Shown: positions 1 to 64,000 of the stretch, one piece after another
Numbering within the stretch: position 1 is the first letter of the stretch
Layout: each line of letters opens with the position of its first letter
DNA from: Priestia megaterium NBRC 15308 = ATCC 14581
GTDB taxonomy: Bacteria > Bacillota > Bacilli > Bacillales > Bacillaceae_H
Assembly (NCBI RefSeq): GCF_000832985.1
Contig: NZ_CP009920.1
Coordinates: 2,046,001 to 2,110,000 of the forward strand
Reading direction: 5' to 3'
DNA length: 64,000 bases
Notes under the pieces: model-generated
What the model was told of the DNA's origin: nothing
The model's database searches: none
The model's input: only the letters and a program-made list of their open reading frames with translations
Program-made: the position numbers and the translations under genes

Positions 1-684
1 AACAGCTGGTCTCATAACGTATTTCCGCAAGAAGTTTCAACTGTTGAACAGCAGTTGAAAACAATTGTAAAAGGCGTAGGCGTACAAGCTCTAAAAACAG
101 GTATGCTTGGCTCAGTGGAAATTATTGAACTAGCCGCAAAAACAATTGAAGAATATGGTTTAAAAAATGTCGTAGTAGATCCTGTGATGGTATGTAAAGG
201 AGAAGACGAAGCGCTTCACCCGGAAACAACTGTCAGCTTGCGTGATGTACTAGTTCCAAAAGCAACAGTTGTAACCCCTAATTTATTTGAAGCTAGTCAA
301 TTAAGCGGACTTGGTCCTATCAAAACGGTCGATAAAATGAAAGAAGCAGCCGTCAAGATTTTTGACCTTGGTGCCGAATATGTATTGATTAAAGGCGGAA
401 GTAAATTGGAACATGAAAAAGCAATTGATTTGCTTTATGATGGAAAAACGTTTGAGATCTTAGAGTCTGAACGTATTGAGACAACATTTACGCACGGTGC
501 TGGATGCACATACTCAGCTGCGATTGCTGCTGAATTGGCAAAAGGCAGTGACGTCAAACAAGCTATTTATACAGCAAAAGAATTTATTACAGAAGCAATT
601 CGTCATTCATTTGCTTTAAATCAATATGTTGGACCGACAAATCACGGTGCATACCGTCGTAACAAGGAGAAAGTAACAAACTAA
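1..684 (+). CDS. pdxK: Pyridoxine/HMP kinase PdxK (ThiD family), 5'-truncated by the window edge
   Basis: Ribokinase-fold kinase that phosphorylates pyridoxal/pyridoxine, and in some relatives hydroxymethylpyrimidine, for vitamin B6 salvage. The reading frame is open from base 1, so about 45 N-terminal residues lie outside the window; an internal TTG at 55 is not the start. Family signatures visible: KTGML, VVVDPVMVCKG, TPNLFEA, IKGG, and the anion-hole/catalytic THGAGCTYSAA near the C-terminus. The ending NQYVGPTNHGA matches my memory of B. subtilis PdxK. It converges on the HAD gene across a shared terminator. The family is sure; the exact substrate (B6 or HMP) cannot be read from sequence. 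Confidence 0.9.
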   Translation, partial: NSWSHNVFPQEVSTVEQQLKTIVKGVGVQALKTGMLGSVEIIELAAKTIEEYGLKNVVVDPVMVCKGEDEALHPETTVSLRDVLVPKATVVTPNLFEASQLSGLGPIKTVDKMKEAAVKIFDLGAEYVLIKGGSKLEHEKAIDLLYDGKTFEILESERIETTFTHGAGCTYSAAIAAELAKGSDVKQAIYTAKEFITEAIRHSFALNQYVGPTNHGAYRRNKEKVTN

Positions 685-710
685 AAAGCATGCCTAAAGG
701 CATGCTTTTT
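683..710. terminator. Bidirectional Rho-independent terminator between pdxK and the HAD gene
   Basis: A 12-bp perfect stem with a 4-nt loop (taaa), A-tract on the left and T-tract on the right, so it works in both directions. It overlaps the pdxK stop codon and sits just before the stop of the convergent gene. Confidence 0.9.
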
Positions 711-717
711 AGTTTGC

Positions 718-1587
718 TTATTGTTTAACTGTTTCAAGCGCATTTAAAATAGCTTGAGCTACGCCGTGCTCGTCATTTGTTCCTGTTACGATATGGGCAA
801 ACTCTTTAATTTCTTGAGGGGCATTCCCCATCGCTACAGCACGTCCAACTCGCTGAAACATCGATACGTCGTTATAATTGTCTCCAATGGCCATCGTTTC
901 TTCTAAAGAAATATGGCGTTCTTGAACAAATGATGTAACCGCAATTCCTTTTTGAGCATTTTCATCATTTATTTCAATATTTTCTTTACCAGATGCACTG
1001 ACTGCAATCGAATCTAACTTCACAAGTTCTATTTTTGCCTGTTCTAACTTTTCTTCGTCAAAAGAGAAAGCAAGCAGCTTATAAATGTCCTTGTTTGGAT
1101 CTTGAAATAACGCTTCATACTCTTCAATAAGCTTTACTCTGCCGCTATTGAAACGCTCTTTTGCCGCTTCTAACGATTTTTCATAATTATCTTTTAAGCT
1201 AGCGCTTAAATAAATATCCATTAATACCGACAAAGCTTTTTCATAGTCATTTGAATACGTGCCTTCACTTGTATAGACTTCAAAGTACAACTGAAACTTC
1301 TTAAAAACACCCTCTACTTCGCGAATAGATTCCATCGTCATGCCTACTGAATATTGTTTTTCTCCTTGTGGATTCCGAAGCTCTGCTCCGTTTGCACAAA
1401 TTAAATATGTATGAAGTCCTGCTTCTTCTAAAACATAACGGGCCTCTTCATAAGAACGTCCCGTAGCAACAACAACTTCCACCCCTGCCTTTTGAGCTGT
1501 CTTAATCGCTTGGGCATTTTCTTTACTTACAACTTGTTCACTATTTACTAAAGTTCCATCCATATCGATCGCAATACATTTAATCAT
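718..1587 (-). CDS. Cof-type HAD-IIB sugar/nucleotide-phosphate phosphatase (YwtE-like)
   Basis: Cytoplasmic phosphatase of 289 aa, the usual length for the Cof/YwtE class. Motif I is DMDGT (nucleophile Asp8, acid/base Asp10), the threonine motif is VVATGRS, and the C-terminal metal motif is GDNYNDVSMF. Between them is the C2B cap domain that sets substrate choice. Relatives dephosphorylate FMN precursors, sugar phosphates or PLP. It lies next to pdxK, so a role in B6 or flavin phosphate turnover is possible but is only inference. The start is ATG with a GGAAGGGG ribosome site. The catalytic class is sure, the substrate unknown. Confidence 0.85.
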   Translation of the reverse strand: MIKCIAIDMDGTLVNSEQVVSKENAQAIKTAQKAGVEVVVATGRSYEEARYVLEEAGLHTYLICANGAELRNPQGEKQYSVGMTMESIREVEGVFKKFQLYFEVYTSEGTYSNDYEKALSVLMDIYLSASLKDNYEKSLEAAKERFNSGRVKLIEEYEALFQDPNKDIYKLLAFSFDEEKLEQAKIELVKLDSIAVSASGKENIEINDENAQKGIAVTSFVQERHISLEETMAIGDNYNDVSMFQRVGRAVAMGNAPQEIKEFAHIVTGTNDEHGVAQAILNALETVKQ

Positions 1588-1675
1588 GATGTACCCCTTC
1601 CTATGTATCTTTGCTCTCTTATTTTATTCTAGCATATGTTTTTTTGCGCTTTGCTACTTGCATGTAAAAGATTTA

Positions 1676-2383
1676 CTAATTTTTTGTATACATGCTGTTA
1701 TAATCTGTTCCTTTTCTTGCTTTTTCGAAAACCTCTTTGATCGTCTTTAAACACAAATCAGCTGTTGAATATACGTGAAAATTCATATCCTCTTCCTTCA
1801 GATGCTTACCAACGCCGATAGAAACCATATCTGTTTGATTAATAGCTTTTACACCCGCCTCTCCATCTTCTATGGCCACACATGCATAGGGTGTTACTTT
1901 TAATTGATCAGCAGCTGTCAAAAATATTTCTGGGTCTGGTTTTCCCTTCTTTATTTTTCTCACATCCACAATGCAATCAAAAAAAGGACGTATTCCTAAC
2001 GCATCCACTACAGTATTTGCATTTGAACTAGAAGAAGCAATCGCCATTTTAATACCTTGTTTTTTACAATCCTCTAACAACAATTGTATTCCTGGAAGTA
2101 GATGATCCTTTGTCATCTCCTTTATTAATGCTTGATAATGCTTATTCTTTTCATCAGCAAGCTGTTCTTTTTTTTCCACTGTCAGATGTACATTGCCTTG
2201 GGCAGCAATGAGCTCTACAGTTTTCACTCGGCTGATCCCCTGCAGCTGCTGATTGAGTTCTTCAGAAAATGAAACGTTAAGTTGATCTGCTACTTTTTTA
2301 TTTGCTTTATAATATAAATGTACCGTATCTGCAATAACACCGTCTAAATCAAAAATAATCGCTTGTAGCTCTTCTTTTTTCAT
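1676..2383 (-). CDS. pgmB: Beta-phosphoglucomutase-like HAD phosphotransferase
   Basis: HAD subfamily IA protein of 235 aa with the beta-PGM pattern: DLDGVIADT at the N-terminus (Asp nucleophile plus the general acid/base Asp two residues on), the helical cap with GISRVKT, SSSS phosphate-binding loop, KKGKPDPEIF lysine motif and EDGEAG metal motif. Beta-PGM converts beta-glucose-1-phosphate, the product of maltose/trehalose/kojibiose phosphorylases, to glucose-6-phosphate. It is divergent from the PTS/phosphatase pair, which suits a disaccharide phosphorolysis pathway, although no phosphorylase is in the window. The start has a strong AGAGGAGG site. The roughly 14-residue C-terminal extension is not typical. 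Confidence 0.82.
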   Translation of the reverse strand: MKKEELQAIIFDLDGVIADTVHLYYKANKKVADQLNVSFSEELNQQLQGISRVKTVELIAAQGNVHLTVEKKEQLADEKNKHYQALIKEMTKDHLLPGIQLLLEDCKKQGIKMAIASSSSNANTVVDALGIRPFFDCIVDVRKIKKGKPDPEIFLTAADQLKVTPYACVAIEDGEAGVKAINQTDMVSIGVGKHLKEEDMNFHVYSTADLCLKTIKEVFEKARKGTDYNSMYTKN

Positions 2384-2542
2384 ATTATCCTCCTCTGTAC
2401 TTGTCTTTATGCCATTATTTGAATGCTTTTATTACATTCCATCATGTTAAAATACCGTTGATATTGTTCACTTTATCATAAAAATTTTTTCATCATTTAT
2501 GATTCATGAATAAATTTTTCAAAAAAAGAGAAATTACAGTAT

Positions 2543-2570
2543 TGCATTATGAAAGCCCTTTTATTACAAT
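2543..2570 (+). promoter_or_regulatory. Sigma-A type promoter for the PTS gene
   Basis: TTGCAT (2543-2548), 16-nt spacer, TACAAT (2565-2570), giving a predicted start site near 2577. The following operator would then cover the first transcribed bases. Confidence 0.55.
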
Positions 2571-2577
2571 AAGGTTA

Positions 2578-2591
2578 TGCAAACGGTTGCA
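2578..2591. promoter_or_regulatory. cre-like / LacI-type operator at the PTS start site
   Basis: TGCAAACGGTTGCA fits the CcpA cre pattern TGNAANCGNWNNCA and is a near-perfect palindrome with the central CG typical of LacI/GalR proteins. It lies directly after the predicted -10, a position where bound protein blocks transcription. CcpA or a dedicated LacI-type maltose regulator could bind it. Confidence 0.65.
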
Positions 2592-2657
2592 CTATTTTGA
2601 AATATAGTTTATCAAAAAATAAAATGAAAACCCATACATAGGGGAAGGGGAAAAACT

Positions 2658-4295
2658 ATGAAGAAGTTCTTTTCATTTGATTTTTGGCAGAAATTTGGTA
2701 AGGCTTTATTAGTAGTAGTAGCGGTTATGCCCGCAGCTGGTATTATGATTTCACTTGGAAAACTAGTTGCAATGACTGGGGGAGACATCACTGCTGTACA
2801 AACAATTGCACGCGTGATGGAAGACATAGGCTGGGGTATCATTACAAATCTTCACATTTTGTTCGCTGTTGCCATCGGGGGCTCTTGGGCAAAAGAACGT
2901 GCTGGAGGTGCATTTGCTGCACTCATCGCATTCATTCTTATTAATCGAATTACAGGAGCCATTTTCGGAGTTAAAGCAGAAATGCTCTCAGATTCAAAAG
3001 CAACGGTTCAATCACTGTTTGGACAAGAATTAGTTGTAAAAGACTACTTCACATCTATTTTAGGATCTCCCGCTCTTAACATGGGAGTGTTCGTAGGAAT
3101 TATCGCTGGATTTTTAGGTGCGAATTTATTCAATAAATATTACAACTATGATAAATTGCCTGAAGCCCTTTCGTTTTTTAACGGCAAGCGCTTCGTACCA
3201 TTTGTGGTCATCGGTGGTTCAGTTGTAACGGCACTGCTTTTATCCATTGTATGGCCGTTTATCCAAGGTTCATTAAACAGCTTCGGACAGTGGATTGCAA
3301 CATCTAGAGACACAGCTCCTATTCTAGCACCATTTATTTTCGGAGCATTAGAGCGCCTGCTTCTTCCATTTGGTCTTCATCATATGCTGACAGTTCCTAT
3401 GAACTACACGGAGCTAGGCGGAACGTACAAAATTTTAACAGGTTCTGGAGCAGGTTCCACTGTTGCCGGTCAAGATCCTTTGTGGCTTGCTTGGATTGCA
3501 GATTTAAATAATTTCCGCGCTGCAGGAGATATGGAAAGCTACAAGCAGTTATTACATGACGTTACACCTGCACGCTTTAAAGTAGGACAGATGATTTTGT
3601 CTTGTGCGTCGCTAATTGGAATCGCTTTAGCAATGTATCGTAACGTAGATCCTGACAAACGTTCAAAATATCGTTCAATGTTCTTTTCAGCTGGACTAGC
3701 TGTTTTCTTAACAGGCGTAACAGAACCAATCGAATTTATGTTCATGTTCGCAGCACCTCTTTTATATGTCGTATATGCAATTATGACGGGACTGGCTTTT
3801 GCCATTGTTGATATTGTTCATGTTCGCGTACACTCATTTGGCGTAATTGAGCTATTAACACGTACACCAATGATTATCAAAGCCGGCCTATGGGCTGACT
3901 TAATGAACTTTATCATCGCCTGCCTTGTATTCTTTGGCTTAAATTTTGGAGTGGCAAACTTCTTAATTAAACGTTTTAACTTCCCAACGCCGGGACGTAA
4001 CGGAAACTATATTGATGAAGAAACAACTGCAACAAGCAGCAAGCAGGTGAAAAATGATTCGCTTGCACCAGTCATTATTGGACTGCTTGGCGGAGAAAAC
4101 AATATTGAAGATGTTGATGCTTGTATGACTCGCTTACGTGTAACGGTAAAAGATATACATGCCGTTGCAGGAGAAAGTGAGTGGAAACAAAACGGAGCCC
4201 TTGGTTTAATCTTGAAAGATAAAGGGGTACAAGCTATTTATGGACCTAAAGCGGATGTTTTGAAATCCGACATTCAAGATTTGTTAGGAGCTTAA
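2658..4295 (+). CDS. malP: Maltose/alpha-glucoside-type PTS EIICB transporter
   Basis: PTS permease that imports and phosphorylates a disaccharide, probably maltose or another alpha-glucoside. Its 545 aa are an EIIC domain (about residues 5-440, about ten membrane segments, with LHHMLTVPMN and TGVTEPIEFMF glucose-superfamily signatures) followed by a linker and EIIB with the phospho-cysteine Cys489 in DACMTRLR. No EIIA is fused, so a separate EIIA, such as the glucose-type one, must donate phosphate. The start has a GGGGAAGGGG site. It is followed 4 bp later by the phosphatase gene, so they form an operon, preceded by a cre-like operator. Glucose/GlcNAc specificity is less likely given the neighbours. 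Confidence 0.85.
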   Translation: MKKFFSFDFWQKFGKALLVVVAVMPAAGIMISLGKLVAMTGGDITAVQTIARVMEDIGWGIITNLHILFAVAIGGSWAKERAGGAFAALIAFILINRITGAIFGVKAEMLSDSKATVQSLFGQELVVKDYFTSILGSPALNMGVFVGIIAGFLGANLFNKYYNYDKLPEALSFFNGKRFVPFVVIGGSVVTALLLSIVWPFIQGSLNSFGQWIATSRDTAPILAPFIFGALERLLLPFGLHHMLTVPMNYTELGGTYKILTGSGAGSTVAGQDPLWLAWIADLNNFRAAGDMESYKQLLHDVTPARFKVGQMILSCASLIGIALAMYRNVDPDKRSKYRSMFFSAGLAVFLTGVTEPIEFMFMFAAPLLYVVYAIMTGLAFAIVDIVHVRVHSFGVIELLTRTPMIIKAGLWADLMNFIIACLVFFGLNFGVANFLIKRFNFPTPGRNGNYIDEETTATSSKQVKNDSLAPVIIGLLGGENNIEDVDACMTRLRVTVKDIHAVAGESEWKQNGALGLILKDKGVQAIYGPKADVLKSDIQDLLGA

Positions 4296-4299
4296 CACA

Positions 4300-5088
4300 A
4301 TGAAGCTATTAACGTTAAATTGCCACTCTTGGCAAGAGGAAAATCAGCTAGACAAGTTATCTTGTCTAGCTGAAGTAATTAAAAAAGAAAAATATGATGT
4401 CATTGCTTTACAGGAAGTAAGCCAAAAAGTAGACGCACCTTATGTATATGACTACATTCGCAGCGATAATTACGCTTGGCTTTTAGCAAAAGAACTGGGT
4501 AAGCAAGGTGAAGACTATCAATTGGTATGGGATTTATCTCATATAGGCTATGAAGTGTATGAAGAAGGAATTGCCATTTTAACGAAACACCCGATTATTG
4601 AAGAGCATTCATTTTTTGTTTCACAAACGTCAAATATTGACTATTGGAAAACGAGAAGAATTGTTGGAGCAACAATCGAATATGAAAAAGAACTTCTTAC
4701 GTTTTATTCTTGTCATCTTGGCTGGTGGGATGACGAGGAAGAGCCGTTCAAGCAGCAAGTTGATACGCTGCTAGCTCATGTACACAAAGATAATCCATTT
4801 TTCCTACTCGGAGACTTTAATAATGACGCTCATAGACGAAATGAAGGTTACGACTACCTGTTGAGCCAAGGCCTCTATGATACGTATACTCTATCGAACA
4901 AAAAAGACAGCGGTATTACAGTTAAAGGTAACATTGCTGGATGGGATGATAATGAACGGGCACTGCGCCTTGATCTAATTCTATCGAGTCATGCGCAGGA
5001 TATTCAGTCATCAACTGTGGTGTTTAACGGCATACATTATCCCGTTGTTTCCGACCATTTTGGGGTAAGCTTATATTTAAAATCTTAA
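4300..5088 (+). CDS. mapP: Endonuclease/exonuclease/phosphatase-fold protein, MapP-like (maltose 6'-phosphate phosphatase candidate)
   Basis: EEP-superfamily hydrolase of 262 aa. Visible core motifs are NCHSW (N-terminal Asn), LQEVSQ (metal Glu), SCHLGWWDD, LGDFNND (Asp/Asn pair) and the terminal SDHFGV (catalytic Asp-His). It has no signal peptide, so it is cytoplasmic. It starts 4 bp after the maltose-type PTS gene and is clearly cotranscribed. In Enterococcus faecalis a phosphatase beside a maltose PTS (MapP) removes phosphate from maltose-6'-phosphate so that maltose phosphorylase can act; that MapP is of this fold is from memory. With beta-PGM next door, the same job is my inference here. 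A nuclease role is the alternative. Confidence 0.72.
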   Translation: MKLLTLNCHSWQEENQLDKLSCLAEVIKKEKYDVIALQEVSQKVDAPYVYDYIRSDNYAWLLAKELGKQGEDYQLVWDLSHIGYEVYEEGIAILTKHPIIEEHSFFVSQTSNIDYWKTRRIVGATIEYEKELLTFYSCHLGWWDDEEEPFKQQVDTLLAHVHKDNPFFLLGDFNNDAHRRNEGYDYLLSQGLYDTYTLSNKKDSGITVKGNIAGWDDNERALRLDLILSSHAQDIQSSTVVFNGIHYPVVSDHFGVSLYLKS

Positions 5089-5115
5089 TAAATTAAATAA
5101 CACAAAACTTTATTA

Positions 5116-5173
5116 AAAAGATATAAATGTACGCAAGGGTCCTAATAGATACTTACTTACATTCATATCTTTT
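5116..5173 (+). terminator. Long-loop hairpin with T-tract after the malP-mapP operon
   Basis: A 16-bp stem (5116-5131 with 5158-5173) with one mismatch and a 26-nt loop, followed by further T residues. It is the only terminator-like element after the operon. The loop is unusually large for a plain terminator. The rest of 5174-5435 is AT-rich and I see no gene or confident promoter there. Confidence 0.55.
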
Positions 5174-5435
5174 TTTATTGAATAGAAAACAACTAGTAAA
5201 AGTCAATATAACAGGGAATTACTAATACAGTAACCAGTGTAATTCATTTATGTTACTAAAAATTATTAAGATTTAAAACAGATAAATGTAATATTAAATA
5301 GGTACTAAATAATAACTATTTAGTTTTAACAATTTTATCTTAAATAAAAAATCCTGTTGATTACAGAAATTATAAATAGACAAACTCCCAATGAGTATTT
5401 CCTAATTATAAAATTTATTTATAAGGGTGAAAATA

Positions 5436-6125
5436 GTGAAAAAAAGAGCGCTTATTATTATTCCGGCATATAACGAAGAAGATAATATAAAAGATACAGT
5501 TAGCAACGTAAAGTATATGAACAATTTTGATTATATAGTTGTTAACGATGGTTCAAAAGATAAAACGCAAGAAATTCTAGATTCCAATAATTTCAATCAT
5601 TTAGATCTTCCTATAAACTTAGGAATTGGCGGTGCAATGCAAACTGGGTATAAGTATGCTCTAAAAAATGACTATGACTACGCTATCCAATTAGATGCAG
5701 ATGGTCAACATAACCCTAAAGACTTGGCAAAACTAATAGATGAAATTGATATTAATCATTTCGACATGGTAATTGGATCACGTTTTATTGAAAAAACTGA
5801 TTATCGTGGCTCTTTAACAAGGAGAGTAGGTATTTATTATTTCTATAAATTAATACACATATTAACAGGAAAAAAAGTAACAGACCCCACATCTGGATAC
5901 AGAGTTGTAAATAAAAAAATTATTAAAGAGTTTTCTAACTATTACCCACAAGACTATCCAGAAGTTGAGGTTGTTGTAGACTTAGCTAAAAAAGGATACA
6001 ACATCCATGAAACACGTGTAGATATGAACTCTCGTCAAGGGGGAACTTCATCCATTACACCACTAAAGTCAATTTACTACATGATAAAAGTTACATTTTT
6101 CTCTGTGATTAGAAAAGTGTTTTAG
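5436..6125 (+). CDS. Family 2 glycosyltransferase (polyprenyl-phosphate glycosyltransferase type)
   Basis: GT-A fold enzyme of about 229 aa resembling dolichol/undecaprenyl-phosphate sugar transferases. It has IIPAYNEED at the N-terminus, VVNDGSKD for the nucleotide, QLDADGQH as the DXD metal site, GSRF, and DPTSGYR near the acceptor region. It lacks the C-terminal membrane pair of larger relatives and is probably peripheral. I chose GTG 5436 because AAGGGTGA lies 5 nt upstream; GTG 5427 would sit on that site. DUF2304 and DMT genes follow, a recurring trio thought to make and flip lipid-linked sugars. It opens the glycan cluster. Confidence 0.85.
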   Translation: MKKRALIIIPAYNEEDNIKDTVSNVKYMNNFDYIVVNDGSKDKTQEILDSNNFNHLDLPINLGIGGAMQTGYKYALKNDYDYAIQLDADGQHNPKDLAKLIDEIDINHFDMVIGSRFIEKTDYRGSLTRRVGIYYFYKLIHILTGKKVTDPTSGYRVVNKKIIKEFSNYYPQDYPEVEVVVDLAKKGYNIHETRVDMNSRQGGTSSITPLKSIYYMIKVTFFSVIRKVF

Positions 6126-6133
6126 GAGGAATT

Positions 6134-6484
6134 ATGACACCTGTTCAAATTATATCTTTAGTCGTGGCATTAATATTCTTATTTCAAGTGTTAGTCTATA
6201 CAAGTAAACATAAATTAAAAGATCAAGTAGCTTTTTTCTGGCTGCTGATTTCTTTAGCAGGAGTTATTATCGCCATATCTTTGCCGTTTTTTAACGTATT
6301 AGTATCCAAAATCGGTATTTATTATATGCCTTCTTTATTCTTTCTGTTGGCTTTAATTTTGATTTTAAACATTTTGATTTATCAAAATGTATTAATTTCT
6401 AAACAACAAGACAAAATCAAAGATTTAACTCAAGAGATGGCTTTATTAAAGCACTCGATTCAAGAGAAAGAAAGGAATTTATAG
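6134..6484 (+). CDS. DUF2304 small membrane protein
   Basis: Protein of 116 aa with three hydrophobic segments (about residues 4-20, 34-54 and 66-88) and a charged, coiled-coil-prone C-terminal tail from about residue 90. The pattern and length fit DUF2304, found beside GT2 polyprenyl-phosphate glycosyltransferases and taken to be a partner in lipid-linked sugar synthesis; its biochemical role is not known. AGGAGG lies just upstream. It is 8 bp after the GT2 gene and 7 bp before the DMT gene, so translation is probably coupled. Confidence 0.75.
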   Translation: MTPVQIISLVVALIFLFQVLVYTSKHKLKDQVAFFWLLISLAGVIIAISLPFFNVLVSKIGIYYMPSLFFLLALILILNILIYQNVLISKQQDKIKDLTQEMALLKHSIQEKERNL

Positions 6485-6491
6485 AACTATA

Positions 6492-6860
6492 ATGAACATA
6501 GCAAATTTTTTATTGATTTTAGCTAATACCTTGACTCTTGTGTGCGGACAATTTTTATGGAAGTTTGGTTTAGAATCGAAGTCTCAACCATTTAAATCTT
6601 TACATTCTATCATTAATCTATTTCTATCTCCATATGTCATTTCTGGGTTAGCCCTATATGGCTTAGCTACCGTCTTATGGCTTTTTATTCTAACGAGAGT
6701 TCCTTTAAGTGTGGCATACCCTATACAGAGTATGGCTTACATTCTAGCAGTATTTGGAGCTTTTTTTGTTTTTGGTGAATCTCTTACACTTTATAAGGTA
6801 TTAGGGTGTTTATTTATTATGATAGGCGTATCATTTATAGGCTTTACCTCTACGAACTAA
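6492..6860 (+). CDS. Four-helix DMT/EamA-type membrane protein (ArnE/SMR-like)
   Basis: Protein of 122 aa with four membrane segments, the size of SMR/ArnE half-transporters. It has W-K-F-G-L near the first helix and the conserved PLSVAYPIQSMAYILAVFGA stretch (AYP-AY pattern) in helix 3, as in ArnE/ArnF and EmrE relatives. Position after GT2 and DUF2304 suggests it helps flip an undecaprenyl-phosphate sugar, probably as a homo-oligomer. Drug export is the alternative reading of the fold. A terminator follows, so the trio is one transcription unit. Confidence 0.75.
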   Translation: MNIANFLLILANTLTLVCGQFLWKFGLESKSQPFKSLHSIINLFLSPYVISGLALYGLATVLWLFILTRVPLSVAYPIQSMAYILAVFGAFFVFGESLTLYKVLGCLFIMIGVSFIGFTSTN

Positions 6861-6864
6861 TTCT

Positions 6865-6896
6865 AATTCATAACCTACACTTTTAGGTTATGAATT
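6865..6896 (+). terminator. Rho-independent terminator after the GT2-DUF2304-DMT trio
   Basis: A 12-bp perfect stem (6865-6876 with 6885-6896), 8-nt loop, then a T-run. Confidence 0.9.
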
Positions 6897-7069
6897 TTTT
6901 TATATTTTTTATGAATATTCTAAAAATCTCTTTTAGAAAGCTTTATACTTTAAAATTAAGGTATGCTATAATATTTGGATGTTAAGAATGCATATGTAAT
7001 TATATTAATTTATGTAAAGTACCATACGCATAATATATAAAATCAGCAAATTGTTGGGTGTGATTAAAC

Positions 7070-8158
7070 GTGAAAGTTTTATTAATTTCAAATATGTATC
7101 CTTCAAGAGAGTTTCCTAGCTATGGTGTTTTTGTCCAAAACACTGAGCAAATCTTATTGAATAACCAATTTCAGGTGGATCGTATTGTACTACAAAAAAA
7201 GAAAACAAAACTTCAAAAATTATTTGGATATGCACTTCATTACACTAAAATTATTTGGAGTGGGCTAACAAAAAAATATGATTATATATATGTGCACTAT
7301 GCTGCGCATAATGCAGCTCCGTTACTTCTGCTAAAAAAACTAAATAGTAGGGTCACTATTATAACAAATGTTCACGGCTCCGATGTTGTTCCCGAAGTTT
7401 CTTCCCAGGAGAAATTTCAACCTAGAGTTAAACAGTTGTTGAAGGAGTCCGCCAAAATTATTACTCCTTCTCCTTACTATATGTCATTAGTTAAAGAGAA
7501 GTACGAGGTAAAAACTCCTATATATATTTTTCCAAGTGGTGGAGTTAATCCTGACGTTTTCTATCCTTTTTTAGATAGAAACGAAGCTTTTGAAATGTTG
7601 AAACTAGATCCAAATCAAAAGTATATTGGGTGTGTAAGTAGAATTGATGTGGGAAAAGGTTGGGAATATTATTTAAAAGCCATTGCTCACCTTGAAGAAG
7701 CTACCCCAACATTCTATAAGTATTTGTACATTGGTAGTGGAAAAGATGAAGACGCGTTTCATAATTTAGCAGAAGAGTTAGGTATTAAGGAAAAAATTAT
7801 TCATTTTCCATTACTTCCTCAAACTTCATTAAAATATGTTTACAACGCCATAGATGCATTTATTTTTCCAACTGTTCGCGAAGGAGAAAGTTTAGGTCTT
7901 GTTGGACTTGAAGCTATGGCTTGTGGAACACCTGTGATTGGCAGCAAAATTGGAGGATTAAAAGATTATATTATCGAAGGTAAAAACGGTTTATTTTTCC
8001 AGCCTGGTAATGAAATAGAATTGGCTGAAAAATTATGGTTCTTTATGAGTAGTTCTGAAGAGTACAAACAAAGATTGTCAAGACAAGCAATTCTTACAGC
8101 ACATGATTACACTATTAATGTTATCTCTGAAAAACTACCTCGTATTTTTAATGATTAA
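7070..8158 (+). CDS. Family 4 glycosyltransferase
   Basis: Retaining GT-B enzyme of 362 aa that transfers an NDP-sugar to a glycan or lipid acceptor on the cytoplasmic face. The N-terminal Rossmann domain begins VLLISNMYPS and contains NVHGSDVVPE. The C-terminal donor domain has SRIDVGKGWEYYL, GSGKDED, FPTVREGESLGLVGLEAMACGTPV split over the EX7E region, and GGLKDYI. The start is GTG with a GGGTGTGA site. It has its own 5' region (about 200 bp with no gene) and is followed 26 bp later by a membrane protein gene. The sugar cannot be predicted. Confidence 0.88.
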   Translation: MKVLLISNMYPSREFPSYGVFVQNTEQILLNNQFQVDRIVLQKKKTKLQKLFGYALHYTKIIWSGLTKKYDYIYVHYAAHNAAPLLLLKKLNSRVTIITNVHGSDVVPEVSSQEKFQPRVKQLLKESAKIITPSPYYMSLVKEKYEVKTPIYIFPSGGVNPDVFYPFLDRNEAFEMLKLDPNQKYIGCVSRIDVGKGWEYYLKAIAHLEEATPTFYKYLYIGSGKDEDAFHNLAEELGIKEKIIHFPLLPQTSLKYVYNAIDAFIFPTVREGESLGLVGLEAMACGTPVIGSKIGGLKDYIIEGKNGLFFQPGNEIELAEKLWFFMSSSEEYKQRLSRQAILTAHDYTINVISEKLPRIFND

Positions 8159-8184
8159 AGACATTCTAACAATAGGAGAAAAAA

Positions 8185-9894
8185 ATGAAAACCAACAAAA
8201 GATTACTATTTTTCACAATCATCTTAGCTCTAATAGCTATAGGTTTATTTTTAGGTGATAGTCAAAGTGGAAATTACACTTCCATCTTACTTACAATTAT
8301 CTTAGCTACCTTTGCTTCTATTTATCTTTATTCATATAAAGATAAGTTTAGATTCAACATTATAGTTTGGATAATGATGATAATTGTTGCTTTTTTAACA
8401 CAATTTGCTTTTTTAAATAACCTACACATTACAGCATCGACATTGTTTTTGTTTATGATATATATACTTAGCCGCTTTTTATTTGCGTTCTTATTAACAT
8501 TAACTGCAGCGGTATTTATAAGGGATTTAAATGATTTTAACTACATTTTGGTAAAACCCACCAAGTATACATGGTTAATAATTTTATTGGTTTTAGGAAT
8601 TAGTTTATTTTACTGGGTAGCTTTTTTCCCAGCTGCTATGACTCCTGATTCATTATCTCAATGGAGGCAAGCTCATACAGGAGAATTTGATGATGGTCAT
8701 CCAATTATTTTCACATGGCTTATTATGTTTCTTGTAAAAATTTGGAATAGCCCAGGTATAATAGCTCTTTTTCAAATCTTAGTAGTTACAAGTGTATATG
8801 GTTATGCTTTTGACTTTTTACTTAAACGTAAGGTTCACCCTCTTTTCCTAGGAATTTTAACGGCTATTATACTTGTTATCCCGAGTTTCACTATTTTCTC
8901 CATAATTATATGGAAAGATATTATTTACAGTTCCTTTTTGCTATTTTTCACTGTAAATTTAGCGAAATTACATTTTTCTAAAGGTAATTGGATAAAAAGT
9001 CGTTCTGGGTTCTTACTATTACTTTTGTCTGCTTTTGGCACTGCGTTCTTCAGACATAATGGATTGCCAGTTTTTATTCTTACTTTTGTCTTACTCATTA
9101 TACTTTTTAGAAATAAATGGAAGCCTTTACTTTCTATATTTTTAATTGTTTTTATTTTAGAACGAATTATAGCTGGACCAGTTTTCCACGCTCTAAATGT
9201 TAAACCTTCAGATCCAAATGAAGCTCTATCTATACCTACACAACAAATTGCTAACATTATTGTTAATGATGGCGATATGACAAAAGATGAAAGAGCTTAT
9301 TTTGATAAGGTATTTCCTATTGAACTGTGGAAAGAAAAATATAATCCTTATAATACAAATCCAATAAAATTCACGTGGGAATCTTATAACCGTGAATTCA
9401 TTTTTAAAGATACCGGTTTATATTTTAAAAATTATATAAGCATTGTCTTAAAAAATCCTTTACTTGCAACTGAAGCTTTCTTAAAACAATCTTCTTTAGT
9501 CTGGCAAGTAACAACATTTAAAGATGGATACACGGACACTTATGTTACTAATGTTTATTATGGGAATGACCTTGGTTTAAAGAATGAAATCATCAGCCAA
9601 AAAATTACAAATACATCCAATAAATACTTGGCTATATTTAAACAACCTGTATTTTCATTTTTATGGAAACCAGCTTTTTATCACTGTATTATTTTATTAT
9701 CTGGGCTATTTCTTGCTATACGTAAAGGTAAAAAATCACTAGTTATTATAGTACCTTGGCTATTAAATACTCTATCGATACTTGCAGGTTTACCAGCACA
9801 AGATTTTAGGTACCTCTTAGCAAGTGTCTTTATATCAATATTTTTAATTGCTGTGCCTTTTATAAAGCCGGATGAAGAAGAACACTCATTGTAA
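8185..9894 (+). CDS. Large polytopic membrane protein, DUF6020/GT-C-like
   Basis: Protein of 569 aa with about twelve hydrophobic segments and one large extracytoplasmic loop (about residues 330-490). FFPAAMTPDSLSQWRQAHTG near residue 150 recalls the first outer loop of GT-C polyprenyl-phosphate-dependent glycosyltransferases, which carries catalytic acids, and it is followed by HPIIFTWLIM. I recognise it as DUF6020-like but do not know its reaction. It lies between GT4 and flippase genes in a surface-glycan cluster, and the trio upstream could supply a lipid-linked sugar. A glycosyltransferase that decorates a wall polymer is the best guess. AGGAG precedes the ATG. Confidence 0.65.
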   Translation: MKTNKRLLFFTIILALIAIGLFLGDSQSGNYTSILLTIILATFASIYLYSYKDKFRFNIIVWIMMIIVAFLTQFAFLNNLHITASTLFLFMIYILSRFLFAFLLTLTAAVFIRDLNDFNYILVKPTKYTWLIILLVLGISLFYWVAFFPAAMTPDSLSQWRQAHTGEFDDGHPIIFTWLIMFLVKIWNSPGIIALFQILVVTSVYGYAFDFLLKRKVHPLFLGILTAIILVIPSFTIFSIIIWKDIIYSSFLLFFTVNLAKLHFSKGNWIKSRSGFLLLLLSAFGTAFFRHNGLPVFILTFVLLIILFRNKWKPLLSIFLIVFILERIIAGPVFHALNVKPSDPNEALSIPTQQIANIIVNDGDMTKDERAYFDKVFPIELWKEKYNPYNTNPIKFTWESYNREFIFKDTGLYFKNYISIVLKNPLLATEAFLKQSSLVWQVTTFKDGYTDTYVTNVYYGNDLGLKNEIISQKITNTSNKYLAIFKQPVFSFLWKPAFYHCIILLSGLFLAIRKGKKSLVIIVPWLLNTLSILAGLPAQDFRYLLASVFISIFLIAVPFIKPDEEEHSL

Positions 9895-9931
9895 AAAATA
9901 AATCGTTACGTACTTTTAATCTAATTTGGAT

Positions 9932-9970
9932 AATAGTCGGAAAGTTATTTAATTTTTCTTTCCGGCTATT
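9932..9970 (+). terminator. Probable terminator after the DUF6020-like gene
   Basis: A 13-bp stem with one G-U pair (9932-9944 with 9958-9970) and a 13-nt T-rich loop. The T-tract after it is weak, so efficiency is uncertain. Confidence 0.55.
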
Positions 9971-10071
9971 TATTTACAATAAAAATAATTTTTTATTAAT
10001 GACTTTTCTTGTTTTGAAACTAGAGTTTATTATTTTTATTGTATTTTCTAATTTAAAGGTAGGAGTTTCGC

Positions 10072-11574
10072 ATGAAAAACTTAAAATTCGCGAGCATTTT
10101 ACTGCTCATATCAACATTATTTTTGAAATTTTCTAGTATGATTCGTGATTTAGTTATTGCTAACTATTTCGGTACAAGTTATATTGTCGATTCATACAAC
10201 GCAGCAATGATCATTCCAAACGCTTTTATTTTATTTATGTTAACGGGGATGAAGGATGCGTTTATTCCTAGTTATTTACGTTATGAAAAAGAAAATAAAG
10301 GAAAGGTTCATTTGACTAATATTGTTAAATCAACCTTTCTTATTTGTTTCATTATTTCGGTTCTCGGATCAATTGCCGCTTTCTTTTACTTTCCCGCTTC
10401 GTATTCTAATTTTTCCAAAGCAGCAATTGAACTAGGAATTTATACGGGCGTTATGTACTTTTTATCTCTTTCACTAGTTGGAGTGAATGCCGTATACGAA
10501 GGTGTATTTGATGCACGAAGTCAATATTCTTTCTCCGTGTTTTCTCAAACGGTTGTTGTACTCTTTACGATTTTAAGTACAATCCTATTACATTCAATCA
10601 TGGGCGGCTATGCAATTGCTCTTGGATATTTTGTAGGAACAATTGCTTCTTTCTTAATTAAAGTTGTCTATTTTAAACCGCAGCATCTGCTGTTATGGAA
10701 GCAAAAAATTGACCGTGATGAAGTGGTGGCTTTTTATAAAGTATTCATCCCTGTTGGTGTGACCATTATGGTCGGTCAAATTAATTTAACTGTAAACTTC
10801 TTTTTTGCCGGCTCCTTTGGTGAAGGTGTTATTTCATACTTAAATTACGCCTTCAGACTTGTAAGTATTCCCCAGGCAATATTCGGGGTTACGGTCGCAA
10901 CCATTATTTATCCGCTGATTGCAAGAGCCATTTCTGAAAAAGATGAAGAACGCTTTAAATCGGGAATTGAAAAAGGGATTACGTTTATGCTGATGCTGCT
11001 GATTCCGACGATTGTTATTATGATCTTTTATATGAAAGACATTGTAATGATTGCTTATCAGCGCGGTGCATTTGACGCAAATTCGACGTTAAAAACAACG
11101 GATGTATCTTATTATTACCTAGGTTCGGTGTTTTTTTATTCGCTGCAAGCTGTTCTTGCAAAAGGATTTTATTCTCTTCAAAAAGGTTATCTTATTATGA
11201 GAGCAGGCTTATTATCCATTGTGTTAAACATCATCTTTAACATGATTTTCACTAAATTTATGGGATACCAAGGATTAGCACTTTCCATGTCAGTGGTTGC
11301 CTTTTTCTATACGGCCATCGTATTCGTTATGCTGGCAAAACAAATCAATCACTTCCATTACGGATATCTAGTGAAAGAAACAGGAAAAATTCTTTTAGCT
11401 TCCGTACCTGTTGCTATCCTCATGTTCTTCTTGAAGGACATCGCATTTTTGAATTCATTACATGTTATCTTACGATTTGGTATTGTCTGTCTTGCAGGTG
11501 GTTTAGTATACTTAATGTCGACGCTATTATGCAGAGTAGAAGGTGTTATGCTTTTAGTTAAAAGAAAACGTTAA
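10072..11574 (+). CDS. murJ: MurJ/MviN-type lipid-linked oligosaccharide flippase
   Basis: MOP-superfamily flippase of 500 aa with 13-14 membrane segments. The N-terminal SMIRDLVIANYFGTS and DAFIPSYLR are hallmark MurJ/MviN sequences (the conserved Arg in helix 1 and the F-P-X-X pattern), and the second half repeats the fold with YSLQAVLAKGFYSLQ. MurJ flips lipid II; paralogues in Bacillus surface-polysaccharide loci flip other lipid-linked repeats. Position beside a Wzy/ligase-like gene favours the second role. It starts at ATG with a TAGGAG site and is followed 25 bp later by the ligase-like gene. Its base composition is less AT-rich than the genes just upstream. Confidence 0.82.
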   Translation: MKNLKFASILLLISTLFLKFSSMIRDLVIANYFGTSYIVDSYNAAMIIPNAFILFMLTGMKDAFIPSYLRYEKENKGKVHLTNIVKSTFLICFIISVLGSIAAFFYFPASYSNFSKAAIELGIYTGVMYFLSLSLVGVNAVYEGVFDARSQYSFSVFSQTVVVLFTILSTILLHSIMGGYAIALGYFVGTIASFLIKVVYFKPQHLLLWKQKIDRDEVVAFYKVFIPVGVTIMVGQINLTVNFFFAGSFGEGVISYLNYAFRLVSIPQAIFGVTVATIIYPLIARAISEKDEERFKSGIEKGITFMLMLLIPTIVIMIFYMKDIVMIAYQRGAFDANSTLKTTDVSYYYLGSVFFYSLQAVLAKGFYSLQKGYLIMRAGLLSIVLNIIFNMIFTKFMGYQGLALSMSVVAFFYTAIVFVMLAKQINHFHYGYLVKETGKILLASVPVAILMFFLKDIAFLNSLHVILRFGIVCLAGGLVYLMSTLLCRVEGVMLLVKRKR

Positions 11575-11599
11575 TTCACGTAAAACAGGAGAGTACTAT

Positions 11600-12976
11600 A
11601 TGAAGAACACATACTGGTTATTTTTTCTGTTCGTTGGTTTTATTTCAATTCAGCCAATTATTGATATGCTAACGACGTACATGGTTTTGAACATGGATAG
11701 TGGTCTCTCAATTGGGGTTGTTATTCGCTTTCTATATATGATTTTTGCAGGTGTCCTACTTTTAGTGTTTGCCAAACAATCAAAATGGGCTAGATATTCG
11801 ATTATCTACCTTATTGTTTTTGCACTCTTTCTTGGACTCAATATCTACTTAAATCATCAATGGAAAGATCCTTATTATATTGGGCAAGAAATTAAATTTT
11901 TCAATAAGGTTGTTTATTTGAACGTTACATTACTCGGAATGATTGTGATGTTTTCACATTATCGATCGTCTTTGGATGTAAAAAGAATACTGAGCAAAAA
12001 CTTATTGACTGCTTCACTCATCATCAGTATTGTTTTTATCGGTACAATGCTAACAGGTACAGCACTAGAGAGTTATCAGTATAATAAAATCGGATTTAAA
12101 GGCTGGTTTTATGCAGCGAATGAGCTAGGGGCAACCATTGCTATTTTGCTTCCTCTCACACTGCTTTTAGCTTTAGATAAAGTACGTTCGTTTTCAAAAG
12201 CTTATTACTGGATTCCTTTTATCTTGTTAGCTGTTTCGTCCATCATGCTTGGAACGAAAGTAGGCTTAGGTGCCGTTATTCTTTCTTTAGTTGTAGCGAC
12301 AGTTGTCTTATTTGCAAAATTATTTACGAATAAACGCAGCTTAATTAAAGCCAACTTAGTAATCTCAATTCTGCTTTTAATTGTAACCGGAGCAACCACT
12401 CCGATTTCTCCAGCTTATAAAAACACATATACGCACATCGATATGTTAGAGGCTAAAAAAGAGAAAACAAAGCAAGAAAAGCCGGAAAAGAAAGAAAAAG
12501 AAAAGCCGGCTAAAAAGAAAAAGCAAAAGGAATCAAATTTAGATGACAAAGATATTCAAAATCTGATTCTAAGCAGCCGTGAGCAATTTTTAGCTCATCA
12601 TAAGGAAGAGTATGCAAAAGCACCTATTGCAAGAAAAATGATAGGTATGGGCTTTTCTGGTGACTATACAAAACAGCTTCCGCCAAAGATGATTGAAATG
12701 GATTTTTATGACCTATTTTTCTCTTTAGGTATCATCGGATTTTTACTATGGGTTCTTCCACTTCTAGTAGTTGGTTTAACCGTATTGGTTCGATTATTTA
12801 AAAACCCGTCACAGCTTCTTGATGAAAGCTTTATGATGTATAGTACAGCAATTGTATTAGCTCTTGGAATTGCTTTTGTAGCTGGGCATGTCTTCACCGC
12901 ACCAGCCGTTACTATCTATTTTGCAGCAGCAGCTGCTTATCTGTTCGTCATTCATTTTAAACAAAGACAAGCATAA
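11600..12976 (+). CDS. O-antigen ligase/Wzy-like polymerase family membrane protein
   Basis: Protein of 458 aa with about eleven membrane segments. It has the layout of O-antigen ligase/polymerase proteins: a long extracytoplasmic loop between about residues 270 and 365, then IGFLLWVLPLLVVG and three C-terminal helices. That loop starts with an extreme Lys/Glu tract (residues 285-312). GMGFSGDYTKQ in the loop resembles the region preceding catalytic residues in ligases. It probably polymerises or attaches the glycan flipped by the MurJ-like protein. GGAGAG precedes the ATG, and a strong terminator follows, closing the cluster. Confidence 0.7.
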   Translation: MKNTYWLFFLFVGFISIQPIIDMLTTYMVLNMDSGLSIGVVIRFLYMIFAGVLLLVFAKQSKWARYSIIYLIVFALFLGLNIYLNHQWKDPYYIGQEIKFFNKVVYLNVTLLGMIVMFSHYRSSLDVKRILSKNLLTASLIISIVFIGTMLTGTALESYQYNKIGFKGWFYAANELGATIAILLPLTLLLALDKVRSFSKAYYWIPFILLAVSSIMLGTKVGLGAVILSLVVATVVLFAKLFTNKRSLIKANLVISILLLIVTGATTPISPAYKNTYTHIDMLEAKKEKTKQEKPEKKEKEKPAKKKKQKESNLDDKDIQNLILSSREQFLAHHKEEYAKAPIARKMIGMGFSGDYTKQLPPKMIEMDFYDLFFSLGIIGFLLWVLPLLVVGLTVLVRLFKNPSQLLDESFMMYSTAIVLALGIAFVAGHVFTAPAVTIYFAAAAAYLFVIHFKQRQA

Positions 12977-13005
12977 AAAAACAGGCCATTGAAGGCCTGT
13001 TTTTT
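12976..13005. terminator. Bidirectional terminator between glycan cluster and antiporter gene
   Basis: A 12-bp perfect stem (12976-12987 with 12994-13005) with a 6-nt loop and A/T tracts on both sides. It serves both converging genes. Confidence 0.92.
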
Positions 13006-14804
13006 TATCTTTTTAATGGCTGAAGGCTTAACACCGTATCACCTGCATTAACGTTTATTTCTTGATCATGAGCAAAAAAACTCAATGCCTTTCCCTGCTT
13101 GCTCACTGCTAGTAAAAGAGAAGCATCGCTTTTCTCCTCAAGATATGTTTCATACGTATATTCATCCGTAATTTTTGTATTGTAAATCGTATATCCGTGC
13201 TCCATTTTATGATGCAGAAACTCCCACGTAATTCCTTTCTTAAAAAGCATGCGTCCTCTTACCGTGTGCATAATTTCATCGACATCTTCTCTTGAATCTT
13301 CTTGGTCACGAATACTCAATTGAAAAACATTGTTCCGTCCCATATCTTGAAGAAAAGCCGTACAAACAAGTGCATTATATGCATCTAACTCAGTTGCAGC
13401 AATCACGTATTCATAAGGAGTTAAATCTAGATGATATTCCGTTTGCTCAGCTAGAACTTCTCCGTGATACACATCTACTTCCGCTCTGCGCGCAACTCTT
13501 AACCGCTCCCACGAAGAATCAGCAACTAACACTGGATAGCCCAGTTGCTTTAACTTGGAAGCAAAGGCAACCGTAAAATCATTGCTTCCTACAAGCAAAA
13601 TACCAGGTTCTTCTCCAATTGATAAATCAAGCTTCTTAGCTAGCCATGAAAGGGAAAAACCGTGTGCACAAACCGTAGCAAATACTAAAGCAAATGTCAG
13701 TGTTGTTAGGATGGAAGCATCTTTAAATCCTTCATCGATTAGTACTTTCGCAAAGTAACTTGAGACCGTTAACGCCACAATGCCGCGCGGGGCAATCCAG
13801 CCAATCAGTATTTTTTCTTTTATAGATAAATCTGTCCCTACCGTTGATAAAAAGATGGAGACAGGTCTGACAATAAACAGCATAAGTAAAACAAACAAAA
13901 TAATATTCCAATGAAAAATTTCAGTAATGGTCTTCATCGTCAGTCCAGCCGTTAACATGATAAAAATAGTAGAAGTCAATAGAACCGAAATGTTCTCTTT
14001 AAAATGTCGCATATCACTAATAGATGAAATATGCATATTAGCAAGGGTAATCCCCATCGCTGTCACTGCTAGAAGACCTGTTTCATGCTTAATTTCATCA
14101 GCTATCGTAAAGCAGGCAATAACCACAATAAATACGACCGGAGATTTTAAATACTCTGGAATATGCCCCTTTTGAAACATCCATCCTATTCCGCGACCAA
14201 GAAGCCATCCTATTAAAACTGCAAGAATAGAGGCTGCAAAGAAAAAGAGAATTGTTTTTCCACTCACTTCTCTCAGCACTAAAAATTGAACAATTTCAAA
14301 CGAAAAAACGGCCAGCAGTGCACCAAATGGATCAACAATAATACCTTCCCATTTTAAAATCGCTGCTGGTTTTGGTTTTAATTTAGCTTGTCGTAAAAGA
14401 GGTAAAATCACGGTTGGACCCGTCACAATAAAAAGCCCTCCGATAACAATTGCCACCGCCCATGATAAATCCGCTATATAATGAGCAGCTAAAGAGCCTA
14501 AAATCCAAGCTAGCATGGCTCCGAGCGTCACAATGCGAAACACAGGCTTTTCGATTCCCCTTACCTCTCTCATATCTAAGTTCAAGCTGCCTTCAAATAA
14601 AATAACAGCTACAGCAATCGATACAAAAGGATCAAAAAGCTGTGCAAATTGTGCTTTAGGGTCAATTAAACCTAAAATAGGGCCTGTTAGTAGTCCAATA
14701 ATTGACATCACGACAATTGCTGGTAACTTAAATCTCCAAGCCAGCCACTGAGATAGAACTCCTAGTCCCACTACGAGCGTGATATGTATAAGCATAGGTT
14801 CCAT
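13005..14804 (-). CDS. Monovalent cation:proton antiporter (CPA1/NhaP type) with C-terminal Rossmann domain
   Basis: Exchanges Na+ or K+ for protons at the membrane. About twelve membrane segments cover residues 1-400, with AIVIGGLFIVTGPTVILPLL and GIIVDPFGALLA (T-G-P and D-P transport motifs) and WIAPRGIVAL in the late core. Residues about 415-520 form a TrkA-N-like Rossmann domain (ILLVGSNDFTVAFASKLKQL), which suggests nucleotide gating as in K+/H+ antiporters; a small C-terminal domain follows. I chose ATG 14804 because AGGAAGA lies 5 nt upstream and the first helix follows at once; the open frame upstream adds 27 unlikely residues. It is monocistronic. Confidence 0.83.
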   Translation of the reverse strand: MEPMLIHITLVVGLGVLSQWLAWRFKLPAIVVMSIIGLLTGPILGLIDPKAQFAQLFDPFVSIAVAVILFEGSLNLDMREVRGIEKPVFRIVTLGAMLAWILGSLAAHYIADLSWAVAIVIGGLFIVTGPTVILPLLRQAKLKPKPAAILKWEGIIVDPFGALLAVFSFEIVQFLVLREVSGKTILFFFAASILAVLIGWLLGRGIGWMFQKGHIPEYLKSPVVFIVVIACFTIADEIKHETGLLAVTAMGITLANMHISSISDMRHFKENISVLLTSTIFIMLTAGLTMKTITEIFHWNIILFVLLMLFIVRPVSIFLSTVGTDLSIKEKILIGWIAPRGIVALTVSSYFAKVLIDEGFKDASILTTLTFALVFATVCAHGFSLSWLAKKLDLSIGEEPGILLVGSNDFTVAFASKLKQLGYPVLVADSSWERLRVARRAEVDVYHGEVLAEQTEYHLDLTPYEYVIAATELDAYNALVCTAFLQDMGRNNVFQLSIRDQEDSREDVDEIMHTVRGRMLFKKGITWEFLHHKMEHGYTIYNTKITDEYTYETYLEEKSDASLLLAVSKQGKALSFFAHDQEINVNAGDTVLSLQPLKR

Positions 14805-15011
14805 TGTATCTTCCTTCTCTCGTTCGCATAATGTGTATATATTTTCCCTAAAATAAACCGATGTTATACAGGAAGAAACAAACACTACCTTGTTTTACCA
14901 CTTTTTCAAAAATGCTAAACGCATACTCTTTTCTTTGAATCCAAGCTGCTTTCTTTCGTTCGACACATATTTTACTCGTGTTTGTCGAATTTCACTTTAT
15001 TATCAAATAAT

Positions 15012-15043
15012 AAAAAACCTTTAGCTTCTGCTAAAGGCTTTTT
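15012..15043 (-). terminator. Terminator of the cyd operon
   Basis: A 14-bp stem that pairs fully on the minus strand with one G-U pair, a 4-nt loop, then a T-run. It overlaps the last codons and stop of the cydC gene. Confidence 0.85.
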
Positions 15044-16779
15044 GCCGGATGATCCAATTCATATAGCTTTTGATAGTGACTGTTCGTCGCAAGTAATTCA
15101 TCATGCCTTCCTCGAATGGCTATCTTACCATCTTGCAAAAATAAGATTTCATCCATTTTTTCCATCCCAACTAAATTGTGCGTAACCCAAATTAAGGTTT
15201 TATCTTGAAGAGTTTCAAAGATAGTGGATAACAAACGCTTTTCAGTCATAGCATCCAACCCTGCAGTTGGCTCATCTAGCATAACAATTGGTGTATGCTG
15301 AAGCAGAACACGTGCTAACGCAATCCGCTGACGTTCTCCTCCCGAGAAGCGCTGACCTGTTTCGAGCATCGGCGTTTGATATCCTTGGTGCAAACCTTCC
15401 ACAAGGGAGTGCATATTCACTTGCTTCATGGCCTCAATTACTTCTTCTTTTGTGGCCTCTTCATTAGCTAGTAATAAATTGTTGGCTACGCTTGTATTAA
15501 ATAAATAAGGATTTTGATTTAATACAGAGATGAGTTTTGGTACATCTTCACGAAATTCAGCAACAGACTGACCGTTTAGTTGAACTGTGCCCTCTGTAGG
15601 TGTTAAGGAGCCTTGCAGCAACTTTAATAGAGTCGATTTTCCAGCTCCACTCTTGCCAAGAATCGCAATTTTTTTCCCTTGCTCGACTTGAAATGAAAGA
15701 TCATGAATGACTGAATCCTCCTCATTACTATAGCGAAAGCTTACATGCTCAACTTTTAATCTAACCGAATTCCATGAACCTTTATAAGGTAGAGAAAGAG
15801 TATGTTTTTTCTTTTCGTTCACATATTCCCAGTTCTTTTCCATTTCCTGTACTCTATTTAATGATTCTTCAAACTGAGGAATCTTTTCTACTGCATTGGA
15901 TACTGGCAGCAGCGCTTCAGATAAAGGAAATACTACTAAAATAAAAGCAGCAATAAACACACCTGCAAGCTCTTTATCTGCAAAAAGAGAAGCTCCAAAC
16001 CAAATCATTGTGACAATTAAACCTGCTACAATAAGTTGTCCAAACAATTCTCGGTAATACGTCCATAGTTTAAGCTTGCGACCCATGCCGTCTAACTCAT
16101 TTTCTGTTTTGTCATACGAATGAAAAAATGACTGCTGCTGACCGCTTAACACCCAATCAGCAACTCCTAAAAAGCCGTCTGTGACCTTGGCATATAACTG
16201 TGCTTTGCTTGATTTATATCGCTGATTGGCTGCCTTCATATGCCAAAGGGAAAAAAGCGGCATTACTACTACTAATAAAAATAAATAGAGGGCAATCAAA
16301 CATGCAAACTTTAGGCTAAAGAATCCTAACGCTACAATCGAAATAACGTATAAAATAACAGCTGAAATTGTTGGAAGAATGGTACGCAAGAACAAGTCTT
16401 GTAAACTTTCAATATCTTCCGCGAGAACTCCTAAAACATCTCCTGTTTGATAGCGAGATGTAGCAATTAACGGTTCAATCAAATGATAAAGACGCGTACG
16501 CATTTTAGCTAAAATGCGAAGAATAAAATCGTGACTGACAAGACGCTCCGCATAACGGAAAGCGGCTCGGCTTAAACCAAATGTACGCACAAGTACAATT
16601 GGAACATACACCAATAAAATCGTTTCTGGCCGTAAGGAAGAAGCTGAAATCAAATAACCTGACGTGAACATTAGCGCGCAAGCAGAACCAATCGTTAACA
16701 AGCTTAGTAATAAGATAGAAAAGATACGATATTTATATGTTTTAAAGTAGGGCCATATCCAACTTTTATATTTCATCAT
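15031..16779 (-). CDS. cydC: Thiol reductant ABC exporter subunit CydC (named cydD in B. subtilis)
   Basis: One half of the heterodimeric CydDC exporter (cysteine/glutathione-type thiols) needed to assemble cytochrome bd. It has 582 aa: six membrane helices with the CydC-type start SACALMFTSGYLISASSL, then the nucleotide-binding domain with Walker A GKSGAGKSTLL, Q-loop NQNPYLF, signature FSGGERQRIALARVLL and Walker B IVMLDEPTAG, with switch His in WVTHN. The start overlaps the upstream cydD stop by 4 bp (ATGA), so translation is coupled. It is last in the operon. Confidence 0.92.
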   Translation of the reverse strand: MMKYKSWIWPYFKTYKYRIFSILLLSLLTIGSACALMFTSGYLISASSLRPETILLVYVPIVLVRTFGLSRAAFRYAERLVSHDFILRILAKMRTRLYHLIEPLIATSRYQTGDVLGVLAEDIESLQDLFLRTILPTISAVILYVISIVALGFFSLKFACLIALYLFLLVVVMPLFSLWHMKAANQRYKSSKAQLYAKVTDGFLGVADWVLSGQQQSFFHSYDKTENELDGMGRKLKLWTYYRELFGQLIVAGLIVTMIWFGASLFADKELAGVFIAAFILVVFPLSEALLPVSNAVEKIPQFEESLNRVQEMEKNWEYVNEKKKHTLSLPYKGSWNSVRLKVEHVSFRYSNEEDSVIHDLSFQVEQGKKIAILGKSGAGKSTLLKLLQGSLTPTEGTVQLNGQSVAEFREDVPKLISVLNQNPYLFNTSVANNLLLANEEATKEEVIEAMKQVNMHSLVEGLHQGYQTPMLETGQRFSGGERQRIALARVLLQHTPIVMLDEPTAGLDAMTEKRLLSTIFETLQDKTLIWVTHNLVGMEKMDEILFLQDGKIAIRGRHDELLATNSHYQKLYELDHPAKSL

Positions 16780-18488
16780 ATCTCCTCCTCTTCATGTAAA
16801 AATTGATAGTAAGCTCCTTTTTTTTGAATCAGTTCTTGATGATTACCGATTTCTGCAACCTTTCCGTCCTCTATTACAACAATGAGATCCATTTCTTTCA
16901 TCCAATGCAGACGGTGCGTAGCTAAAATAAATAACTTATCCTGGAACATCGTTAAAATATCTTGCTTTAATTCATATTCCGTTTCAATATCAACTTGTGC
17001 CGTTGGTTCATCAAGCATAATAATAGGACGGTCGCTTAGAAATGCCCTTGCTAGAGCAATCCTTTGAGCTTGGCCGCCGCTAAGCTGTCGTCCCCCATCC
17101 CCTATCATTTCATTTTCCTTCTTAGGCATCTGTTGAACCGTTGATAAAAGTCCTGCTTTCGTTAAAGCATCTTCATAATCATATGAGCCGCCTCTGTCTT
17201 GATAAAATTCAATATTTTCTTTTACTGTTCCATTAAAAATAAATGGGTGCTGTGGGATATACGTAATCTGCTTTTGCCAAGCATCTGAGCGTAAATCAAT
17301 TGGTACGCCGTTTACTTCAGCAGAGCCTTCTGTAGATTGTACAAAGCCGCTTAGTATATCAATAAGCGTCGATTTTCCAGCTCCGCTTTTTCCGATGATT
17401 CCAATTTTCTTCATTCCTTTAACATGCAGTGACACATCTTCAAGAGAAGGTGGATGCTCTTCGTCATATTTTACAGTGATATGCCTTAATTGAAGTTCAC
17501 TGTTTTCAGTCCAACTAGGAACATCTTCTTTTTTAGCCGGCGATTTTTCAGCCTGCTTCACAATCTTAAGTAATGCATCTCCGGATTCTTTTCCGTCTAA
17601 TGTTGCATGGTAATCATTTCCGACTTCTCGTATCGGCAGGAAATATTCAGGCGCCAGCAATAAAATCATAAGTGCAGGCTCTAATGTCATAGACCCGTTT
17701 ACGAGCCGCAAACCAAGCATAACAGCCACGATGGCTACAGATAACATCGTAAAGAAATCTAAAGCAAACGTAGATAAAAAAGCAATTCGGAGCGTTCCCA
17801 TTGTCGCTTTTCGATAACGGTCACTGACTCTTTCAATCGTTTCAGCATGCTCCTTACTTTTCCCGAGAAATGTTAACGTTTCTAACCCTCGAAGCGAGTC
17901 TACAAAGTGATTGGACAACACGTGATATGTCTCCCATTGGCTATCTATTTTTTTTTGTGCAGCCAGTCCGAGCAAAATCATAAATAAAATTAAAATTGGC
18001 ATGGTCACAAGTAAAATAATGCCTGAAAGCCGATCATGGTACCAAACGAAAGCAAGAACCAGCCAAGGTGTTACGCTAATGGCAGCCAGTTTAGGCAAAA
18101 ACAGCTCGAGATAAGCACGAAGCTTCTGTAGGCCTGTGGTGATGAGCGTCACCAAGTTTCCTGTTCCTTCATCTTTGGTAAAACGCGGTCCTAATGAAAA
18201 AATGCTTTGCATGACTATCAAACGAAGTTCCTGAGTCTTTTTGACTCCAAATTGATATGCTGTTTTTTTTACTATAAAACCTACGATCTGACGAATCATA
18301 AAGGCAGACAAAAACAATCCGATTGCTTTTGTCTGCGAAGTTAAACTTTCACCATGAAAAAGAGCGGTAACTACTTCGGCGAGCCACTTAGCTTGAAAAA
18401 TAATGGCTACACTTTGAATAGTAATAAGCCCTATTAACATGGCAAGAACCATTTTTATTCCGTTGTAAACCATTAAATTTCTACCCAT
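16776..18488 (-). CDS. cydD: Thiol reductant ABC exporter subunit CydD (named cydC in B. subtilis)
   Basis: Partner of CydC, 570 aa. The membrane domain carries the CydD-type start (VAIIFQAKWLAEVVTALF), ELRLIVMQSIF, and LEPALMILLLAPEYFLPIRE, which is very typical of CydD. The ATPase domain has Walker A GKSGAGKSTLI, IPQHPFIF, signature LSGGQAQRIALARAFL, Walker B IIMLDEPTAQ and the H-loop ATHRLHW. The ATG overlaps the cydB stop by one base (TAATG). Both NBDs look catalytically intact. Confidence 0.92.
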   Translation of the reverse strand: MGRNLMVYNGIKMVLAMLIGLITIQSVAIIFQAKWLAEVVTALFHGESLTSQTKAIGLFLSAFMIRQIVGFIVKKTAYQFGVKKTQELRLIVMQSIFSLGPRFTKDEGTGNLVTLITTGLQKLRAYLELFLPKLAAISVTPWLVLAFVWYHDRLSGIILLVTMPILILFMILLGLAAQKKIDSQWETYHVLSNHFVDSLRGLETLTFLGKSKEHAETIERVSDRYRKATMGTLRIAFLSTFALDFFTMLSVAIVAVMLGLRLVNGSMTLEPALMILLLAPEYFLPIREVGNDYHATLDGKESGDALLKIVKQAEKSPAKKEDVPSWTENSELQLRHITVKYDEEHPPSLEDVSLHVKGMKKIGIIGKSGAGKSTLIDILSGFVQSTEGSAEVNGVPIDLRSDAWQKQITYIPQHPFIFNGTVKENIEFYQDRGGSYDYEDALTKAGLLSTVQQMPKKENEMIGDGGRQLSGGQAQRIALARAFLSDRPIIMLDEPTAQVDIETEYELKQDILTMFQDKLFILATHRLHWMKEMDLIVVIEDGKVAEIGNHQELIQKKGAYYQFLHEEEEI

Positions 18489-19504
18489 TAATACTCCATA
18501 TGCTCCTTATGATCTACACGTTTTCTGAAAACGTAGTAGCTCCAAATTTGATAACCTAACACAAAAGGCAGTAATGCAATAGCAGCGTAAGACATAATTT
18601 TTAAGGAATAATTCCCTGATGCTGCATTATGAATCGTTAAACTATAGCTTTGATTGATTGAACTAACCAAAACTGTTGGAAACAATCCTGCAAATATAGA
18701 GGAAATTGATAAAATTAAAATTAAGCCAGACATAGCAAATGCCCATCCGTCTTTTTTACGTGTAAGGAAAAATCCTGCTAGTAAATACACGAAAATACCG
18801 ATGAAAAATGTATATAGCATCAAGCGGCTATGATTACTGAATAAATCCGTTTCAAAAAACGTCATGCCTGAAAAGATAAGAAGTAATAAAGCATTTATAG
18901 GCAAAAGCTTCATAGCGACCTTCCTTGAACGATCTCTAATATCGTCCATCGTCCGGATCGTGGCAAAAATAAGTCCGTGCCATAAGCAAAGCATTGTTAA
19001 CGTAACACCGCCTGTGATGGTATATAGATTAACAATATCCGAAAAGCCGGCATTCATTTGCATGTTGCGCTCAACAGGCAGTCCTTTCATTAGCGCTGAA
19101 AATAAGATACCAAAAATGAGCGGTGGAAAAAGACTTCCAAAGAAGATAACCCAATCCCATGCATTTTTCCACGCTTGTTTTTCAACTTTTCCTCGAAATT
19201 CAAATGCTACACCGCGTCCGATAAGGGAAAGCAAAAGAAAAACAAAAAGAACATATGACCCGCTTAATAGCGTTGCATACCAGTTTGGAAAAGCGGCAAA
19301 CATAGCACCGATTGCTGAAATTAGCCAAACTTCATTTGCATCCCAAAAAGGACCGATTGTATTAATAAAAGCTCGTCGCTCTAAGTCGTTTCTTCCTAAA
19401 AAACGAGACACCATTCCAATCCCAAAATCAAAGCCTTCTAAAAAGATAAAACCAACAAAAAGAATGGATACTAGTAAATACCAGAATTCATTAAGAGAAA
19501 ACAT
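18488..19504 (-). CDS. cydB: Cytochrome bd ubiquinol/menaquinol oxidase subunit II
   Basis: Membrane subunit of the high-affinity bd-type terminal oxidase, 338 aa with about nine helices. It starts with the family pattern EFWYLLVSILFVGFIFLEGFDFG and has NTIGPFWDANEVWLI, the conserved GPFWDGNEVW-like sequence, around residue 50. It oxidises menaquinol with CydA and reduces O2 without pumping protons. The ATG lies inside the cydA 3' end (14-bp overlap) with AAGGAGGG upstream. Confidence 0.95.
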   Translation of the reverse strand: MFSLNEFWYLLVSILFVGFIFLEGFDFGIGMVSRFLGRNDLERRAFINTIGPFWDANEVWLISAIGAMFAAFPNWYATLLSGSYVLFVFLLLSLIGRGVAFEFRGKVEKQAWKNAWDWVIFFGSLFPPLIFGILFSALMKGLPVERNMQMNAGFSDIVNLYTITGGVTLTMLCLWHGLIFATIRTMDDIRDRSRKVAMKLLPINALLLLIFSGMTFFETDLFSNHSRLMLYTFFIGIFVYLLAGFFLTRKKDGWAFAMSGLILILSISSIFAGLFPTVLVSSINQSYSLTIHNAASGNYSLKIMSYAAIALLPFVLGYQIWSYYVFRKRVDHKEHMEY

Positions 19505-20897
19505 TGTATCCCTCCTTTGTAAATGGATCAGTTGATACTACTTTTGTATGTGCTTCATGATCATGATCTGGACCTTTTTTAATTTCTTTAACGAACAAGA
19601 ACACCATAATCACAGCTAAAATTAAATAAAAGAACGAAAACGAGATAATAGAAAACAGCAATTCACCTGCTGTTACACCAGGAGACACGGCATCTTCCGT
19701 TTTCATATAGCCAAATACAACCCAAGGCTGACGGCCAATCTCTGTCATAATCCAACCTGCTGAGCTTCCCAGGAACGGAAAGGCAATGGCAATCGTCATA
19801 ATACGTAAAAATAGTTTGCTTTCTTGAAGTTTTTTACGAGAAAGCAAGTACGTGCCCCAAATGCCTAATGCACATAATACGCCACCTAGACCAGCCATAA
19901 TGCGGAAACTCCAAAATGTTGTCCGAACGGGTGGAATATAATTTCCTGCTCCATATTTCGCCGTATACCGCTCCTGCAGCTCGTTCATCCCAGGAACGGA
20001 ACCTGAAAATTTCCCGTATGATAAGAAGCTTAATAAATAAGGTATTTTGATTTCCCCCGTATTTTTCTTTTCATCGGGGTGAATATTTGCTGTCACCGTC
20101 CAAGCGCCTGGACTTCCGCTGTTTTCCCATAATCCTTCACTTGCGGCCATTTTCATCGGCTGTGTTTTAACTAAGTATCCAGCCTGTTCATGACCAGATA
20201 ATGCAATTCCTACACCTGAAACTAACCCTACAATAATGGCAACTTGAAATGATTTTTTGGCAAAAGCCAAATGTTTTTTCTTCAAGAGCATAATGGCACT
20301 GACACCCGTGATAAAAAAGGCGCCTGTTGCAAACGAACCTAAAATGGTATGAGGGAATTCAACCCACAGCTGGCCGTTTGTTAGCAATTTAAAGAAGTCA
20401 TTCATTTCTAAACGGCCATTATTCAGCTCCATTCCAACCGGATGCTGCATAAAAGAATTAGCCGTTAAAATAAAGAACGCCGAAAAAATAGTACCTAGAC
20501 TAACAAGCCAAATACATAGACAGTGCAGCCATTTAGGTAAACGATCCCACCCGAAAATCCACAGTCCAAGGAAAGTGGACTCCATAAAAAACGCGAGCAG
20601 TGCTTCAATAGCAAGCGGCGCACCGAATACATCTCCTACAAACCTTGAGTACTCTGACCAGTTCATGCCAAACTGAAATTCTTGTAAAATACCTGTTACG
20701 ACTCCGACAGCAAAGTTAATCAGGAATAAGTGCCCCCAAAACTTTGCCATCTTTTTATACTGTTCATCTTTTTTTACTACGTACATCGTTTCCATGATCG
20801 CTACTAAAAAGACAAGACCGATAGATAGCGGTACAAAGATAAAATGAAACAGCGTCGTTGATGCAAATTGAATACGTGATAGTATAACTGTATCCAT
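19491..20897 (-). CDS. cydA: Cytochrome bd ubiquinol/menaquinol oxidase subunit I
   Basis: Haem-carrying subunit of bd oxidase, 468 aa. It holds the b558 ligand region near the N-terminus (RIQFASTTLFHFIFVPLSIG with the conserved His), EFQFGMNWSEYSRFVGDVFGAPLAIEALLAFF (split here as a known block), and GRQPWVVFGYMKT in the C-terminal half. The Q-loop is the short Firmicute form. I chose ATG 20897 because AAAGGAG is 8 nt upstream and the sequence from there matches the family; the open frame continues 40 codons further up through the operator region and is not coding. First gene of cydABDC. Confidence 0.95.
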   Translation of the reverse strand: MDTVILSRIQFASTTLFHFIFVPLSIGLVFLVAIMETMYVVKKDEQYKKMAKFWGHLFLINFAVGVVTGILQEFQFGMNWSEYSRFVGDVFGAPLAIEALLAFFMESTFLGLWIFGWDRLPKWLHCLCIWLVSLGTIFSAFFILTANSFMQHPVGMELNNGRLEMNDFFKLLTNGQLWVEFPHTILGSFATGAFFITGVSAIMLLKKKHLAFAKKSFQVAIIVGLVSGVGIALSGHEQAGYLVKTQPMKMAASEGLWENSGSPGAWTVTANIHPDEKKNTGEIKIPYLLSFLSYGKFSGSVPGMNELQERYTAKYGAGNYIPPVRTTFWSFRIMAGLGGVLCALGIWGTYLLSRKKLQESKLFLRIMTIAIAFPFLGSSAGWIMTEIGRQPWVVFGYMKTEDAVSPGVTAGELLFSIISFSFFYLILAVIMVFLFVKEIKKGPDHDHEAHTKVVSTDPFTKEGYNVFS

Positions 20898-20947
20898 CTT
20901 CTTTCTCCTTTCATATATAAGAACATTCATCATTTCCATAGATACTT

Positions 20948-21026
20948 TGCTCATTTCTGAGCATCTTTTACTTGCATTGTGAAACATTGAGCATAATAAT
21001 TCGAGAGATATGCTCATTGTTTCACA
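20948..21026 (-). promoter_or_regulatory. Three 16-bp dyad elements upstream of cydA
   Basis: 20948-20963 is a perfect dyad TGCTCA-N4-TGAGCA. 20978-20993 reads TGTGAAACATTGAGCA, and 21011-21026 is its near-exact inverted copy (TGTGAAACAATGAGCA on the minus strand). Centres are 30 and 33 bp apart, about three helical turns. They lie 51-129 bp before the cydA start. The TTGTGAA half resembles ResD, Rex and Fnr half-sites, all known to act on cyd genes in bacilli, but the TGAGCA half fits none of them well. The binding protein is not identified. Confidence 0.65.
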
Positions 21027-21165
21027 TACATATGTAATATCTCTCTTTCTATTTACATAGTATAGTCTATTTTTTTAGCTGTGCACGTGCATTTTTTGAA
21101 CGTTTTTAGACTAAAACGTGACTTTCTTGTGACAAAAAAGTGAAGGATCTCTTTATTTTTCTCAT

Positions 21166-21196
21166 AAAAAAAGCACGCTCTGATTTGAGCTTGCTT
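21166..21196 (-). terminator. Terminator of the ThrE-type exporter pair
   Basis: A hairpin with a 10-bp stem (one mismatch), 6-nt loop and, on the minus strand, a run of seven T after the stem. It overlaps nothing else between the exporter and the cyd regulatory region. Confidence 0.8.
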
Positions 21197-21198
21197 CT

Positions 21199-21654
21199 CT
21201 ATGGTCGATATTTTGCTTTGGCATTTAATTTAGACTGACGAATGATTTGGTTGATGACTTCAGAAAACACAATACCAATGGCAATTGAACCTGAAATCAT
21301 AAAGGCTTTTGCTGCAAGACTAATCGCTTCATTATAGTTATTTTCTACAAAGTTACGCATGGCATCGTATGCTGTTCCTCCCGGAACTAGCGGAATAATA
21401 CCTGCTACGGTGAAAATAATGATCGGCGTTCGATAAATTTTTGCGTAAATTTGACTAATAATAGCAATAAAGAAGGCCGATGCAACTGTGCTTGGAATTT
21501 CATCTACGCCATAGAACGTTAGCAAATAGTAAATGAGCCAGCCAATCATTCCGACAAAGCCACTTTTTAATAATGATTCACGTGGAACATTAAAGATGAT
21601 CCCAAATGCTGCTGAAGCAATAAAACTTGTAATTATCTGCTCTACGATATGCAT
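21199..21654 (-). CDS. ThrE-type exporter small subunit (YjjB family)
   Basis: Membrane protein of 151 aa with four to five helices: FIASAAFGIIFNVP at the N-terminus and IVPLVPGGTAYDAMRNF in the middle. This is the conserved P-L-V-P-G-G pattern of the C-terminal half of threonine/serine exporters (DUF3815/YjjB). It works with the larger YjjP-like protein upstream, 14 bp away, as the split form of ThrE, exporting small amino acids or, in enterobacteria, succinate. The substrate here is unknown. Confidence 0.85.
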   Translation of the reverse strand: MHIVEQIITSFIASAAFGIIFNVPRESLLKSGFVGMIGWLIYYLLTFYGVDEIPSTVASAFFIAIISQIYAKIYRTPIIIFTVAGIIPLVPGGTAYDAMRNFVENNYNEAISLAAKAFMISGSIAIGIVFSEVINQIIRQSKLNAKAKYRP

Positions 21655-21668
21655 ATGATGCCTCCCTT

Positions 21669-22433
21669 CTATAGAAGTGTAAATACAATGGCAATACCTG
21701 CACCGATAGCGAATGCCGTCAGAAACGCTTCTGCTCCTTTTGATAATCCAGACAGTAAATGTCCCGCCATTAAATCTCGCACTGCATTGGTAATGGATAA
21801 GCCAGGAACGAGTGGCATAACGGATCCAATAATAATTTTATCAATTTGCGTGCCTACTCCTGAAGCGACTAAAAGAGCTGATAAAAGTCCAATAACTAAC
21901 GAAGCGGTAAACTCAGCAAAAAAGCGAATCGGAATAAGGCGGTGGAAATACACCACGGTTAAAAATCCGAGACCTCCTGAAAACATAGCTGGAATAAAGT
22001 CCGTCCATAAACCTTGAAACATGATTAAAAAGCATCCGCTAGAAATGGATGCAGCTGCAAGTTGAACCCATAGTGGAAAAGCTACGTTTGTTGCTTCAAT
22101 TTCTTGTAGCATTTCATACGCTTCCTCCAAGGAGATGTTTCCTTGACTGATTGTTCTTGAGACGCTATTTACCATGGTTACTTTTTTTAAATCTGTCGTT
22201 CGTTCGGAAATACGAATTAACTTCGTTTTCGTCGGTTCTTTCGTTTCAAGTGAAAACATAATCCCTGTTGGCGTCACATAGCTGTGGGATTTTTTTATAC
22301 CGTAAGACGCTGCAATCCGCATCATTGTGTCTTCTACTCGATACGTTTCTGCCCCGCTTTCTAACATAATTTTACCTGCTAGTAAGCTAACGTCCATAAT
22401 TTCATATTTATCTAATTTTTGTTGTGTCATCAA
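21669..22433 (-). CDS. ThrE-type exporter large subunit (YjjP family, DUF1212)
   Basis: Protein of 254 aa. A cytoplasmic N-terminal half (about residues 1-110) includes LAGKIMLESGAETYRVEDTM, the DUF1212 hallmark; then come five hydrophobic segments with IIGSVMPLVPGLSITNAVRDL, parallel to the P-L-V-P-G motif of the small subunit. The two genes together equal one full ThrE protein. This is the first gene of a two-gene operon. Nothing nearby names the amino acid. Confidence 0.85.
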   Translation of the reverse strand: MMTQQKLDKYEIMDVSLLAGKIMLESGAETYRVEDTMMRIAASYGIKKSHSYVTPTGIMFSLETKEPTKTKLIRISERTTDLKKVTMVNSVSRTISQGNISLEEAYEMLQEIEATNVAFPLWVQLAAASISSGCFLIMFQGLWTDFIPAMFSGGLGFLTVVYFHRLIPIRFFAEFTASLVIGLLSALLVASGVGTQIDKIIIGSVMPLVPGLSITNAVRDLMAGHLLSGLSKGAEAFLTAFAIGAGIAIVFTLL

Positions 22434-22520
22434 ATCGCTCCAAACATATTAAAGCTTGGTTTTTTCCCCTACAGCATACAGTGTATAAGAAAGAGGGAAG
22501 TGGACGCAATGGTTAATGTA

Positions 22521-22550
22521 AAAAAGTGTGGACTTTTTGTCTCACACTTT
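22521..22550 (-). terminator. Terminator after the LacI-type regulator gene
   Basis: An 8-bp stem (22543-22550 with 22523-22530, read on the minus strand), 12-nt loop, then T residues. Confidence 0.65.
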
Positions 22551-22574
22551 CAGGAATAGTATATACATTCCTTA

Positions 22575-23585
22575 TCAATTCATACGTTTTGTGGTCTCGC
22601 GCTCTACTAATATAGGTGCCATTTTATACTGTATCTGATCTATTTCTTGCTGATCCTGAATTTGCTGAAGTAAGAGGTTTACTGCTTTTTCAGCCATTTT
22701 TTCCATCGGTTGACGGATAGTTGTTAGTGGAGGATGCGCTTCACTAGCTTCAGTAATATCATCAAACCCTATAACAGACAAATCTGATGGAACGTGAAGC
22801 CCATTTTGCCACGCACAGTGTATCACTTTCAGAGCGATGTAATCCGTAGCACAAATAAGCGCAGTTGGAGGCTCTGGATGATGAGCTAGCTCATTTATAA
22901 ACTGATATAGTTCATCTGAGTTATTCATATCTTCTTTCACAAACTTTGCGTTTGCTGACGGTACATACTGATAAAAAAGAGACAGACGGTGCTCGACTCC
23001 GCTTACAGCTTTTCCAACGAACCCTATATTCTTATGACCAAGGTCCGTTAAGTGAGCAACAGCTAATTGCATTCCCACCGCATCATCTACATGTACAATC
23101 GGCCAAAGTGCAGAAGAGGCGTCTCCTGTAAGAGAAACGTAAGGCGTTTGATATTGTTTTAATACATCTACAAACGGATGCTGAGCAGCTACATAGTCTA
23201 ATAAAATGACCCCATCAAACCAATGGTTCATCATAACATTTAATTGACGCTCAGCCGTTGTTTCTTCGTAATCCGTGTGTCCAATAAGAACGTCCATCCC
23301 TCGACTTTGGACTTGTTGCTGTACCTTTTTTAATAGTTCAATTAGAAACGGATCTTTTAAATCTCTAATTAATATCCCGATAATCCCTGTTTTTTGGGCC
23401 CGAAGAGCTGCCGCAAATGGATTCGTCTGATACCCCAAATGAGCTGCTGCTTTTAGCACTTTTTGTTTAGTTGTTTCACTAATTTTAATTTTACCTTCTT
23501 TATTATTGAAGATTCTTGATACCGTAGCTAATGAAACACCCGCTTCTTTTGCTACTTCTGTAATCGTGACTTTTTTTCTCCCCAT
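22575..23585 (-). CDS. LacI/GalR-family transcriptional regulator
   Basis: DNA-binding repressor of 336 aa. The helix-turn-helix is TEVAKEAGVSLATVSRIFN followed by a hinge helix (TKQKVLKAAAHLGYQTNP). The periplasmic-binding-protein-like effector domain runs from about residue 60, with GIIGILIRDLKDPF, and the C-terminal GFDDITEASEAHPPLTTIRQP is family-typical. It lies 95 bp downstream of an esterase gene on the same strand and close to a divergent sugar porter, so it probably controls that locus through a CG-centred palindrome. The effector sugar is unknown. Confidence 0.88.
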   Translation of the reverse strand: MGRKKVTITEVAKEAGVSLATVSRIFNNKEGKIKISETTKQKVLKAAAHLGYQTNPFAAALRAQKTGIIGILIRDLKDPFLIELLKKVQQQVQSRGMDVLIGHTDYEETTAERQLNVMMNHWFDGVILLDYVAAQHPFVDVLKQYQTPYVSLTGDASSALWPIVHVDDAVGMQLAVAHLTDLGHKNIGFVGKAVSGVEHRLSLFYQYVPSANAKFVKEDMNNSDELYQFINELAHHPEPPTALICATDYIALKVIHCAWQNGLHVPSDLSVIGFDDITEASEAHPPLTTIRQPMEKMAEKAVNLLLQQIQDQQEIDQIQYKMAPILVERETTKRMN

Positions 23586-23680
23586 TCGTACCGACTCCCA
23601 TTTCCTTTTAGTCTATCGACCAAGTAAACATTTTTCTTTATTATACTACTAGAAGCCGGCACCACTGAAAACTACCTTCC

Positions 23681-24457
23681 CTACTTTTCACTAAACAGCC
23701 ACTTCAACACATCTTGAATTTTTTGATCCCAATATGCCCAGTCGTGACTTCCTTTTCCTTCTTCATATGTAAAACAAATAGCCTCTTGCTTACAACGCTC
23801 GGAAAAACGTTTATTTTCCTGATATAAAAAATCTTCCGTTCCACAGCATTGATAAATACGCGGAGTCACTTCTCCATAGCGCCGGCGATTTTCAAGCAGC
23901 CAGAAAAGATCATCCTCAGGTCTAATAACAGGGGGCATGCCAAAAATCAAAGGATAATCTAAGAACTGAACTTCTCCTCGCCCTCCAAGCCCTTCAACGT
24001 CCATCACTCCTGATAAACTGGCAGCTGCAGAAAATTGATGTGGTTTGCGAAACGCCCATTTTAAGGCGCCGTACCCTCCCATAGAAAGGCCAGCTACAAA
24101 ATTATCTTCTCTTTTTTCCGATAACGGAAAGAATGATCTAGCCAAGTGAGGAAGTTCTTCTGTTACAAACGTCCAATACTTCTTTCCATAAGCCATATCT
24201 CTATAAAAGCTGCGATCTACATTTGGCATTACAACTGCAAGTCCTAATTCTGATGCGTAGCGTTCAATCGAAGTTCTTCTCATCCATATCGTATGATCAT
24301 CAGAAAGGCCGTGTAATAAATAGAGCGTAGGGTGTTTCTCACTTCTTGTATTGGTTTGTAAACCAATTTGAGATTTTGTTTGCTGCGGTATCAAAACGTT
24401 CATTGAAGTACTTATTTGCAATACTTCTGAAAAAAAATCACATTGCATAAACGCCAT
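23681..24457 (-). CDS. Putative esterase of the alpha/beta-hydrolase esterase-D-like family
   Basis: Cytoplasmic hydrolase of 258 aa. The nucleophile elbow is AGLSMGGYGAL with Ser125, an early LLHGLSDDHTIWMRRTSIE gives the oxyanion loop, and the C-terminal GSHDWAYWD supplies the catalytic His. The family includes tributyrin-type esterases, S-formylglutathione hydrolases and acetyl-xylan-type deacetylases. Its place between a LacI regulator and a sugar porter suggests it removes ester groups from an imported sugar, which is inference. No signal peptide is seen. Confidence 0.8.
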   Translation of the reverse strand: MAFMQCDFFSEVLQISTSMNVLIPQQTKSQIGLQTNTRSEKHPTLYLLHGLSDDHTIWMRRTSIERYASELGLAVVMPNVDRSFYRDMAYGKKYWTFVTEELPHLARSFFPLSEKREDNFVAGLSMGGYGALKWAFRKPHQFSAAASLSGVMDVEGLGGRGEVQFLDYPLIFGMPPVIRPEDDLFWLLENRRRYGEVTPRIYQCCGTEDFLYQENKRFSERCKQEAICFTYEEGKGSHDWAYWDQKIQDVLKWLFSEK

Positions 24458-24580
24458 ATTTCTCTTCCCCCTATTTTTTCTTCCCTATTGGTTGATAACA
24501 AAACGTACATAATTCATATAAAAGTTGAAAAATAGTTTGATTATTTACAATTTTTAGTTTAACATAAAAACATCTTTTAT

Positions 24581-24594
24581 GAAAACGTTTTACG
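24581..24594. promoter_or_regulatory. CG-centred operator upstream of the sugar porter gene
   Basis: TGAAAACGTTTTAC contains the perfect palindrome AAAACGTTTT. It differs from the cre pattern only in the last two bases and suits a LacI/GalR protein, either CcpA or the neighbouring LacI-type regulator. A partial repeat (TAACGTTTTT) lies a few bases downstream. Confidence 0.5.
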
Positions 24595-24646
24595 TATAAC
24601 GTTTTTTTAATTGAAATAGTGACGGTGATTCAAAGGAGGAATTTAT

Positions 24647-26032
24647 ATGGGGATAGTAAAAGTAACTTCTGACGAGTATAAGGAGCAAAAAGGAAATCTA
24701 TTTTTCGTGATTTTCATTTCATGTGCAGCTGCTTTTGGAGGGTTGCTTTACGGCTATGACACAGCCGTCATTTCAGGAGCTATTGGGTTGATGAAAGTAC
24801 ATTTTAATCTTAGTCCAACGATGGTAGGTTTTGTTGTATCTAGTCTGCTGCTCGGTGGTGCCGTTGGGGTACTTGCTTCGGGAAAACTGAGTGATCGATT
24901 CGGTAGAAAAAGCATCTTACTTTTAGCAGCTTCTTTATTTGTCGTATCCGCAATTATGCAAGCGCTATCTTCATCCATCTCTTTTGTGATTATTTCTCGA
25001 ATTATTGGAGGACTAGGCATTGGTATGGCTTCTGTTCTTTCTATTACCTATATTTCTGAAATAGCCCCTCCGCACATGCGTGGCCGCTTAGGCTCTCTAT
25101 ACCAATTTGCTGTTGCCGTTGGGATTGTTTCTGTCTATTTTGTAAATGACTACATTTTATCTATTGGGGAAGACGCTTGGCAGAATTCCACGGGATGGCG
25201 CTACATTATCGGTGCTTCTGGTATTCCAGCTCTTTTATTTCTTCTTATTCTTTCTCCTGTTCCTGAAAGTCCGAGGTGGCTGGTAAAAGCAAACCGCACT
25301 TTAGAAGCTATGGACATTTTAATTAAAATCAATGGTACACACATTGCACGCCAAGAGCTGTATCATATTGAGCAATCGTTAAAAGAAAATCAACCAGCTT
25401 CTCTTTCGCTTTTTAAAGAGGCCTGTCTTCGAAAAGCGCTGCTTATGGGTATTCTACTTGCAGCCTTTCAACAGCTTGTCGGAATTAATGCCATTATTTA
25501 TTACGCCCCGCAAGTTTTTGAAGCAGCTGGAGCTAGAGGAGATTTATCGCTCCTTGTTACGTCTATGATTGGTGTGGCTGCCTTTTTAGGCGTTCTTTGT
25601 TCCATGTGGCTTATCGACCGGATTGGCCGCAAAGCTTTATTGCTTATTGGCACAGCTGGTATGGCCGTTACGCAGCTTCTCGTTTCCTTTGGGTTTCATT
25701 TTCAAGGTACTGAAGGGTTGACTACTAGTTTACTTATTGTTTTTTATTTATTTCTTTTTAATATTTCTATGGGACCGGTTGTATGGGTTGTGATTTCTGA
25801 AATTTTTCCTAATCACGCGAGAGGCTATGCAATGTCTATTTCTACGTTTTTCTTGTGGGTAGCTAATTGGTTTGTATCTCAGTTTTTCCCTATCCTTTGG
25901 AACAAAGCTGGAGGATCTTTTACATTTTTATTCTTTATGGTTATGTGTCTCGCTTCATTTTTGTTTATATGGAAGTGGGTTCCGGAAACAAAAGGAAAGT
26001 CACTTGAAGAAATTGAACATATGTGGAAGTAA
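24647..26032 (+). CDS. MFS sugar porter (sugar:proton symporter)
   Basis: Major-facilitator sugar porter of 461 aa with twelve helices. It contains the family signatures GYDTAVISGAIG (helix 1), KLSDRFGRKS (loop 2-3), ISEIAPPHMRGRLGS, PESPRWLV, FQQLVGINAIIYYAP (helix 7, sugar-binding QQ), DRIGRKALL and PETKGKSLEEIE at the end. Close relatives carry xylose, arabinose, inositol or glucose. AAAGGAGG sits just upstream of the ATG. The neighbouring LacI regulator and esterase probably belong to the same regulon. The exact sugar is not readable. Confidence 0.88.
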   Translation: MGIVKVTSDEYKEQKGNLFFVIFISCAAAFGGLLYGYDTAVISGAIGLMKVHFNLSPTMVGFVVSSLLLGGAVGVLASGKLSDRFGRKSILLLAASLFVVSAIMQALSSSISFVIISRIIGGLGIGMASVLSITYISEIAPPHMRGRLGSLYQFAVAVGIVSVYFVNDYILSIGEDAWQNSTGWRYIIGASGIPALLFLLILSPVPESPRWLVKANRTLEAMDILIKINGTHIARQELYHIEQSLKENQPASLSLFKEACLRKALLMGILLAAFQQLVGINAIIYYAPQVFEAAGARGDLSLLVTSMIGVAAFLGVLCSMWLIDRIGRKALLLIGTAGMAVTQLLVSFGFHFQGTEGLTTSLLIVFYLFLFNISMGPVVWVVISEIFPNHARGYAMSISTFFLWVANWFVSQFFPILWNKAGGSFTFLFFMVMCLASFLFIWKWVPETKGKSLEEIEHMWK

Positions 26033-26034
26033 AA

Positions 26035-26371
26035 GAAGAGGTTGGGATATAACCAAATGAGTCCAATCTAAAGACGAACAAATGGGATACATGAGCTAAA
26101 CGGCTTATGACACCGTAGTTGATTTCCGTGCAAGACTTCGCTTTCCGCGGGCGGCCGCTGAGCCTCCTTGTCGCTTGCGCTCCTGCGGGGTCTCATCTGT
26201 TCCGCTTTTCCCGCAGGATCCTTCGTCTCGCTCTCCAATCAACTACTAGAAGAATCTAAACAAATGAAAACTATGTTCATCCTAACAAAAAAAACGAACC
26301 ACTAATCAAAAATTTTGATCAATGGTTCGTTTTTACTTTGTCTAAAATATTTTCGTCCCAGCCTCTTCTTT
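26035..26371. repeat. Bacillales-type intergenic repeat element with inverted ends
   Basis: The ends are inverted copies (AGAAGAGGTTGGGA at 26035-26048; TCCCAGCCTCTTCTT at 26357-26371). The GC-rich interior 26116-26247 has the familiar Bacillaceae pattern of GTTGATTTCCG, GCTTTCCGCGGGC, GAGCCTCC, CTCCTGCGGGG and CCCGCAGGA, ending CAATCAACT, and can fold because GTTGATT and AATCAAC and the CTGCGGG/CCCGCAG blocks pair. I recall such repeats in many intergenic sites of Bacillus genomes; no function is known. There is no open frame of note and no transposase. Confidence 0.7.
26290..26334. terminator. Long palindrome acting as bidirectional terminator inside the repeat
   Basis: Arms 26290-26311 and 26313-26334 are complementary over 22 bases with two non-Watson-Crick positions; A- and T-tracts flank it. 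It lies between the convergent sugar porter and proA genes. Confidence 0.65.
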
Positions 26372-26372
26372 T

Positions 26373-27617
26373 TTATCGAATTTGTCCATCTCCGTAAATA
26401 ATATATTTTAGCGTTGTTAATTCTTTTAATCCCATCGGTCCACGCGCATGAAGCTTTTGTGTACTAATTCCGATTTCTGCCCCGAAACCAAACTCTTCTC
26501 CGTCTGTAAACCTCGTTGAAGCATTCACATAAACAGCGGCTGAATTAACGCGCTGTAAAAAACGCTGAGCATGGGCATAATTTGTTGTGACAATCGCTTC
26601 AGAATGATGTGAACTATGAACATTAATATGGGAAATCGCTTCATCGATATCATCTACGATTTTAACCGCCATGATGAAATCCAAGTATTCTTTCTTCCAA
26701 TCCTCATCCCCTGCGGGAACAAGATCTGGAACGATTGTTACCGCACGTTCATCACCGCGTACTTCTACATCTTTCTCTCGTAGCGCTTGAACAATAATCG
26801 GCAAAAATTCATGAGCCGCTCGTTTATGGATAAGCAGCTTTTCGGCTGAGTTACACACTGCTGGACGAGATGTTTTTGCATTAATGACAATATTGGCCGC
26901 CATGTCACCGTCATATTCTTCATCAACATAAATGTGGCAGTTCCCAGTTCCTGTCTCAATAACGGGAACCGTTGCATTTTTTACCACCGCTTCAATTAAA
27001 CCAGCACCGCCTCGAGGAATTAATACATCGATATATTCATTTAATTTCATTAACTCCAGTGCTGTTTCTCTCGACGTATTTTCAATAAGCTGTACGCTAT
27101 GCTCAGGCAACCCTGCACTTGCCGCAGCTTGAGATAATACAGAAACAATCGCTTGATTCGAATAAAACGCCTCGCTACCTCCGCGCAAAATAACTGCATT
27201 TCCTGCTTTTAAGCATAAGCCTGTTGCATCACACGTAACGTTTGGACGCGCTTCATAAATAATTCCTATGACACCAATAGGTACACGCTGCTGTCCAATT
27301 TGTAAGCCATTTGGTCGCTTCGCCATAGACAGCACTTCTCCTACCGGATCTGCAAGCGCAGCTACTTGGCGCAGGCCGTCTGCCATTCCGTGAATCCGCT
27401 CTTCATTTAAAGATAGACGATCCAACATCGCTTTTGACGTGCCTTTTTGAATGGCTTTTTCTACGTCTAATTTATTTGCTTTTAAAATCGCCTCTTGTTG
27501 ATCCAATAGAGCAGCCGCCATTTTATAAAGTGCCTGCTGTTTTTGTTCGCTCGTTACATTTCCTAAGAAATAAGAGGCTTCTTTTGCCTGCTTTCCTTTA
27601 AGCTGCAATTCACTCAT
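26373..27617 (-). CDS. proA: Gamma-glutamyl phosphate reductase
   Basis: Second enzyme of proline synthesis: reduces gamma-glutamyl phosphate to glutamate semialdehyde with NADPH. Its 414 aa are standard for the family. It shows EARPNVTCDATGLCLKAGNAVILRGG, with the catalytic-cysteine region AKTSRPAVCNSAEKLL (Cys in VCNS) and the C-terminal GADVIG-like FGAEIGISTQKLHARGPMGL. Longer blocks are cited by key residues only. The start overlaps the proB stop (AATGA) with AAGGAG inside proB, so translation is coupled. Confidence 0.95.
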   Translation of the reverse strand: MSELQLKGKQAKEASYFLGNVTSEQKQQALYKMAAALLDQQEAILKANKLDVEKAIQKGTSKAMLDRLSLNEERIHGMADGLRQVAALADPVGEVLSMAKRPNGLQIGQQRVPIGVIGIIYEARPNVTCDATGLCLKAGNAVILRGGSEAFYSNQAIVSVLSQAAASAGLPEHSVQLIENTSRETALELMKLNEYIDVLIPRGGAGLIEAVVKNATVPVIETGTGNCHIYVDEEYDGDMAANIVINAKTSRPAVCNSAEKLLIHKRAAHEFLPIIVQALREKDVEVRGDERAVTIVPDLVPAGDEDWKKEYLDFIMAVKIVDDIDEAISHINVHSSHHSEAIVTTNYAHAQRFLQRVNSAAVYVNASTRFTDGEEFGFGAEIGISTQKLHARGPMGLKELTTLKYIIYGDGQIR

Positions 27618-28438
27618 TTCATTACTCCTTCAGCTTGTTTTAAGAATAACGTTCCAATTTCTTGGCCTTCAATAATATCTCGCAAAATACTTGGTTCTTT
27701 ACCATTTGCTAAGATTAAGCTCACGCCTGCACTTGTAGCTGTTTTAGCAGCGGTAAGCTTTGTGACCATTCCGCCTGTTCCAACATCCGTTCCGCTATCT
27801 CCAGCAAAATTCTCAAGCTCCGGTGTGATGCCATCTATTACTTTCATTAATTTAGAGTTAGGGTTTTTTGTGGGATCTGAATCAAAGAAACCGTCAATAT
27901 CAGATAAAATAACAAGTAAATCTGCGTGAATCAAAACTGAAACAATGGCAGATAAATTATCGTTATCTCCAAAACGCACGATGTTTTCAATTTCATCGAT
28001 TGCAACCGTATCGTTTTCATTCACAATAGGAATTACTTTGTCTTCAATTAATTTTTCAAACGTGTTCACAACGTTATTGCGCACATGTTCATCTTCGATT
28101 ACATCCTTCGTTAACAGTACTTGACCAACGATGTGGCTGTACTCACCAAAGAATTTACTATAGATATGCATAAGCTCACATTGCCCGACAGAGGCCGCTG
28201 CTTGTTTTTCTCGAATAGAAGTTGGCTTTTCCTTTAACTTTAGTTTTTTTACTCCCACTTGAACGGCACCTGATGTAACAAGCACAACTTCTTTTCCTGC
28301 ATTCATTAAATCAGATAAAACACACGCTAGTTTTTCAATGCGTGCTAAGTTAATATCTCCATTATCATAGGTCAACGTAGATGTCCCTACTTTGACTACA
28401 ATACGCTTGCTATTTTGTAACTCTTGACGATGGTTCAC
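27614..28438 (-). CDS. proB: Glutamate 5-kinase lacking the PUA domain
   Basis: First enzyme of proline synthesis: phosphorylates glutamate to gamma-glutamyl phosphate. It contains the amino-acid kinase fold only: VVKVGTSTLT, VTSGAVQVG, VNENDTVA, FGDNDNLSAIVSVL, LLSDIDGFF-type ILSDIDGFF, and GTDVGTGGMVTKL. It ends near residue 274, so the C-terminal PUA domain of the 365-aa form is absent without any sign of a frameshift. I prefer GTG 28438 because GGGAG lies 9 nt upstream; an ATG at 28447 abuts that site. It heads proBA. I see no T-box in the 240 bp upstream. Confidence 0.9.
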   Translation of the reverse strand: MNHRQELQNSKRIVVKVGTSTLTYDNGDINLARIEKLACVLSDLMNAGKEVVLVTSGAVQVGVKKLKLKEKPTSIREKQAAASVGQCELMHIYSKFFGEYSHIVGQVLLTKDVIEDEHVRNNVVNTFEKLIEDKVIPIVNENDTVAIDEIENIVRFGDNDNLSAIVSVLIHADLLVILSDIDGFFDSDPTKNPNSKLMKVIDGITPELENFAGDSGTDVGTGGMVTKLTAAKTATSAGVSLILANGKEPSILRDIIEGQEIGTLFLKQAEGVMK

Positions 28439-28582
28439 TCTTTTCATCTCCCTAACTAAAACACCTAAATGCGTACTAATTTTTTTAAAAATTATAGCAG
28501 AGATTATGCGAAAAGTCTTATAGTTTTTTAAAGGGAATTTGAACTTTCTAATTTTTTAAATAATTAAGGGAAAAACTGGTGA

Positions 28583-28607
28583 TAAAAGCGCTTTCTTCTT
28601 TTATAAT
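28583..28607 (+). promoter_or_regulatory. cstA promoter with overlapping cre-like site
   Basis: TAAAAGCGCTTTCT (28583-28596) matches the cre core AAAGCGCTTTC and lies over the -35 position. A perfect -10 TATAAT follows at 28602-28607; the -35 itself is poor. Binding of CcpA here would repress transcription in glucose, fitting a carbon-starvation gene. Confidence 0.6.
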
Positions 28608-28690
28608 GAAAGTTGTAAGGGGAACACACAATTACATAACGTTGTGTAGTAGTACAAACATCAGACAACTAAGGGATAGGGGGATTTTTA

Positions 28691-30499
28691 ATGAATGCGG
28701 TTACGATTGTTATTGGATCTATCTGTATTTTAATGATTGCGTATCGGCTATACGGAACATTCATGGCTGTTAAGGTCTTGAAACTAAACGATTCGCAAAA
28801 AACGCCAGCACATGAACTTGAAGATGGGAAAGATTATGTGCCAACCAACCGATGGGTAACATTTGGTCATCACTTTGCAGCTATTGCAGCTGCAGGTCCG
28901 CTTGTTGGACCTATTTTAGCAGCTCAGTTTGGCTATTTGCCCGGACTGCTCTGGCTTTTAATAGGAGCTGTAATCGGAGGAGCCGTTCACGATGCGGTTG
29001 TGTTATTTGCATCTATGCGCCAAAAAGGCCAGTCGCTTTCCGAAGTGGCTAAAAAAGAGCTAGGACCTGTCGCTGGTTTTTGTACAGGTTTAGCTATGCT
29101 TTTTATCATTACCATCACAATGGCCGGTTTATCTATGGTCGTGCTACACGCACTTGAGAAAAATCCTTGGGGTACATTCGCTGTTGGAATTACGATTCCG
29201 ATCGCAATGGGGGTAGGTATTTACCACAAAAAAACCGGTAATTTAAAAGCGGCTTCTACTGTCGGCTTCATTTTAATTTTAATCGCCGTATTTAGCGGTC
29301 CTTATATTCAAGGAACAGCTTTAGGAGATTTTTTAACGCTAGATATTAAAACACTTTCAATTATTCTTCCCGTTTATGCATTTTTCGCAGCGGCCTTACC
29401 CGTTTGGCTGCTTTTAGCACCTCGAGATTATTTAAGCAGCTTTATGAAAATTGGTGTCTTTATCGCGCTGATTGTAGGCGTGTTTTTCGTAAATCCAGCA
29501 ATTCCATTTCCTGCAGTTACTGAATTTATTCACGGAGGCGGCCCTATTTTAGCAGGACCTGTGTGGCCGTTCATTTCCATTACGATCGCCTGCGGTGCTA
29601 TTTCCGGCTTCCATGCATTTGTTGGTTCAGGGACAACCCCTAAGATGCTCGACCGTTGGAGTGACATTAAAGTTGTAGGCTTCGGGGCGATGTTAGTCGA
29701 ATGCTTGGTAGGAATTATGGCATTAATTGCCGCAACAGCTTTACATCCTGGAGACTATTTTGCAATCAACTCTACACCTGAAGTGTTCAAAACGCTCGGC
29801 ATGAACGTGACAGCTCTTCCTCAGCTTAGCCAAGAGATTGGTCTAAACTTAGAAGGCCGTACAGGCGGCGCTGTTACACTGGCCGTAGGAATGACATATA
29901 TCTTCACGGAAATTCCTTGGTTCAGCCACCTGTCTTCTTACTTTTTCCAATTCGTCATTATGTTTGAAGCAGTGTTTATTTTAACTGCTATCGACGCGGG
30001 TACACGCGTTTCCCGCTATTTAATTCAAGACTTTTTCGGTGAATTTTATAAGCCATTGAAGCGAGTAGACTGGCTTCCGGGGTCCATTTTTGCAAGCGCC
30101 CTAGCCTGTTTTATGTGGGGGTACTTATTGTTCTCAGGAGATATTGGCTCAGTTTGGGCGCTGTTCGGCGTATCGAATCAGTTAATGGCCTCTATTGGTT
30201 TAATTATTGGAGCAACCGTTATTCTTAGAATTGCAGATAAACGCTCCTATATGCTTACTTGCCTTATTCCACTAGCCTACCTTTACGTAACGGTTAACTA
30301 CGCAGGTTATTGGATGGTTAAGAATGTCTATTTAAATGAAGCTGCGGCAGGTTACAGCATATTAAATGCGACTCTTTCAATCATCATGCTTATACTCGGT
30401 CTCATTATTATGATTGCTGCGATTCAAAAATGGACGCAGCTTTGGCGCACGCCTCAGGCTGAACTGGCAGCGAAAGCAAACTTATCACAAAATATATAA
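28691..30499 (+). CDS. cstA: CstA-family carbon starvation protein (peptide/pyruvate transporter)
   Basis: Membrane protein of 602 aa with about sixteen helices. It shows FGHHFAAIAAAGPLVGPILAAQFG split around residues 56-77, GGAVHDAVVLFASMRQKGQSL, and GVSNQLMA, all characteristic of CstA. Family members import peptides or pyruvate when preferred carbon is exhausted. The ATG has an AGGGGG site. It is monocistronic with its own cre-like controlled promoter and a perfect terminator. The two-component system that controls some CstA/BtsT relatives is not adjacent here. Confidence 0.9.
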   Translation: MNAVTIVIGSICILMIAYRLYGTFMAVKVLKLNDSQKTPAHELEDGKDYVPTNRWVTFGHHFAAIAAAGPLVGPILAAQFGYLPGLLWLLIGAVIGGAVHDAVVLFASMRQKGQSLSEVAKKELGPVAGFCTGLAMLFIITITMAGLSMVVLHALEKNPWGTFAVGITIPIAMGVGIYHKKTGNLKAASTVGFILILIAVFSGPYIQGTALGDFLTLDIKTLSIILPVYAFFAAALPVWLLLAPRDYLSSFMKIGVFIALIVGVFFVNPAIPFPAVTEFIHGGGPILAGPVWPFISITIACGAISGFHAFVGSGTTPKMLDRWSDIKVVGFGAMLVECLVGIMALIAATALHPGDYFAINSTPEVFKTLGMNVTALPQLSQEIGLNLEGRTGGAVTLAVGMTYIFTEIPWFSHLSSYFFQFVIMFEAVFILTAIDAGTRVSRYLIQDFFGEFYKPLKRVDWLPGSIFASALACFMWGYLLFSGDIGSVWALFGVSNQLMASIGLIIGATVILRIADKRSYMLTCLIPLAYLYVTVNYAGYWMVKNVYLNEAAAGYSILNATLSIIMLILGLIIMIAAIQKWTQLWRTPQAELAAKANLSQNI

Positions 30500-30503
30500 A
30501 ACG

Positions 30504-30533
30504 AACACGCTTGCTTATATAAGCAAGCGTGTT
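30504..30533 (+). terminator. Terminator of cstA
   Basis: A perfect palindrome AACACGCTTGCTTA and its complement with a 2-nt centre, followed by TTT. Strong intrinsic terminator. Confidence 0.92.
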
Positions 30534-30682
30534 TTTAATATGGTAATAGCCGGTCAAAATAATTGCACACCAGGCATTTTTATTATTAAACTAAATATAC
30601 TATACAGAAAATTTTTTAAATAGTTCGTACACTTCACATGTTATATACCCCATTGACTACATCTCAAAATTAACACTTTAAA

Positions 30683-30697
30683 TTATAATAATTATAA
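30683..30697. promoter_or_regulatory. PerR box upstream of katA
   Basis: TTATAATAATTATAA is a perfect match to the PerR consensus TTATAATNATTATAA, the Fur-family peroxide-sensing repressor site. It lies just upstream of the katA -35 and about 80 bp before the start codon. Fur boxes are similar but differ in the outer bases. Confidence 0.88.
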
Positions 30698-30704
30698 TTT
30701 AGTA

Positions 30705-30732
30705 TTGATTTTTTATTTAAAAATGTTATTAT
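30705..30732 (+). promoter_or_regulatory. katA promoter
   Basis: TTGATT (30705-30710), 16-nt spacer, TATTAT (30727-30732), 8 bp downstream of the PerR box. Confidence 0.55.
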
Positions 30733-30774
30733 TGTTTCTAACATAATAAAATTCAAATAAGAGGTGGTTCTAAG

Positions 30775-32235
30775 ATGACAACAAACAAGAATAACCTAAC
30801 GACTAGTTGGGGAGCTCCGGTTGGAGATAATCAAAATTCAATGACCGCTGGTTCACGCGGACCTACTTTAATTCAAGATGTTCACCTTTTAGAGAAATTA
30901 GCCCATTTTAACCGAGAGCGAGTTCCTGAACGTGTCGTACACGCAAAAGGCGCCGGTGCCCACGGCTATTTTGAAGTGACAAATGATGTTTCATCCTATA
31001 CAAAAGCAGCTTTCCTTTCTGAAGTAGGAAAACGAACACCTCTATTTGCTCGCTTTTCAACAGTAGCTGGTGAAAATGGCTCAGCAGATACCGTTCGCGA
31101 CCCTCGCGGATTTGCTGTTAAATTTTATACAGAAGAAGGAAACTACGACTTAGTCGGAAATAATACACCTGTATTTTTCATCCGAGATGCGATTAAATTT
31201 CCTGACTTTATTCATACACAAAAACGCGATCCACGCACACATTTAAAAAACCCGACGGCCGTTTGGGATTTCTGGTCTTTATCTCCTGAATCTTTGCATC
31301 AAGTTTCTATTTTAATGTCTGACCGCGGTATTCCCGCAACTTTACGCCATATGCATGGGTTTGGCAGCCACACATTTAAATGGGTTAATGCCGAAGGAGA
31401 TGGCGTTTGGGTAAAATATCACTTTAAAACAGAGCAAGGTGTAAAAAATCTGTCTCCAGACGTAGCTGCAAAGCTAGCTGGTGAAAATCCAGATTATCAT
31501 ACTGAAGATTTATTTAATGCCATTGAAAAAGGCGATTTCCCTTCATGGAAACTGTACGTTCAGATTATGCCATTAGAAGACGCTGATACGTATCGCTTTG
31601 ATCCGTTTGATGTAACAAAGGTTTGGTCACAAAAAGACTACCCTCTAATTGAAGTAGGTCGCATGGTCTTGGACCGCAATCCAGAAAATTATTTTGCCGA
31701 AGTGGAGCAAGCTACATTCTCACCTGGAACGCTTGTGCCGGGAATTGACGTATCACCTGATAAAATGCTGCAAGGTCGACTATTCGCATACAGCGATGCA
31801 CATCGCTACCGCGTGGGTGCTAACCATCAAGCGCTACCGATTAACCGTCCGCGCAGCGAAGTAAATAACTATCAGCGTGACGGCCAAATGCGCTTTGACG
31901 ATAACGGCGGCCGTTCTGTTTATTATGAGCCAAACAGCTTTGGCGGCCCAACAGAATCACAGGAAAACAAACAAGCAGCATACCCTGTTTCAGGCGTTGC
32001 CGATAGTGTTGCATATGATCATAACGACCATTACACGCAAGCAGGTGACTTATACCGCCTTTTAAGCGAAGACGAGCGTACACGACTAGTTGCAAACATC
32101 GTTGAAGCTATGAAGCCTGTAGAAAAAGAAGAGATTAAACTTCGTCAAATTCAGCACTTCTACAAAGCGGATCCAGAGTATGGAACACGCGTTGCAGATG
32201 GTTTAGGATTATCTGTTCCGCAGCAAATAAAATAA
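30775..32235 (+). CDS. katA: Vegetative haem catalase, PerR-controlled
   Basis: Decomposes hydrogen peroxide in the cytoplasm. Small-subunit clade-3 type, 486 aa. The catalytic His56 is in [14 protein letters not shown], the Asn partner is within the block around [13 protein letters not shown] and GNNTPVFF, and the proximal haem Tyr is in [21 protein letters not shown] precedes the ATG. It stands alone behind a perfect PerR box, so it should be induced by peroxide and by low iron/manganese-dependent PerR release. The AT-rich palindrome at 32324-32356 may end transcription. Confidence 0.95.
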
Positions 32236-32323
32236 AGATATCAGTTTTACAAATGAGAAAACAAGGTTATTTTTCTCGTTGTAGATTCTCGTTTATTCTC
32301 AATTAGTTTAACATTTTATCACT

Positions 32324-32356
32324 AAATAAGTATCCATATTTTATGGATACTTATTT
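32324..32356. repeat. Perfect 15-bp inverted repeat with 3-nt loop, katA terminator or operator
   Basis: AAATAAGTATCCATA and its exact complement surround TTT. It lies 89 bp after katA and 33 bp before a 40-residue gene. The T-tract is short, so it could be a weak terminator for katA or an operator for the small gene. Confidence 0.6.
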
Positions 32357-32388
32357 AAATTCTTGTAAAAAGAGGAAGGGATGAAGAA

Positions 32389-32511
32389 ATGATTGGACAA
32401 GAAATAAGATGTAATCAGTGTGATAGAGAAATAAAAGTACTAAAGCACAGTACGCTTTGCGGTTGCGGAATAAAATTACGAACGCTAAAAAAAGAGAAGC
32501 AACCAGCATAA
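32389..32511 (+). CDS. 40-residue zinc-ribbon-like mini-protein
   Basis: A short frame with GAGGAAGGG 9 nt before the ATG and its own terminator overlapping the 3' end. Four cysteines in CNQC (residues 8-11) and CGC (24-26) form a CxxC-CxC knuckle that could hold zinc; the C-terminal third is basic (KLRTLKKEKQ). It has no hydrophobic segment. I do not recognise a named family. The size, ribosome site, terminator and cysteine pattern argue that it is a real gene; nucleic-acid binding or a metal-handling role would be guesses. Confidence 0.65.
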   Translation: MIGQEIRCNQCDREIKVLKHSTLCGCGIKLRTLKKEKQPA

Positions 32512-32530
32512 TGAGGTTGCTTCTCTTTTT
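32489..32530. terminator. Bidirectional terminator after the mini-protein gene
   Basis: A 16-bp perfect stem (32489-32504 with 32515-32530) with a 10-nt loop and A/T tracts on both sides. It also serves the convergent histidine kinase gene. Confidence 0.9.
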
Positions 32531-32560
32531 TACTAGATATGCTGGTTATATTCACTCACA

Positions 32561-34810
32561 TTAAAGAGTAATCGTTACTTTAAATAAATCTCCGTCAATT
32601 TCAATATTCAGTTCTCCTCCGTGCAAATCAATAATTGACTTAGCAATAGCTAACCCAAGTCCGGAGCCATCGGTTTGTCTTGAAGTATCCCCTCTTTTAA
32701 ATCGTTCAAACAGCTCATCTGCCTGCTCATTTAATTCATATTTACTTACATTTTTAAAGGTTAGTTTCACTTGTTCGTTTATTTCTTGAACAGAAATATA
32801 GACACGCGTTTGTTCAAGTGAATATTTCAATATATTCTCTATCAAATTGTCAAATACTCTCCATAATTTTTGACCATCTACAGTAGCAAATAGCGGCTTT
32901 TCGAGAGATTGAATACGAAATTGCAGAGTTGAATCTTCAATTGCTTCATTATATTCAGCTAAAGCCTGATGAAGAAGCTGGTTAATATCAATTTTGTCTT
33001 TATGCAATTCTACATTTCCACTTGCCATTTTTGACACTTCAAATAAATCATCAATAAGTGTCTGTAAACGTTTTGACTTACGGTCAATAATTTCAACGTA
33101 AGCATGTTGTTCGTCCGAAGTAAGATCTTGTGACTTTAGCAACGCTGTATATGTCATAATAGAAGTCAATGGTGTTCTTAAATCGTGACTGACGTTGGTA
33201 ATTAACTCTGTTTTCAAGCGTTCACTTTTAACTTGAACATGCTGAGATGTTTGAATCTGCTGCTGGATATGATTTATATTTAGTGCTGCTTGAGTCAAAG
33301 CTGATTTCCCTTTGATAGGTAACGGCTCTTTCCACTCGGCTGTGGCGATTTGATCAATTGAGATAATAATTTTATTTAAATAATTAACTCGTAGCATAAG
33401 CAGTATCAAAGTAACCACTCCTACAACACTTCCAACAGCTAAGTACAGTATGGATACTTGTTCTGCAAACATAGATCCACTAGTCAATAGAGCTGCAACA
33501 GCAAACACGGCAAACACTAAAAGCAGCACTACAACCATTATATGCATGCCAATATGTCTGATAATAAAAATAGATTGAAGAAAATAAATTACTTGATAAA
33601 CACACGCTCTTTTATATTCTTCTTTTATATCATCTATTGTGCGTATACGCTGAAACAGTAGAAATACTTGAAGTGCCCATAGGGAAATAGCTATGGATAT
33701 TGCTATCATATAAAAGAAGAACGTAGCAACATGCTTATATGATTCTAATAAAGAAGCAGGATAGCCGTTCAGAACTAGACTTAATGTAAAAAATGAGTAT
33801 AAAAGAAAAACAATTATACAAATATCTAAAGGTATTTTTTTATAAACCCTCTGTACTGCAGTTTGTCTTGTTATTTTTTTAAAATATCCAGTTATTGTTT
33901 TTTTATAAATAAAGCAACCTATTAACAGAGCTAGTATCCCTGACAATGTATACACGAGAAACGCTACATTTTGATGATGATAATAGTTATACTCATCAAA
34001 TAAAGGACTAATGAAGGTTTCTTTTTCAGGAACAGCACTTATACCCGTAAACTTCTGCTTTAAATACCGGGTTGGGATCTCTGAGTCTGCCTCACTGCTT
34101 AACGATGAATTTTTATATTCATCTGCTTGAAACACCAGCGGTGATTGAGCTGAATAAGTATATTTATACAATATATTTTCCTGTTTTACTAATTGATTAA
34201 CATCTTCTTTGCCTGCGTTTTGGATATTCGTGTATATTTTATTTGTGTTCCTATCTTTTAAATAATACATGATGTCTTTTTTATATTGAGATAATTTTTT
34301 TTGTCGATCAAAAGCTTCATCATATAGTTTCTTCATTTCGAGTTTTTTGTTTTTCGCTATTTCTCCTCGAACGAATTGATCATCTTGAAACTTTTTTTGA
34401 ATGTTTTTAACTTCTAGATCCTGCTGCTTTACATAGGCAGCTTCAACGTTTTTGCTCTTTGCCTGCTTAGCGTCTTCTATTTTTTCTTCATATTTATCGT
34501 GCACGTTTTTTATTTGTTCTGTTAATGTTCCTTCCTTATATCGATACGACTCAATCTCTTCTTCTGTTATCTTATTTGCATTAACGGTATTCTTATCTTT
34601 TTGTGTCAATTCTAAAAGGTAGAGATCATTTGTAAAACGACTTATTTGCTTTTTGAAGTCTTCAGATTTTATATAGCTGCTTTTTTGTAAATAGTTTGTT
34701 TTTAATAGATTATGCACGTTACTAATTGAAGAAATAGTTGCTCCTAAACCAAATAAAAACAAGATAATCCCTACAGCTGAAATGACGCTACTTTTCCATT
34801 TTATATCCAA
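32561..34810 (-). CDS. Large membrane sensor histidine kinase with multi-helix sensor region
   Basis: Sensor kinase of about 749 aa, partner of the adjacent OmpR-type regulator. After an N-terminal helix comes an extracytoplasmic domain of about 250 residues rich in Lys/Glu and coiled-coil heptads (about 40-200), then six more helices (about 285-475), HisKA with NVSHDLRTPLTS (His542), and HATPase_c with NLIENILKYS, FERFKRGDTS and GSGLGLAIAKSI. I chose TTG 34810 (MDIKWKSS); TTG 34822 is possible since neither has a clear ribosome site. The frame overlaps the regulator gene end, so translation is coupled. The signal is unknown; I do not recognise the sensor domain. Confidence 0.85.
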   Translation of the reverse strand: MDIKWKSSVISAVGIILFLFGLGATISSISNVHNLLKTNYLQKSSYIKSEDFKKQISRFTNDLYLLELTQKDKNTVNANKITEEEIESYRYKEGTLTEQIKNVHDKYEEKIEDAKQAKSKNVEAAYVKQQDLEVKNIQKKFQDDQFVRGEIAKNKKLEMKKLYDEAFDRQKKLSQYKKDIMYYLKDRNTNKIYTNIQNAGKEDVNQLVKQENILYKYTYSAQSPLVFQADEYKNSSLSSEADSEIPTRYLKQKFTGISAVPEKETFISPLFDEYNYYHHQNVAFLVYTLSGILALLIGCFIYKKTITGYFKKITRQTAVQRVYKKIPLDICIIVFLLYSFFTLSLVLNGYPASLLESYKHVATFFFYMIAISIAISLWALQVFLLFQRIRTIDDIKEEYKRACVYQVIYFLQSIFIIRHIGMHIMVVVLLLVFAVFAVAALLTSGSMFAEQVSILYLAVGSVVGVVTLILLMLRVNYLNKIIISIDQIATAEWKEPLPIKGKSALTQAALNINHIQQQIQTSQHVQVKSERLKTELITNVSHDLRTPLTSIMTYTALLKSQDLTSDEQHAYVEIIDRKSKRLQTLIDDLFEVSKMASGNVELHKDKIDINQLLHQALAEYNEAIEDSTLQFRIQSLEKPLFATVDGQKLWRVFDNLIENILKYSLEQTRVYISVQEINEQVKLTFKNVSKYELNEQADELFERFKRGDTSRQTDGSGLGLAIAKSIIDLHGGELNIEIDGDLFKVTITL

Positions 34811-35477
34811 GTCCCCACACAACCTTTACATACCTCGGATTTTTTGGTTCAATTTCAATTTTTTCTCTTATTTTTCTAATGTGTACCGCTACTGTGTTTT
34901 CTGCGTTGTAGCCTGGTTCATTCCATACGCGTTCATAAATATCATGTATGGAAAAAACTCTCCCTGCATTTTTCATTAATAACTCTACAATTTTATACTC
35001 AATGGGAGTCAGCTTAATGAATCCCCCGTCAAGAGTGACGGACTTAGCTTCAATATCAAGTACAAGACCTCGAATATCAATCGTCTTTTTTTCCTCATAT
35101 GTACCTAATGTCACATATCTTCTTAACTGTGATTTAACTCTCGCTATCAGTTCTAATGGATTAAAAGGCTTTGTCACATAATCATCTGCTCCTACCTGCA
35201 GACCGAGCACTTTATCTGCATCTTCGCTTTTAGCACTCAGCATAATAATCGGGATATTTTTTTGTTCTCGGATTTTAAACGTCGTTGAAATGCCATCTTG
35301 CCTTGGCATCATAATATCAAGAATAATTAAGTGAACTTTTTCTTTATTTAGTATCTCTATGGCTTCGATTCCATCTTTGGCCGTAAAGACTTTAATACCT
35401 TCATTTTTTAAATAAATAGCAATACCATTACGGATTTCTTGCTCATCGTCTACGACTAAAACCACATATTCGTTCAT
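34788..35477 (-). CDS. OmpR/PhoB-family response regulator
   Basis: Regulator of 229 aa: receiver domain (acidic DDEQE, phospho-acceptor Asp54 in LIILDIMMPRQDG, switch Thr/Ser in MLSAKSE, Lys in VTKPFNP) and winged-helix DNA-binding domain ending VWGLGYKMEK. It is first in a two-gene operon with the histidine kinase. Upstream, three CTTAAG copies with 11-bp phasing could be its own binding sites. No adjacent transporter hints at the stimulus; the alpha-amylase gene is divergent and shares the intergenic region. Confidence 0.9.
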   Translation of the reverse strand: MNEYVVLVVDDEQEIRNGIAIYLKNEGIKVFTAKDGIEAIEILNKEKVHLIILDIMMPRQDGISTTFKIREQKNIPIIMLSAKSEDADKVLGLQVGADDYVTKPFNPLELIARVKSQLRRYVTLGTYEEKKTIDIRGLVLDIEAKSVTLDGGFIKLTPIEYKIVELLMKNAGRVFSIHDIYERVWNEPGYNAENTVAVHIRKIREKIEIEPKNPRYVKVVWGLGYKMEK

Positions 35478-35547
35478 TGATTTCTCACACTCCTTTTAAA
35501 AGTATATCATGGGTCATTCCGTCTATGGATTTTATTGTAAACTGCAT

Positions 35548-35591
35548 TTCTTAAGAAAAAGGAAGGGGAAATCTTAAGATTTTCTTAAGCT
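35548..35591. promoter_or_regulatory. Phased CTTAAG repeats between the two-component operon and amylase gene
   Basis: CTTAAG occurs at 35550-35555, 35573-35578 and 35584-35589, giving spacings of 23 and 11 bp. OmpR-family regulators bind direct repeats with 11-bp period, so this is a candidate operator for the adjacent regulator. Each hexamer is itself a palindrome, so strand cannot be assigned. Confidence 0.55.
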
Positions 35592-35727
35592 TCATATGTT
35601 GAAAAAGGTTTAAAGAATAGGGATAACAGGAACGTTAAAAGAAAAAATATAATCAATTCCTCATTTGATTCTAAAGAACTATCCATGAGCGATTATATCT
35701 TTTTATTTAAAAGGAGGATGATTTAAC

Positions 35728-37179
35728 TTGGAACGGAATCATACAATTATGCAATTTTTCGAATGGCATGTGCCAGCTGATGGAGAGCATTGGCAACGCC
35801 TCAAAGAGCTCGCTCCTCAACTAAAAGAACAAGGAATTGATTCCGTGTGGATTCCGCCTGTTACAAAAGGTGTTTCATCAGAGGATAATGGCTACGGCGT
35901 TTACGACTTATACGATCTTGGCGAATTTGATCAAAAAGGAACCGTTCGTACAAAGTATGGAACCAAGCAAGAGCTGCATGAAGCGATTGATGCCTGTCAT
36001 AATCATGGAATTAATGTCTATGTGGATATTGTAATGAACCATAAAGCTGCAGCAGATGAAAAAGAAACGTTCCACGTCATTGAAGTGGACCCCATGAACC
36101 GAACAGAAGAAATTTCTGAACCTTTTGAAATTGAAGGGTGGACAAAGTTTACATTTGAAGGGCGCGGCGATAAATATTCTTCTTTCAAATGGAACTTTAA
36201 TCATTTTAACGGCACTGATTACGACGATAAAAATGGAAAAGAAGGCGTCTTTCGTATTGCCGGAGAAAACAAAAGCTGGAACGAAAATGTCGATCAAGAG
36301 TTTGGCAACTACGATTATTTAATGTTTGCGAATATTGATTACGATCACCCTGAAGTTCGAGAAGAAATGATCAAATGGGGAAAATGGTTAGCAGACACCC
36401 TGCAGTGCGACGGTTATCGATTAGACGCCATTAAACATATTAACCACGATTTTATTAAAGAGTTTGCCCACGAATTGTCCTCTTCTCAAGAAAAGCCATT
36501 TTATTTTGTGGGAGAGTTTTGGAATCCAGAGTTAACAGCCTGTCAGGAATTCCTAGACGTGATTGATTATCAAATCGATTTGTTTGACGTATCTCTGCAC
36601 TATAAACTACATGAAGCCTCTCAGCAAGGAAGAGATTTTGATTTAACCACGATTTTTGATGATACATTAGTCAAGACTCACCCTTTGAATGTTGTCACAT
36701 TTGTAGATAACCATGACTCTCAGCCAAATGAATCTTTAGAATCGTGGGTAGAAGATTGGTTCAAACAAAGTGCTTACGCTCTAATCTTACTTCGTGAAGA
36801 CGGCTATCCTTGTGTGTTTTACGGAGACTATTTTGGGATAGGCGGAGAGCACCCAATTGAGGGAAAAGAAAAAGATATTTCCGCTCTCTTGCATGTACGC
36901 TATGACAAAGCATACGGCCAGCAAGACGATTATTTTGATCACCCGAATACCATTGGATGGGTAAGGCATGGTGTAGAGGAATTTGAGAAGTCTGGATGCG
37001 CTGTAGTGATGTCAAACGGCGAAGATGGCGAAAAGAGAATGTTCGTCGGCGAACACCGAAGTGGACAAACATGGATTGATTTCACAAACAACCGAGAAGA
37101 TCAAGTTGTGATTGAAGAAGATGGCTACGGACAGTTCCCTGTCAATGGCGGCTCTGTATCCGTTTGGGCTGAAGCATAA
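35728..37179 (+). CDS. Cytoplasmic alpha-amylase, GH13 (AmyS-like)
   Basis: GH13 glycosidase of 483 aa cleaving alpha-1,4 glucan. Conserved regions are VDIVMNHKA, GYRLDAIKH (nucleophile Asp233), FVGEFW (acid/base Glu263) and FVDNHDS (Asp330). It has no signal peptide, so it acts inside the cell on maltodextrin or glycogen. The length fits GH13 subfamily 5 liquefying-type enzymes minus secretion. The start is TTG with a perfect AAGGAGG site; an earlier ATG is followed at once by a stop. It is monocistronic, divergent from a two-component operon. Confidence 0.9.
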   Translation: MERNHTIMQFFEWHVPADGEHWQRLKELAPQLKEQGIDSVWIPPVTKGVSSEDNGYGVYDLYDLGEFDQKGTVRTKYGTKQELHEAIDACHNHGINVYVDIVMNHKAAADEKETFHVIEVDPMNRTEEISEPFEIEGWTKFTFEGRGDKYSSFKWNFNHFNGTDYDDKNGKEGVFRIAGENKSWNENVDQEFGNYDYLMFANIDYDHPEVREEMIKWGKWLADTLQCDGYRLDAIKHINHDFIKEFAHELSSSQEKPFYFVGEFWNPELTACQEFLDVIDYQIDLFDVSLHYKLHEASQQGRDFDLTTIFDDTLVKTHPLNVVTFVDNHDSQPNESLESWVEDWFKQSAYALILLREDGYPCVFYGDYFGIGGEHPIEGKEKDISALLHVRYDKAYGQQDDYFDHPNTIGWVRHGVEEFEKSGCAVVMSNGEDGEKRMFVGEHRSGQTWIDFTNNREDQVVIEEDGYGQFPVNGGSVSVWAEA

Positions 37180-37208
37180 AAAAACAGTGGCTTGCGCCAC
37201 TGTTTTTT
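37179..37208. terminator. Bidirectional terminator between amylase and DASS genes
   Basis: A 13-bp perfect stem (37179-37191 with 37196-37208), TTGC loop, long T-tract; it abuts both stop codons. Confidence 0.93.
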
Positions 37209-38642
37209 TTACCATAGACCTAGCAGTTTCCACCACAAGCCGCCAATTCCAATCCAAATGATAATATGAATAATTGAAATTAAAAAGCCGAGCGACCACC
37301 ATTTTTGCTGCGTTACATATCCACTACCGAAGAACACCGGTGCCGGTCCACTGCCGTAGTGAGTTAAACAGCCAAATAAATTGCTAAAGAACGCTAAAAT
37401 TAATGCTGACAGTAACGGAGGCGCACCAGCGGCCACGATGACAGATAAAAATGCTGCGTACATAGCGCTGACATGAGCCGTATTACTCGCAAAAAAGTAG
37501 TGAGAATAAAAATACGCAACAGCTAGTACAATCAACGCCGTCATCCAAGACATATGACTAACAGTGCCTTTCATCAGATCACTGAACCAAGGAATCATGC
37601 CTAGATCATTTAAGAAGGTTGCCATCATAACCAAAACAGCAAACCAAACTAATGTATCCCATGCTCCCTGTTCTTTTTTGATGTCCGACCAGCTTAACAC
37701 TTGCGTTAAAAGCAGCGCACATAGACCAATAAAAGCAGTTGTTGTTGCATTAATATTTAAATTAGCTCCAAAAATCCACAGCACAAGAAGAAGTAAAAAT
37801 ACGCCAATCATGTACCATTCTTCTTTCTTTAACGGACCCATTTCATTTAGTTTTTTTGCTGCAATTTCAGATGCTTCCGGCGTTTCTTTTAATTCTGGCG
37901 GATACAGCTTATAAATAACAAGCGGAATAACAATTAAACTAATAATTCCAGGTACAATTGCAGCCGCTGCCCAGCCAACCCATGAAATAGTCTTGCCTGT
38001 AATTTGTTCCGTCATTTTAACAGCAAGAGGATTGGCCGCCATTGCCGTTACGAACATAGCGGATGTGATCATATCTCCTTGAAACGATACTTTTGTTAAG
38101 AAAGCGCCGACTCTGCGCTCCGTACCGTCTCCAGTTCTGGATCCGTATGTTTCGGATAAAGAACGAATGATTGGAAGAATAATTCCTCCAGCTCGCGCTG
38201 TATTAGACGGCATTGCAGGTGATAAAAGCAAGTCACTTACGATAAGAGAATACGATAATCCCAACGTCTTTTTACCGAACAAACGAACAAAAATGTAGGC
38301 AACCCTTGTTCCTAGACCAGTCTTAATAAAACCTCTAGAAATAAAGAATGCAATAACGATTAACCAAATCGTCGTATTTTGAAAACCGCTGAGCGATTGT
38401 TCAAGTGTTAATGTATTAGTTAATACAATAATGGTTAAAGATAAAATAGCTACACTGCCTAATGGCAATGGTTTAATGATAAGCCCTACGATAGTAGCCA
38501 CAAAAATAGCGAATAAGTGCCAAGCCTTCACATCAAGTCCAGACGGAGGTGTAATAAACCATAAAATAAGTCCGATTGCCAGACAAATTAATAAAGGAAG
38601 AAATTTCACTTCGCCGGCAGGCTTTTTTGTTGTTTCAGCCAT
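37209..38642 (-). CDS. yflS: DASS-family dicarboxylate/2-oxoglutarate:malate transporter (YflS-like)
   Basis: Membrane carrier of 477 aa with about twelve helices. DASS/CitMHS-like signatures are SPAMPSNTARAGGIILPI (substrate SNT motif), VAFFISRGFIK-type IAFFISRGFIKTG, and the second-repeat SNT equivalent ASNTAHVSAMYAAF, with THYGSGPAPVFFGSGYV. It resembles plastid 2-oxoglutarate/malate translocators and B. subtilis YflS. AAAGGAG precedes the ATG. It is monocistronic; about 130 bp upstream lies a copy of the 16-bp element seen before cydA, which suggests shared control by respiration or oxygen. Confidence 0.87.
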   Translation of the reverse strand: MAETTKKPAGEVKFLPLLICLAIGLILWFITPPSGLDVKAWHLFAIFVATIVGLIIKPLPLGSVAILSLTIIVLTNTLTLEQSLSGFQNTTIWLIVIAFFISRGFIKTGLGTRVAYIFVRLFGKKTLGLSYSLIVSDLLLSPAMPSNTARAGGIILPIIRSLSETYGSRTGDGTERRVGAFLTKVSFQGDMITSAMFVTAMAANPLAVKMTEQITGKTISWVGWAAAAIVPGIISLIVIPLVIYKLYPPELKETPEASEIAAKKLNEMGPLKKEEWYMIGVFLLLLVLWIFGANLNINATTTAFIGLCALLLTQVLSWSDIKKEQGAWDTLVWFAVLVMMATFLNDLGMIPWFSDLMKGTVSHMSWMTALIVLAVAYFYSHYFFASNTAHVSAMYAAFLSVIVAAGAPPLLSALILAFFSNLFGCLTHYGSGPAPVFFGSGYVTQQKWWSLGFLISIIHIIIWIGIGGLWWKLLGLW

Positions 38643-38769
38643 AATCTTTCTCCTTTCATGTTTTTAAATAATAGTAATAGTATGCTCTTTCCACTTCGTA
38701 CCCAATACTTATCCCATTTAAAATAAAATAATTGTAAAAATACGTTTCGTAAGGATGATATTGTAAAAT

Positions 38770-38785
38770 TGTGAAATGTTGAGCA
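38770..38785 (-). promoter_or_regulatory. Copy of the cyd-type 16-bp element upstream of the DASS gene
   Basis: TGTGAAATGTTGAGCA matches the cydA element TGTGAAACATTGAGCA at 14 of 16 positions. It lies 128 bp upstream of the DASS start, a distance close to that of the far cydA element. Confidence 0.6.
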
Positions 38786-38892
38786 TGATTCCTTTATTAT
38801 TTTATCATATATATTGACAATATTTATCTCTTACCTTCATTTTATTCCCTTCAAAATAGCTTGTAAGCGTTATTTCATTAAAAATAAATAAA

Positions 38893-38913
38893 CTGCATGA
38901 GTTCATCATGCAG
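38893..38913 (-). terminator. Terminator of the RlmI-like methyltransferase gene
   Basis: CTGCATGA and its complement around a 5-nt loop, followed on the minus strand by a T-rich run. Confidence 0.75.
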
Positions 38914-38921
38914 CCTTGCAT

Positions 38922-40121
38922 TTAGCGATTTACTTTTTGAATAAACACGACTTTTAAATAATTACCTGACTTAAATTCTTTTATTGTTTTAAAATCAGCT
39001 GGAAGAGCGAACTGCTCCATCATTTTGTACCGTTCCCCTTTTTCATTAAAAGCTTTTTCAATAAACGAATGGAATTTTTTCATATCAAAATTGCTTGCAT
39101 TCGTAGATGCTACAATGACACCGTTTGGCTTTGTAAGCGCAATGGCTTCTTTTAATAAATCTTTGTAGTCTTTTACTGCGCTAAACGTATGCTTTTTCGA
39201 CTTAGCAAAGCTTGGCGGATCTAGCACTACAAGATCGAACGTCATATTCTTCTTAACCGCATATTTAAAATACTTAAAAACATCTTCTACGATAATGTCC
39301 TGTGCTTCGTGATCAATTCCATTTACACTAAATTGCTCAATTGTTTTTGCCAAGCTGCGATTGGCTAAATCGACACTTGTTGTTTTCGCAGCTCCTCCAA
39401 GAGCGGCCGCCACTGAAAATGCGCCTGTATACGAAAACATATTTAAGACGGTCTTTCCTTTTGCATATTTATCTCGAATAGTTTTACGGACGTCTCGCTG
39501 ATCTAAAAAGACTCCCACCATTGCTCCGTCATTTAAGTAAACGGCAAAACGAATACCATTTTCTTTTACAATTAAAGGAAATTCACCTTTGTCCCCTGCT
39601 ACAAAATCATCTTCTTCAATATACTGACCTTTTACGTTAAAACGTTTTTTCTGGTACAGCCCTTTAAAGTTAGGCGCAGACTTTAAGGCTTCAATGACGT
39701 ATTCTTTAAATTGATAAATTCCTTCACTATACCAACTCATGACGTAATATCCGTCATAATAATCAATAATCAAGCCGCCGATTCCGTCACCTTCACTATT
39801 AAATACGCGAAAAGCAGTTGTGTCTTCAGATGCATAAAAGTCATGACGAGAGGCAATAGCTTGCTGAATTTTCCTAGCAAAAAACGCCGCGTCAATTTGC
39901 TCACTTTTCTTCTTCGTAAGAATCCATCCGTAGCCTTTGTTTTGTTTTCCATAATAGCCTTTGGCTAAAAATTGACTCTTCGGAGTGACTAAGTTAATAA
40001 TAACCCCTTCTTCTTGCAGTTTATGACCATCAACAAGCGCATCTTTTTCAATGAGTGGATAACCCTTGTTCACTTTTTTAATAAAAGCTTCTTTGGCTAT
40101 AACTTGTACTTCTTTTCTCAT
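38922..40121 (-). CDS. Class I SAM-dependent rRNA methyltransferase, RlmI family (YwbD-like)
   Basis: RNA cytosine-5 methyltransferase-type protein of 399 aa. It has an N-terminal PUA domain (residues about 1-80, with GYPLIEKDAL), a middle EEHEE-like region, then the Rossmann domain: VLNMFSYTGAFSVAAALGG for SAM binding, VDLANRSL for the ribose, and VVLDPPSFAKSKK. Unlike RsmB-type enzymes it follows the RlmI pattern. RlmI methylates 23S rRNA C1962 in E. coli; the exact target here is inferred. The start has AGGGTG upstream; the gene stands alone. Confidence 0.87.
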   Translation of the reverse strand: MRKEVQVIAKEAFIKKVNKGYPLIEKDALVDGHKLQEEGVIINLVTPKSQFLAKGYYGKQNKGYGWILTKKKSEQIDAAFFARKIQQAIASRHDFYASEDTTAFRVFNSEGDGIGGLIIDYYDGYYVMSWYSEGIYQFKEYVIEALKSAPNFKGLYQKKRFNVKGQYIEEDDFVAGDKGEFPLIVKENGIRFAVYLNDGAMVGVFLDQRDVRKTIRDKYAKGKTVLNMFSYTGAFSVAAALGGAAKTTSVDLANRSLAKTIEQFSVNGIDHEAQDIIVEDVFKYFKYAVKKNMTFDLVVLDPPSFAKSKKHTFSAVKDYKDLLKEAIALTKPNGVIVASTNASNFDMKKFHSFIEKAFNEKGERYKMMEQFALPADFKTIKEFKSGNYLKVVFIQKVNR

Positions 40122-40231
40122 GTGTACACCCTATCTATTTAATTTATTTCATTCTAGTTCTATCCATTTTACAACAATAATCTACATTTATCTTAACATA
40201 GATAAACAGCCCCGTTTCTAGTTATAAATAG

Positions 40232-40265
40232 AAAAGCAGAGGATGCCTTGAAACACCCTCTGCTT
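40232..40265 (-). terminator. Minus-strand terminator in the phoX upstream region
   Basis: AAGCAGAGGGTG pairs with CATCCTCTGCTT on the minus strand through one G-U; on the plus strand the same position is an A-C mismatch. TTTTC follows on the minus side. It implies a minus-strand transcript ending here, after the small frame at 40314-40454 and not after phoX. Confidence 0.6.
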
Positions 40266-40313
40266 GATATGAATAAAAAATGAAATGTATGTTTTATGTT
40301 TTAAGATAAACAA

Positions 40314-40454
40314 TTATGAGCACTCTTGCCCCGTATAAGCATCGAACTGAGTGACGTTTTTTTCTGCTAAAATACCTTTCACTTTTGCTGTACAAGCCAA
40401 AGCGCTTTTTGTCTTGTCGCCTTTAGCTATGTGTTTATTGTAAGAGCGGAACAT
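40314..40454 (-). pseudogene. 46-codon minus-strand frame, possible gene remnant
   Basis: The frame encodes about 46 residues (start MFRSYNKHIAKGDKTK, end FDAYTGQECS) with protein-like composition and two cysteines, and stops 49 bp before a minus-strand terminator. There is no ribosome site before its ATG, and an in-frame stop lies a few codons upstream. It may be the 3' end of a decayed gene or a small gene with another start. I do not recognise the family. The spacer around it (40122-40649) holds no other gene. Confidence 0.35.
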
Positions 40455-40462
40455 GAATTCAC

Positions 40463-40512
40463 TGTGAAGCCCGGCTGAATGCTATCTGAACAAATTCTGA
40501 AAGATAGCTGAA
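40463..40512. promoter_or_regulatory. Five-copy direct-repeat array with 11-bp period
   Basis: TGTGAA, GCTGAA, TCTGAA, TCTGAA and GCTGAA begin at 40463, 40474, 40485, 40496 and 40507, exactly 11 bp apart. Read on the minus strand they are TTCAGC, TTCAGA, TTCAGA, TTCAGC and TTCACA with 5-nt gaps. This is the geometry of PhoP-type (OmpR family) tandem sites, whose hexamer is TT(A/C/T)A(C/T)A. The array lies about 140 bp upstream of the PhoX-type gene. Confidence 0.7.
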
Positions 40513-40522
40513 TAACTTCTAG

Positions 40523-40592
40523 TTAAACTTGTCATATAAATGTTCAACGTTCTTAACAACAGCTCAACAAATCCAGCGCTTCTCTTTATATT
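40523..40592 (+). promoter_or_regulatory. Candidate Pho-type promoter of the PhoX gene
   Basis: TTAAAC (40523), TTCAAC (40543), TTAACA (40553-40558) and TCAACA (40564-40569) resemble PhoP hexamers; the last two are 11 bp apart. TATATT (40587-40592) lies 17 bp after them and could be the -10, since Pho promoters often lack a -35. Confidence 0.5.
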
Positions 40593-40649
40593 TCCTCAAC
40601 AATCAAATGATTTAATAAGTGTATGAATACAATTTGGAGGTTATCAACC

Positions 40650-42548
40650 ATGAAAAAACGAGTATCTCTTGGACTATCTCTCACTCTTTTAGCTTCTAGC
40701 GCCACTTCTGCTTTTGCAGCAGAACATCACCCAGTTCAACATCCAAAACAAATCAAAAGCGTCGAGTTTCAGCCAATGAAAGCACCTACTACGATTGAAA
40801 ATATGATTAAAACGTATACAGAGGCATCTGTAAAAGTAACGTATAAAGATGGAAGCGTTGAAGAAACGCCGCTTAACTATAACCAGCTCTTTCTTTCAAA
40901 AGATAAAATTGTCGATAATAAAGGGGAATTAATCGCCGCAGGTACACCGATCGATGCAAACGGGGATCCGATTATTGACCGAAGCGTTCCTGATAAGCCA
41001 TCACCGTACGTATCAGATGCACCGGATTCAAACAGCTTTATCACCATCAACGATAAGTCTTATATTATTTCACATTATGAATATGAATCTGTTAATAATG
41101 CTGGAAAAGAGATTTCCGGTCTTCCTGCTTCAATGACGCTTACACAAGTTGACCGAGATGATAAAACAGGAAAACTGACCGTCAACCATGCTAAAAAAAT
41201 TGATTTTTCTAATGTAAATGGTTTGTGGACGCCGTGTAATGGCTCGACAACGGATTGGGGTACTCACCTTGGTTCAGAAGAATATGAGCCTGATGCACGT
41301 GCTTTTGAAGACCCTTCATCCAGCTCTTATAAAGACGTCACGAACTTCGCTAAGCTTTATTTCGGCGACATGCCAAAAGCAAATCCTTACTACTACGGCT
41401 GGATTCCAGAAATTTCAGTAGATGAAAGCGGCAATGCGTCGGTCGTAAAACATTACAGCACAGGTCGTTTTTCACACGAAATGATGCAGGTACTTCCAGA
41501 TAACAAAACCGCTCTTTTTGGAGACGATGGGTCTAATACCATGATGTTTATGTATGTAGCAGATAAGGAAAAAGACTTCTCAGCAGGAACTCTTTATGCG
41601 GCAAAGTTTAAACAAACGAGCACAAAAAATGGAGGTAAAGGCGACCTTCAGTGGATGAAGCTTGGCCATGCAACAGACAATGAAGTGAAAACAATAATCG
41701 ACAAAGGCACAAAATTTAGTGATATTTTTGAAACAGCTGACCAGCCTACAAAAGGATTTAAAGCAGTCAAAACCGCCGCAAGTAAAAAAGTTGAATATTT
41801 AAAAGTAAAGCCTGGCATGGAAAAAGCAGCTGCCTTTTTAGAATCACGCCGATACGGTGCAATTTTAGGTGCAACATCTGAATTCAACAAGATGGAAGGA
41901 CTAACGGTTAACAAAAAAGACAAAAAAGCGTATATGGCTATTTCTTACCAAAATAGTGCCATGCTAAAAGAATCTGATGCTGTACAAGATGATATTCAGC
42001 TTCCAAAACTAGAGTCTGGTGTGACCTACCAGCTGAACTTAGGATCGCATCAAAAAGACCAAGCAAAAGGCAAGATTAACAGTCGCTACGTTCCTGCAAG
42101 CATGGAAGGGCTACTGATTGGACAAGACCTAGAAAAAGCAGATGCATACGGTAATAAAGCGGATCCAAATAAAGTTGCCAACCCTGATAACCTTACGTAT
42201 TCAAATGACTTAAATACACTCTTTATCGGAGAAGACAGCTCACTGCACACAAACAACTTCGTATGGGCTTATAATGTAAAAACAAAAAAACTATCACGCA
42301 TTCTTTCAGTTCCAGTGGGAGCAGAAGCAACAGGTCTTCGTGCAGTAGAAAACATTAAAAACTCTCGCTACGTACTAAGCAACTATCAGCACCCAGGCGA
42401 GGACATCAGCGACAAAAACATTACCGCTGTTGATAAAGAAGAGCTAGCTAATGCAATGAAAGAAAGCATTGGCATTCAAGAAACAGGTGGTGTCGGATAC
42501 ATTTCTGGACTGCCTTCTAAGGACCGCGCTCCTTACAAAAAGCATTAA
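40650..42548 (+). CDS. phoX: Secreted PhoX-family (DUF839) alkaline phosphatase
   Basis: Extracellular phosphomonoesterase-like protein of 632 aa. The signal peptide is MKKRVSLGLSLTLLASSATS with cleavage after AFA (about residue 24). It is Sec-like with no twin-arginine pair, unlike many PhoX proteins that use Tat. PhoX signatures: WTPCNGSTTDWGTHLGSEEY split near residue 190, RFSHEMMQVLPDNKTALFGDDG, and AFLESRRYGA. PhoX uses Ca and Fe-oxo cofactors; the cysteine in PCNGST is a family feature. ATG 40650 has GGAGG upstream; the longer frame from 40623 bypasses it. Candidate Pho boxes lie upstream. Confidence 0.8.
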   Translation: MKKRVSLGLSLTLLASSATSAFAAEHHPVQHPKQIKSVEFQPMKAPTTIENMIKTYTEASVKVTYKDGSVEETPLNYNQLFLSKDKIVDNKGELIAAGTPIDANGDPIIDRSVPDKPSPYVSDAPDSNSFITINDKSYIISHYEYESVNNAGKEISGLPASMTLTQVDRDDKTGKLTVNHAKKIDFSNVNGLWTPCNGSTTDWGTHLGSEEYEPDARAFEDPSSSSYKDVTNFAKLYFGDMPKANPYYYGWIPEISVDESGNASVVKHYSTGRFSHEMMQVLPDNKTALFGDDGSNTMMFMYVADKEKDFSAGTLYAAKFKQTSTKNGGKGDLQWMKLGHATDNEVKTIIDKGTKFSDIFETADQPTKGFKAVKTAASKKVEYLKVKPGMEKAAAFLESRRYGAILGATSEFNKMEGLTVNKKDKKAYMAISYQNSAMLKESDAVQDDIQLPKLESGVTYQLNLGSHQKDQAKGKINSRYVPASMEGLLIGQDLEKADAYGNKADPNKVANPDNLTYSNDLNTLFIGEDSSLHTNNFVWAYNVKTKKLSRILSVPVGAEATGLRAVENIKNSRYVLSNYQHPGEDISDKNITAVDKEELANAMKESIGIQETGGVGYISGLPSKDRAPYKKH

Positions 42549-42560
42549 TACGTAATGAAG

Positions 42561-42589
42561 CCACGTCTGTTGTGCAATGACAGACGTGG
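42561..42589 (+). terminator. Terminator of phoX
   Basis: A 10-bp perfect stem CCACGTCTGT/ACAGACGTGG, 9-nt loop, then TTTTTT. The following 42590-42955 holds no gene I can support; it is open in several frames on both strands but without starts or ribosome sites. Confidence 0.9.
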
Positions 42590-42955
42590 TTTTTTATATA
42601 GTCGAAGTTATTTATAAAATCGTTTATCGTAATCATCATTACAGTGAATACTTTATAATATCCTTCGAGAAAGTACCTACACACGAACCAAATGCTTTAG
42701 GATTTATTCGCAGGTATCCGTTACATGCCTTCAGGCTCGCTTTTAATTGCTTACACTCCACTAATACTAGATATAAAAGTTGTTTCAATAAGTATTTCCA
42801 GCAAAACAAAACCACTCGTTCCCTTGCACTTTTCGTTCCATACCATTAAAGTATATATTGGTTGAAGTTTATACTGGCATTCAGCCTGATAAAAGAAATT
42901 ACACTTTTTAATTTTGGGAATATGTTTTCCCTAAAAGAAAGGGTTTAGATATAAG

Positions 42956-43954
42956 ATGAAAGATAATTTTTGGCATGAGTTGCCGCGTCCGTTTTTTATT
43001 TTGGCACCGATGGAAGCTGTGACGGATGTCGTTTTTCGCCATGTTGTGACTGAAGCAGCACGACCTGACGTATTTTTTACAGAGTTTACGAATACGGAAA
43101 GCTACTGCCATCCGAAAGGAAAAGATAGCGTAAAAGGACGTTTGACGTTTACAGACGATGAACAGCCAATCGTTGCGCACATTTGGGGAGACAAGCCTGA
43201 GTACTTCCGTCAAATGAGTATCGGCATGGCCGAAATGGGCTTTCGCGGCATTGATATTAATATGGGCTGTCCTGTGCAGAACGTTGCAGGAAACGGAAAA
43301 GGTTCTGGTCTGATTCGCCGTCCAGATACTGCGGCTGAGATTATCCAGGCAGCCAAAGCTGGAGGGCTTCCAGTAAGCGTAAAGACTCGTCTTGGCTATA
43401 CGCAAGTTGATGAGTGGTACGACTGGCTGAAGCACATTTTAGAACAGGATATCGTGAACCTTTCTATTCACCTTCGTACGAAAAAAGAAATGAGCGATGT
43501 TGACGCGCACTGGGAGTTAATTCCGGAGATTAAGAAACTTCGTGACGAAATTGCGCCTCATACGCTACTAACAATTAACGGTGATATTCCTGACCGCCAG
43601 AAAGGTCTGGAACTTGCAGAGAAGTACGGCGTTGATGGAATCATGATTGGACGCGGAATTTTCCATAATCCGTTTGCGTTTGAAAAAGAAAAGAAAGAGC
43701 ACACAAGCGAAGAGCTATTAGAACTTCTTCGCCTGCAGCTAGATCTTCATGATAAGTATTCTGAAGAATTAGAGCCGCGTCCTTTCAAACCGCTTCGACG
43801 CTTTTTCAAAATTTACGTTCGCGGATTCCGCGGTGCAAGTGAATTAAGAAATCTACTCATGAGCACGGAAACAACTGACGAAGTGCGTGCGTTGCTTGAT
43901 GAGTTTAAAGACAGAGCTGGAGTGAAAGAAGACGAAGGTTTTTCTGTTTCTTAA
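42956..43954 (+). CDS. tRNA-dihydrouridine synthase
   Basis: FMN enzyme reducing uridines in tRNA to dihydrouridine, 332 aa. An N-terminal TIM barrel begins [14 protein letters not shown]; the catalytic Cys is in [19 protein letters not shown]-type SVKTRLGY and IHLRTK follow, and [18 protein letters not shown] closes the barrel. The C-terminal helical domain contains [18 protein letters not shown]. It matches the DusB/DusC-like Firmicute paralogue group; which tRNA positions it modifies is unknown. AAAGGG precedes the ATG at some distance. The gene stands alone. Confidence 0.88.
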
Positions 43955-44040
43955 ATAAGATCTCGTTTGCTTAAACTCAATTGTTCTAACATTTTACCGG
44001 AGAGAAGAACCTCTTGTTCTTTTTTATAGACGTGTGCTAT

Positions 44041-44119
44041 TTATCCACATATGATAAAAGCTGAGGCAGAAGGTTTTACATTTCCTTCTGCCTCAGCTTT
44101 TAATGAAAAAATATCCACA
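44041..44119. promoter_or_regulatory. DnaA boxes downstream of rlmH
   Basis: TTATCCACA at 44041-44049 is a perfect DnaA box; ATATCCACA at 44111-44119 has one mismatch. They flank the terminator between the dihydrouridine synthase and rlmH genes. Confidence 0.6.
44056..44101. terminator. Bidirectional terminator between dus and rlmH
   Basis: An 18-bp perfect stem (44056-44073 with 44084-44101) with a 10-nt loop and A/T tracts at both ends. Confidence 0.93.
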
Positions 44120-44123
44120 CGTT

Positions 44124-44603
44124 CTATTTATGATAAGGTTCATTTCGAATAATACGAAAAGCTCGGTAAATCTGTTCTACTAATACTAGGCGCATAAGCT
44201 GATGAGGAAACGTCATCTTTGAAAAAGAAAGGGCTGCGTTTGAGCGTTTCATTACTTCGCTACTTAAACCAAGCGACCCGCCAATGACAAATGCTATTTT
44301 GCTTTTTCCGTAGGTAGCTAATGAATCAATTTCTTTTGCGAGTTCCTCGGAAGATTTTTGTTTTCCGTTAATAGCTAATGCGATCACATGAGTATCGTCT
44401 GAGATTTTCGCTAAGATGCGCTCTCCTTCTTTTTGTTTTACCTGTTCCATTTCAGATTCACTTAAGTTTTCTGGCGCTTTTTCATCTGCAAGCTCAATAA
44501 TTTCTACTTTTGCATAGCTTGATAAGCGCTTTAAATATTCTTGAATACCTTGTTTTAAGTATTTTTCTTTTAGCTTTCCAATGGTTATAATAGAGATATT
44601 CAC
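44124..44603 (-). CDS. rlmH: 23S rRNA pseudouridine-1915 N3-methyltransferase
   Basis: SPOUT-class dimeric methyltransferase of 159 aa acting on helix 69 of the assembled 70S ribosome. The trefoil-knot SAM motif is [10 protein letters not shown], preceded by [17 protein letters not shown], and the C-terminal [19 protein letters not shown] is the near-invariant RlmH end. It equals B. subtilis YydA. It sits between two groups of DnaA boxes and behind the CxxH/CxxC mini-gene, 83 bp apart, on the same strand. Confidence 0.95.
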
Positions 44604-44628
44604 AGGCTATTCTCCTCTCCTTTATCCC

Positions 44629-44671
44629 TTATCCACAGATATTATCCACATATCCACATGTTATATCCACA
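44629..44671. promoter_or_regulatory. DnaA-box cluster upstream of rlmH
   Basis: Two perfect TTATCCACA boxes (44629-44637, 44642-44650) and two ATATCCACA boxes with one mismatch (44650-44658, 44663-44671), all in the same orientation within 43 bp. With the boxes at 44041, 44111 and 44902 they form a seven-box region. DnaA-box clusters outside oriC, including one near yydA (rlmH), have been described in B. subtilis (from memory). Confidence 0.8.
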
Positions 44672-44686
44672 TTTTGTATAAGAATA

Positions 44687-44845
44687 TTAGTTCCCTACTA
44701 CATATACAGCTTCATTGTCACAATATTCACAGCTTTTTTTGTCAGTGGAATTTTCTATTTTTTCAAAAACCGGCGCTAGCTCAATCTCATCTACTATTAC
44801 ATCCAGCGCTAGTTCTGTATGTTCTAAACAGCAATATATCTTCAT
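44687..44845 (-). CDS. CxxH/CxxC small protein
   Basis: A 52-residue cytoplasmic protein starting at ATG 44845 with AAGGAAG upstream. It carries CLEH (Cys6-His9) and CEYC (Cys39-Cys42), the paired CxxH and CxxC knuckles that name a small Bacillaceae family encoded beside rlmH. It probably binds one zinc. Function is unknown. The centre is acidic. It lies between the htrA terminator and the DnaA boxes, on the strand of rlmH, and may be cotranscribed with it. Confidence 0.82.
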   Translation of the reverse strand: MKIYCCLEHTELALDVIVDEIELAPVFEKIENSTDKKSCEYCDNEAVYVVGN

Positions 44846-44877
44846 GTATTTATCTTCCTTTCTCTATTCTTTTCATT

Positions 44878-44906
44878 AAAAAACCACAGGAGTTTATCCC
44901 CTGTGG
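44878..44906 (-). terminator. Terminator of the wal-htrA operon
   Basis: CCACAGG pairs with CCTGTGG around a 9-nt loop, with TTTTTT on the minus strand. Confidence 0.75.
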
Positions 44907-44910
44907 ATAA
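44902..44910 (-). promoter_or_regulatory. DnaA box overlapping the htrA terminator
   Basis: TGTGGATAA is the perfect DnaA box in reverse orientation. It shares five bases with the terminator stem. Confidence 0.5.
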
Positions 44911-44918
44911 CTTTTCTT

Positions 44919-46166
44919 TCACTTCATTTGACGCGTTAATTTTACTTCTGTGGATTTCTTTTTGCCATCGCGATAGAACGTTACGTTCATTTTATCGCCA
45001 ATTTCTTTTTCAATGTAGAGGTGTTTGCGAAGTGTCGCAATGTCCCTTACTTTGCTGTGATCTAGCTCAACAATCACATCATATTCCTTCAACCCAGCTT
45101 TAGCGGCTGGCGAACCTGGCTCGACTTTTAGAACAGCGACTCCGTTTACTACATCATGCGGTAACTTAAGGGTTTCTTTTAAATGATACCCTGATACCTC
45201 ACTTAATGATAGTGTACTAACTCCAAGATACGGACGTCTAACTTCACCATATCGTTCTAAGTCATTAATAATGGGCCTAGCCATGTTAATTGGTATTGCA
45301 AGACCAATGCCTTCTACTGCTTCTTGGGCAATTTTCATGGAATTAATGCCTATTAATTCACCATCAATATTAACAAGAGCACCCCCGCTATTGCCAGGGT
45401 TAATTGCGGCATCTGTTTGAATAACTTCTGATTGCCAATCAGGATTTCCATCGCCATTCAAATCTTGAGGAATGACACGGTTAATCCCTGAGACAACTCC
45501 TTGTGTAACGGAGCCAGAAAATTGAAGGCCTAGCGGGTTTCCGATAGCAATCACTGGTTCACCAGCTTTCAGCTTATCAGAATTTCCGAAGGTAGCCACT
45601 TTTGTCACGTGGCCTGCGTCAATTTCAAGAACTGCTAAGTCCATTAAATCATCGCTGCCAAGAATTTTAGCCGATACCCTTGTACCGTTACTGAAGCTCA
45701 CTTCAATTTCGTTAGCGCCTTTAATGACATGATAGTTTGTCACAATATAAGCTTTGTTGCCTTGCTTTTTGTAAATAACACCTGAGCCTGTCCCGGCATC
45801 AGTTCGTTCATCATTCCAAAAGCTTTCAGAGTTCTGAATGTTTACAACTCCTACAACTGCTGCATTGACTTCAGAAACAGCTTTTGTGACGGCCGTAGTG
45901 ACGTCAAGAGATACTGACTTTTGAATGGTAGAACCTGTTTGTTCATCTCTATTTTCATCCGTCATCCATCCGTATGGCAAAATCCCATTCCTCACCAAGG
46001 CTGGCATAAGAAGCAGTACAATAAGTGCACCTATAATTGCTCCAACCAGAGCAGAAGCGAAATATCCTCTGCGGCGTTTAGGCGGCCGACTATTTGGCTC
46101 TTGGCCTTCATCATAATGTTCCACACTATCACCGAACCCTTCATTTATCATCGTGAATGTCTGCAT
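44919..46166 (-). CDS. htrC: HtrA-type membrane serine protease (YyxA/HtrC)
   Basis: Trypsin-like quality-control protease of 415 aa anchored by one helix (about residues 37-58) with the rest outside the membrane. The catalytic triad is seen as His in TNYHVI, Asp in LMDLAVLEI and Ser in NPGNSGGALVN. The C-terminal PDZ domain starts about residue 315, with VEPGSPAAKAGLKEYDVI. It degrades or refolds misfolded secreted proteins. It is last of the wal operon, 42 bp after walJ. The first ATG has no clear ribosome site and M6 is an alternative; a TGA lies just upstream of the first. Confidence 0.9.
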   Translation of the reverse strand: MQTFTMINEGFGDSVEHYDEGQEPNSRPPKRRRGYFASALVGAIIGALIVLLLMPALVRNGILPYGWMTDENRDEQTGSTIQKSVSLDVTTAVTKAVSEVNAAVVGVVNIQNSESFWNDERTDAGTGSGVIYKKQGNKAYIVTNYHVIKGANEIEVSFSNGTRVSAKILGSDDLMDLAVLEIDAGHVTKVATFGNSDKLKAGEPVIAIGNPLGLQFSGSVTQGVVSGINRVIPQDLNGDGNPDWQSEVIQTDAAINPGNSGGALVNIDGELIGINSMKIAQEAVEGIGLAIPINMARPIINDLERYGEVRRPYLGVSTLSLSEVSGYHLKETLKLPHDVVNGVAVLKVEPGSPAAKAGLKEYDVIVELDHSKVRDIATLRKHLYIEKEIGDKMNVTFYRDGKKKSTEVKLTRQMK

Positions 46167-46208
46167 TCACGTATTAAATGAAGTTATTTTTCGCTTCCTT
46201 TCTAGAGA

Positions 46209-47003
46209 CTATACATAAACAATATCAGTTGGTCTTTTTGGATCAGTATCACATAGGAGAATATTGTCCTCTACATTGATGTCTTTTTGTTGTAACACTT
46301 GTGCAACCGACATGCGGGCAATTTCCTTCATGTTATTGTCTTGACTTAAATGCGCCAAATAAATGCGTTTGGTTTGATCTCCAATCACATCTGCCATTGC
46401 AAGCGCCGCATCTTCATTTGATACATGTCCCACGTCGCTTAGAATTCGTCTTTTAATGCTCCAAGGGTAGCGCCCCATTCTCAGCATTTCAACATCATGA
46501 TTGCTTTCAAATACGTACATATCGCTATTTTTAATCGTACCTTTCATGCGGTCACTTACATAGCCGGTATCCGTAATAAGGGTTAATTTTTTAGACCCTT
46601 GATGAAAGACATAAAACATAGGCTCTGCGGCATCATGCGAAACGCCAAAAGACTCCACTTCCAATTGACCAAACGATTTCGTTTGGCCAATTTCAAAGTG
46701 AAACTTCTGTTCCGTATTAATGTTGCCGATCAAGCCATCCATTGCGTTCCACGTTTTTTCATTTGCGAAAATAGGGAGCTTATATTTACGTGCCAGAACA
46801 CCTAGTCCTTTAATATGGTCACTATGTTCGTGAGTCACTAAAATTCCTGATAAATCCGGGATATTGCGATTTACTTGTTGAAAGAGAGCTTCCATTTGCT
46901 TTCCGCTCAGCCCTGCATCAACTAGTAAGGAATGTTCTCCATCACTTACTAAAATCGCATTTCCTGTGCTCCCACTCGCTAGCACGCTGAAATGCAGGCT
47001 CAT
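46209..47003 (-). CDS. walJ: Metallo-beta-lactamase-fold exonuclease WalJ (YycJ)
   Basis: Cytoplasmic MBL hydrolase of 264 aa; [12 protein letters not shown] is the metal motif, with further ligands at [11 protein letters not shown] and [10 protein letters not shown]. subtilis YycJ has 5'-3' exonuclease activity with links to DNA mismatch repair and replication, and it is always in the wal operon. It lies 18 bp after yycI. GAGTGAG precedes the ATG. Confidence 0.93.
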
Positions 47004-47021
47004 TTATCTCACTCCAAATAC

Positions 47022-47801
47022 TTATTTATTTCCTTTTTTAATGATCTGTCCTTCAAAGGCATTTACAAAATAACTCGTATCTCCATTTACAACGATGTGC
47101 CAAGTTGGTGCTAAAACTTGAGAATTTAGTAACGGCAGATCAAACGTATAGTACCCAAACTCTACTTTTGTTACAGAATCTTTCTTTTTCAATTCATCCT
47201 TCAAAAACAAATTTTCTAATGCTTTTAAAGGCGTTAAAACATCCTGCTCATCATCTAACGTTTTTACAGAACCTAGCATCGTTTGTTCATACGAAATAAT
47301 TTCATCTTTGTCATTTAAGTGAGCAACGATCATACCATTTTCATTGTCAAAGATTTTATGCTTCTTATATTGTTGAAAGAATGTAACTGTTTTTTTCTCT
47401 TTGTTAACATTCCATAGCTCATACTCCTTACCTGAGATCACATACCGTTTTAGAAATTGACTTAGCTTTGCTTCGGGACTTTTTTCAGGTACTGAAAAAG
47501 GTTTGTCTAATACGCTTCGAATTGTTTTTTCCTCAAGCAGCGCTGCTTTTTGTTCTTTAAGCTTTTTTAAATCTTCATCTTTAAACAGTTTGCTTTTGGC
47601 ATTTAACGACGAAGCTTCTTTCACATCTGTAGGCAAATGTTTATATTCAATGCCTTCACTCGTTAATTGTTCTTCAACGCTCGACTCTACAAATAGAGAA
47701 TACTGATCTTCTTGATGAGTTTTAAAAATCTGATAGCCTAAGTAAATATTAAGAATCAAGAAAGTGAAAATAAAGATGGTTTTTGTTCTATTCCAATCCA
47801 T
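47022..47801 (-). CDS. yycI: WalK regulatory protein YycI
   Basis: Membrane-anchored extracytoplasmic regulator of 259 aa that, with YycH, restrains WalK through the membrane. It has one N-terminal helix (TIFIFTFLILNIYLGYQIF) and a beta-rich outer domain. ATG 47801 is chosen because GAAGGAGG lies just upstream and MDWNRTKTIF is the family start; the longer frame adds 38 codons over yycH. It overlaps the yycH end by 14 bp. Confidence 0.92.
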   Translation of the reverse strand: MDWNRTKTIFIFTFLILNIYLGYQIFKTHQEDQYSLFVESSVEEQLTSEGIEYKHLPTDVKEASSLNAKSKLFKDEDLKKLKEQKAALLEEKTIRSVLDKPFSVPEKSPEAKLSQFLKRYVISGKEYELWNVNKEKKTVTFFQQYKKHKIFDNENGMIVAHLNDKDEIISYEQTMLGSVKTLDDEQDVLTPLKALENLFLKDELKKKDSVTKVEFGYYTFDLPLLNSQVLAPTWHIVVNGDTSYFVNAFEGQIIKKGNK

Positions 47802-49155
47802 CGTTATCGCCTCCTTCCGTCGGCGGTGCAATTCGATACCACTTGCTATTATAATAATAGAACCAAGAAGGAACGAGTTTGACAGAATTAGAATTAAACT
47901 CAACCGTCTTTTCACCGGTTTTCGGCTGCTGTGAAACTTCTTCTAGCTGATAGCCTATTGAAATATCTTTTAACAGATTCGGGTCAAAGTTTTGGTGTTT
48001 TTCAATTAATTGAATCACCTTTTGAGATGACTGCAGCTTTTCTACACTGGAATCCTGTACTCTTACAAAACGATAAAGAGGACGACGGTAATTTAAAATC
48101 TCCGCATTTCCCCATCTCTGATATATTTCAGTCATGCCCTGATTGCTGTAAACTGGATAGTTATCTTTATAATAACGATAGCTAATTTCTTTTGTAATAC
48201 GATTCCAGCTGTTGAACCTGTAATTAGATTCCGTCCAGCCTCCGTGGTCATTAACGAAGCTAAAGCTACGGTTTATTAAATTATAATCTTCCATTACTTC
48301 GGTCGTGGAATTTACAAGATTCACATATTCCATCACATCTGTCTTCGTATTAACATTAATCACTTTTGTACCTTCGGTGTAGACATCTCGGTTTGTAGAC
48401 GTTTCTTTCCGCGCATAGTCTGGGTTGTTAAAAAGCGCTTCCTTATATTTTTCAATATCTAAATGCCTCATGCTCGTATAGTAGACTTCACTATTCATCG
48501 TGATATTGTTTTCCGGAAGGAAGATATACCGATTTTTGTTTTCTTTATATACAAAGCTCGGGGCATACGTACGTTTCATTTTGTCTTCTAATTCTTTGAT
48601 ATCATCTTTGGCCAAATTCTTGACTGTAACTGAATAAATCTTTTTTTGCTCATAATTCACAAGATACACGCTCACGAAAAAGGAAGGTGTACGCTTAATT
48701 TTAATGAGTACACGGTCAAATGTTTGATTAGGCAAAGACGTTTGAGAAAATGAAAAAAGCTGTTGAAATGTTTTTAACGGTAGCGCGTCTGGATACAGCA
48801 CTTCAATAGAATTACTTCCATGGACATAATTTAAAAATCCATCAGGAGAAATAGCATCCGAAACGTCCGTCACATTCGAAAATTTCCACTTTTTCATTTC
48901 ATTTACCCATTTGTTTACATCATCTTCGTCGTGAGACATGTAGTGATTATCGTTTCGATGATAGAGAACTTCTGTTGGAAGAATATGATCTTCTATTTTA
49001 CTTTTTGAACTCACTTCAACTTCCTGCAAATGTTGATTCTTTGAAATGACCTTATAAGAAGGCTGATACGTCCATATATGATACGTCATAATTAAACTGG
49101 AAGCGACGAGAACAACTAAGATGGCCGTTTTGATATGTTCATATCTCATTCCCAT
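47788..49155 (-). CDS. yycH: WalK regulatory protein YycH
   Basis: Protein of 455 aa with one N-terminal membrane helix (about residues 9-27) and a large extracellular domain. It forms a ternary complex with YycI and WalK. Its start lies inside the walK 3' end (10-bp overlap), so translation is coupled. ATG 49155 or ATG 49149 may be used. Sequence identity is recognised from position, topology and length and not from strong motifs. Confidence 0.9.
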   Translation of the reverse strand: MGMRYEHIKTAILVVLVASSLIMTYHIWTYQPSYKVISKNQHLQEVEVSSKSKIEDHILPTEVLYHRNDNHYMSHDEDDVNKWVNEMKKWKFSNVTDVSDAISPDGFLNYVHGSNSIEVLYPDALPLKTFQQLFSFSQTSLPNQTFDRVLIKIKRTPSFFVSVYLVNYEQKKIYSVTVKNLAKDDIKELEDKMKRTYAPSFVYKENKNRYIFLPENNITMNSEVYYTSMRHLDIEKYKEALFNNPDYARKETSTNRDVYTEGTKVINVNTKTDVMEYVNLVNSTTEVMEDYNLINRSFSFVNDHGGWTESNYRFNSWNRITKEISYRYYKDNYPVYSNQGMTEIYQRWGNAEILNYRRPLYRFVRVQDSSVEKLQSSQKVIQLIEKHQNFDPNLLKDISIGYQLEEVSQQPKTGEKTVEFNSNSVKLVPSWFYYYNSKWYRIAPPTEGGDNDGLE

Positions 49156-51053
49156 TCGTCATCATTCTCACTTTCAATTGGAAGAGTAAAGTAAATCGTT
49201 GTTCCTTTTCCTTCCTGACTATCTGCCCAAATACGTCCATCATGTGCTTCAATAATTTCCTTGGCAATAGCAAGCCCTAATCCTGTTCCGCCTAATTTAC
49301 GCGTTCGTGCTTTATCTACACGATAGAAGCGTTCGAAAATTTTAGCTAAATTTGATTTTGGAATTCCCATACCTTGGTCTTTAATGCTCACAACAATTTC
49401 ATGCGTATGCTGAGCAATTGAAAATGTAATGATTCCGCCTTCAGGTGAATATTTTATTGCATTGGAAATAATGTTATCTAATACTTGTGTAATTTTATCT
49501 TGATCGATAGCAACATAGATTGCTTCATTTGGCAAGTCGCGCACGAATGAAATACCTTGTTCAATTGTCATTTCAAAGCGATCAATGATGTAATGATAGA
49601 ACTTCACAAAATTGATTGGGTCACGACTAAATCGGTAGTCTTGACTATCTAACTTAGATAATTGAAGCAAGTCGTTAACGAGACGAATCATTCGTTCTGT
49701 TTCCGTTTGCGTTACATTTAAAAACGTTGGAGCTAAGTCCTTATCTTGCCATGCTCCTTCTGCAAGCGCATCTAAATAACTGCGCATCGTTGTTAACGGC
49801 GTACGCAATTCATGTGAAACATTCGCTACAAATTCTCGGCGATCTTGATCAATTTTCTCCTGCTCTGTAATATCATGCAAGACAATGATAATCCCGTTAA
49901 TAAAACCGGTCTCTTTTTGAATAGCGGAAATGGTAGCTCTTAAAATAAAGGGATCCGATTTTGTACTAAAGTCCAAAATTAATGACTCTTGATTAGCGAG
50001 CAAGCTCTCAAACGTATGCGTTTCTTCAAGATCTAATAGGGAAACAACTGGATCAGACAAAACCGTTTCACGTGAAACATTTAGCATAGCTGCAGCTGGA
50101 TCATTAATTAAAATTACTCTTCCCTTTCGATCTGTCGCAATAACGCCGTCCGTCATATGAGCTAATACTGAACTAAGCTTACGGCGCTCCCCTTCTGTAG
50201 TTGCCTGTGCTTCTTGAAGCTTTCTTGTTAAGTTGTTGAATGTGAGAGCTAGCTGACCAATTTCATCATACCCGTATACCTTAGCTTTTCTCGTAAAATT
50301 CCCTTTGGCCATCTCAAGTGCTTGTTTTCTCATTTCAGACATTGGACGAGTAATCGTCTGAGCTAAAAACACGCCTAAAATAGCTGTAATAAAAAGAGCA
50401 ATCACCGTACCTGCCTTAAAGATCTGATTGATATTACTCATTTGATCGTAAACAGGCTCCATGGAAGCTGTTAAGTAAATAGCACCTAAGATTTCTTCGC
50501 TAGACTGAATTTTTCCATTTTTATTGGTTGAATTTGATTGACTGGCACCTACTTTATCCTGTAAACGAATAGGCTGTATCATAACTCTGATTCGCTGTCC
50601 GCTTTGATCAACAAATACATTATCAGAGTTAGTTCCTGCTAACAACGCATTTGTAATCGCTAAATCATTAGTCTTTTTACCTATGATCTGTTGAGGATTT
50701 GAGTTCGATGTAGCAATGATTCTTCTATTTTGGTCAATGACTCTTACTTCAGAGATGTCATTCATATCATTTGAAGCTAAATTGGGTCTTGAAGCAAAAT
50801 CTCGTAAAATAGTCTTTAAGTCTTCCTCAAGAGTGGGTGAATCATCATCACGATTTTTCACCATTTCTTGTCCAATGTTATACGTCAGCAAGTCTGTCCG
50901 CTCTTGAAGAGACGTTCGAAAGTTGTTAACTAATTCTTTTTCTAATTGTCGTGCAAAATAGACCCCAATAATTTGCATCGCAATTAAAATGAGCAGCACA
51001 TAAATCAATACAAACTTTAAGTGAATAGATTGCAGGAGCCTTACTTTCTTCAT
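49146..51053 (-). CDS. walK: Essential cell-wall sensor histidine kinase WalK
   Basis: Two-helix sensor kinase of 635 aa. TM1 is about residues 12-33, an extracellular Cache-type domain follows to about 210, then TM2 (211-232), HAMP (about 230-285), PAS (about 290-400), HisKA with NVSHELRTPLTTMR (His414) and HATPase_c ending GGTGLGLAIAKEI. It controls autolysins and wall turnover with WalR, and is tuned by YycH/YycI. It begins 6 bp after walR. It has the intracellular PAS domain typical of bacilli. Confidence 0.95.
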   Translation of the reverse strand: MKKVRLLQSIHLKFVLIYVLLILIAMQIIGVYFARQLEKELVNNFRTSLQERTDLLTYNIGQEMVKNRDDDSPTLEEDLKTILRDFASRPNLASNDMNDISEVRVIDQNRRIIATSNSNPQQIIGKKTNDLAITNALLAGTNSDNVFVDQSGQRIRVMIQPIRLQDKVGASQSNSTNKNGKIQSSEEILGAIYLTASMEPVYDQMSNINQIFKAGTVIALFITAILGVFLAQTITRPMSEMRKQALEMAKGNFTRKAKVYGYDEIGQLALTFNNLTRKLQEAQATTEGERRKLSSVLAHMTDGVIATDRKGRVILINDPAAAMLNVSRETVLSDPVVSLLDLEETHTFESLLANQESLILDFSTKSDPFILRATISAIQKETGFINGIIIVLHDITEQEKIDQDRREFVANVSHELRTPLTTMRSYLDALAEGAWQDKDLAPTFLNVTQTETERMIRLVNDLLQLSKLDSQDYRFSRDPINFVKFYHYIIDRFEMTIEQGISFVRDLPNEAIYVAIDQDKITQVLDNIISNAIKYSPEGGIITFSIAQHTHEIVVSIKDQGMGIPKSNLAKIFERFYRVDKARTRKLGGTGLGLAIAKEIIEAHDGRIWADSQEGKGTTIYFTLPIESENDDEWE

Positions 51054-51059
51054 CTAAAA

Positions 51060-51767
51060 TTACTCCTGCTCTGGGCTGCGTAAATAATAGCCTACTCCAC
51101 GTCTTGTTACAATCCACATTGGATGGCTTGGATTATCTTCAATTTTTTCACGTAATCTTCGAACTGTTACATCTACCGTACGCACATCACCAAAATAGTC
51201 ATAACCCCATACAGTTTGAAGCAAGTGTTCACGCGTCATGACTTGTCCAATGTGCTTCGCTAAATAATGCAGCAGCTCAAATTCACGGTGAGTCAGTTCA
51301 ATCGTTTCTCCGCGCTTAGACACGATATAGGCATCTGGGTGAATAACAAGTGCTCCAATCGTAATTTCATTCGTTTCGCTTTCTTCCGTTGGAACAGCTA
51401 CCTGCTGATGTCTACGTAAATTAGCTTTTACACGTGCTAATAATTCACGCGTACTAAACGGCTTAGTTACATAATCATCTGCACCTAATTCTAGACCTAA
51501 AACTTTGTCAATTTCAGAGTCTTTTGCTGTTAACATGATAATTGGCATATCATATTTTTTGCGCACTTCTCGGCAAACTTCCATTCCATCTTTCTGAGGA
51601 AGCATAATATCTAATAAAATCATTTCAGGCTGTACTTCTTCCACTTTTTCAAGTGCTTCTACGCCATCATAAGCACAAAATACTTCGTAACCTTCTTTTT
51701 GCAAATTAAACTTTAAAATATCTGCAATCGGCTTTTCGTCATCTACGACTAAAATACGTTTATCCAT
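51060..51767 (-). CDS. walR: Essential response regulator WalR
   Basis: OmpR-family regulator of 235 aa: [18 protein letters not shown], phospho-acceptor Asp53 in [26 protein letters not shown], then winged helix ending [12 protein letters not shown]. It controls peptidoglycan hydrolase genes. ATG 51767 is chosen because B. subtilis WalR begins MDKKILVVDDE; an ATG two codons upstream is also possible with AAAGGAG before it. First gene of walRK-yycHI-walJ-htrA. Confidence 0.95.
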
Positions 51768-51841
51768 GATCATCGTTCTCCTTTATTAGTTGAAGCAAAA
51801 TATAAAAGATAGTATTCATACTGTTTGAATACCGTAGTTTT

Positions 51842-51872
51842 ATTATACTTGATAACCCTTGAAACGTCACAA
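51842..51872 (-). promoter_or_regulatory. Possible walR operon promoter
   Basis: On the minus strand TTGTGA (51867-51872), a 19-nt spacer, and TATAAT (51842-51847). The -10 is perfect but the spacer is long, so this is tentative. Confidence 0.4.
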
Positions 51873-51993
51873 GTTCATCCTCTACTATACATGAAGATAT
51901 ATGATTTTCAACCATCTCTAAATACAAAAGTAATATATTACCACAAAAGAGATACAAAGCAAATAACGTTTTCTTTTAAATGTAAATAAAAGA

Positions 51994-52027
51994 AAAAAGC
52001 ATGACTTTAAATAAAGTCATGCTTTTT
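51994..52027 (-). terminator. Terminator of the tRNA cluster
   Basis: A 16-bp perfect stem (51994-52009 with 52012-52027) followed on the minus strand by T-rich sequence. It lies right after the tRNA-Phe gene. Confidence 0.88.
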
Positions 52028-52029
52028 GA

Positions 52030-52102
52030 TGGCTCGGGACGGAATCGAACCGCCGACACAAGGATTTTCAGTCCTTTGCTCTACCAACTGAGCTACCGAG
52101 CC
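52030..52102 (-). tRNA. tRNA-Phe (GAA)
   Basis: A 73-nt cloverleaf with GGCTCGG/CCGAGCC acceptor stem, D-arm AGCTCAGTTGGTAGAGC, anticodon loop CTGAAAA with GAA, and GGTTCGATTCC T-arm. Discriminator A; CCA is not encoded. Last of four tRNAs. Confidence 0.97.
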
Positions 52103-52106
52103 AAAA

Positions 52107-52182
52107 TGGCGGTCCCGACGGGAATCGAACCCGCGATCTCCTGCGTGACAGGCAGGCATGTTAACCGCTACACCACGGGACC
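52107..52182 (-). tRNA. tRNA-Asp (GTC)
   Basis: A 76-nt gene including an encoded CCA end: acceptor GGTCCCG/CGGGACC, anticodon loop CTGTCAC with GTC, T-arm GGGTTCGATTCCC, discriminator G. The only one of the four with encoded CCA. Confidence 0.97.
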
Positions 52183-52208
52183 TCAGTCTATATGCTATGT
52201 ATTAAAAA

Positions 52209-52280
52209 TGACCCGTACGGGATTCGAACCCGTGTTACCGCCGTGAAAGGGCGGTGTCTTAACCGCTTGACCAACGGGCC
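52209..52280 (-). tRNA. tRNA-Glu (TTC)
   Basis: A 72-nt cloverleaf with GGCCCGT/ACGGGTC acceptor stem, anticodon loop CTTTCAC with TTC, T-arm GGGTTCGAATCCC, discriminator A, no encoded CCA. Confidence 0.97.
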
Positions 52281-52295
52281 ACGTTGTAACAAAAG

Positions 52296-52368
52296 TGAGC
52301 CATGAAGGACTCGAACCTTCGACCCTCTGATTAAAAGTCAGATGCTCTACCAACTGAGCTAATGGCTC
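52296..52368 (-). tRNA. tRNA-Lys (TTT)
   Basis: A 73-nt cloverleaf with GAGCCAT/ATGGCTC acceptor stem, anticodon loop CTTTTAA with TTT, T-arm AGGTTCGAGTCCT, discriminator A, no encoded CCA. First of the cluster. Confidence 0.97.
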
Positions 52369-52395
52369 ATGTTATATCTCTTAGCGACGTTTATT

Positions 52396-52425
52396 ATAAT
52401 AACATGATATTTCATATGAATGCAA
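52396..52425 (-). promoter_or_regulatory. Possible promoter of the tRNA cluster
   Basis: On the minus strand TTGCAT (52420-52425), 18-nt spacer, TATTAT (52396-52401), about 28 bp before the tRNA-Lys 5' end. Confidence 0.45.
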
Positions 52426-52500
52426 TAGTTTTTTTAAAACTTTCTTTTTATTATTGAACTTTTTTAAAAAATCTTGTTAACAAAGCACCAATTATAAATA

Positions 52501-52534
52501 AAAAAGGTTAGCTCTCGAGGAGCTAACCTTTTTT
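52501..52534 (-). terminator. Terminator of purA
   Basis: A 14-bp stem with a small tcga-containing loop and a T-tract on each strand; it abuts the purA stop. Confidence 0.9.
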
Positions 52535-52536
52535 AT

Positions 52537-53823
52537 TTAGCTATATACACCACGTAATACATTTGTTTGTGTACGATCTGGACCTACAGAGAAAATAGAT
52601 AAAGGAATACCTGTTAATTGAGACACGCGCTCTAAGTAGTGGCGAGCGTTATCAGGTAACTCATCTAATGTTTTCACACCCGTAATATCTTCTGTCCAAC
52701 CTGGAAGCTCTTCATATACAGGTTCGCACTCTGCAAGTGTTTTTAAGCTAGCAGGGAATTCTTCCATAACTTCCCCTTTATAACGATAAGCTACGCAAAT
52801 CTTTAATGTCTCAATTCCCGTTAATACATCAATTGAGTTTAAAGATAAATCTGTGATTCCACTAACGCGACGAGCATGACGTACAACTACACTGTCGAAC
52901 CAACCTACACGGCGAGGACGACCAGTTGTTGTACCATATTCACGTCCTACTTCACGGATTTGATCACCGATTTCGTTTGTTAATTCAGTTGGGAAAGGGC
53001 CGTCACCAACACGAGTTGTATACGCTTTTGATACACCTACAACGTGTTTGATTTTAGATGGACCTACCCCAGAACCAATTGTTACTCCACCCGCTACTGG
53101 GTTTGAAGATGTAACAAATGGATATGTTCCTTGATCGATATCTAACATAACACCTTGTGCGCCTTCGAATAGTACACGACGTCCTTCGTCTAACGCATCA
53201 TTTAATACTACTGATGTATCCACAACATATTTTGCAACTTGTTGACCATACTCATAGTACTCATCTAAAATTTCTTCTAATGTAAAGCCTTCTACTTCAT
53301 ACATTTTTTCAAGAAGGCGATTCTTTTCAGCTAAGTTTTGTGTTAATTTTGCTTCAAATACTTCACGGTCTAGTAAATCGGCAATTCGAATACCAACACG
53401 TGCTGCTTTATCCATATAAGCTGGTCCAATACCTTTTTTCGTTGTACCAATCTTATTTTCACCTTTACGTTCTTCTTCAACTTCATCTAATTTTAAATGA
53501 TATGGAAGAATCACATGAGCTCGGTTACTAATACGTAAGTTTTCTGTTGTTACACCGCGATCATGTAAGTATTTTAATTCTTGAACAAGCGCTTTTGGAT
53601 CGACAACCATACCATTTCCAATTACACACGTTTTGTCATTATAAAAAATACCTGAAGGAATTAAATGTAACTTATAAGTTTCACCATTAAACTTAATTGT
53701 GTGACCTGCATTGTTCCCACCTTGGTAACGTGCAATCACTTCTGCATTTTCTGATAGGAAGTCTGTAATCTTCCCTTTTCCTTCATCTCCCCATTGTGTT
53801 CCTACTACAACGACTGAAGACAT
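52537..53823 (-). CDS. purA: Adenylosuccinate synthetase
   Basis: Commits IMP to AMP: joins aspartate to IMP with GTP. It has 428 aa, standard length. The P-loop [11 protein letters not shown] starts at residue 8, with [28 protein letters not shown], and the GTP-base motif near the C-terminus (SVGPDR). The gene is alone between the tRNA cluster and dnaB. I see no PurR box in the 187 bp upstream. Confidence 0.97.
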
Positions 53824-53987
53824 ATCTTAAGCACCTCCGCTTAGTAAGCAACAGCTCACTACGACATAATTTAACCATGGATAAGTGTATCAATTTATCA
53901 CGCTAAAGTCAATTAAATCCGAACGATTTAACAAAAGTTATTACAAATATATCGTATTTTGCGGAACGAATGCGATAACAATAAAAT

Positions 53988-54012
53988 AAAACCTCTCATA
54001 TTGAGAGGTTTT
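53988..54012 (-). terminator. Terminator of the rplI-dnaB unit
   Basis: AAAACCTCTCA and its complement around a 3-nt loop, followed on the minus strand by T-rich sequence. It overlaps the dnaB stop. Confidence 0.88.
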
Positions 54013-55375
54013 ATGCACCAGGCGGCACTCCTGCGTCATCAAAGCGCCGCTCGAGATTAACGAATTTGTTGTACTCTTTTACGAAGGCAAGCTGTACGGT
54101 TCCAACTGGACCGTTACGCTGCTTGGCTATAATAATCTCGATAATATTTTGATTTTCTGTATCTTTTTCATAATAGTCTTCACGATATAAGAAAGCTACG
54201 ATATCAGCATCCTGCTCAATACTTCCGGATTCACGGATATCAGACATCATTGGCCGCTTATCTTGTCTTTGCTCTACTCCACGGGAAAGCTGTGATAAGG
54301 CGATAACAGGAACTTCTAATTCACGAGCTAAAGCTTTTAACGCACGAGAAATTTCAGATACTTCCTGCTGTCGGTTTTCTCCGCTTCGTCCATTTCCTTG
54401 AATAAGCTGTAAGTAGTCAATTAAAATCATCCCAAGCCCGCCTTCTTGCTTCAAGCGACGACACTTAGAACGAATTTCACCTACTCGAATACCCGGTGTA
54501 TCATCAATATAAATCCCTGCATTGGACAAAGATCCCATCGCCATCGTGAGCTTTCCCCAGTCATCGGCTGTAAGCGACCCTGTACGCAGCCTTTGTGCAT
54601 CAATATTTCCTTCGGCACACAGCATCCTCATAACAAGCTGCTGAGCACCCATCTCTAAACTGAAGATTGCTACGTTCTCATCCGTTTTCGTTGCAACGTT
54701 TTGCGCAATATTTAAGGCAAAAGCCGTTTTACCTACCGATGGACGGGCCGCTACAATGATTAAATCATTTCGCTGGAACCCTGCTGTCATTCTATCTAAA
54801 TCACTAAACCCGGTTGGGATACCTGTAATGTCACCTTTTCGATTGTGAAGAACTTCGATATCATCGTACGTTTGTACAAGTACATCTTTGATATTTTGAA
54901 ACACACCGCTGTTTTTACGCTGTGCTACTTCTAAAATGTTTTTTTCCGCTTCATTTAATAAAACTTCTACTTCGTCTTCCCTTGCATATCCTTCTGAAGC
55001 AATATGCGTTGCAGTACGAATTAGACGGCGTAAAATCGACTTTTCTTCTACGATTTTACCGTAATACTCTACGTTTGCAGCCGTTGGAACAGAGTTAGCT
55101 AAATCACTTAAATACGATACGCCGCCAACTTCTTCTAAGATTTTTTGATCAGCTAATTCAGACGTTACCGTTACCAAATCAACCGGTTCACCTTGGTCAG
55201 AAAGTTTCAGCATACATGTAAAGATTTTCTGGTGCGATGCCCGGTAAAAATCTTCAGGTATTAGCAGCTCAGATGCTAAGGTTAAAGAAGAAGGCTCTAA
55301 GAAAATGGCCCCTAATAGCGCTTGCTCTGCTTCAATATTCTGAGGCGGAAGACGATCAGCAAAAAGATCACTCAT
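54011..55375 (-). CDS. dnaB: Replicative DNA helicase DnaB (DnaC in B. subtilis)
   Basis: Hexameric 5'-3' fork helicase of 454 aa. The N-terminal primase-binding domain (PPQNIEAEQALLGAIFL) spans residues about 5-110, a linker follows, then the RecA-type ATPase with Walker A ARPSVGKTAFALN, Walker B MILIDYLQLI, and DIRESGSIEQDADIV. No intein. It is 115 bp after rplI on the same strand with GAGGGG before the ATG, and near the origin as in other bacilli. Confidence 0.97.
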   Translation of the reverse strand: MSDLFADRLPPQNIEAEQALLGAIFLEPSSLTLASELLIPEDFYRASHQKIFTCMLKLSDQGEPVDLVTVTSELADQKILEEVGGVSYLSDLANSVPTAANVEYYGKIVEEKSILRRLIRTATHIASEGYAREDEVEVLLNEAEKNILEVAQRKNSGVFQNIKDVLVQTYDDIEVLHNRKGDITGIPTGFSDLDRMTAGFQRNDLIIVAARPSVGKTAFALNIAQNVATKTDENVAIFSLEMGAQQLVMRMLCAEGNIDAQRLRTGSLTADDWGKLTMAMGSLSNAGIYIDDTPGIRVGEIRSKCRRLKQEGGLGMILIDYLQLIQGNGRSGENRQQEVSEISRALKALARELEVPVIALSQLSRGVEQRQDKRPMMSDIRESGSIEQDADIVAFLYREDYYEKDTENQNIIEIIIAKQRNGPVGTVQLAFVKEYNKFVNLERRFDDAGVPPGA

Positions 55376-55490
55376 ATTTCTATGCCCCTCTTATATTCTT
55401 TCGTATTTTCTTTCATCATAAATGTTGGCGCGAACAAATACAAGTCCGCGCCAACCCTTTATATTATTTACCTATTTTTCAATCGTACGT

Positions 55491-55940
55491 TTATTTTTGT
55501 TCAGTCACGTGTACCTTTACAGTAGCCGTTACTTCCGGATGTAATTTAACCGGTACATTTGTGTAGCCTAATGCGCGAATGGCATCATTTAATTCAATTT
55601 TACGCTTATCTACTTTAATGTTGTGCTTTTTCTTTAATTCTTCAGCAATTTGTTTGCTTGTGATAGAACCGAATAAACGGCCGCCTTCACCAGATTTTGC
55701 TTTTAATTCAACTGTTAGTTCTTCAAGAGTTGCTTTTAACTCTTTGTTTGCTTGAAGTTCTGCAGCTGCATCTTTTTGCTCTCTATTTTTTTGTGCTTCT
55801 AATACTTTCACATTACCGCCTGTAGCTTCAACAGCATACCCATTTTTTAATAAGAAGTTATGTGCATAACCGTCTGAAACATTTTTCACTTCACCTTTTT
55901 TGCCTTTTCCTTTTACATCTTTTAAGAAAATTACTTTCAT
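55491..55940 (-). CDS. rplI: 50S ribosomal protein L9
   Basis: Ribosomal protein of 149 aa. The N-terminal globular domain [20 protein letters not shown] contains the conserved KGKKGEV rRNA-contact loop; a long central helix (about 40-75) joins it to the C-terminal domain ending [12 protein letters not shown]. It overlaps the gdpP stop by 4 bp, so the two genes are coupled. Confidence 0.97.
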
Positions 55941-57910
55941 GATCTTCTACCTCCATCTAAGTACTCATCAATTGCTTGTTTAAGCCGTTCTTCAGCTTCA
56001 TCCAAACTAATGTCTTGAAGCTGAGTAGCAGCATTCGTTAAGTGGCCTCCGCCTTGGAGACTTTCCATAATAACTTGTACATTGATATCTCCAAGCGATC
56101 TAGCACTAATACCAATTAGATTATCCCGCCGCTTAGAAATAACAAATGAAGCAACCACTCCGCTGATTGAAAGCAGCGTATCTGCAGCTTGCGCAATTAA
56201 CACTTGATCATACATTTTGTTTGGTTCAGCTCTTGAAATGGCAATACCTGCTGTATAAATCTCTGCATGTTCAATAAAGCGTGCTCGCTGTACATATTGC
56301 GTGATATCTTCTTTTAAAAACTTTTGAACAAGAACCGTATCTGCGCCTTGAGAACGTAAAAAAGACGCTGCATCAAACGTACGAGATCCCGTCCGTAATG
56401 TAAAGCTTTTTGTATCGACAATAATACCGGCTAAAAGTGCTGTTGCTTCTAGCATATCAATTTTAAATCGTTTTGGCTGGTATTCAAGAAGCTCAGTAAC
56501 GAGTTCAGCTGTCGAGGAAGCATATGGCTCCATATAGACAAGAAGAGGATCTTCGATAAAGTCTTCTCCTCGTCTATGATGATCAATGACCACGACATTT
56601 TCAATACGATTTAACAACCTTTCTTCAATAACGAGCGATGGCTTATGCGTATCTACTACTACTAAAAGAGTATCATCACTCACAAGATTCAAGGCTTCTT
56701 CAGGCGTAATAAATCGCTCCCACAGGCCTTCTTTCTTTTTAATCTCTTCTAGCATTCGCTGAACACCTGTATCGATATGATCAGGATCCAATACGATAAA
56801 ACCGTCTTTCTGGTTTACTTGCGCTACTTTTAATATCCCAATAGCAGCTCCCACAGCATCCATATCCGGGTATTTATGACCCATGATAATCACTTTTCCA
56901 CTCTCTGTAATGAGCTCTTTCAACGCGTGAGAAATAACTCTTGCACGCACGCGCGTCCGTTTTTCCATTGGGTTTGTCTTGCCCCCAAAGAATTTCACTT
57001 TTCCATTTGGCTGTTTAATGGCTACTTGATCTCCGCCTCGACCTAAGGCTAAATCCAAGCTAGATTGAGCTAAAGCACCCAGCTCAGGTAAATCAGCAGC
57101 ACTAGCTCCGATACCAATGCTTAATGTAAGCGGTATATTTTGTTTAGACGTCTCTTCTCGAACTTGGTCTAAGATAGAAAATTTACTTCGCTCTAAATGA
57201 ATTAAGATTTGTTCATTCATAATCGCAATAAATTTCTCAGAAGACGTACGTTTAATAAAAATACCGTATTCTTGAGCCCAGCTATTTAACATAGAAGTTA
57301 CTTGGCTATTCAAGTTACTTTTAACTTGATCATCCATTCCTTGCGTTAGTTCGTCATAATTATCTAAAAAGATAATGCCTAAACTTGTTCGTTCTTCTTC
57401 ATACAACTTTTCGATTTCTATTTGCTCTGTAATATCAAAGAAGTACAGTAAGCGCTCGTCTCGTTTAATCACCACTTTGAATTTCCGATCATGCAACGTG
57501 ACAACTTCTGTTTCCACTTCTTGTTTGATCAGTGGAATAATACTTTCGGCTACATCGTATAATGATCTTCCCACTAGTGTGTCTTCACCGAGACAAGATG
57601 CTAGAAAAGGATTGGTCCATTCAATTTGATATTCATCATTAAACAGCATAATCCCAATCGGCATTTCCATTAATGCCTCTTCGCCTACTTTTTTCAGCCG
57701 ATGAGACAGCATTGAAATATAGGTTTCAAACTCATCGGACAGCATTCGCTCCATTCTCATGTATAGAAAAAGACAGGCTAATAGTAATATAAAGCCTATC
57801 ATTCCTATGATCCAATTATGATAGGTCACGATACCTACTAAAATCAGAGCTATACTATACAATGAGTAAAATGGATAGCGAATGACGTTCTTTTTTGTAA
57901 AGACAGGCAT
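55937..57910 (-). CDS. gdpP: Cyclic-di-AMP phosphodiesterase GdpP (YybT)
   Basis: Membrane-bound enzyme of 657 aa that cleaves c-di-AMP to pApA. Order: two helices (about 12-50), PAS-type domain (about 80-160; binds haem in B. subtilis), degenerate GGDEF (about 170-300, with no GGDEF motif at [12 protein letters not shown]), and DHH/DHHA1 catalytic domain with [12 protein letters not shown] (343-354), [15 protein letters not shown] (Asp443-His444-His445) and the terminal [11 protein letters not shown]. All metal ligands are present. It lies between yybS and rplI. Confidence 0.96.
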
Positions 57911-57946
57911 CCATTTCAGCTCCTACTTTTTTAAGTTCCACAATAT

Positions 57947-58891
57947 CTACTTTTTTGTGTCTAATTGTTTTCTTAAATTAAATCCTAAATCAATTATACC
58001 TAAGATGCGCACAATTTGAAGGATAATTGGAATAATTAATGCTAAAATTGTTACAACAATTGGAATTGCTTTGGCATACCCTTTTTGATGTGAGAAATAG
58101 AAAATAAAAGAGATCCCTTGTAACACGACTAGCATTTGCAGTCCCATCACGATGTTGATAATAGCTACGTACATAAATGTACCTTGTTCAATATTAAAAG
58201 ATGGGAAGGATAAAATTAATGCAATCAAATAATACCATAGAATACTTTTAGGAAGTTTAAATTCACGAAAAGGCGGGAATGCTTGCACCTCATAACCTGT
58301 TCTTTTAAGAATAGGCGTAGCAATAAGCTGAGAGAAAAAGGCCAGAATAACTCCGCCCATAACAATTAATAGAGGCCACAGATTTTTAAACATATCAAAT
58401 GCATCTCTCATTTGGTCAATTTGAGATTCCTTAACGTCTTGTCCTAAACTTTTCATCATTTCAATACTTTGATTAATCGATTGATCTAAAGCATTATTTA
58501 TTTGCTCCATTAGATTAACATTAAAAACGATATTTGCTCCTACGAACAATAAAAGTAAACCTAAACTAAATGCAACCGTGCCGCCTAGTAAAATGGTATA
58601 CCTTTTTTGTTTTTGTCGGTAAAGCATTCCTATTGCTAATCCACCAATACCAAATACAAATGTAAAAGGAAGAGTCAACACATTTCCAAATAACAAAGTC
58701 AATAACAACCCTACTACTAAAAATAATATTGCCTTTTTCCACCCATGACGAACGGTATACACAATAAATGGAACAGCTAGCGCTAGTTGAAAAATGGTTC
58801 CCACAACAGGTATGTATAGTGAAAAAAGCAACAGCGCCACAAACAGCGCTAAAAGAGCTGCTCCTTCTGTAATATATCGAATTCCTTTCAC
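57947..58891 (-). CDS. yybS: DUF2232 membrane protein YybS
   Basis: Protein of 314 aa with about eight hydrophobic segments; DUF2232 family, found before gdpP in most bacilli. It may be an ECF-like S-component by fold, but no function is proven. It has an amphipathic outer stretch rich in Gln/Met (about residues 130-165). It is 36 bp upstream of gdpP and probably cotranscribed with it and rplI. Confidence 0.88.
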   Translation of the reverse strand: MKGIRYITEGAALLALFVALLLFSLYIPVVGTIFQLALAVPFIVYTVRHGWKKAILFLVVGLLLTLLFGNVLTLPFTFVFGIGGLAIGMLYRQKQKRYTILLGGTVAFSLGLLLLFVGANIVFNVNLMEQINNALDQSINQSIEMMKSLGQDVKESQIDQMRDAFDMFKNLWPLLIVMGGVILAFFSQLIATPILKRTGYEVQAFPPFREFKLPKSILWYYLIALILSFPSFNIEQGTFMYVAIINIVMGLQMLVVLQGISFIFYFSHQKGYAKAIPIVVTILALIIPIILQIVRILGIIDLGFNLRKQLDTKK

Positions 58892-58981
58892 AACTTCACC
58901 TCGTTGATATAGACTATTATTTATTTTATCGATTCAGTTCATAAGAAGCAACTATTTGACAAAAGAGCACCTATGTAATGT

Positions 58982-59019
58982 AAAAAGAGGCAGTAAGGGA
59001 ATCCTTACTGCCTCTTTTT
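58982..59019 (-). terminator. Terminator of the rpsF-ssb-rpsR operon
   Basis: A 17-bp perfect stem (58982-58998 with 59003-59019), 4-nt loop, T-tract on both strands. Confidence 0.95.
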
Positions 59020-59029
59020 GTACCGTTCA

Positions 59030-59269
59030 TTATTCACCAGAAACATATGGTAATAATGCCATTTGACGAGCGCGTTTGATAGCGATCGTTAATTTACGTT
59101 GGTATTTAGCGCTTGTTCCAGTTACACGACGAGGTAAAATTTTACCACGCTCTGAAACGAATTTTTTAAGCATATCTACATCTTTGTAATCGATGTGAGT
59201 GATGCCGTTTGCTGTGAAGAAACAAACTTTACGACGTCTGTTGCGTCCACCTTTACGTCCACCTGCCAT
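59030..59269 (-). CDS. rpsR: 30S ribosomal protein S18
   Basis: Basic ribosomal protein of 79 aa, partner of S6 in the small-subunit platform. It contains [39 protein letters not shown] and [14 protein letters not shown], typical of S18. A Cys-poor, zinc-free form (single Cys). AAGGAGGCG lies before the ATG. Last gene of the S6-SSB-S18 operon; S6:S18 may control the operon through its leader. Confidence 0.97.
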
Positions 59270-59335
59270 TTTGATACGCCTCCTTCCGCTTAAAAGTTTC
59301 TATAAAATTTTATACTCCGGATAATCTACTGCGAA

Positions 59336-59836
59336 TTAAAACGGTAAATCGTCATCTGAAATGTCAATTGTCTCGCCATTATTTGCAAATGGATCATCAT
59401 CAACGCGAGTATAACCTTGATTACCTGAGTTACGGTTCTGATTATCTCCAAATGGAGAGCCTTGTCCAGATCCTCCAGTGTTAGCAAAGTTACTGCGTTG
59501 CGTATCCCCACCGCCACTTTTCGGCTCTAAAAATTGCACACTTTCCGCTACAACTTCCGTTACGTATACGCGACGACCGTCTTGTCCTTCGTAACTGCGA
59601 GATTGTAGTCGACCATCAACACCAGCTAAACTTCCTTTTTTAAGGAAATTGGCTGCATTTTCAGCCTGACGACGCCATACAACACAGTTGATGAAGTCAG
59701 CTTCACGTTCACCTTGCTGATTTGTAAATGTGCGGTTTACCGCTAAAGTGAATGTTGCAACCGCTGCTCCACTCGGGGTATAACGTAATTCAGGATCTTT
59801 GGTTAAGCGTCCTACGAGAATTACGCGATTCATCAT
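59336..59836 (-). CDS. ssb: Single-stranded DNA-binding protein SsbA
   Basis: OB-fold protein of 166 aa: [46 protein letters not shown], then a Gly/Asn/Gln-rich linker and the acidic tip DISDDDLPF that recruits replication and repair proteins. ATG 59836 is chosen because AAGGAG is 8 nt upstream and B. subtilis SsbA begins MLNRVVLVGR; a GTG three codons earlier abuts the ribosome site. Second in the rpsF operon. Confidence 0.96.
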
Positions 59837-59884
59837 CAGAACCACTCCTTAAGGAAATAAAACCCAATTTATTTAAACGTTTAA

Positions 59885-60172
59885 TTATGCTTCTTGTTTA
59901 ACAACGATATGACGGATAATGTCTTCGTTGATTTTCGCAAGACGATCAAATTCAGAAACTGCTTCTGAAGTAGCCGCCACGTCAAGAATCATGTAGTAAC
60001 CGTCACGGAAATCATTGATTTCGTATGCTAAACGACGTTTACCCCATTCTTTAACATTTGCGATTTCAGCACCATTATCAGTTAATACGCCGTTAAAGCG
60101 CTCAACTAATGCTTTCTTTGCTTCGTCATCAATGCTTGGACGGATGATGTACATTACTTCATACTTTCTCAT
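59885..60172 (-). CDS. rpsF: 30S ribosomal protein S6
   Basis: Ribosomal protein of 95 aa with ferredoxin-like fold: [38 protein letters not shown] 60172 is chosen because GGAGGTGA lies just upstream and MRKYE is the family start; an in-frame extension of 21 codons runs over the leader hairpin. First gene of rpsF-ssb-rpsR. Confidence 0.97.
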
Positions 60173-60185
60173 CACTGTCACCTCC

Positions 60186-60230
60186 TTTTGGTCTAACGGC
60201 CCGAAACGGGCAAGGAGCAATAAAATATTA
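60186..60230 (-). promoter_or_regulatory. Candidate S6:S18 autoregulatory leader hairpin
   Basis: On the minus strand GCCCG-TTT-CGGGC (60199-60211) forms a tight hairpin followed by CG, giving an exposed CCG-type sequence, between the promoter side and the rpsF ribosome site. S6:S18-binding leaders before rpsF in many bacteria use a hairpin with a CCG element that mimics 16S rRNA. Pattern match by eye only. Confidence 0.55.
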
Positions 60231-60323
60231 CTCACGAATTAAAATTATAGCATACTACCATAGGCAAAGCAATACGCATTGCGGGCTGTTTCGTAAATAT
60301 ATGCTAATATTTTCGCCAACGAC

Positions 60324-60357
60324 AAAAGCCGAAAGAAGATATCTCCTTTCGGGTTTT
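60324..60357 (-). terminator. Terminator of ychF
   Basis: AAAACCCGAAAG and CTTTCGGCTTTT on the minus strand pair with one mismatch around a 10-nt loop, then T residues. Confidence 0.75.
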
Positions 60358-60361
60358 AGTC

Positions 60362-61462
60362 TTATACGTTAAAGCGGAAATGCATAACGTCTCCGTCTTT
60401 TACGATGTATTCTTTTCCTTCTAAACGTACTTTTCCAGCTTCACGAGCTGCTCCCATTGTTTTGGCAGCTAATAAATCCTCATATGACACCGTTTCTGCG
60501 CGAATAAATCCGCGTTCAAAATCTGTATGAATAATACCTGCACACTCAGGAGCTTTCATACCTTGTGTGAACGTCCATGCGCGTACTTCTTGCTCACCAG
60601 CTGTAAAGTAAGTAGCTAATCCAAGTAAGTCGTACGCTGCACGTACAAGCTGATCTAGACCTGACTGTTCGATGCCTAGTTCTTCAAGGAACATTGCTTT
60701 TTCTTCTCCTTCAAGCTCAGCAATTTCAGATTCAATGCGTGCACAAACAACAATCACTTCTGCACCTTCACTTGCCGCATACTCGCGCACTTTTGCTACA
60801 TATTCGTTAGCAGATGCATCGGCTACTTCATCTTCAGAAACGTTTGCTACATAAAGAATAGGTTTGATTGTTAGCAAGTGAAATTGTTTTACTAATTTCA
60901 TTTGCTCTTCTGTAAATGATACAGCACGAGCTGGCTGATCACTTTCAAATGCATTCTTTAGTTTCTCGAGAATTTCGTATTCATACATTGCTTCTTTATC
61001 TTTTTGTTTAGCCATCTTTTGAACACGGCCAATACGCTTCTCTACCGTTTCTAAATCGGCTAAAATTAACTCTAAATTAATTGTTTCAATATCTGAAATA
61101 GGATCTACTTTTCCTGAAACGTGCGTGATGTTTTCATCTTCAAAGCAACGCACAACGTGACAAATCGCATCTACTTCTCGAATATGAGATAAGAATTTAT
61201 TTCCCAGTCCTTCACCTTTACTAGCACCCTTTACGATTCCAGCGATATCTGTAAATTCAAATGCTGTTGGAATTGTTTTTTTAGGTTTTACAAGCTCTGT
61301 AAGTTTTTGAAGACGATGATCAGGTACTTCTACAATACCTACGTTAGGATCAATCGTACAGAAAGGATAGTTCGCAGATTCTGCGCCCGCTTGTGTAATT
61401 GCATTAAATAATGTTGATTTTCCAACGTTAGGAAGACCAACAATTCCAGCTGTTAAAGCCAT
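60362..61462 (-). CDS. ychF: Ribosome-associated OBG-type ATPase YchF (EngD)
   Basis: TRAFAC-class P-loop ATPase of 366 aa. G1 is GLPNVGKSTLF at residue 8, G3 DIAGIVKGASKGEG, and the degenerate G4 NVSE lets it prefer ATP over GTP. A helical insertion spans about 130-200, and a C-terminal TGS domain contains RAWTFTQGMKAPECAGIIH. It binds ribosomes and stress factors. ATG 61462 has GAGGAG upstream; a GTG four codons earlier overlaps that site. It lies upstream of the rpsF operon as in B. subtilis yyaF. Confidence 0.96.
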   Translation of the reverse strand: MALTAGIVGLPNVGKSTLFNAITQAGAESANYPFCTIDPNVGIVEVPDHRLQKLTELVKPKKTIPTAFEFTDIAGIVKGASKGEGLGNKFLSHIREVDAICHVVRCFEDENITHVSGKVDPISDIETINLELILADLETVEKRIGRVQKMAKQKDKEAMYEYEILEKLKNAFESDQPARAVSFTEEQMKLVKQFHLLTIKPILYVANVSEDEVADASANEYVAKVREYAASEGAEVIVVCARIESEIAELEGEEKAMFLEELGIEQSGLDQLVRAAYDLLGLATYFTAGEQEVRAWTFTQGMKAPECAGIIHTDFERGFIRAETVSYEDLLAAKTMGAAREAGKVRLEGKEYIVKDGDVMHFRFNV

Positions 61463-61622
61463 ATATTTATTCACTCCTCTTTATATATCCGAAACAAGTT
61501 AACCTGTCACAATTATAGTGAGTCAACTTTTGAAATACAAGTTTAATAAAGAACCTTTAGTCGCACCGTTAAGATGCTTCATTTTGTCCCACCTTACAGT
61601 ATAAGGCATAAACATAGAAAAT

Positions 61623-61643
61623 GCATGAGGTTATTCCTCATGC
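61623..61643 (-). terminator. Terminator of the DUF951 gene
   Basis: GCATGAGG and CCTCATGC with a 5-nt loop, overlapping the stop codon, with a T-rich run on the minus strand. Confidence 0.75.
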
Positions 61644-61828
61644 TTTACAAGAATTTTTTTCATTTTACGTGCAAAATCACGTCTTGGAATCATTACGCTG
61701 TGGCCGCAGCCTTCACATTTAATACGGATATCCATTCCCATTCGAATGATTTTCCATTCATTTGTACCGCAAGGATGAGGTTTTTTCATTTCCACAACGT
61801 CATTTAAACCAAATTCTTTTTCCGTCAT
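61631..61828 (-). CDS. yyzM: DUF951 zinc-ribbon-like protein (YyzM)
   Basis: Small cytoplasmic protein of 65 aa with the DUF951 layout: GLNDVVEMKKPHPCGTNEW, then RMGMDIRIKCEGCGHSVMIPR. The PCG and CEGC cysteines could bind zinc, and the basic C-terminus (RRDFARKMKKIL) suggests nucleic-acid contact. Function is unknown. It is conserved between the MscS and ychF genes in many bacilli. GGAGGAGAG precedes the ATG. 14 bp after the MscS gene; probably cotranscribed. Confidence 0.88.
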   Translation of the reverse strand: MTEKEFGLNDVVEMKKPHPCGTNEWKIIRMGMDIRIKCEGCGHSVMIPRRDFARKMKKILVKHEE

Positions 61829-61842
61829 CAGCTCTCTCCTCC

Positions 61843-62736
61843 TTATTTCCCTTTCAACGTCGACGAATGCTGTGCTTCTTCTGTACGATTATACATAACC
61901 ATACGAGGAAATGGAACTTCAATACCATGTTCATTTAACCTTGTACGCACTTCTTTACGAATCATACGAGAAATATGGAAATGTCTCATTGGTTTTACTT
62001 CGCTTGTAATCCTCATTGTGACTTCAGTTGCATGGATATTTTGAACCCCCAGCAATTCAGGCGTTTTAACCATATCTTCATAGCGGCTTGGCAATTCTTC
62101 TAAGAGCTCTAAAATCACTTTTTCTGCTTTTTGTATGTTTTCTTCATAAGAAATGCTTACATCAACGAAAGCTACGCTGTTATGTAACGAAAAATTAGTG
62201 ACCTCCACAATACTGCCATTGGGCAAGATATTAATTTCGCCTGTCCAACTTTTAATCTTTGTTGTTCGCAGACCAATTTCTTCTACAGTTCCCTCAAATG
62301 TTCCTACTCGAACATAATCGCCAACGGAGAACTGATCTTCAAAGATAATAAAAAATCCCGTGATGATGTCTTTCACTAAGTTTTGAGCACCAAACCCTAC
62401 CGCAAGCCCTACGATTCCAGCACCAGCTAGCAATCCTCGAACATCTACTGATAACGTTTCTAAAATCATAACTCCCGCAACGAAATAAATAGCATAAGAA
62501 AAAACGTTCTGAAGCAAACGGACCATCGTAGCTTCTCGTCGCTCAGAAATACGCAGAGGGCTATTTGTGCGAACCTCTACAAATTTATTTAACGCTTGCT
62601 TTCCAATTCGAATTAAAAACATGGAAATAAGCAGAATCAACAGAATTTTTATGAAGCCTTCTCCAATATGTGCCCACGTTTCTTCTTGAAAAAATGGTTC
62701 AAATACGTTCTTAAAAACTGACGTCAACGAATTCAT
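61843..62736 (-). CDS. Small-conductance mechanosensitive ion channel (MscS family)
   Basis: Protein of 297 aa: three helices with the pore-lining one at LLAGAGIVGLAVGFGAQNLVKD (Ala/Gly packing, about residues 103-125), followed by the MscS beta domain (FFIIFEDQFSVGDYVRVG, GTVEEIGLRTTKIKSW) and an alpha/beta end. It opens under membrane tension to release solutes after osmotic downshock. It heads a probable operon with the DUF951 gene. Confidence 0.93.
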   Translation of the reverse strand: MNSLTSVFKNVFEPFFQEETWAHIGEGFIKILLILLISMFLIRIGKQALNKFVEVRTNSPLRISERREATMVRLLQNVFSYAIYFVAGVMILETLSVDVRGLLAGAGIVGLAVGFGAQNLVKDIITGFFIIFEDQFSVGDYVRVGTFEGTVEEIGLRTTKIKSWTGEINILPNGSIVEVTNFSLHNSVAFVDVSISYEENIQKAEKVILELLEELPSRYEDMVKTPELLGVQNIHATEVTMRITSEVKPMRHFHISRMIRKEVRTRLNEHGIEVPFPRMVMYNRTEEAQHSSTLKGK

Positions 62737-62803
62737 ACTACATGTAGCTCCTATCGTAACATACTCTACATACGAGAAAGTTTTAATCTATTGTAGCAAG
62801 TTT

Positions 62804-63817
62804 CTACGAACTTTTGTAGCGATTTCGAAATGGATATAATAGAACGGCTGTTACTAAAAATAAATTGACGATTCCATACATTGGATACAAAACGGCAATC
62901 AAAGTAGAAAAACCTAACTTTGTAAAGGGAATCATTAAAAGTAGCCAGCAGGCTGCCAGTTTCCAAAGAGATTGCACCTTTTCAGTATGAAAACGCGCGG
63001 TTAGTCCTAAGATTCCCGATACGGCTGTTGTATAAATTGCAATGAGCAAAACAATGCTCATTAAAAACAGCATCGTATAAGGAAAGTCTTTAAGAATAGC
63101 GAATAATGGAATTTCATAAGAAGAAAGAAGGCCTGAAACTTGAATAAGCGATTCATTATAAATAAAGGAAAGCCCCCCTAATAAAAACCCGCTGCCAACA
63201 CTTGCAATATAAATCTCTTTTTTGCTTTTAATTTCCTTTCCAATTGTAGATAATACCGCGACAAGAGGAAGAATATTTAACGCCGTAAAGGTAAAAGCAG
63301 CAGGCCAATTATGCTGAAGGTGCCAATCAGTTACTCCAGGATGACGTAAAACAAATGTAAGAAGGACACCAGCTAGTCCAATCATTAAGATTGGCATAAC
63401 GAAAGAATTGATAGAAAGAAGCCCATTTAATCCTCTTGAAAAAACAAAGACGATAAAAGCACTAAGAGCGCCAATTCCCCACCAATAAGGAACATGCCAC
63501 ATTTCCAATGTCGCCCCGCCGCCCGCGATCATAATCACCGTCGTCGTAAACAAATAAAAAACGATTAAAACATCATAGGCCGCAGCCCATCTCTTTCCTA
63601 TTAATTCAATTAGTACTGGGTAAAATTGATTGGTTCGGTAGCGATAGCTGATTTGCATAATCACATTGCAAGAAATCGCAAAAATAATAGAAAATAGAAA
63701 AATAGCAAGTCCGCTTTCTTCGCCAAAAAACTGCCATAGCTCTCTCCCTGAAGCATACCCAGCGCCTATCATGGTTCCCATAATTAAGAATATCCATTTA
63801 CATCCTGCTCTCCACAT
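62804..63817 (-). CDS. YkvI-family membrane protein (transporter-like)
   Basis: Protein of 337 aa with ten hydrophobic segments; GTMIGAGYASGRELWQFFG in the first helix region is the APC-superfamily unwound-helix pattern G-X-G-X-X-S-G-[RK]-E and is typical of YkvI proteins, while the middle holds TALNILPLVAVLSTIGKEI. It probably carries an amino acid or similar solute with Na+ or H+, but no substrate is known. It is 67 bp upstream of the MscS gene on the same strand and divergent from the yyaC-like gene. Confidence 0.8.
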   Translation of the reverse strand: MWRAGCKWIFLIMGTMIGAGYASGRELWQFFGEESGLAIFLFSIIFAISCNVIMQISYRYRTNQFYPVLIELIGKRWAAAYDVLIVFYLFTTTVIMIAGGGATLEMWHVPYWWGIGALSAFIVFVFSRGLNGLLSINSFVMPILMIGLAGVLLTFVLRHPGVTDWHLQHNWPAAFTFTALNILPLVAVLSTIGKEIKSKKEIYIASVGSGFLLGGLSFIYNESLIQVSGLLSSYEIPLFAILKDFPYTMLFLMSIVLLIAIYTTAVSGILGLTARFHTEKVQSLWKLAACWLLLMIPFTKLGFSTLIAVLYPMYGIVNLFLVTAVLLYPFRNRYKSS

Positions 63818-63903
63818 CGATTTTCCCCCAATCCATGAAATATATGTATAGAATCTTCAAAATCTTCGTATACTGTTACTATTATGTATAAGGAGTGGAC
63901 CCT

Positions 63904-64000
63904 ATGAATTTAAAATCTCCCTTCTTTGAGAAGACACAACATTCAACCCGCGTATTTCATGATGAAGAATCTGCTATAAAGAAGCTGAGTACACAGTTAC
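63904..64000 (+). CDS. yyaC: YyaC-like sporulation protein, 3'-truncated by the window edge
   Basis: Only the first 32 codons are present (MNLKSPFFEKTQHSTRVFHD...). A strong AAGGAGTGG site lies before the ATG. The position, divergent from the origin-proximal cluster and one gene before where spo0J would lie, and the start MNLKS suggest YyaC, a Gpr-like spore protein (DUF1256). The catalytic part lies outside the window, so the name rests on context and a short N-terminus. Confidence 0.55.
   Translation, partial: MNLKSPFFEKTQHSTRVFHDEESAIKKLSTQL

Follow-up and report, generated by a model that had tools for sequence, protein, structure and literature searches.

An 11-bp direct-repeat array upstream of phoX in Priestia megaterium is probably an operator and promoter orphaned by deletion of a PepSY-associated two-component system

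We suggest that a direct-repeat array upstream of phoX in Priestia megaterium NBRC 15308 = ATCC 14581 very probably served a PepSY-associated two-component system as operator and promoter, and was left as an orphan in this genome by a deletion. The array lies in the window, i.e., the whole 64,000-nucleotide stretch of DNA analysed here (contig NZ_CP009920.1, positions 2,046,001 to 2,110,000), and positions below are window positions unless a locus is named. The initial annotation had offered a PhoP site acting on a small minus-strand gene, a repressor array, or a site for another OmpR-family regulator; among these options the last is the best supported by the sequence comparisons, which tie the array to a response regulator (RR) and histidine kinase (HK) pair associated with PepSY genes.

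Five copies of TGAA were detected on the plus strand at 40465, 40476, 40487, 40498 and 40509, with a spacing of exactly 11 bp, in agreement with the count and coordinates annotated initially. These five perfect copies are real, but five is not the total: a scan detected a sixth in-register unit, TGAA at 40454-40457 on the plus strand (TTCATG on the minus strand), and the array then spans 40454-40512. The array is regular and directed away from phoX, as had been noted, with its units on the minus strand and a -10-like hexamer on their left.

40452-40512, minus strand: six-unit direct-repeat array, period 11, from the sequence; six units also in genomes G002, G006, G007 and G008
40512-40507, 40501-40496 and 40490-40485, minus strand: array units 1 to 3, TTCAGC, TTCAGA and TTCAGA
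40479-40474, 40468-40463 and 40457-40452, minus strand: array units 4 to 6, TTCAGC, TTCACA and TTCATG
40437-40442, minus strand: -10-like hexamer TACAAT, from the sequence, separated from unit 6 by 9 bp; the G007 hexamer is TAAAAT

The rest of the window contains no TTCA/TGAA run of three or more copies at period 11, and the longest run in 100 windows simulated with a first-order Markov model had three copies, with four such runs in total. The expectation for a six-copy run is 4e-8 per window (product of frequencies) for a tetramer and period that were picked post hoc, after the array had been seen; a several-thousand-fold correction for this choice leaves the non-chance status of the array unchanged. 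The four-copy TTCA pattern has four matches in the whole genome, three overlapping in the array and one elsewhere, and the reversed-pattern control has none. A chance repeat or a neutral tandem duplication could be read from the Tandem Repeats Finder result, a 22-bp unit in 2.1 copies (score 57) at 40475-40520, but the array is under-called by generic repeat tools because its spacers diverge. TTCA is kept in six units though the spacers differ, the array is conserved in five genomes and a like geometry is found at other promoters; with the Markov simulations and the strict-pattern genome survey described below, these observations make an origin by chance or duplication scarcely credible.

Judging by its arrangement, the array is most likely a new example of an established class, the 11-bp direct-repeat operators. 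OmpR/PhoB-type operators have head-to-tail units with a period of about 11, here six units at exactly 11 bp, and a fixed short distance from the last unit to the -10, here 9 bp. The score for four units, spacer and -10 at the array was equalled in 0 of 300 shuffles. A generic sigma-70 -35/-10 consensus scan did not call the array promoter (it called three sites elsewhere, with 2.1 expected), as is expected for a promoter without a -35. The transcript would start at about 40430.

The locus is intact in Priestia relatives. The order in G008 (locus L116) is a methyltransferase gene (minus strand), pepA (345 aa, minus strand), a TTCAG x4 array, the RR gene (228 aa), the HK gene (481 aa), pepB (280 aa, minus strand), the six-copy array and phoX. 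In G006 and G007, too, the six-unit array separates pepB from phoX, RR-HK and pepA are present, and a second TTCAG x4 array precedes the RR. The six-unit array with its -10 is conserved in all three genomes, the G007 hexamer being the variant listed above. Both pepA and pepB encode four PepSY stretches, and the pepB N-terminus is signal-like; the RR consists of Response_reg and Trans_reg_C, and the HK contains HAMP, HisKA and HATPase. G002 (L119) has lost most of phoX and retained the array, pepB, RR, HK, pepA and the second array. Its phoX-side matches to the window cover 40358-40589 and then 42372-42594, i.e., part of the promoter side and the last codons, and a PhoX relative (52% identical) is encoded elsewhere in that genome. 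Among the genus genomes, one per species as throughout our genome collections, the array is present in 5 of 10; the five without it also have no phoX match, and the HK has no match in G003, G004 and G005 and weak matches only in G001 and G009. About 180 nt separate the pepB -10 from the start codon in the relatives (L116:5817-6000, minus strand), and Rfam gave no match at E 0.1 for this leader in L116.

About 4.3 kb present beside the array in G002, G006, G007 and G008 is missing from the window, comprising most of pepA, the RR, the HK and pepB. Window bases up to 40348 correspond to the left flank of these four relatives and those from 40349 to the right flank (40358 in L116 and L119); the deletion is known from one assembly of the window strain. 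On this alignment, the deletion is a single event reaching from the pepA 3' end to the pepB leader. PepSY matches number 9 in the window genome versus 17, 17, 18 and 18 in the four relatives, and this shortfall of eight to nine is close to the loss of two four-domain genes.

40348-40349, no strand: approximate deletion junction, by comparison with G002, G006, G007 and G008
40349-40436, minus strand: pepB 5' leader remnant, up to the junction, by alignment to G006, G007 and G008
40314-40348, minus strand: pepA 3'-end remnant (...FDAYTGQECS, stop), C-terminus identical to that of pepA in L116
40314-40454, minus strand: 46-aa ORF, a deletion chimera that starts within array unit 6 and thus before the predicted -10
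40234-40265, minus strand: intrinsic terminator 3' of pepA, now 3' of the orphan promoter, by terminator call; same stretch after pepA in L116

The 46-aa ORF was rejected as a gene and regarded as an artefact joining the pepA and pepB remnants: from its start in array unit 6 it crosses what is left of the pepB leader and finishes on the last pepA codons (FDAYTGQECS). Since this chimera starts upstream of the predicted -10, the small minus-strand gene proposed initially as the array target is not tenable. A genuine minus-strand small gene or RNA, selected in the window strain, was considered more generally, as the promoter-like element followed by the terminator would yield an RNA of about 200 nt. 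The start position and the pepA tail of the ORF speak against it, as does a 5-base indel that changes the ORF reading frame relative to the relatives. The ORF has no Pfam match, and Rfam matches in the window region are far below the gathering scores; we consider such a gene or RNA highly improbable.

The tie between the array and the two-component system was detected in a survey of 199 genomes. The HK query, with at most eight candidates scored per genome, matched 143 genomes at E <= 1e-40 and 11 at E < 1e-100 (at least 356 bits; the next 185 bits); four of these 11 loci come from one genus and two more pairs each share a genus. The strict array pattern (TTCAG-N6 three times, then TTCA) was found in 7 of the 199 genomes, namely six of the 11 strong-HK genomes, always beside the HK, and the window genome, which is the sole strict-array genome without the system. 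The reversed strict pattern was absent from all 199. The hypergeometric P for the overlap is 4e-8 by genome and 0.003 by genus, related genomes being non-independent.

Looser searches detected the same association of the element with the system. At least three TTCA copies at period 11 are present in 7 of the 11 strong-HK loci (L131-L136 and L141, with four or six copies each) and in 1 of the 19 weaker-HK loci fetched (three copies). L137-L140 fail this plain scan and on reading carry a looser array (TTCAG, TTCAG, TTAAK, ATCAG). A looser score, composed of four units, a distance of 8 or 9 bp and a -10 with A2 and T6, was given a threshold of 21 of 26, the lowest positive. All 11 strong-HK loci reach it, partly by construction, as the score was designed on them; the fair part of the test is that 0 of 19 weaker-HK loci and 1 of 80 phoX loci (the P. 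aryabhattai copy of the array) do so. The distance from the units to the -10 is 8-9 bp at the elements of all 11 loci, the score permitting only these two values.

Scored elements face both genes in G008, G152 and G125, whereas in G159, G111, G070, G122 and G028 they face just the divergent gene; each was equalled in 0 of 300 shuffles. The RR's own gene is faced by an element at 6 of 11 loci (G002, G006, G007, G008, G125, G152), and L137-L141 have elements on the divergent-gene side only, none being found toward the RR. The divergent gene encodes PepSY in G008, G152 and G125 and is PMT-like in G111 (L138); those of L137 and L141 have no Pfam match. By eye, the divergent genes of L137, L139, L140 and L141 open with a membrane-segment-like stretch and do not look like PepSY genes.

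The gene on the right of the array, phoX, has a promoter candidate of its own.

40650-42548, plus strand: phoX, alkaline phosphatase PhoX family, 632 aa (PF05787, E 2.5e-23)
40553-40616, plus strand: Pho-box-like phoX promoter with TTAACA at 40553, TCAACA at 40564, TTTATA at 40585 and TCAACA at 40596
40611-40616, plus strand: phoX -10-like hexamer TTTAAT, 9 bp past TCAACA at 40596

phoX is 97-98% identical in G006, G007 and G008. Similar Pho-box-like units precede phoX in other genera. Of 80 phoX loci scanned loosely, 65 have a pair of units matching at 11 or more of 12 positions, a weak result given that the scan had no shuffled control. The array itself could be a PhoP (Pho regulon) site, serving phoX as an extra operator or activating a leftward transcript: it has 11-bp direct repeats, the TCAACA-N9-TTTAAT of the phoX promoter has the identical 9-bp spacing, and about 100 bp separate the array end from the phoX -10. 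The B. subtilis PhoP consensus is composed of TTHA(C/T)A hexamers (TTHACA repeats), however, and by inspection one of six array units fits it (TTCACA), with G at position 5 in four of six. The array is upstream of phoX (up to 700 bp) at 1 of 80 named phoX loci, that of P. aryabhattai, and besides these in G007, G008 and the window genome. It is retained in G002, where most of phoX is gone, although with the PhoX relative elsewhere, and it is repeated before the RR. phoX has the separate and nearer Pho-box-like promoter candidate; the PhoP site suggested initially is not supported, and we regard this assignment as very doubtful. A lack of conservation upstream of phoX orthologues had been named initially among the refuting observations; it was observed outside the close Priestia relatives, which keep the array. 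The G008 pepB-phoX region read toward phoX scores 13, a value equalled by 97 of 300 shuffles, and has no element. A WalR site (TGTWAH-N5-TGTWAH) was also rejected, one of six units beginning with TGT (TGTGAA, plus strand; by inspection, in the given register).

The comparison with known systems places the array near several OmpR-family operators. It has in common with the B. subtilis Pho box the period of 11, the strand specificity and the position near the -10, whereas its frequent G at position 5 differs and the phoX promoter units fit that box better. The SaeR (GTTAA-N6-GTTAA) and CiaR (NTTAAG-N5-WTTAAG) operators, bound by OmpR-family regulators, are 11-bp direct repeats as well, with a different core and usually two units. 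The PHO box is described in PMC4415409 as two 11-nt direct repeat units. PHO box and OmpR/PhoB operators share with the array head-to-tail 11-nt units upstream of the -10, whereas the array has a TTCAG-N6 core, four to six units and a PepSY-associated regulator rather than phosphate genes.

The window genome was searched for the cognate regulator, and none was found by RR, HK or recognition helix. The best RR match is 44% identical, and the best HK match among the 8 candidates scored, out of 69, is 32% over residues 175-474. At the 11 orthologous loci, the RRs share the recognition-helix region (E/D)NIVEVYIRSLR(E/D)KL, which is absent from all 21 near-full-length OmpR-type RRs of the window genome (best, 10 of 16 positions). 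From these searches, the two-component system is lost from the window genome, not relocated. The window genome's other RR-HK-PepSY-PepSY locus, L227 (G000:C6:2430500-2438500), encodes the RR with this closest helix.

A second four-copy TTCA array was detected at G000:C6:2869798-2869834, between two genes putatively assigned from their sequences, one yflT-like and the other for an amino-acid permease. It is present in the same five Priestia genomes as the main array. After it come 9 bp and TATCAT (TATTAT in G007), then a well-conserved stretch of about 95 bases that ends in a terminator-like hairpin.

L120:3180-3335 = G000:C6:2869679-2869834: second array and candidate RNA, from the sequence and its conservation in the genus

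This yflT-side element could drive a regulated small RNA of about 95 nt; no Rfam family reaches its gathering score there, the best match having 24.5 bits where 40 are required.

The intact array in the window genome could mean continued use by something. It may be bound by a surviving regulator, for instance the RR of L227, and so be rewired rather than orphaned, and the retention of both arrays and the helix of the L227 RR are in favor of this. However, none of the 21 RRs has the conserved helix, no element at L227 reaches a score of 18, and the persistence of the array may reflect merely a recent deletion; rewiring is unlikely on this evidence. Also unlikely is the broader proposal that two intact operators outlive the lost system and are now either under the control of a different regulator or constitutive.

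The orphaned operator and promoter is the preferred explanation. The array would be an operator and activating promoter element for leftward pepB, under the adjacently encoded OmpR/PhoB-type RR. By analogy with the OmpR/PhoB family, the phosphorylated RR would bind the units head-to-tail; four TTCAG-N6 units would form the core, and at pepB occupancy may be increased by the two additional units upstream. With the last unit 9 bp before the -10, the bound RR would replace the -35 and recruit RNA polymerase. A like element in the relatives faces the RR-HK operon, suggesting autoregulation, and a weaker version of it faces pepA. PepSY proteins may provide feedback on the HK or inhibit a protease, a guess from the domain. 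In the window genome, the single deletion took out most of pepA together with the RR, the HK and pepB. What is left of the system, the operator and its -10, would be an orphan promoter joined to the pepA 3' end and terminator, and this site is probably now without regulation or seldom used.

According to PMC5836110, the glycosyltransferase genes ykoST are controlled by the B. subtilis YkoG-YkoH system. A likeness may be seen between these targets and the divergent PMT-like gene at the orthologous locus L138. YkoGH is a candidate relative of the deleted system. PepSY genes are neighbours of ykoGH in B. subtilis, in the gene order ykoGHIJ; L227, retained in the window genome, looks closer to this order than the deleted system does.

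Among the papers listed in searches of the open-licence literature, none describes this site, a weak sign that it is new. An operator motif (TTCAG-N6 units, 8-9 bp, -10) is paired here with a PepSY-associated two-component family, a pairing that would make the regulon predictable in several Bacillales genera. The window genome represents a natural regulator deletion with the operators left in place, while G002 lost most of phoX instead, and these contrasting losses would allow operator decay or rewiring to be compared between close relatives. If the takeover or constitutive reading is true, the two persisting operators would represent a regulon outliving its regulator.
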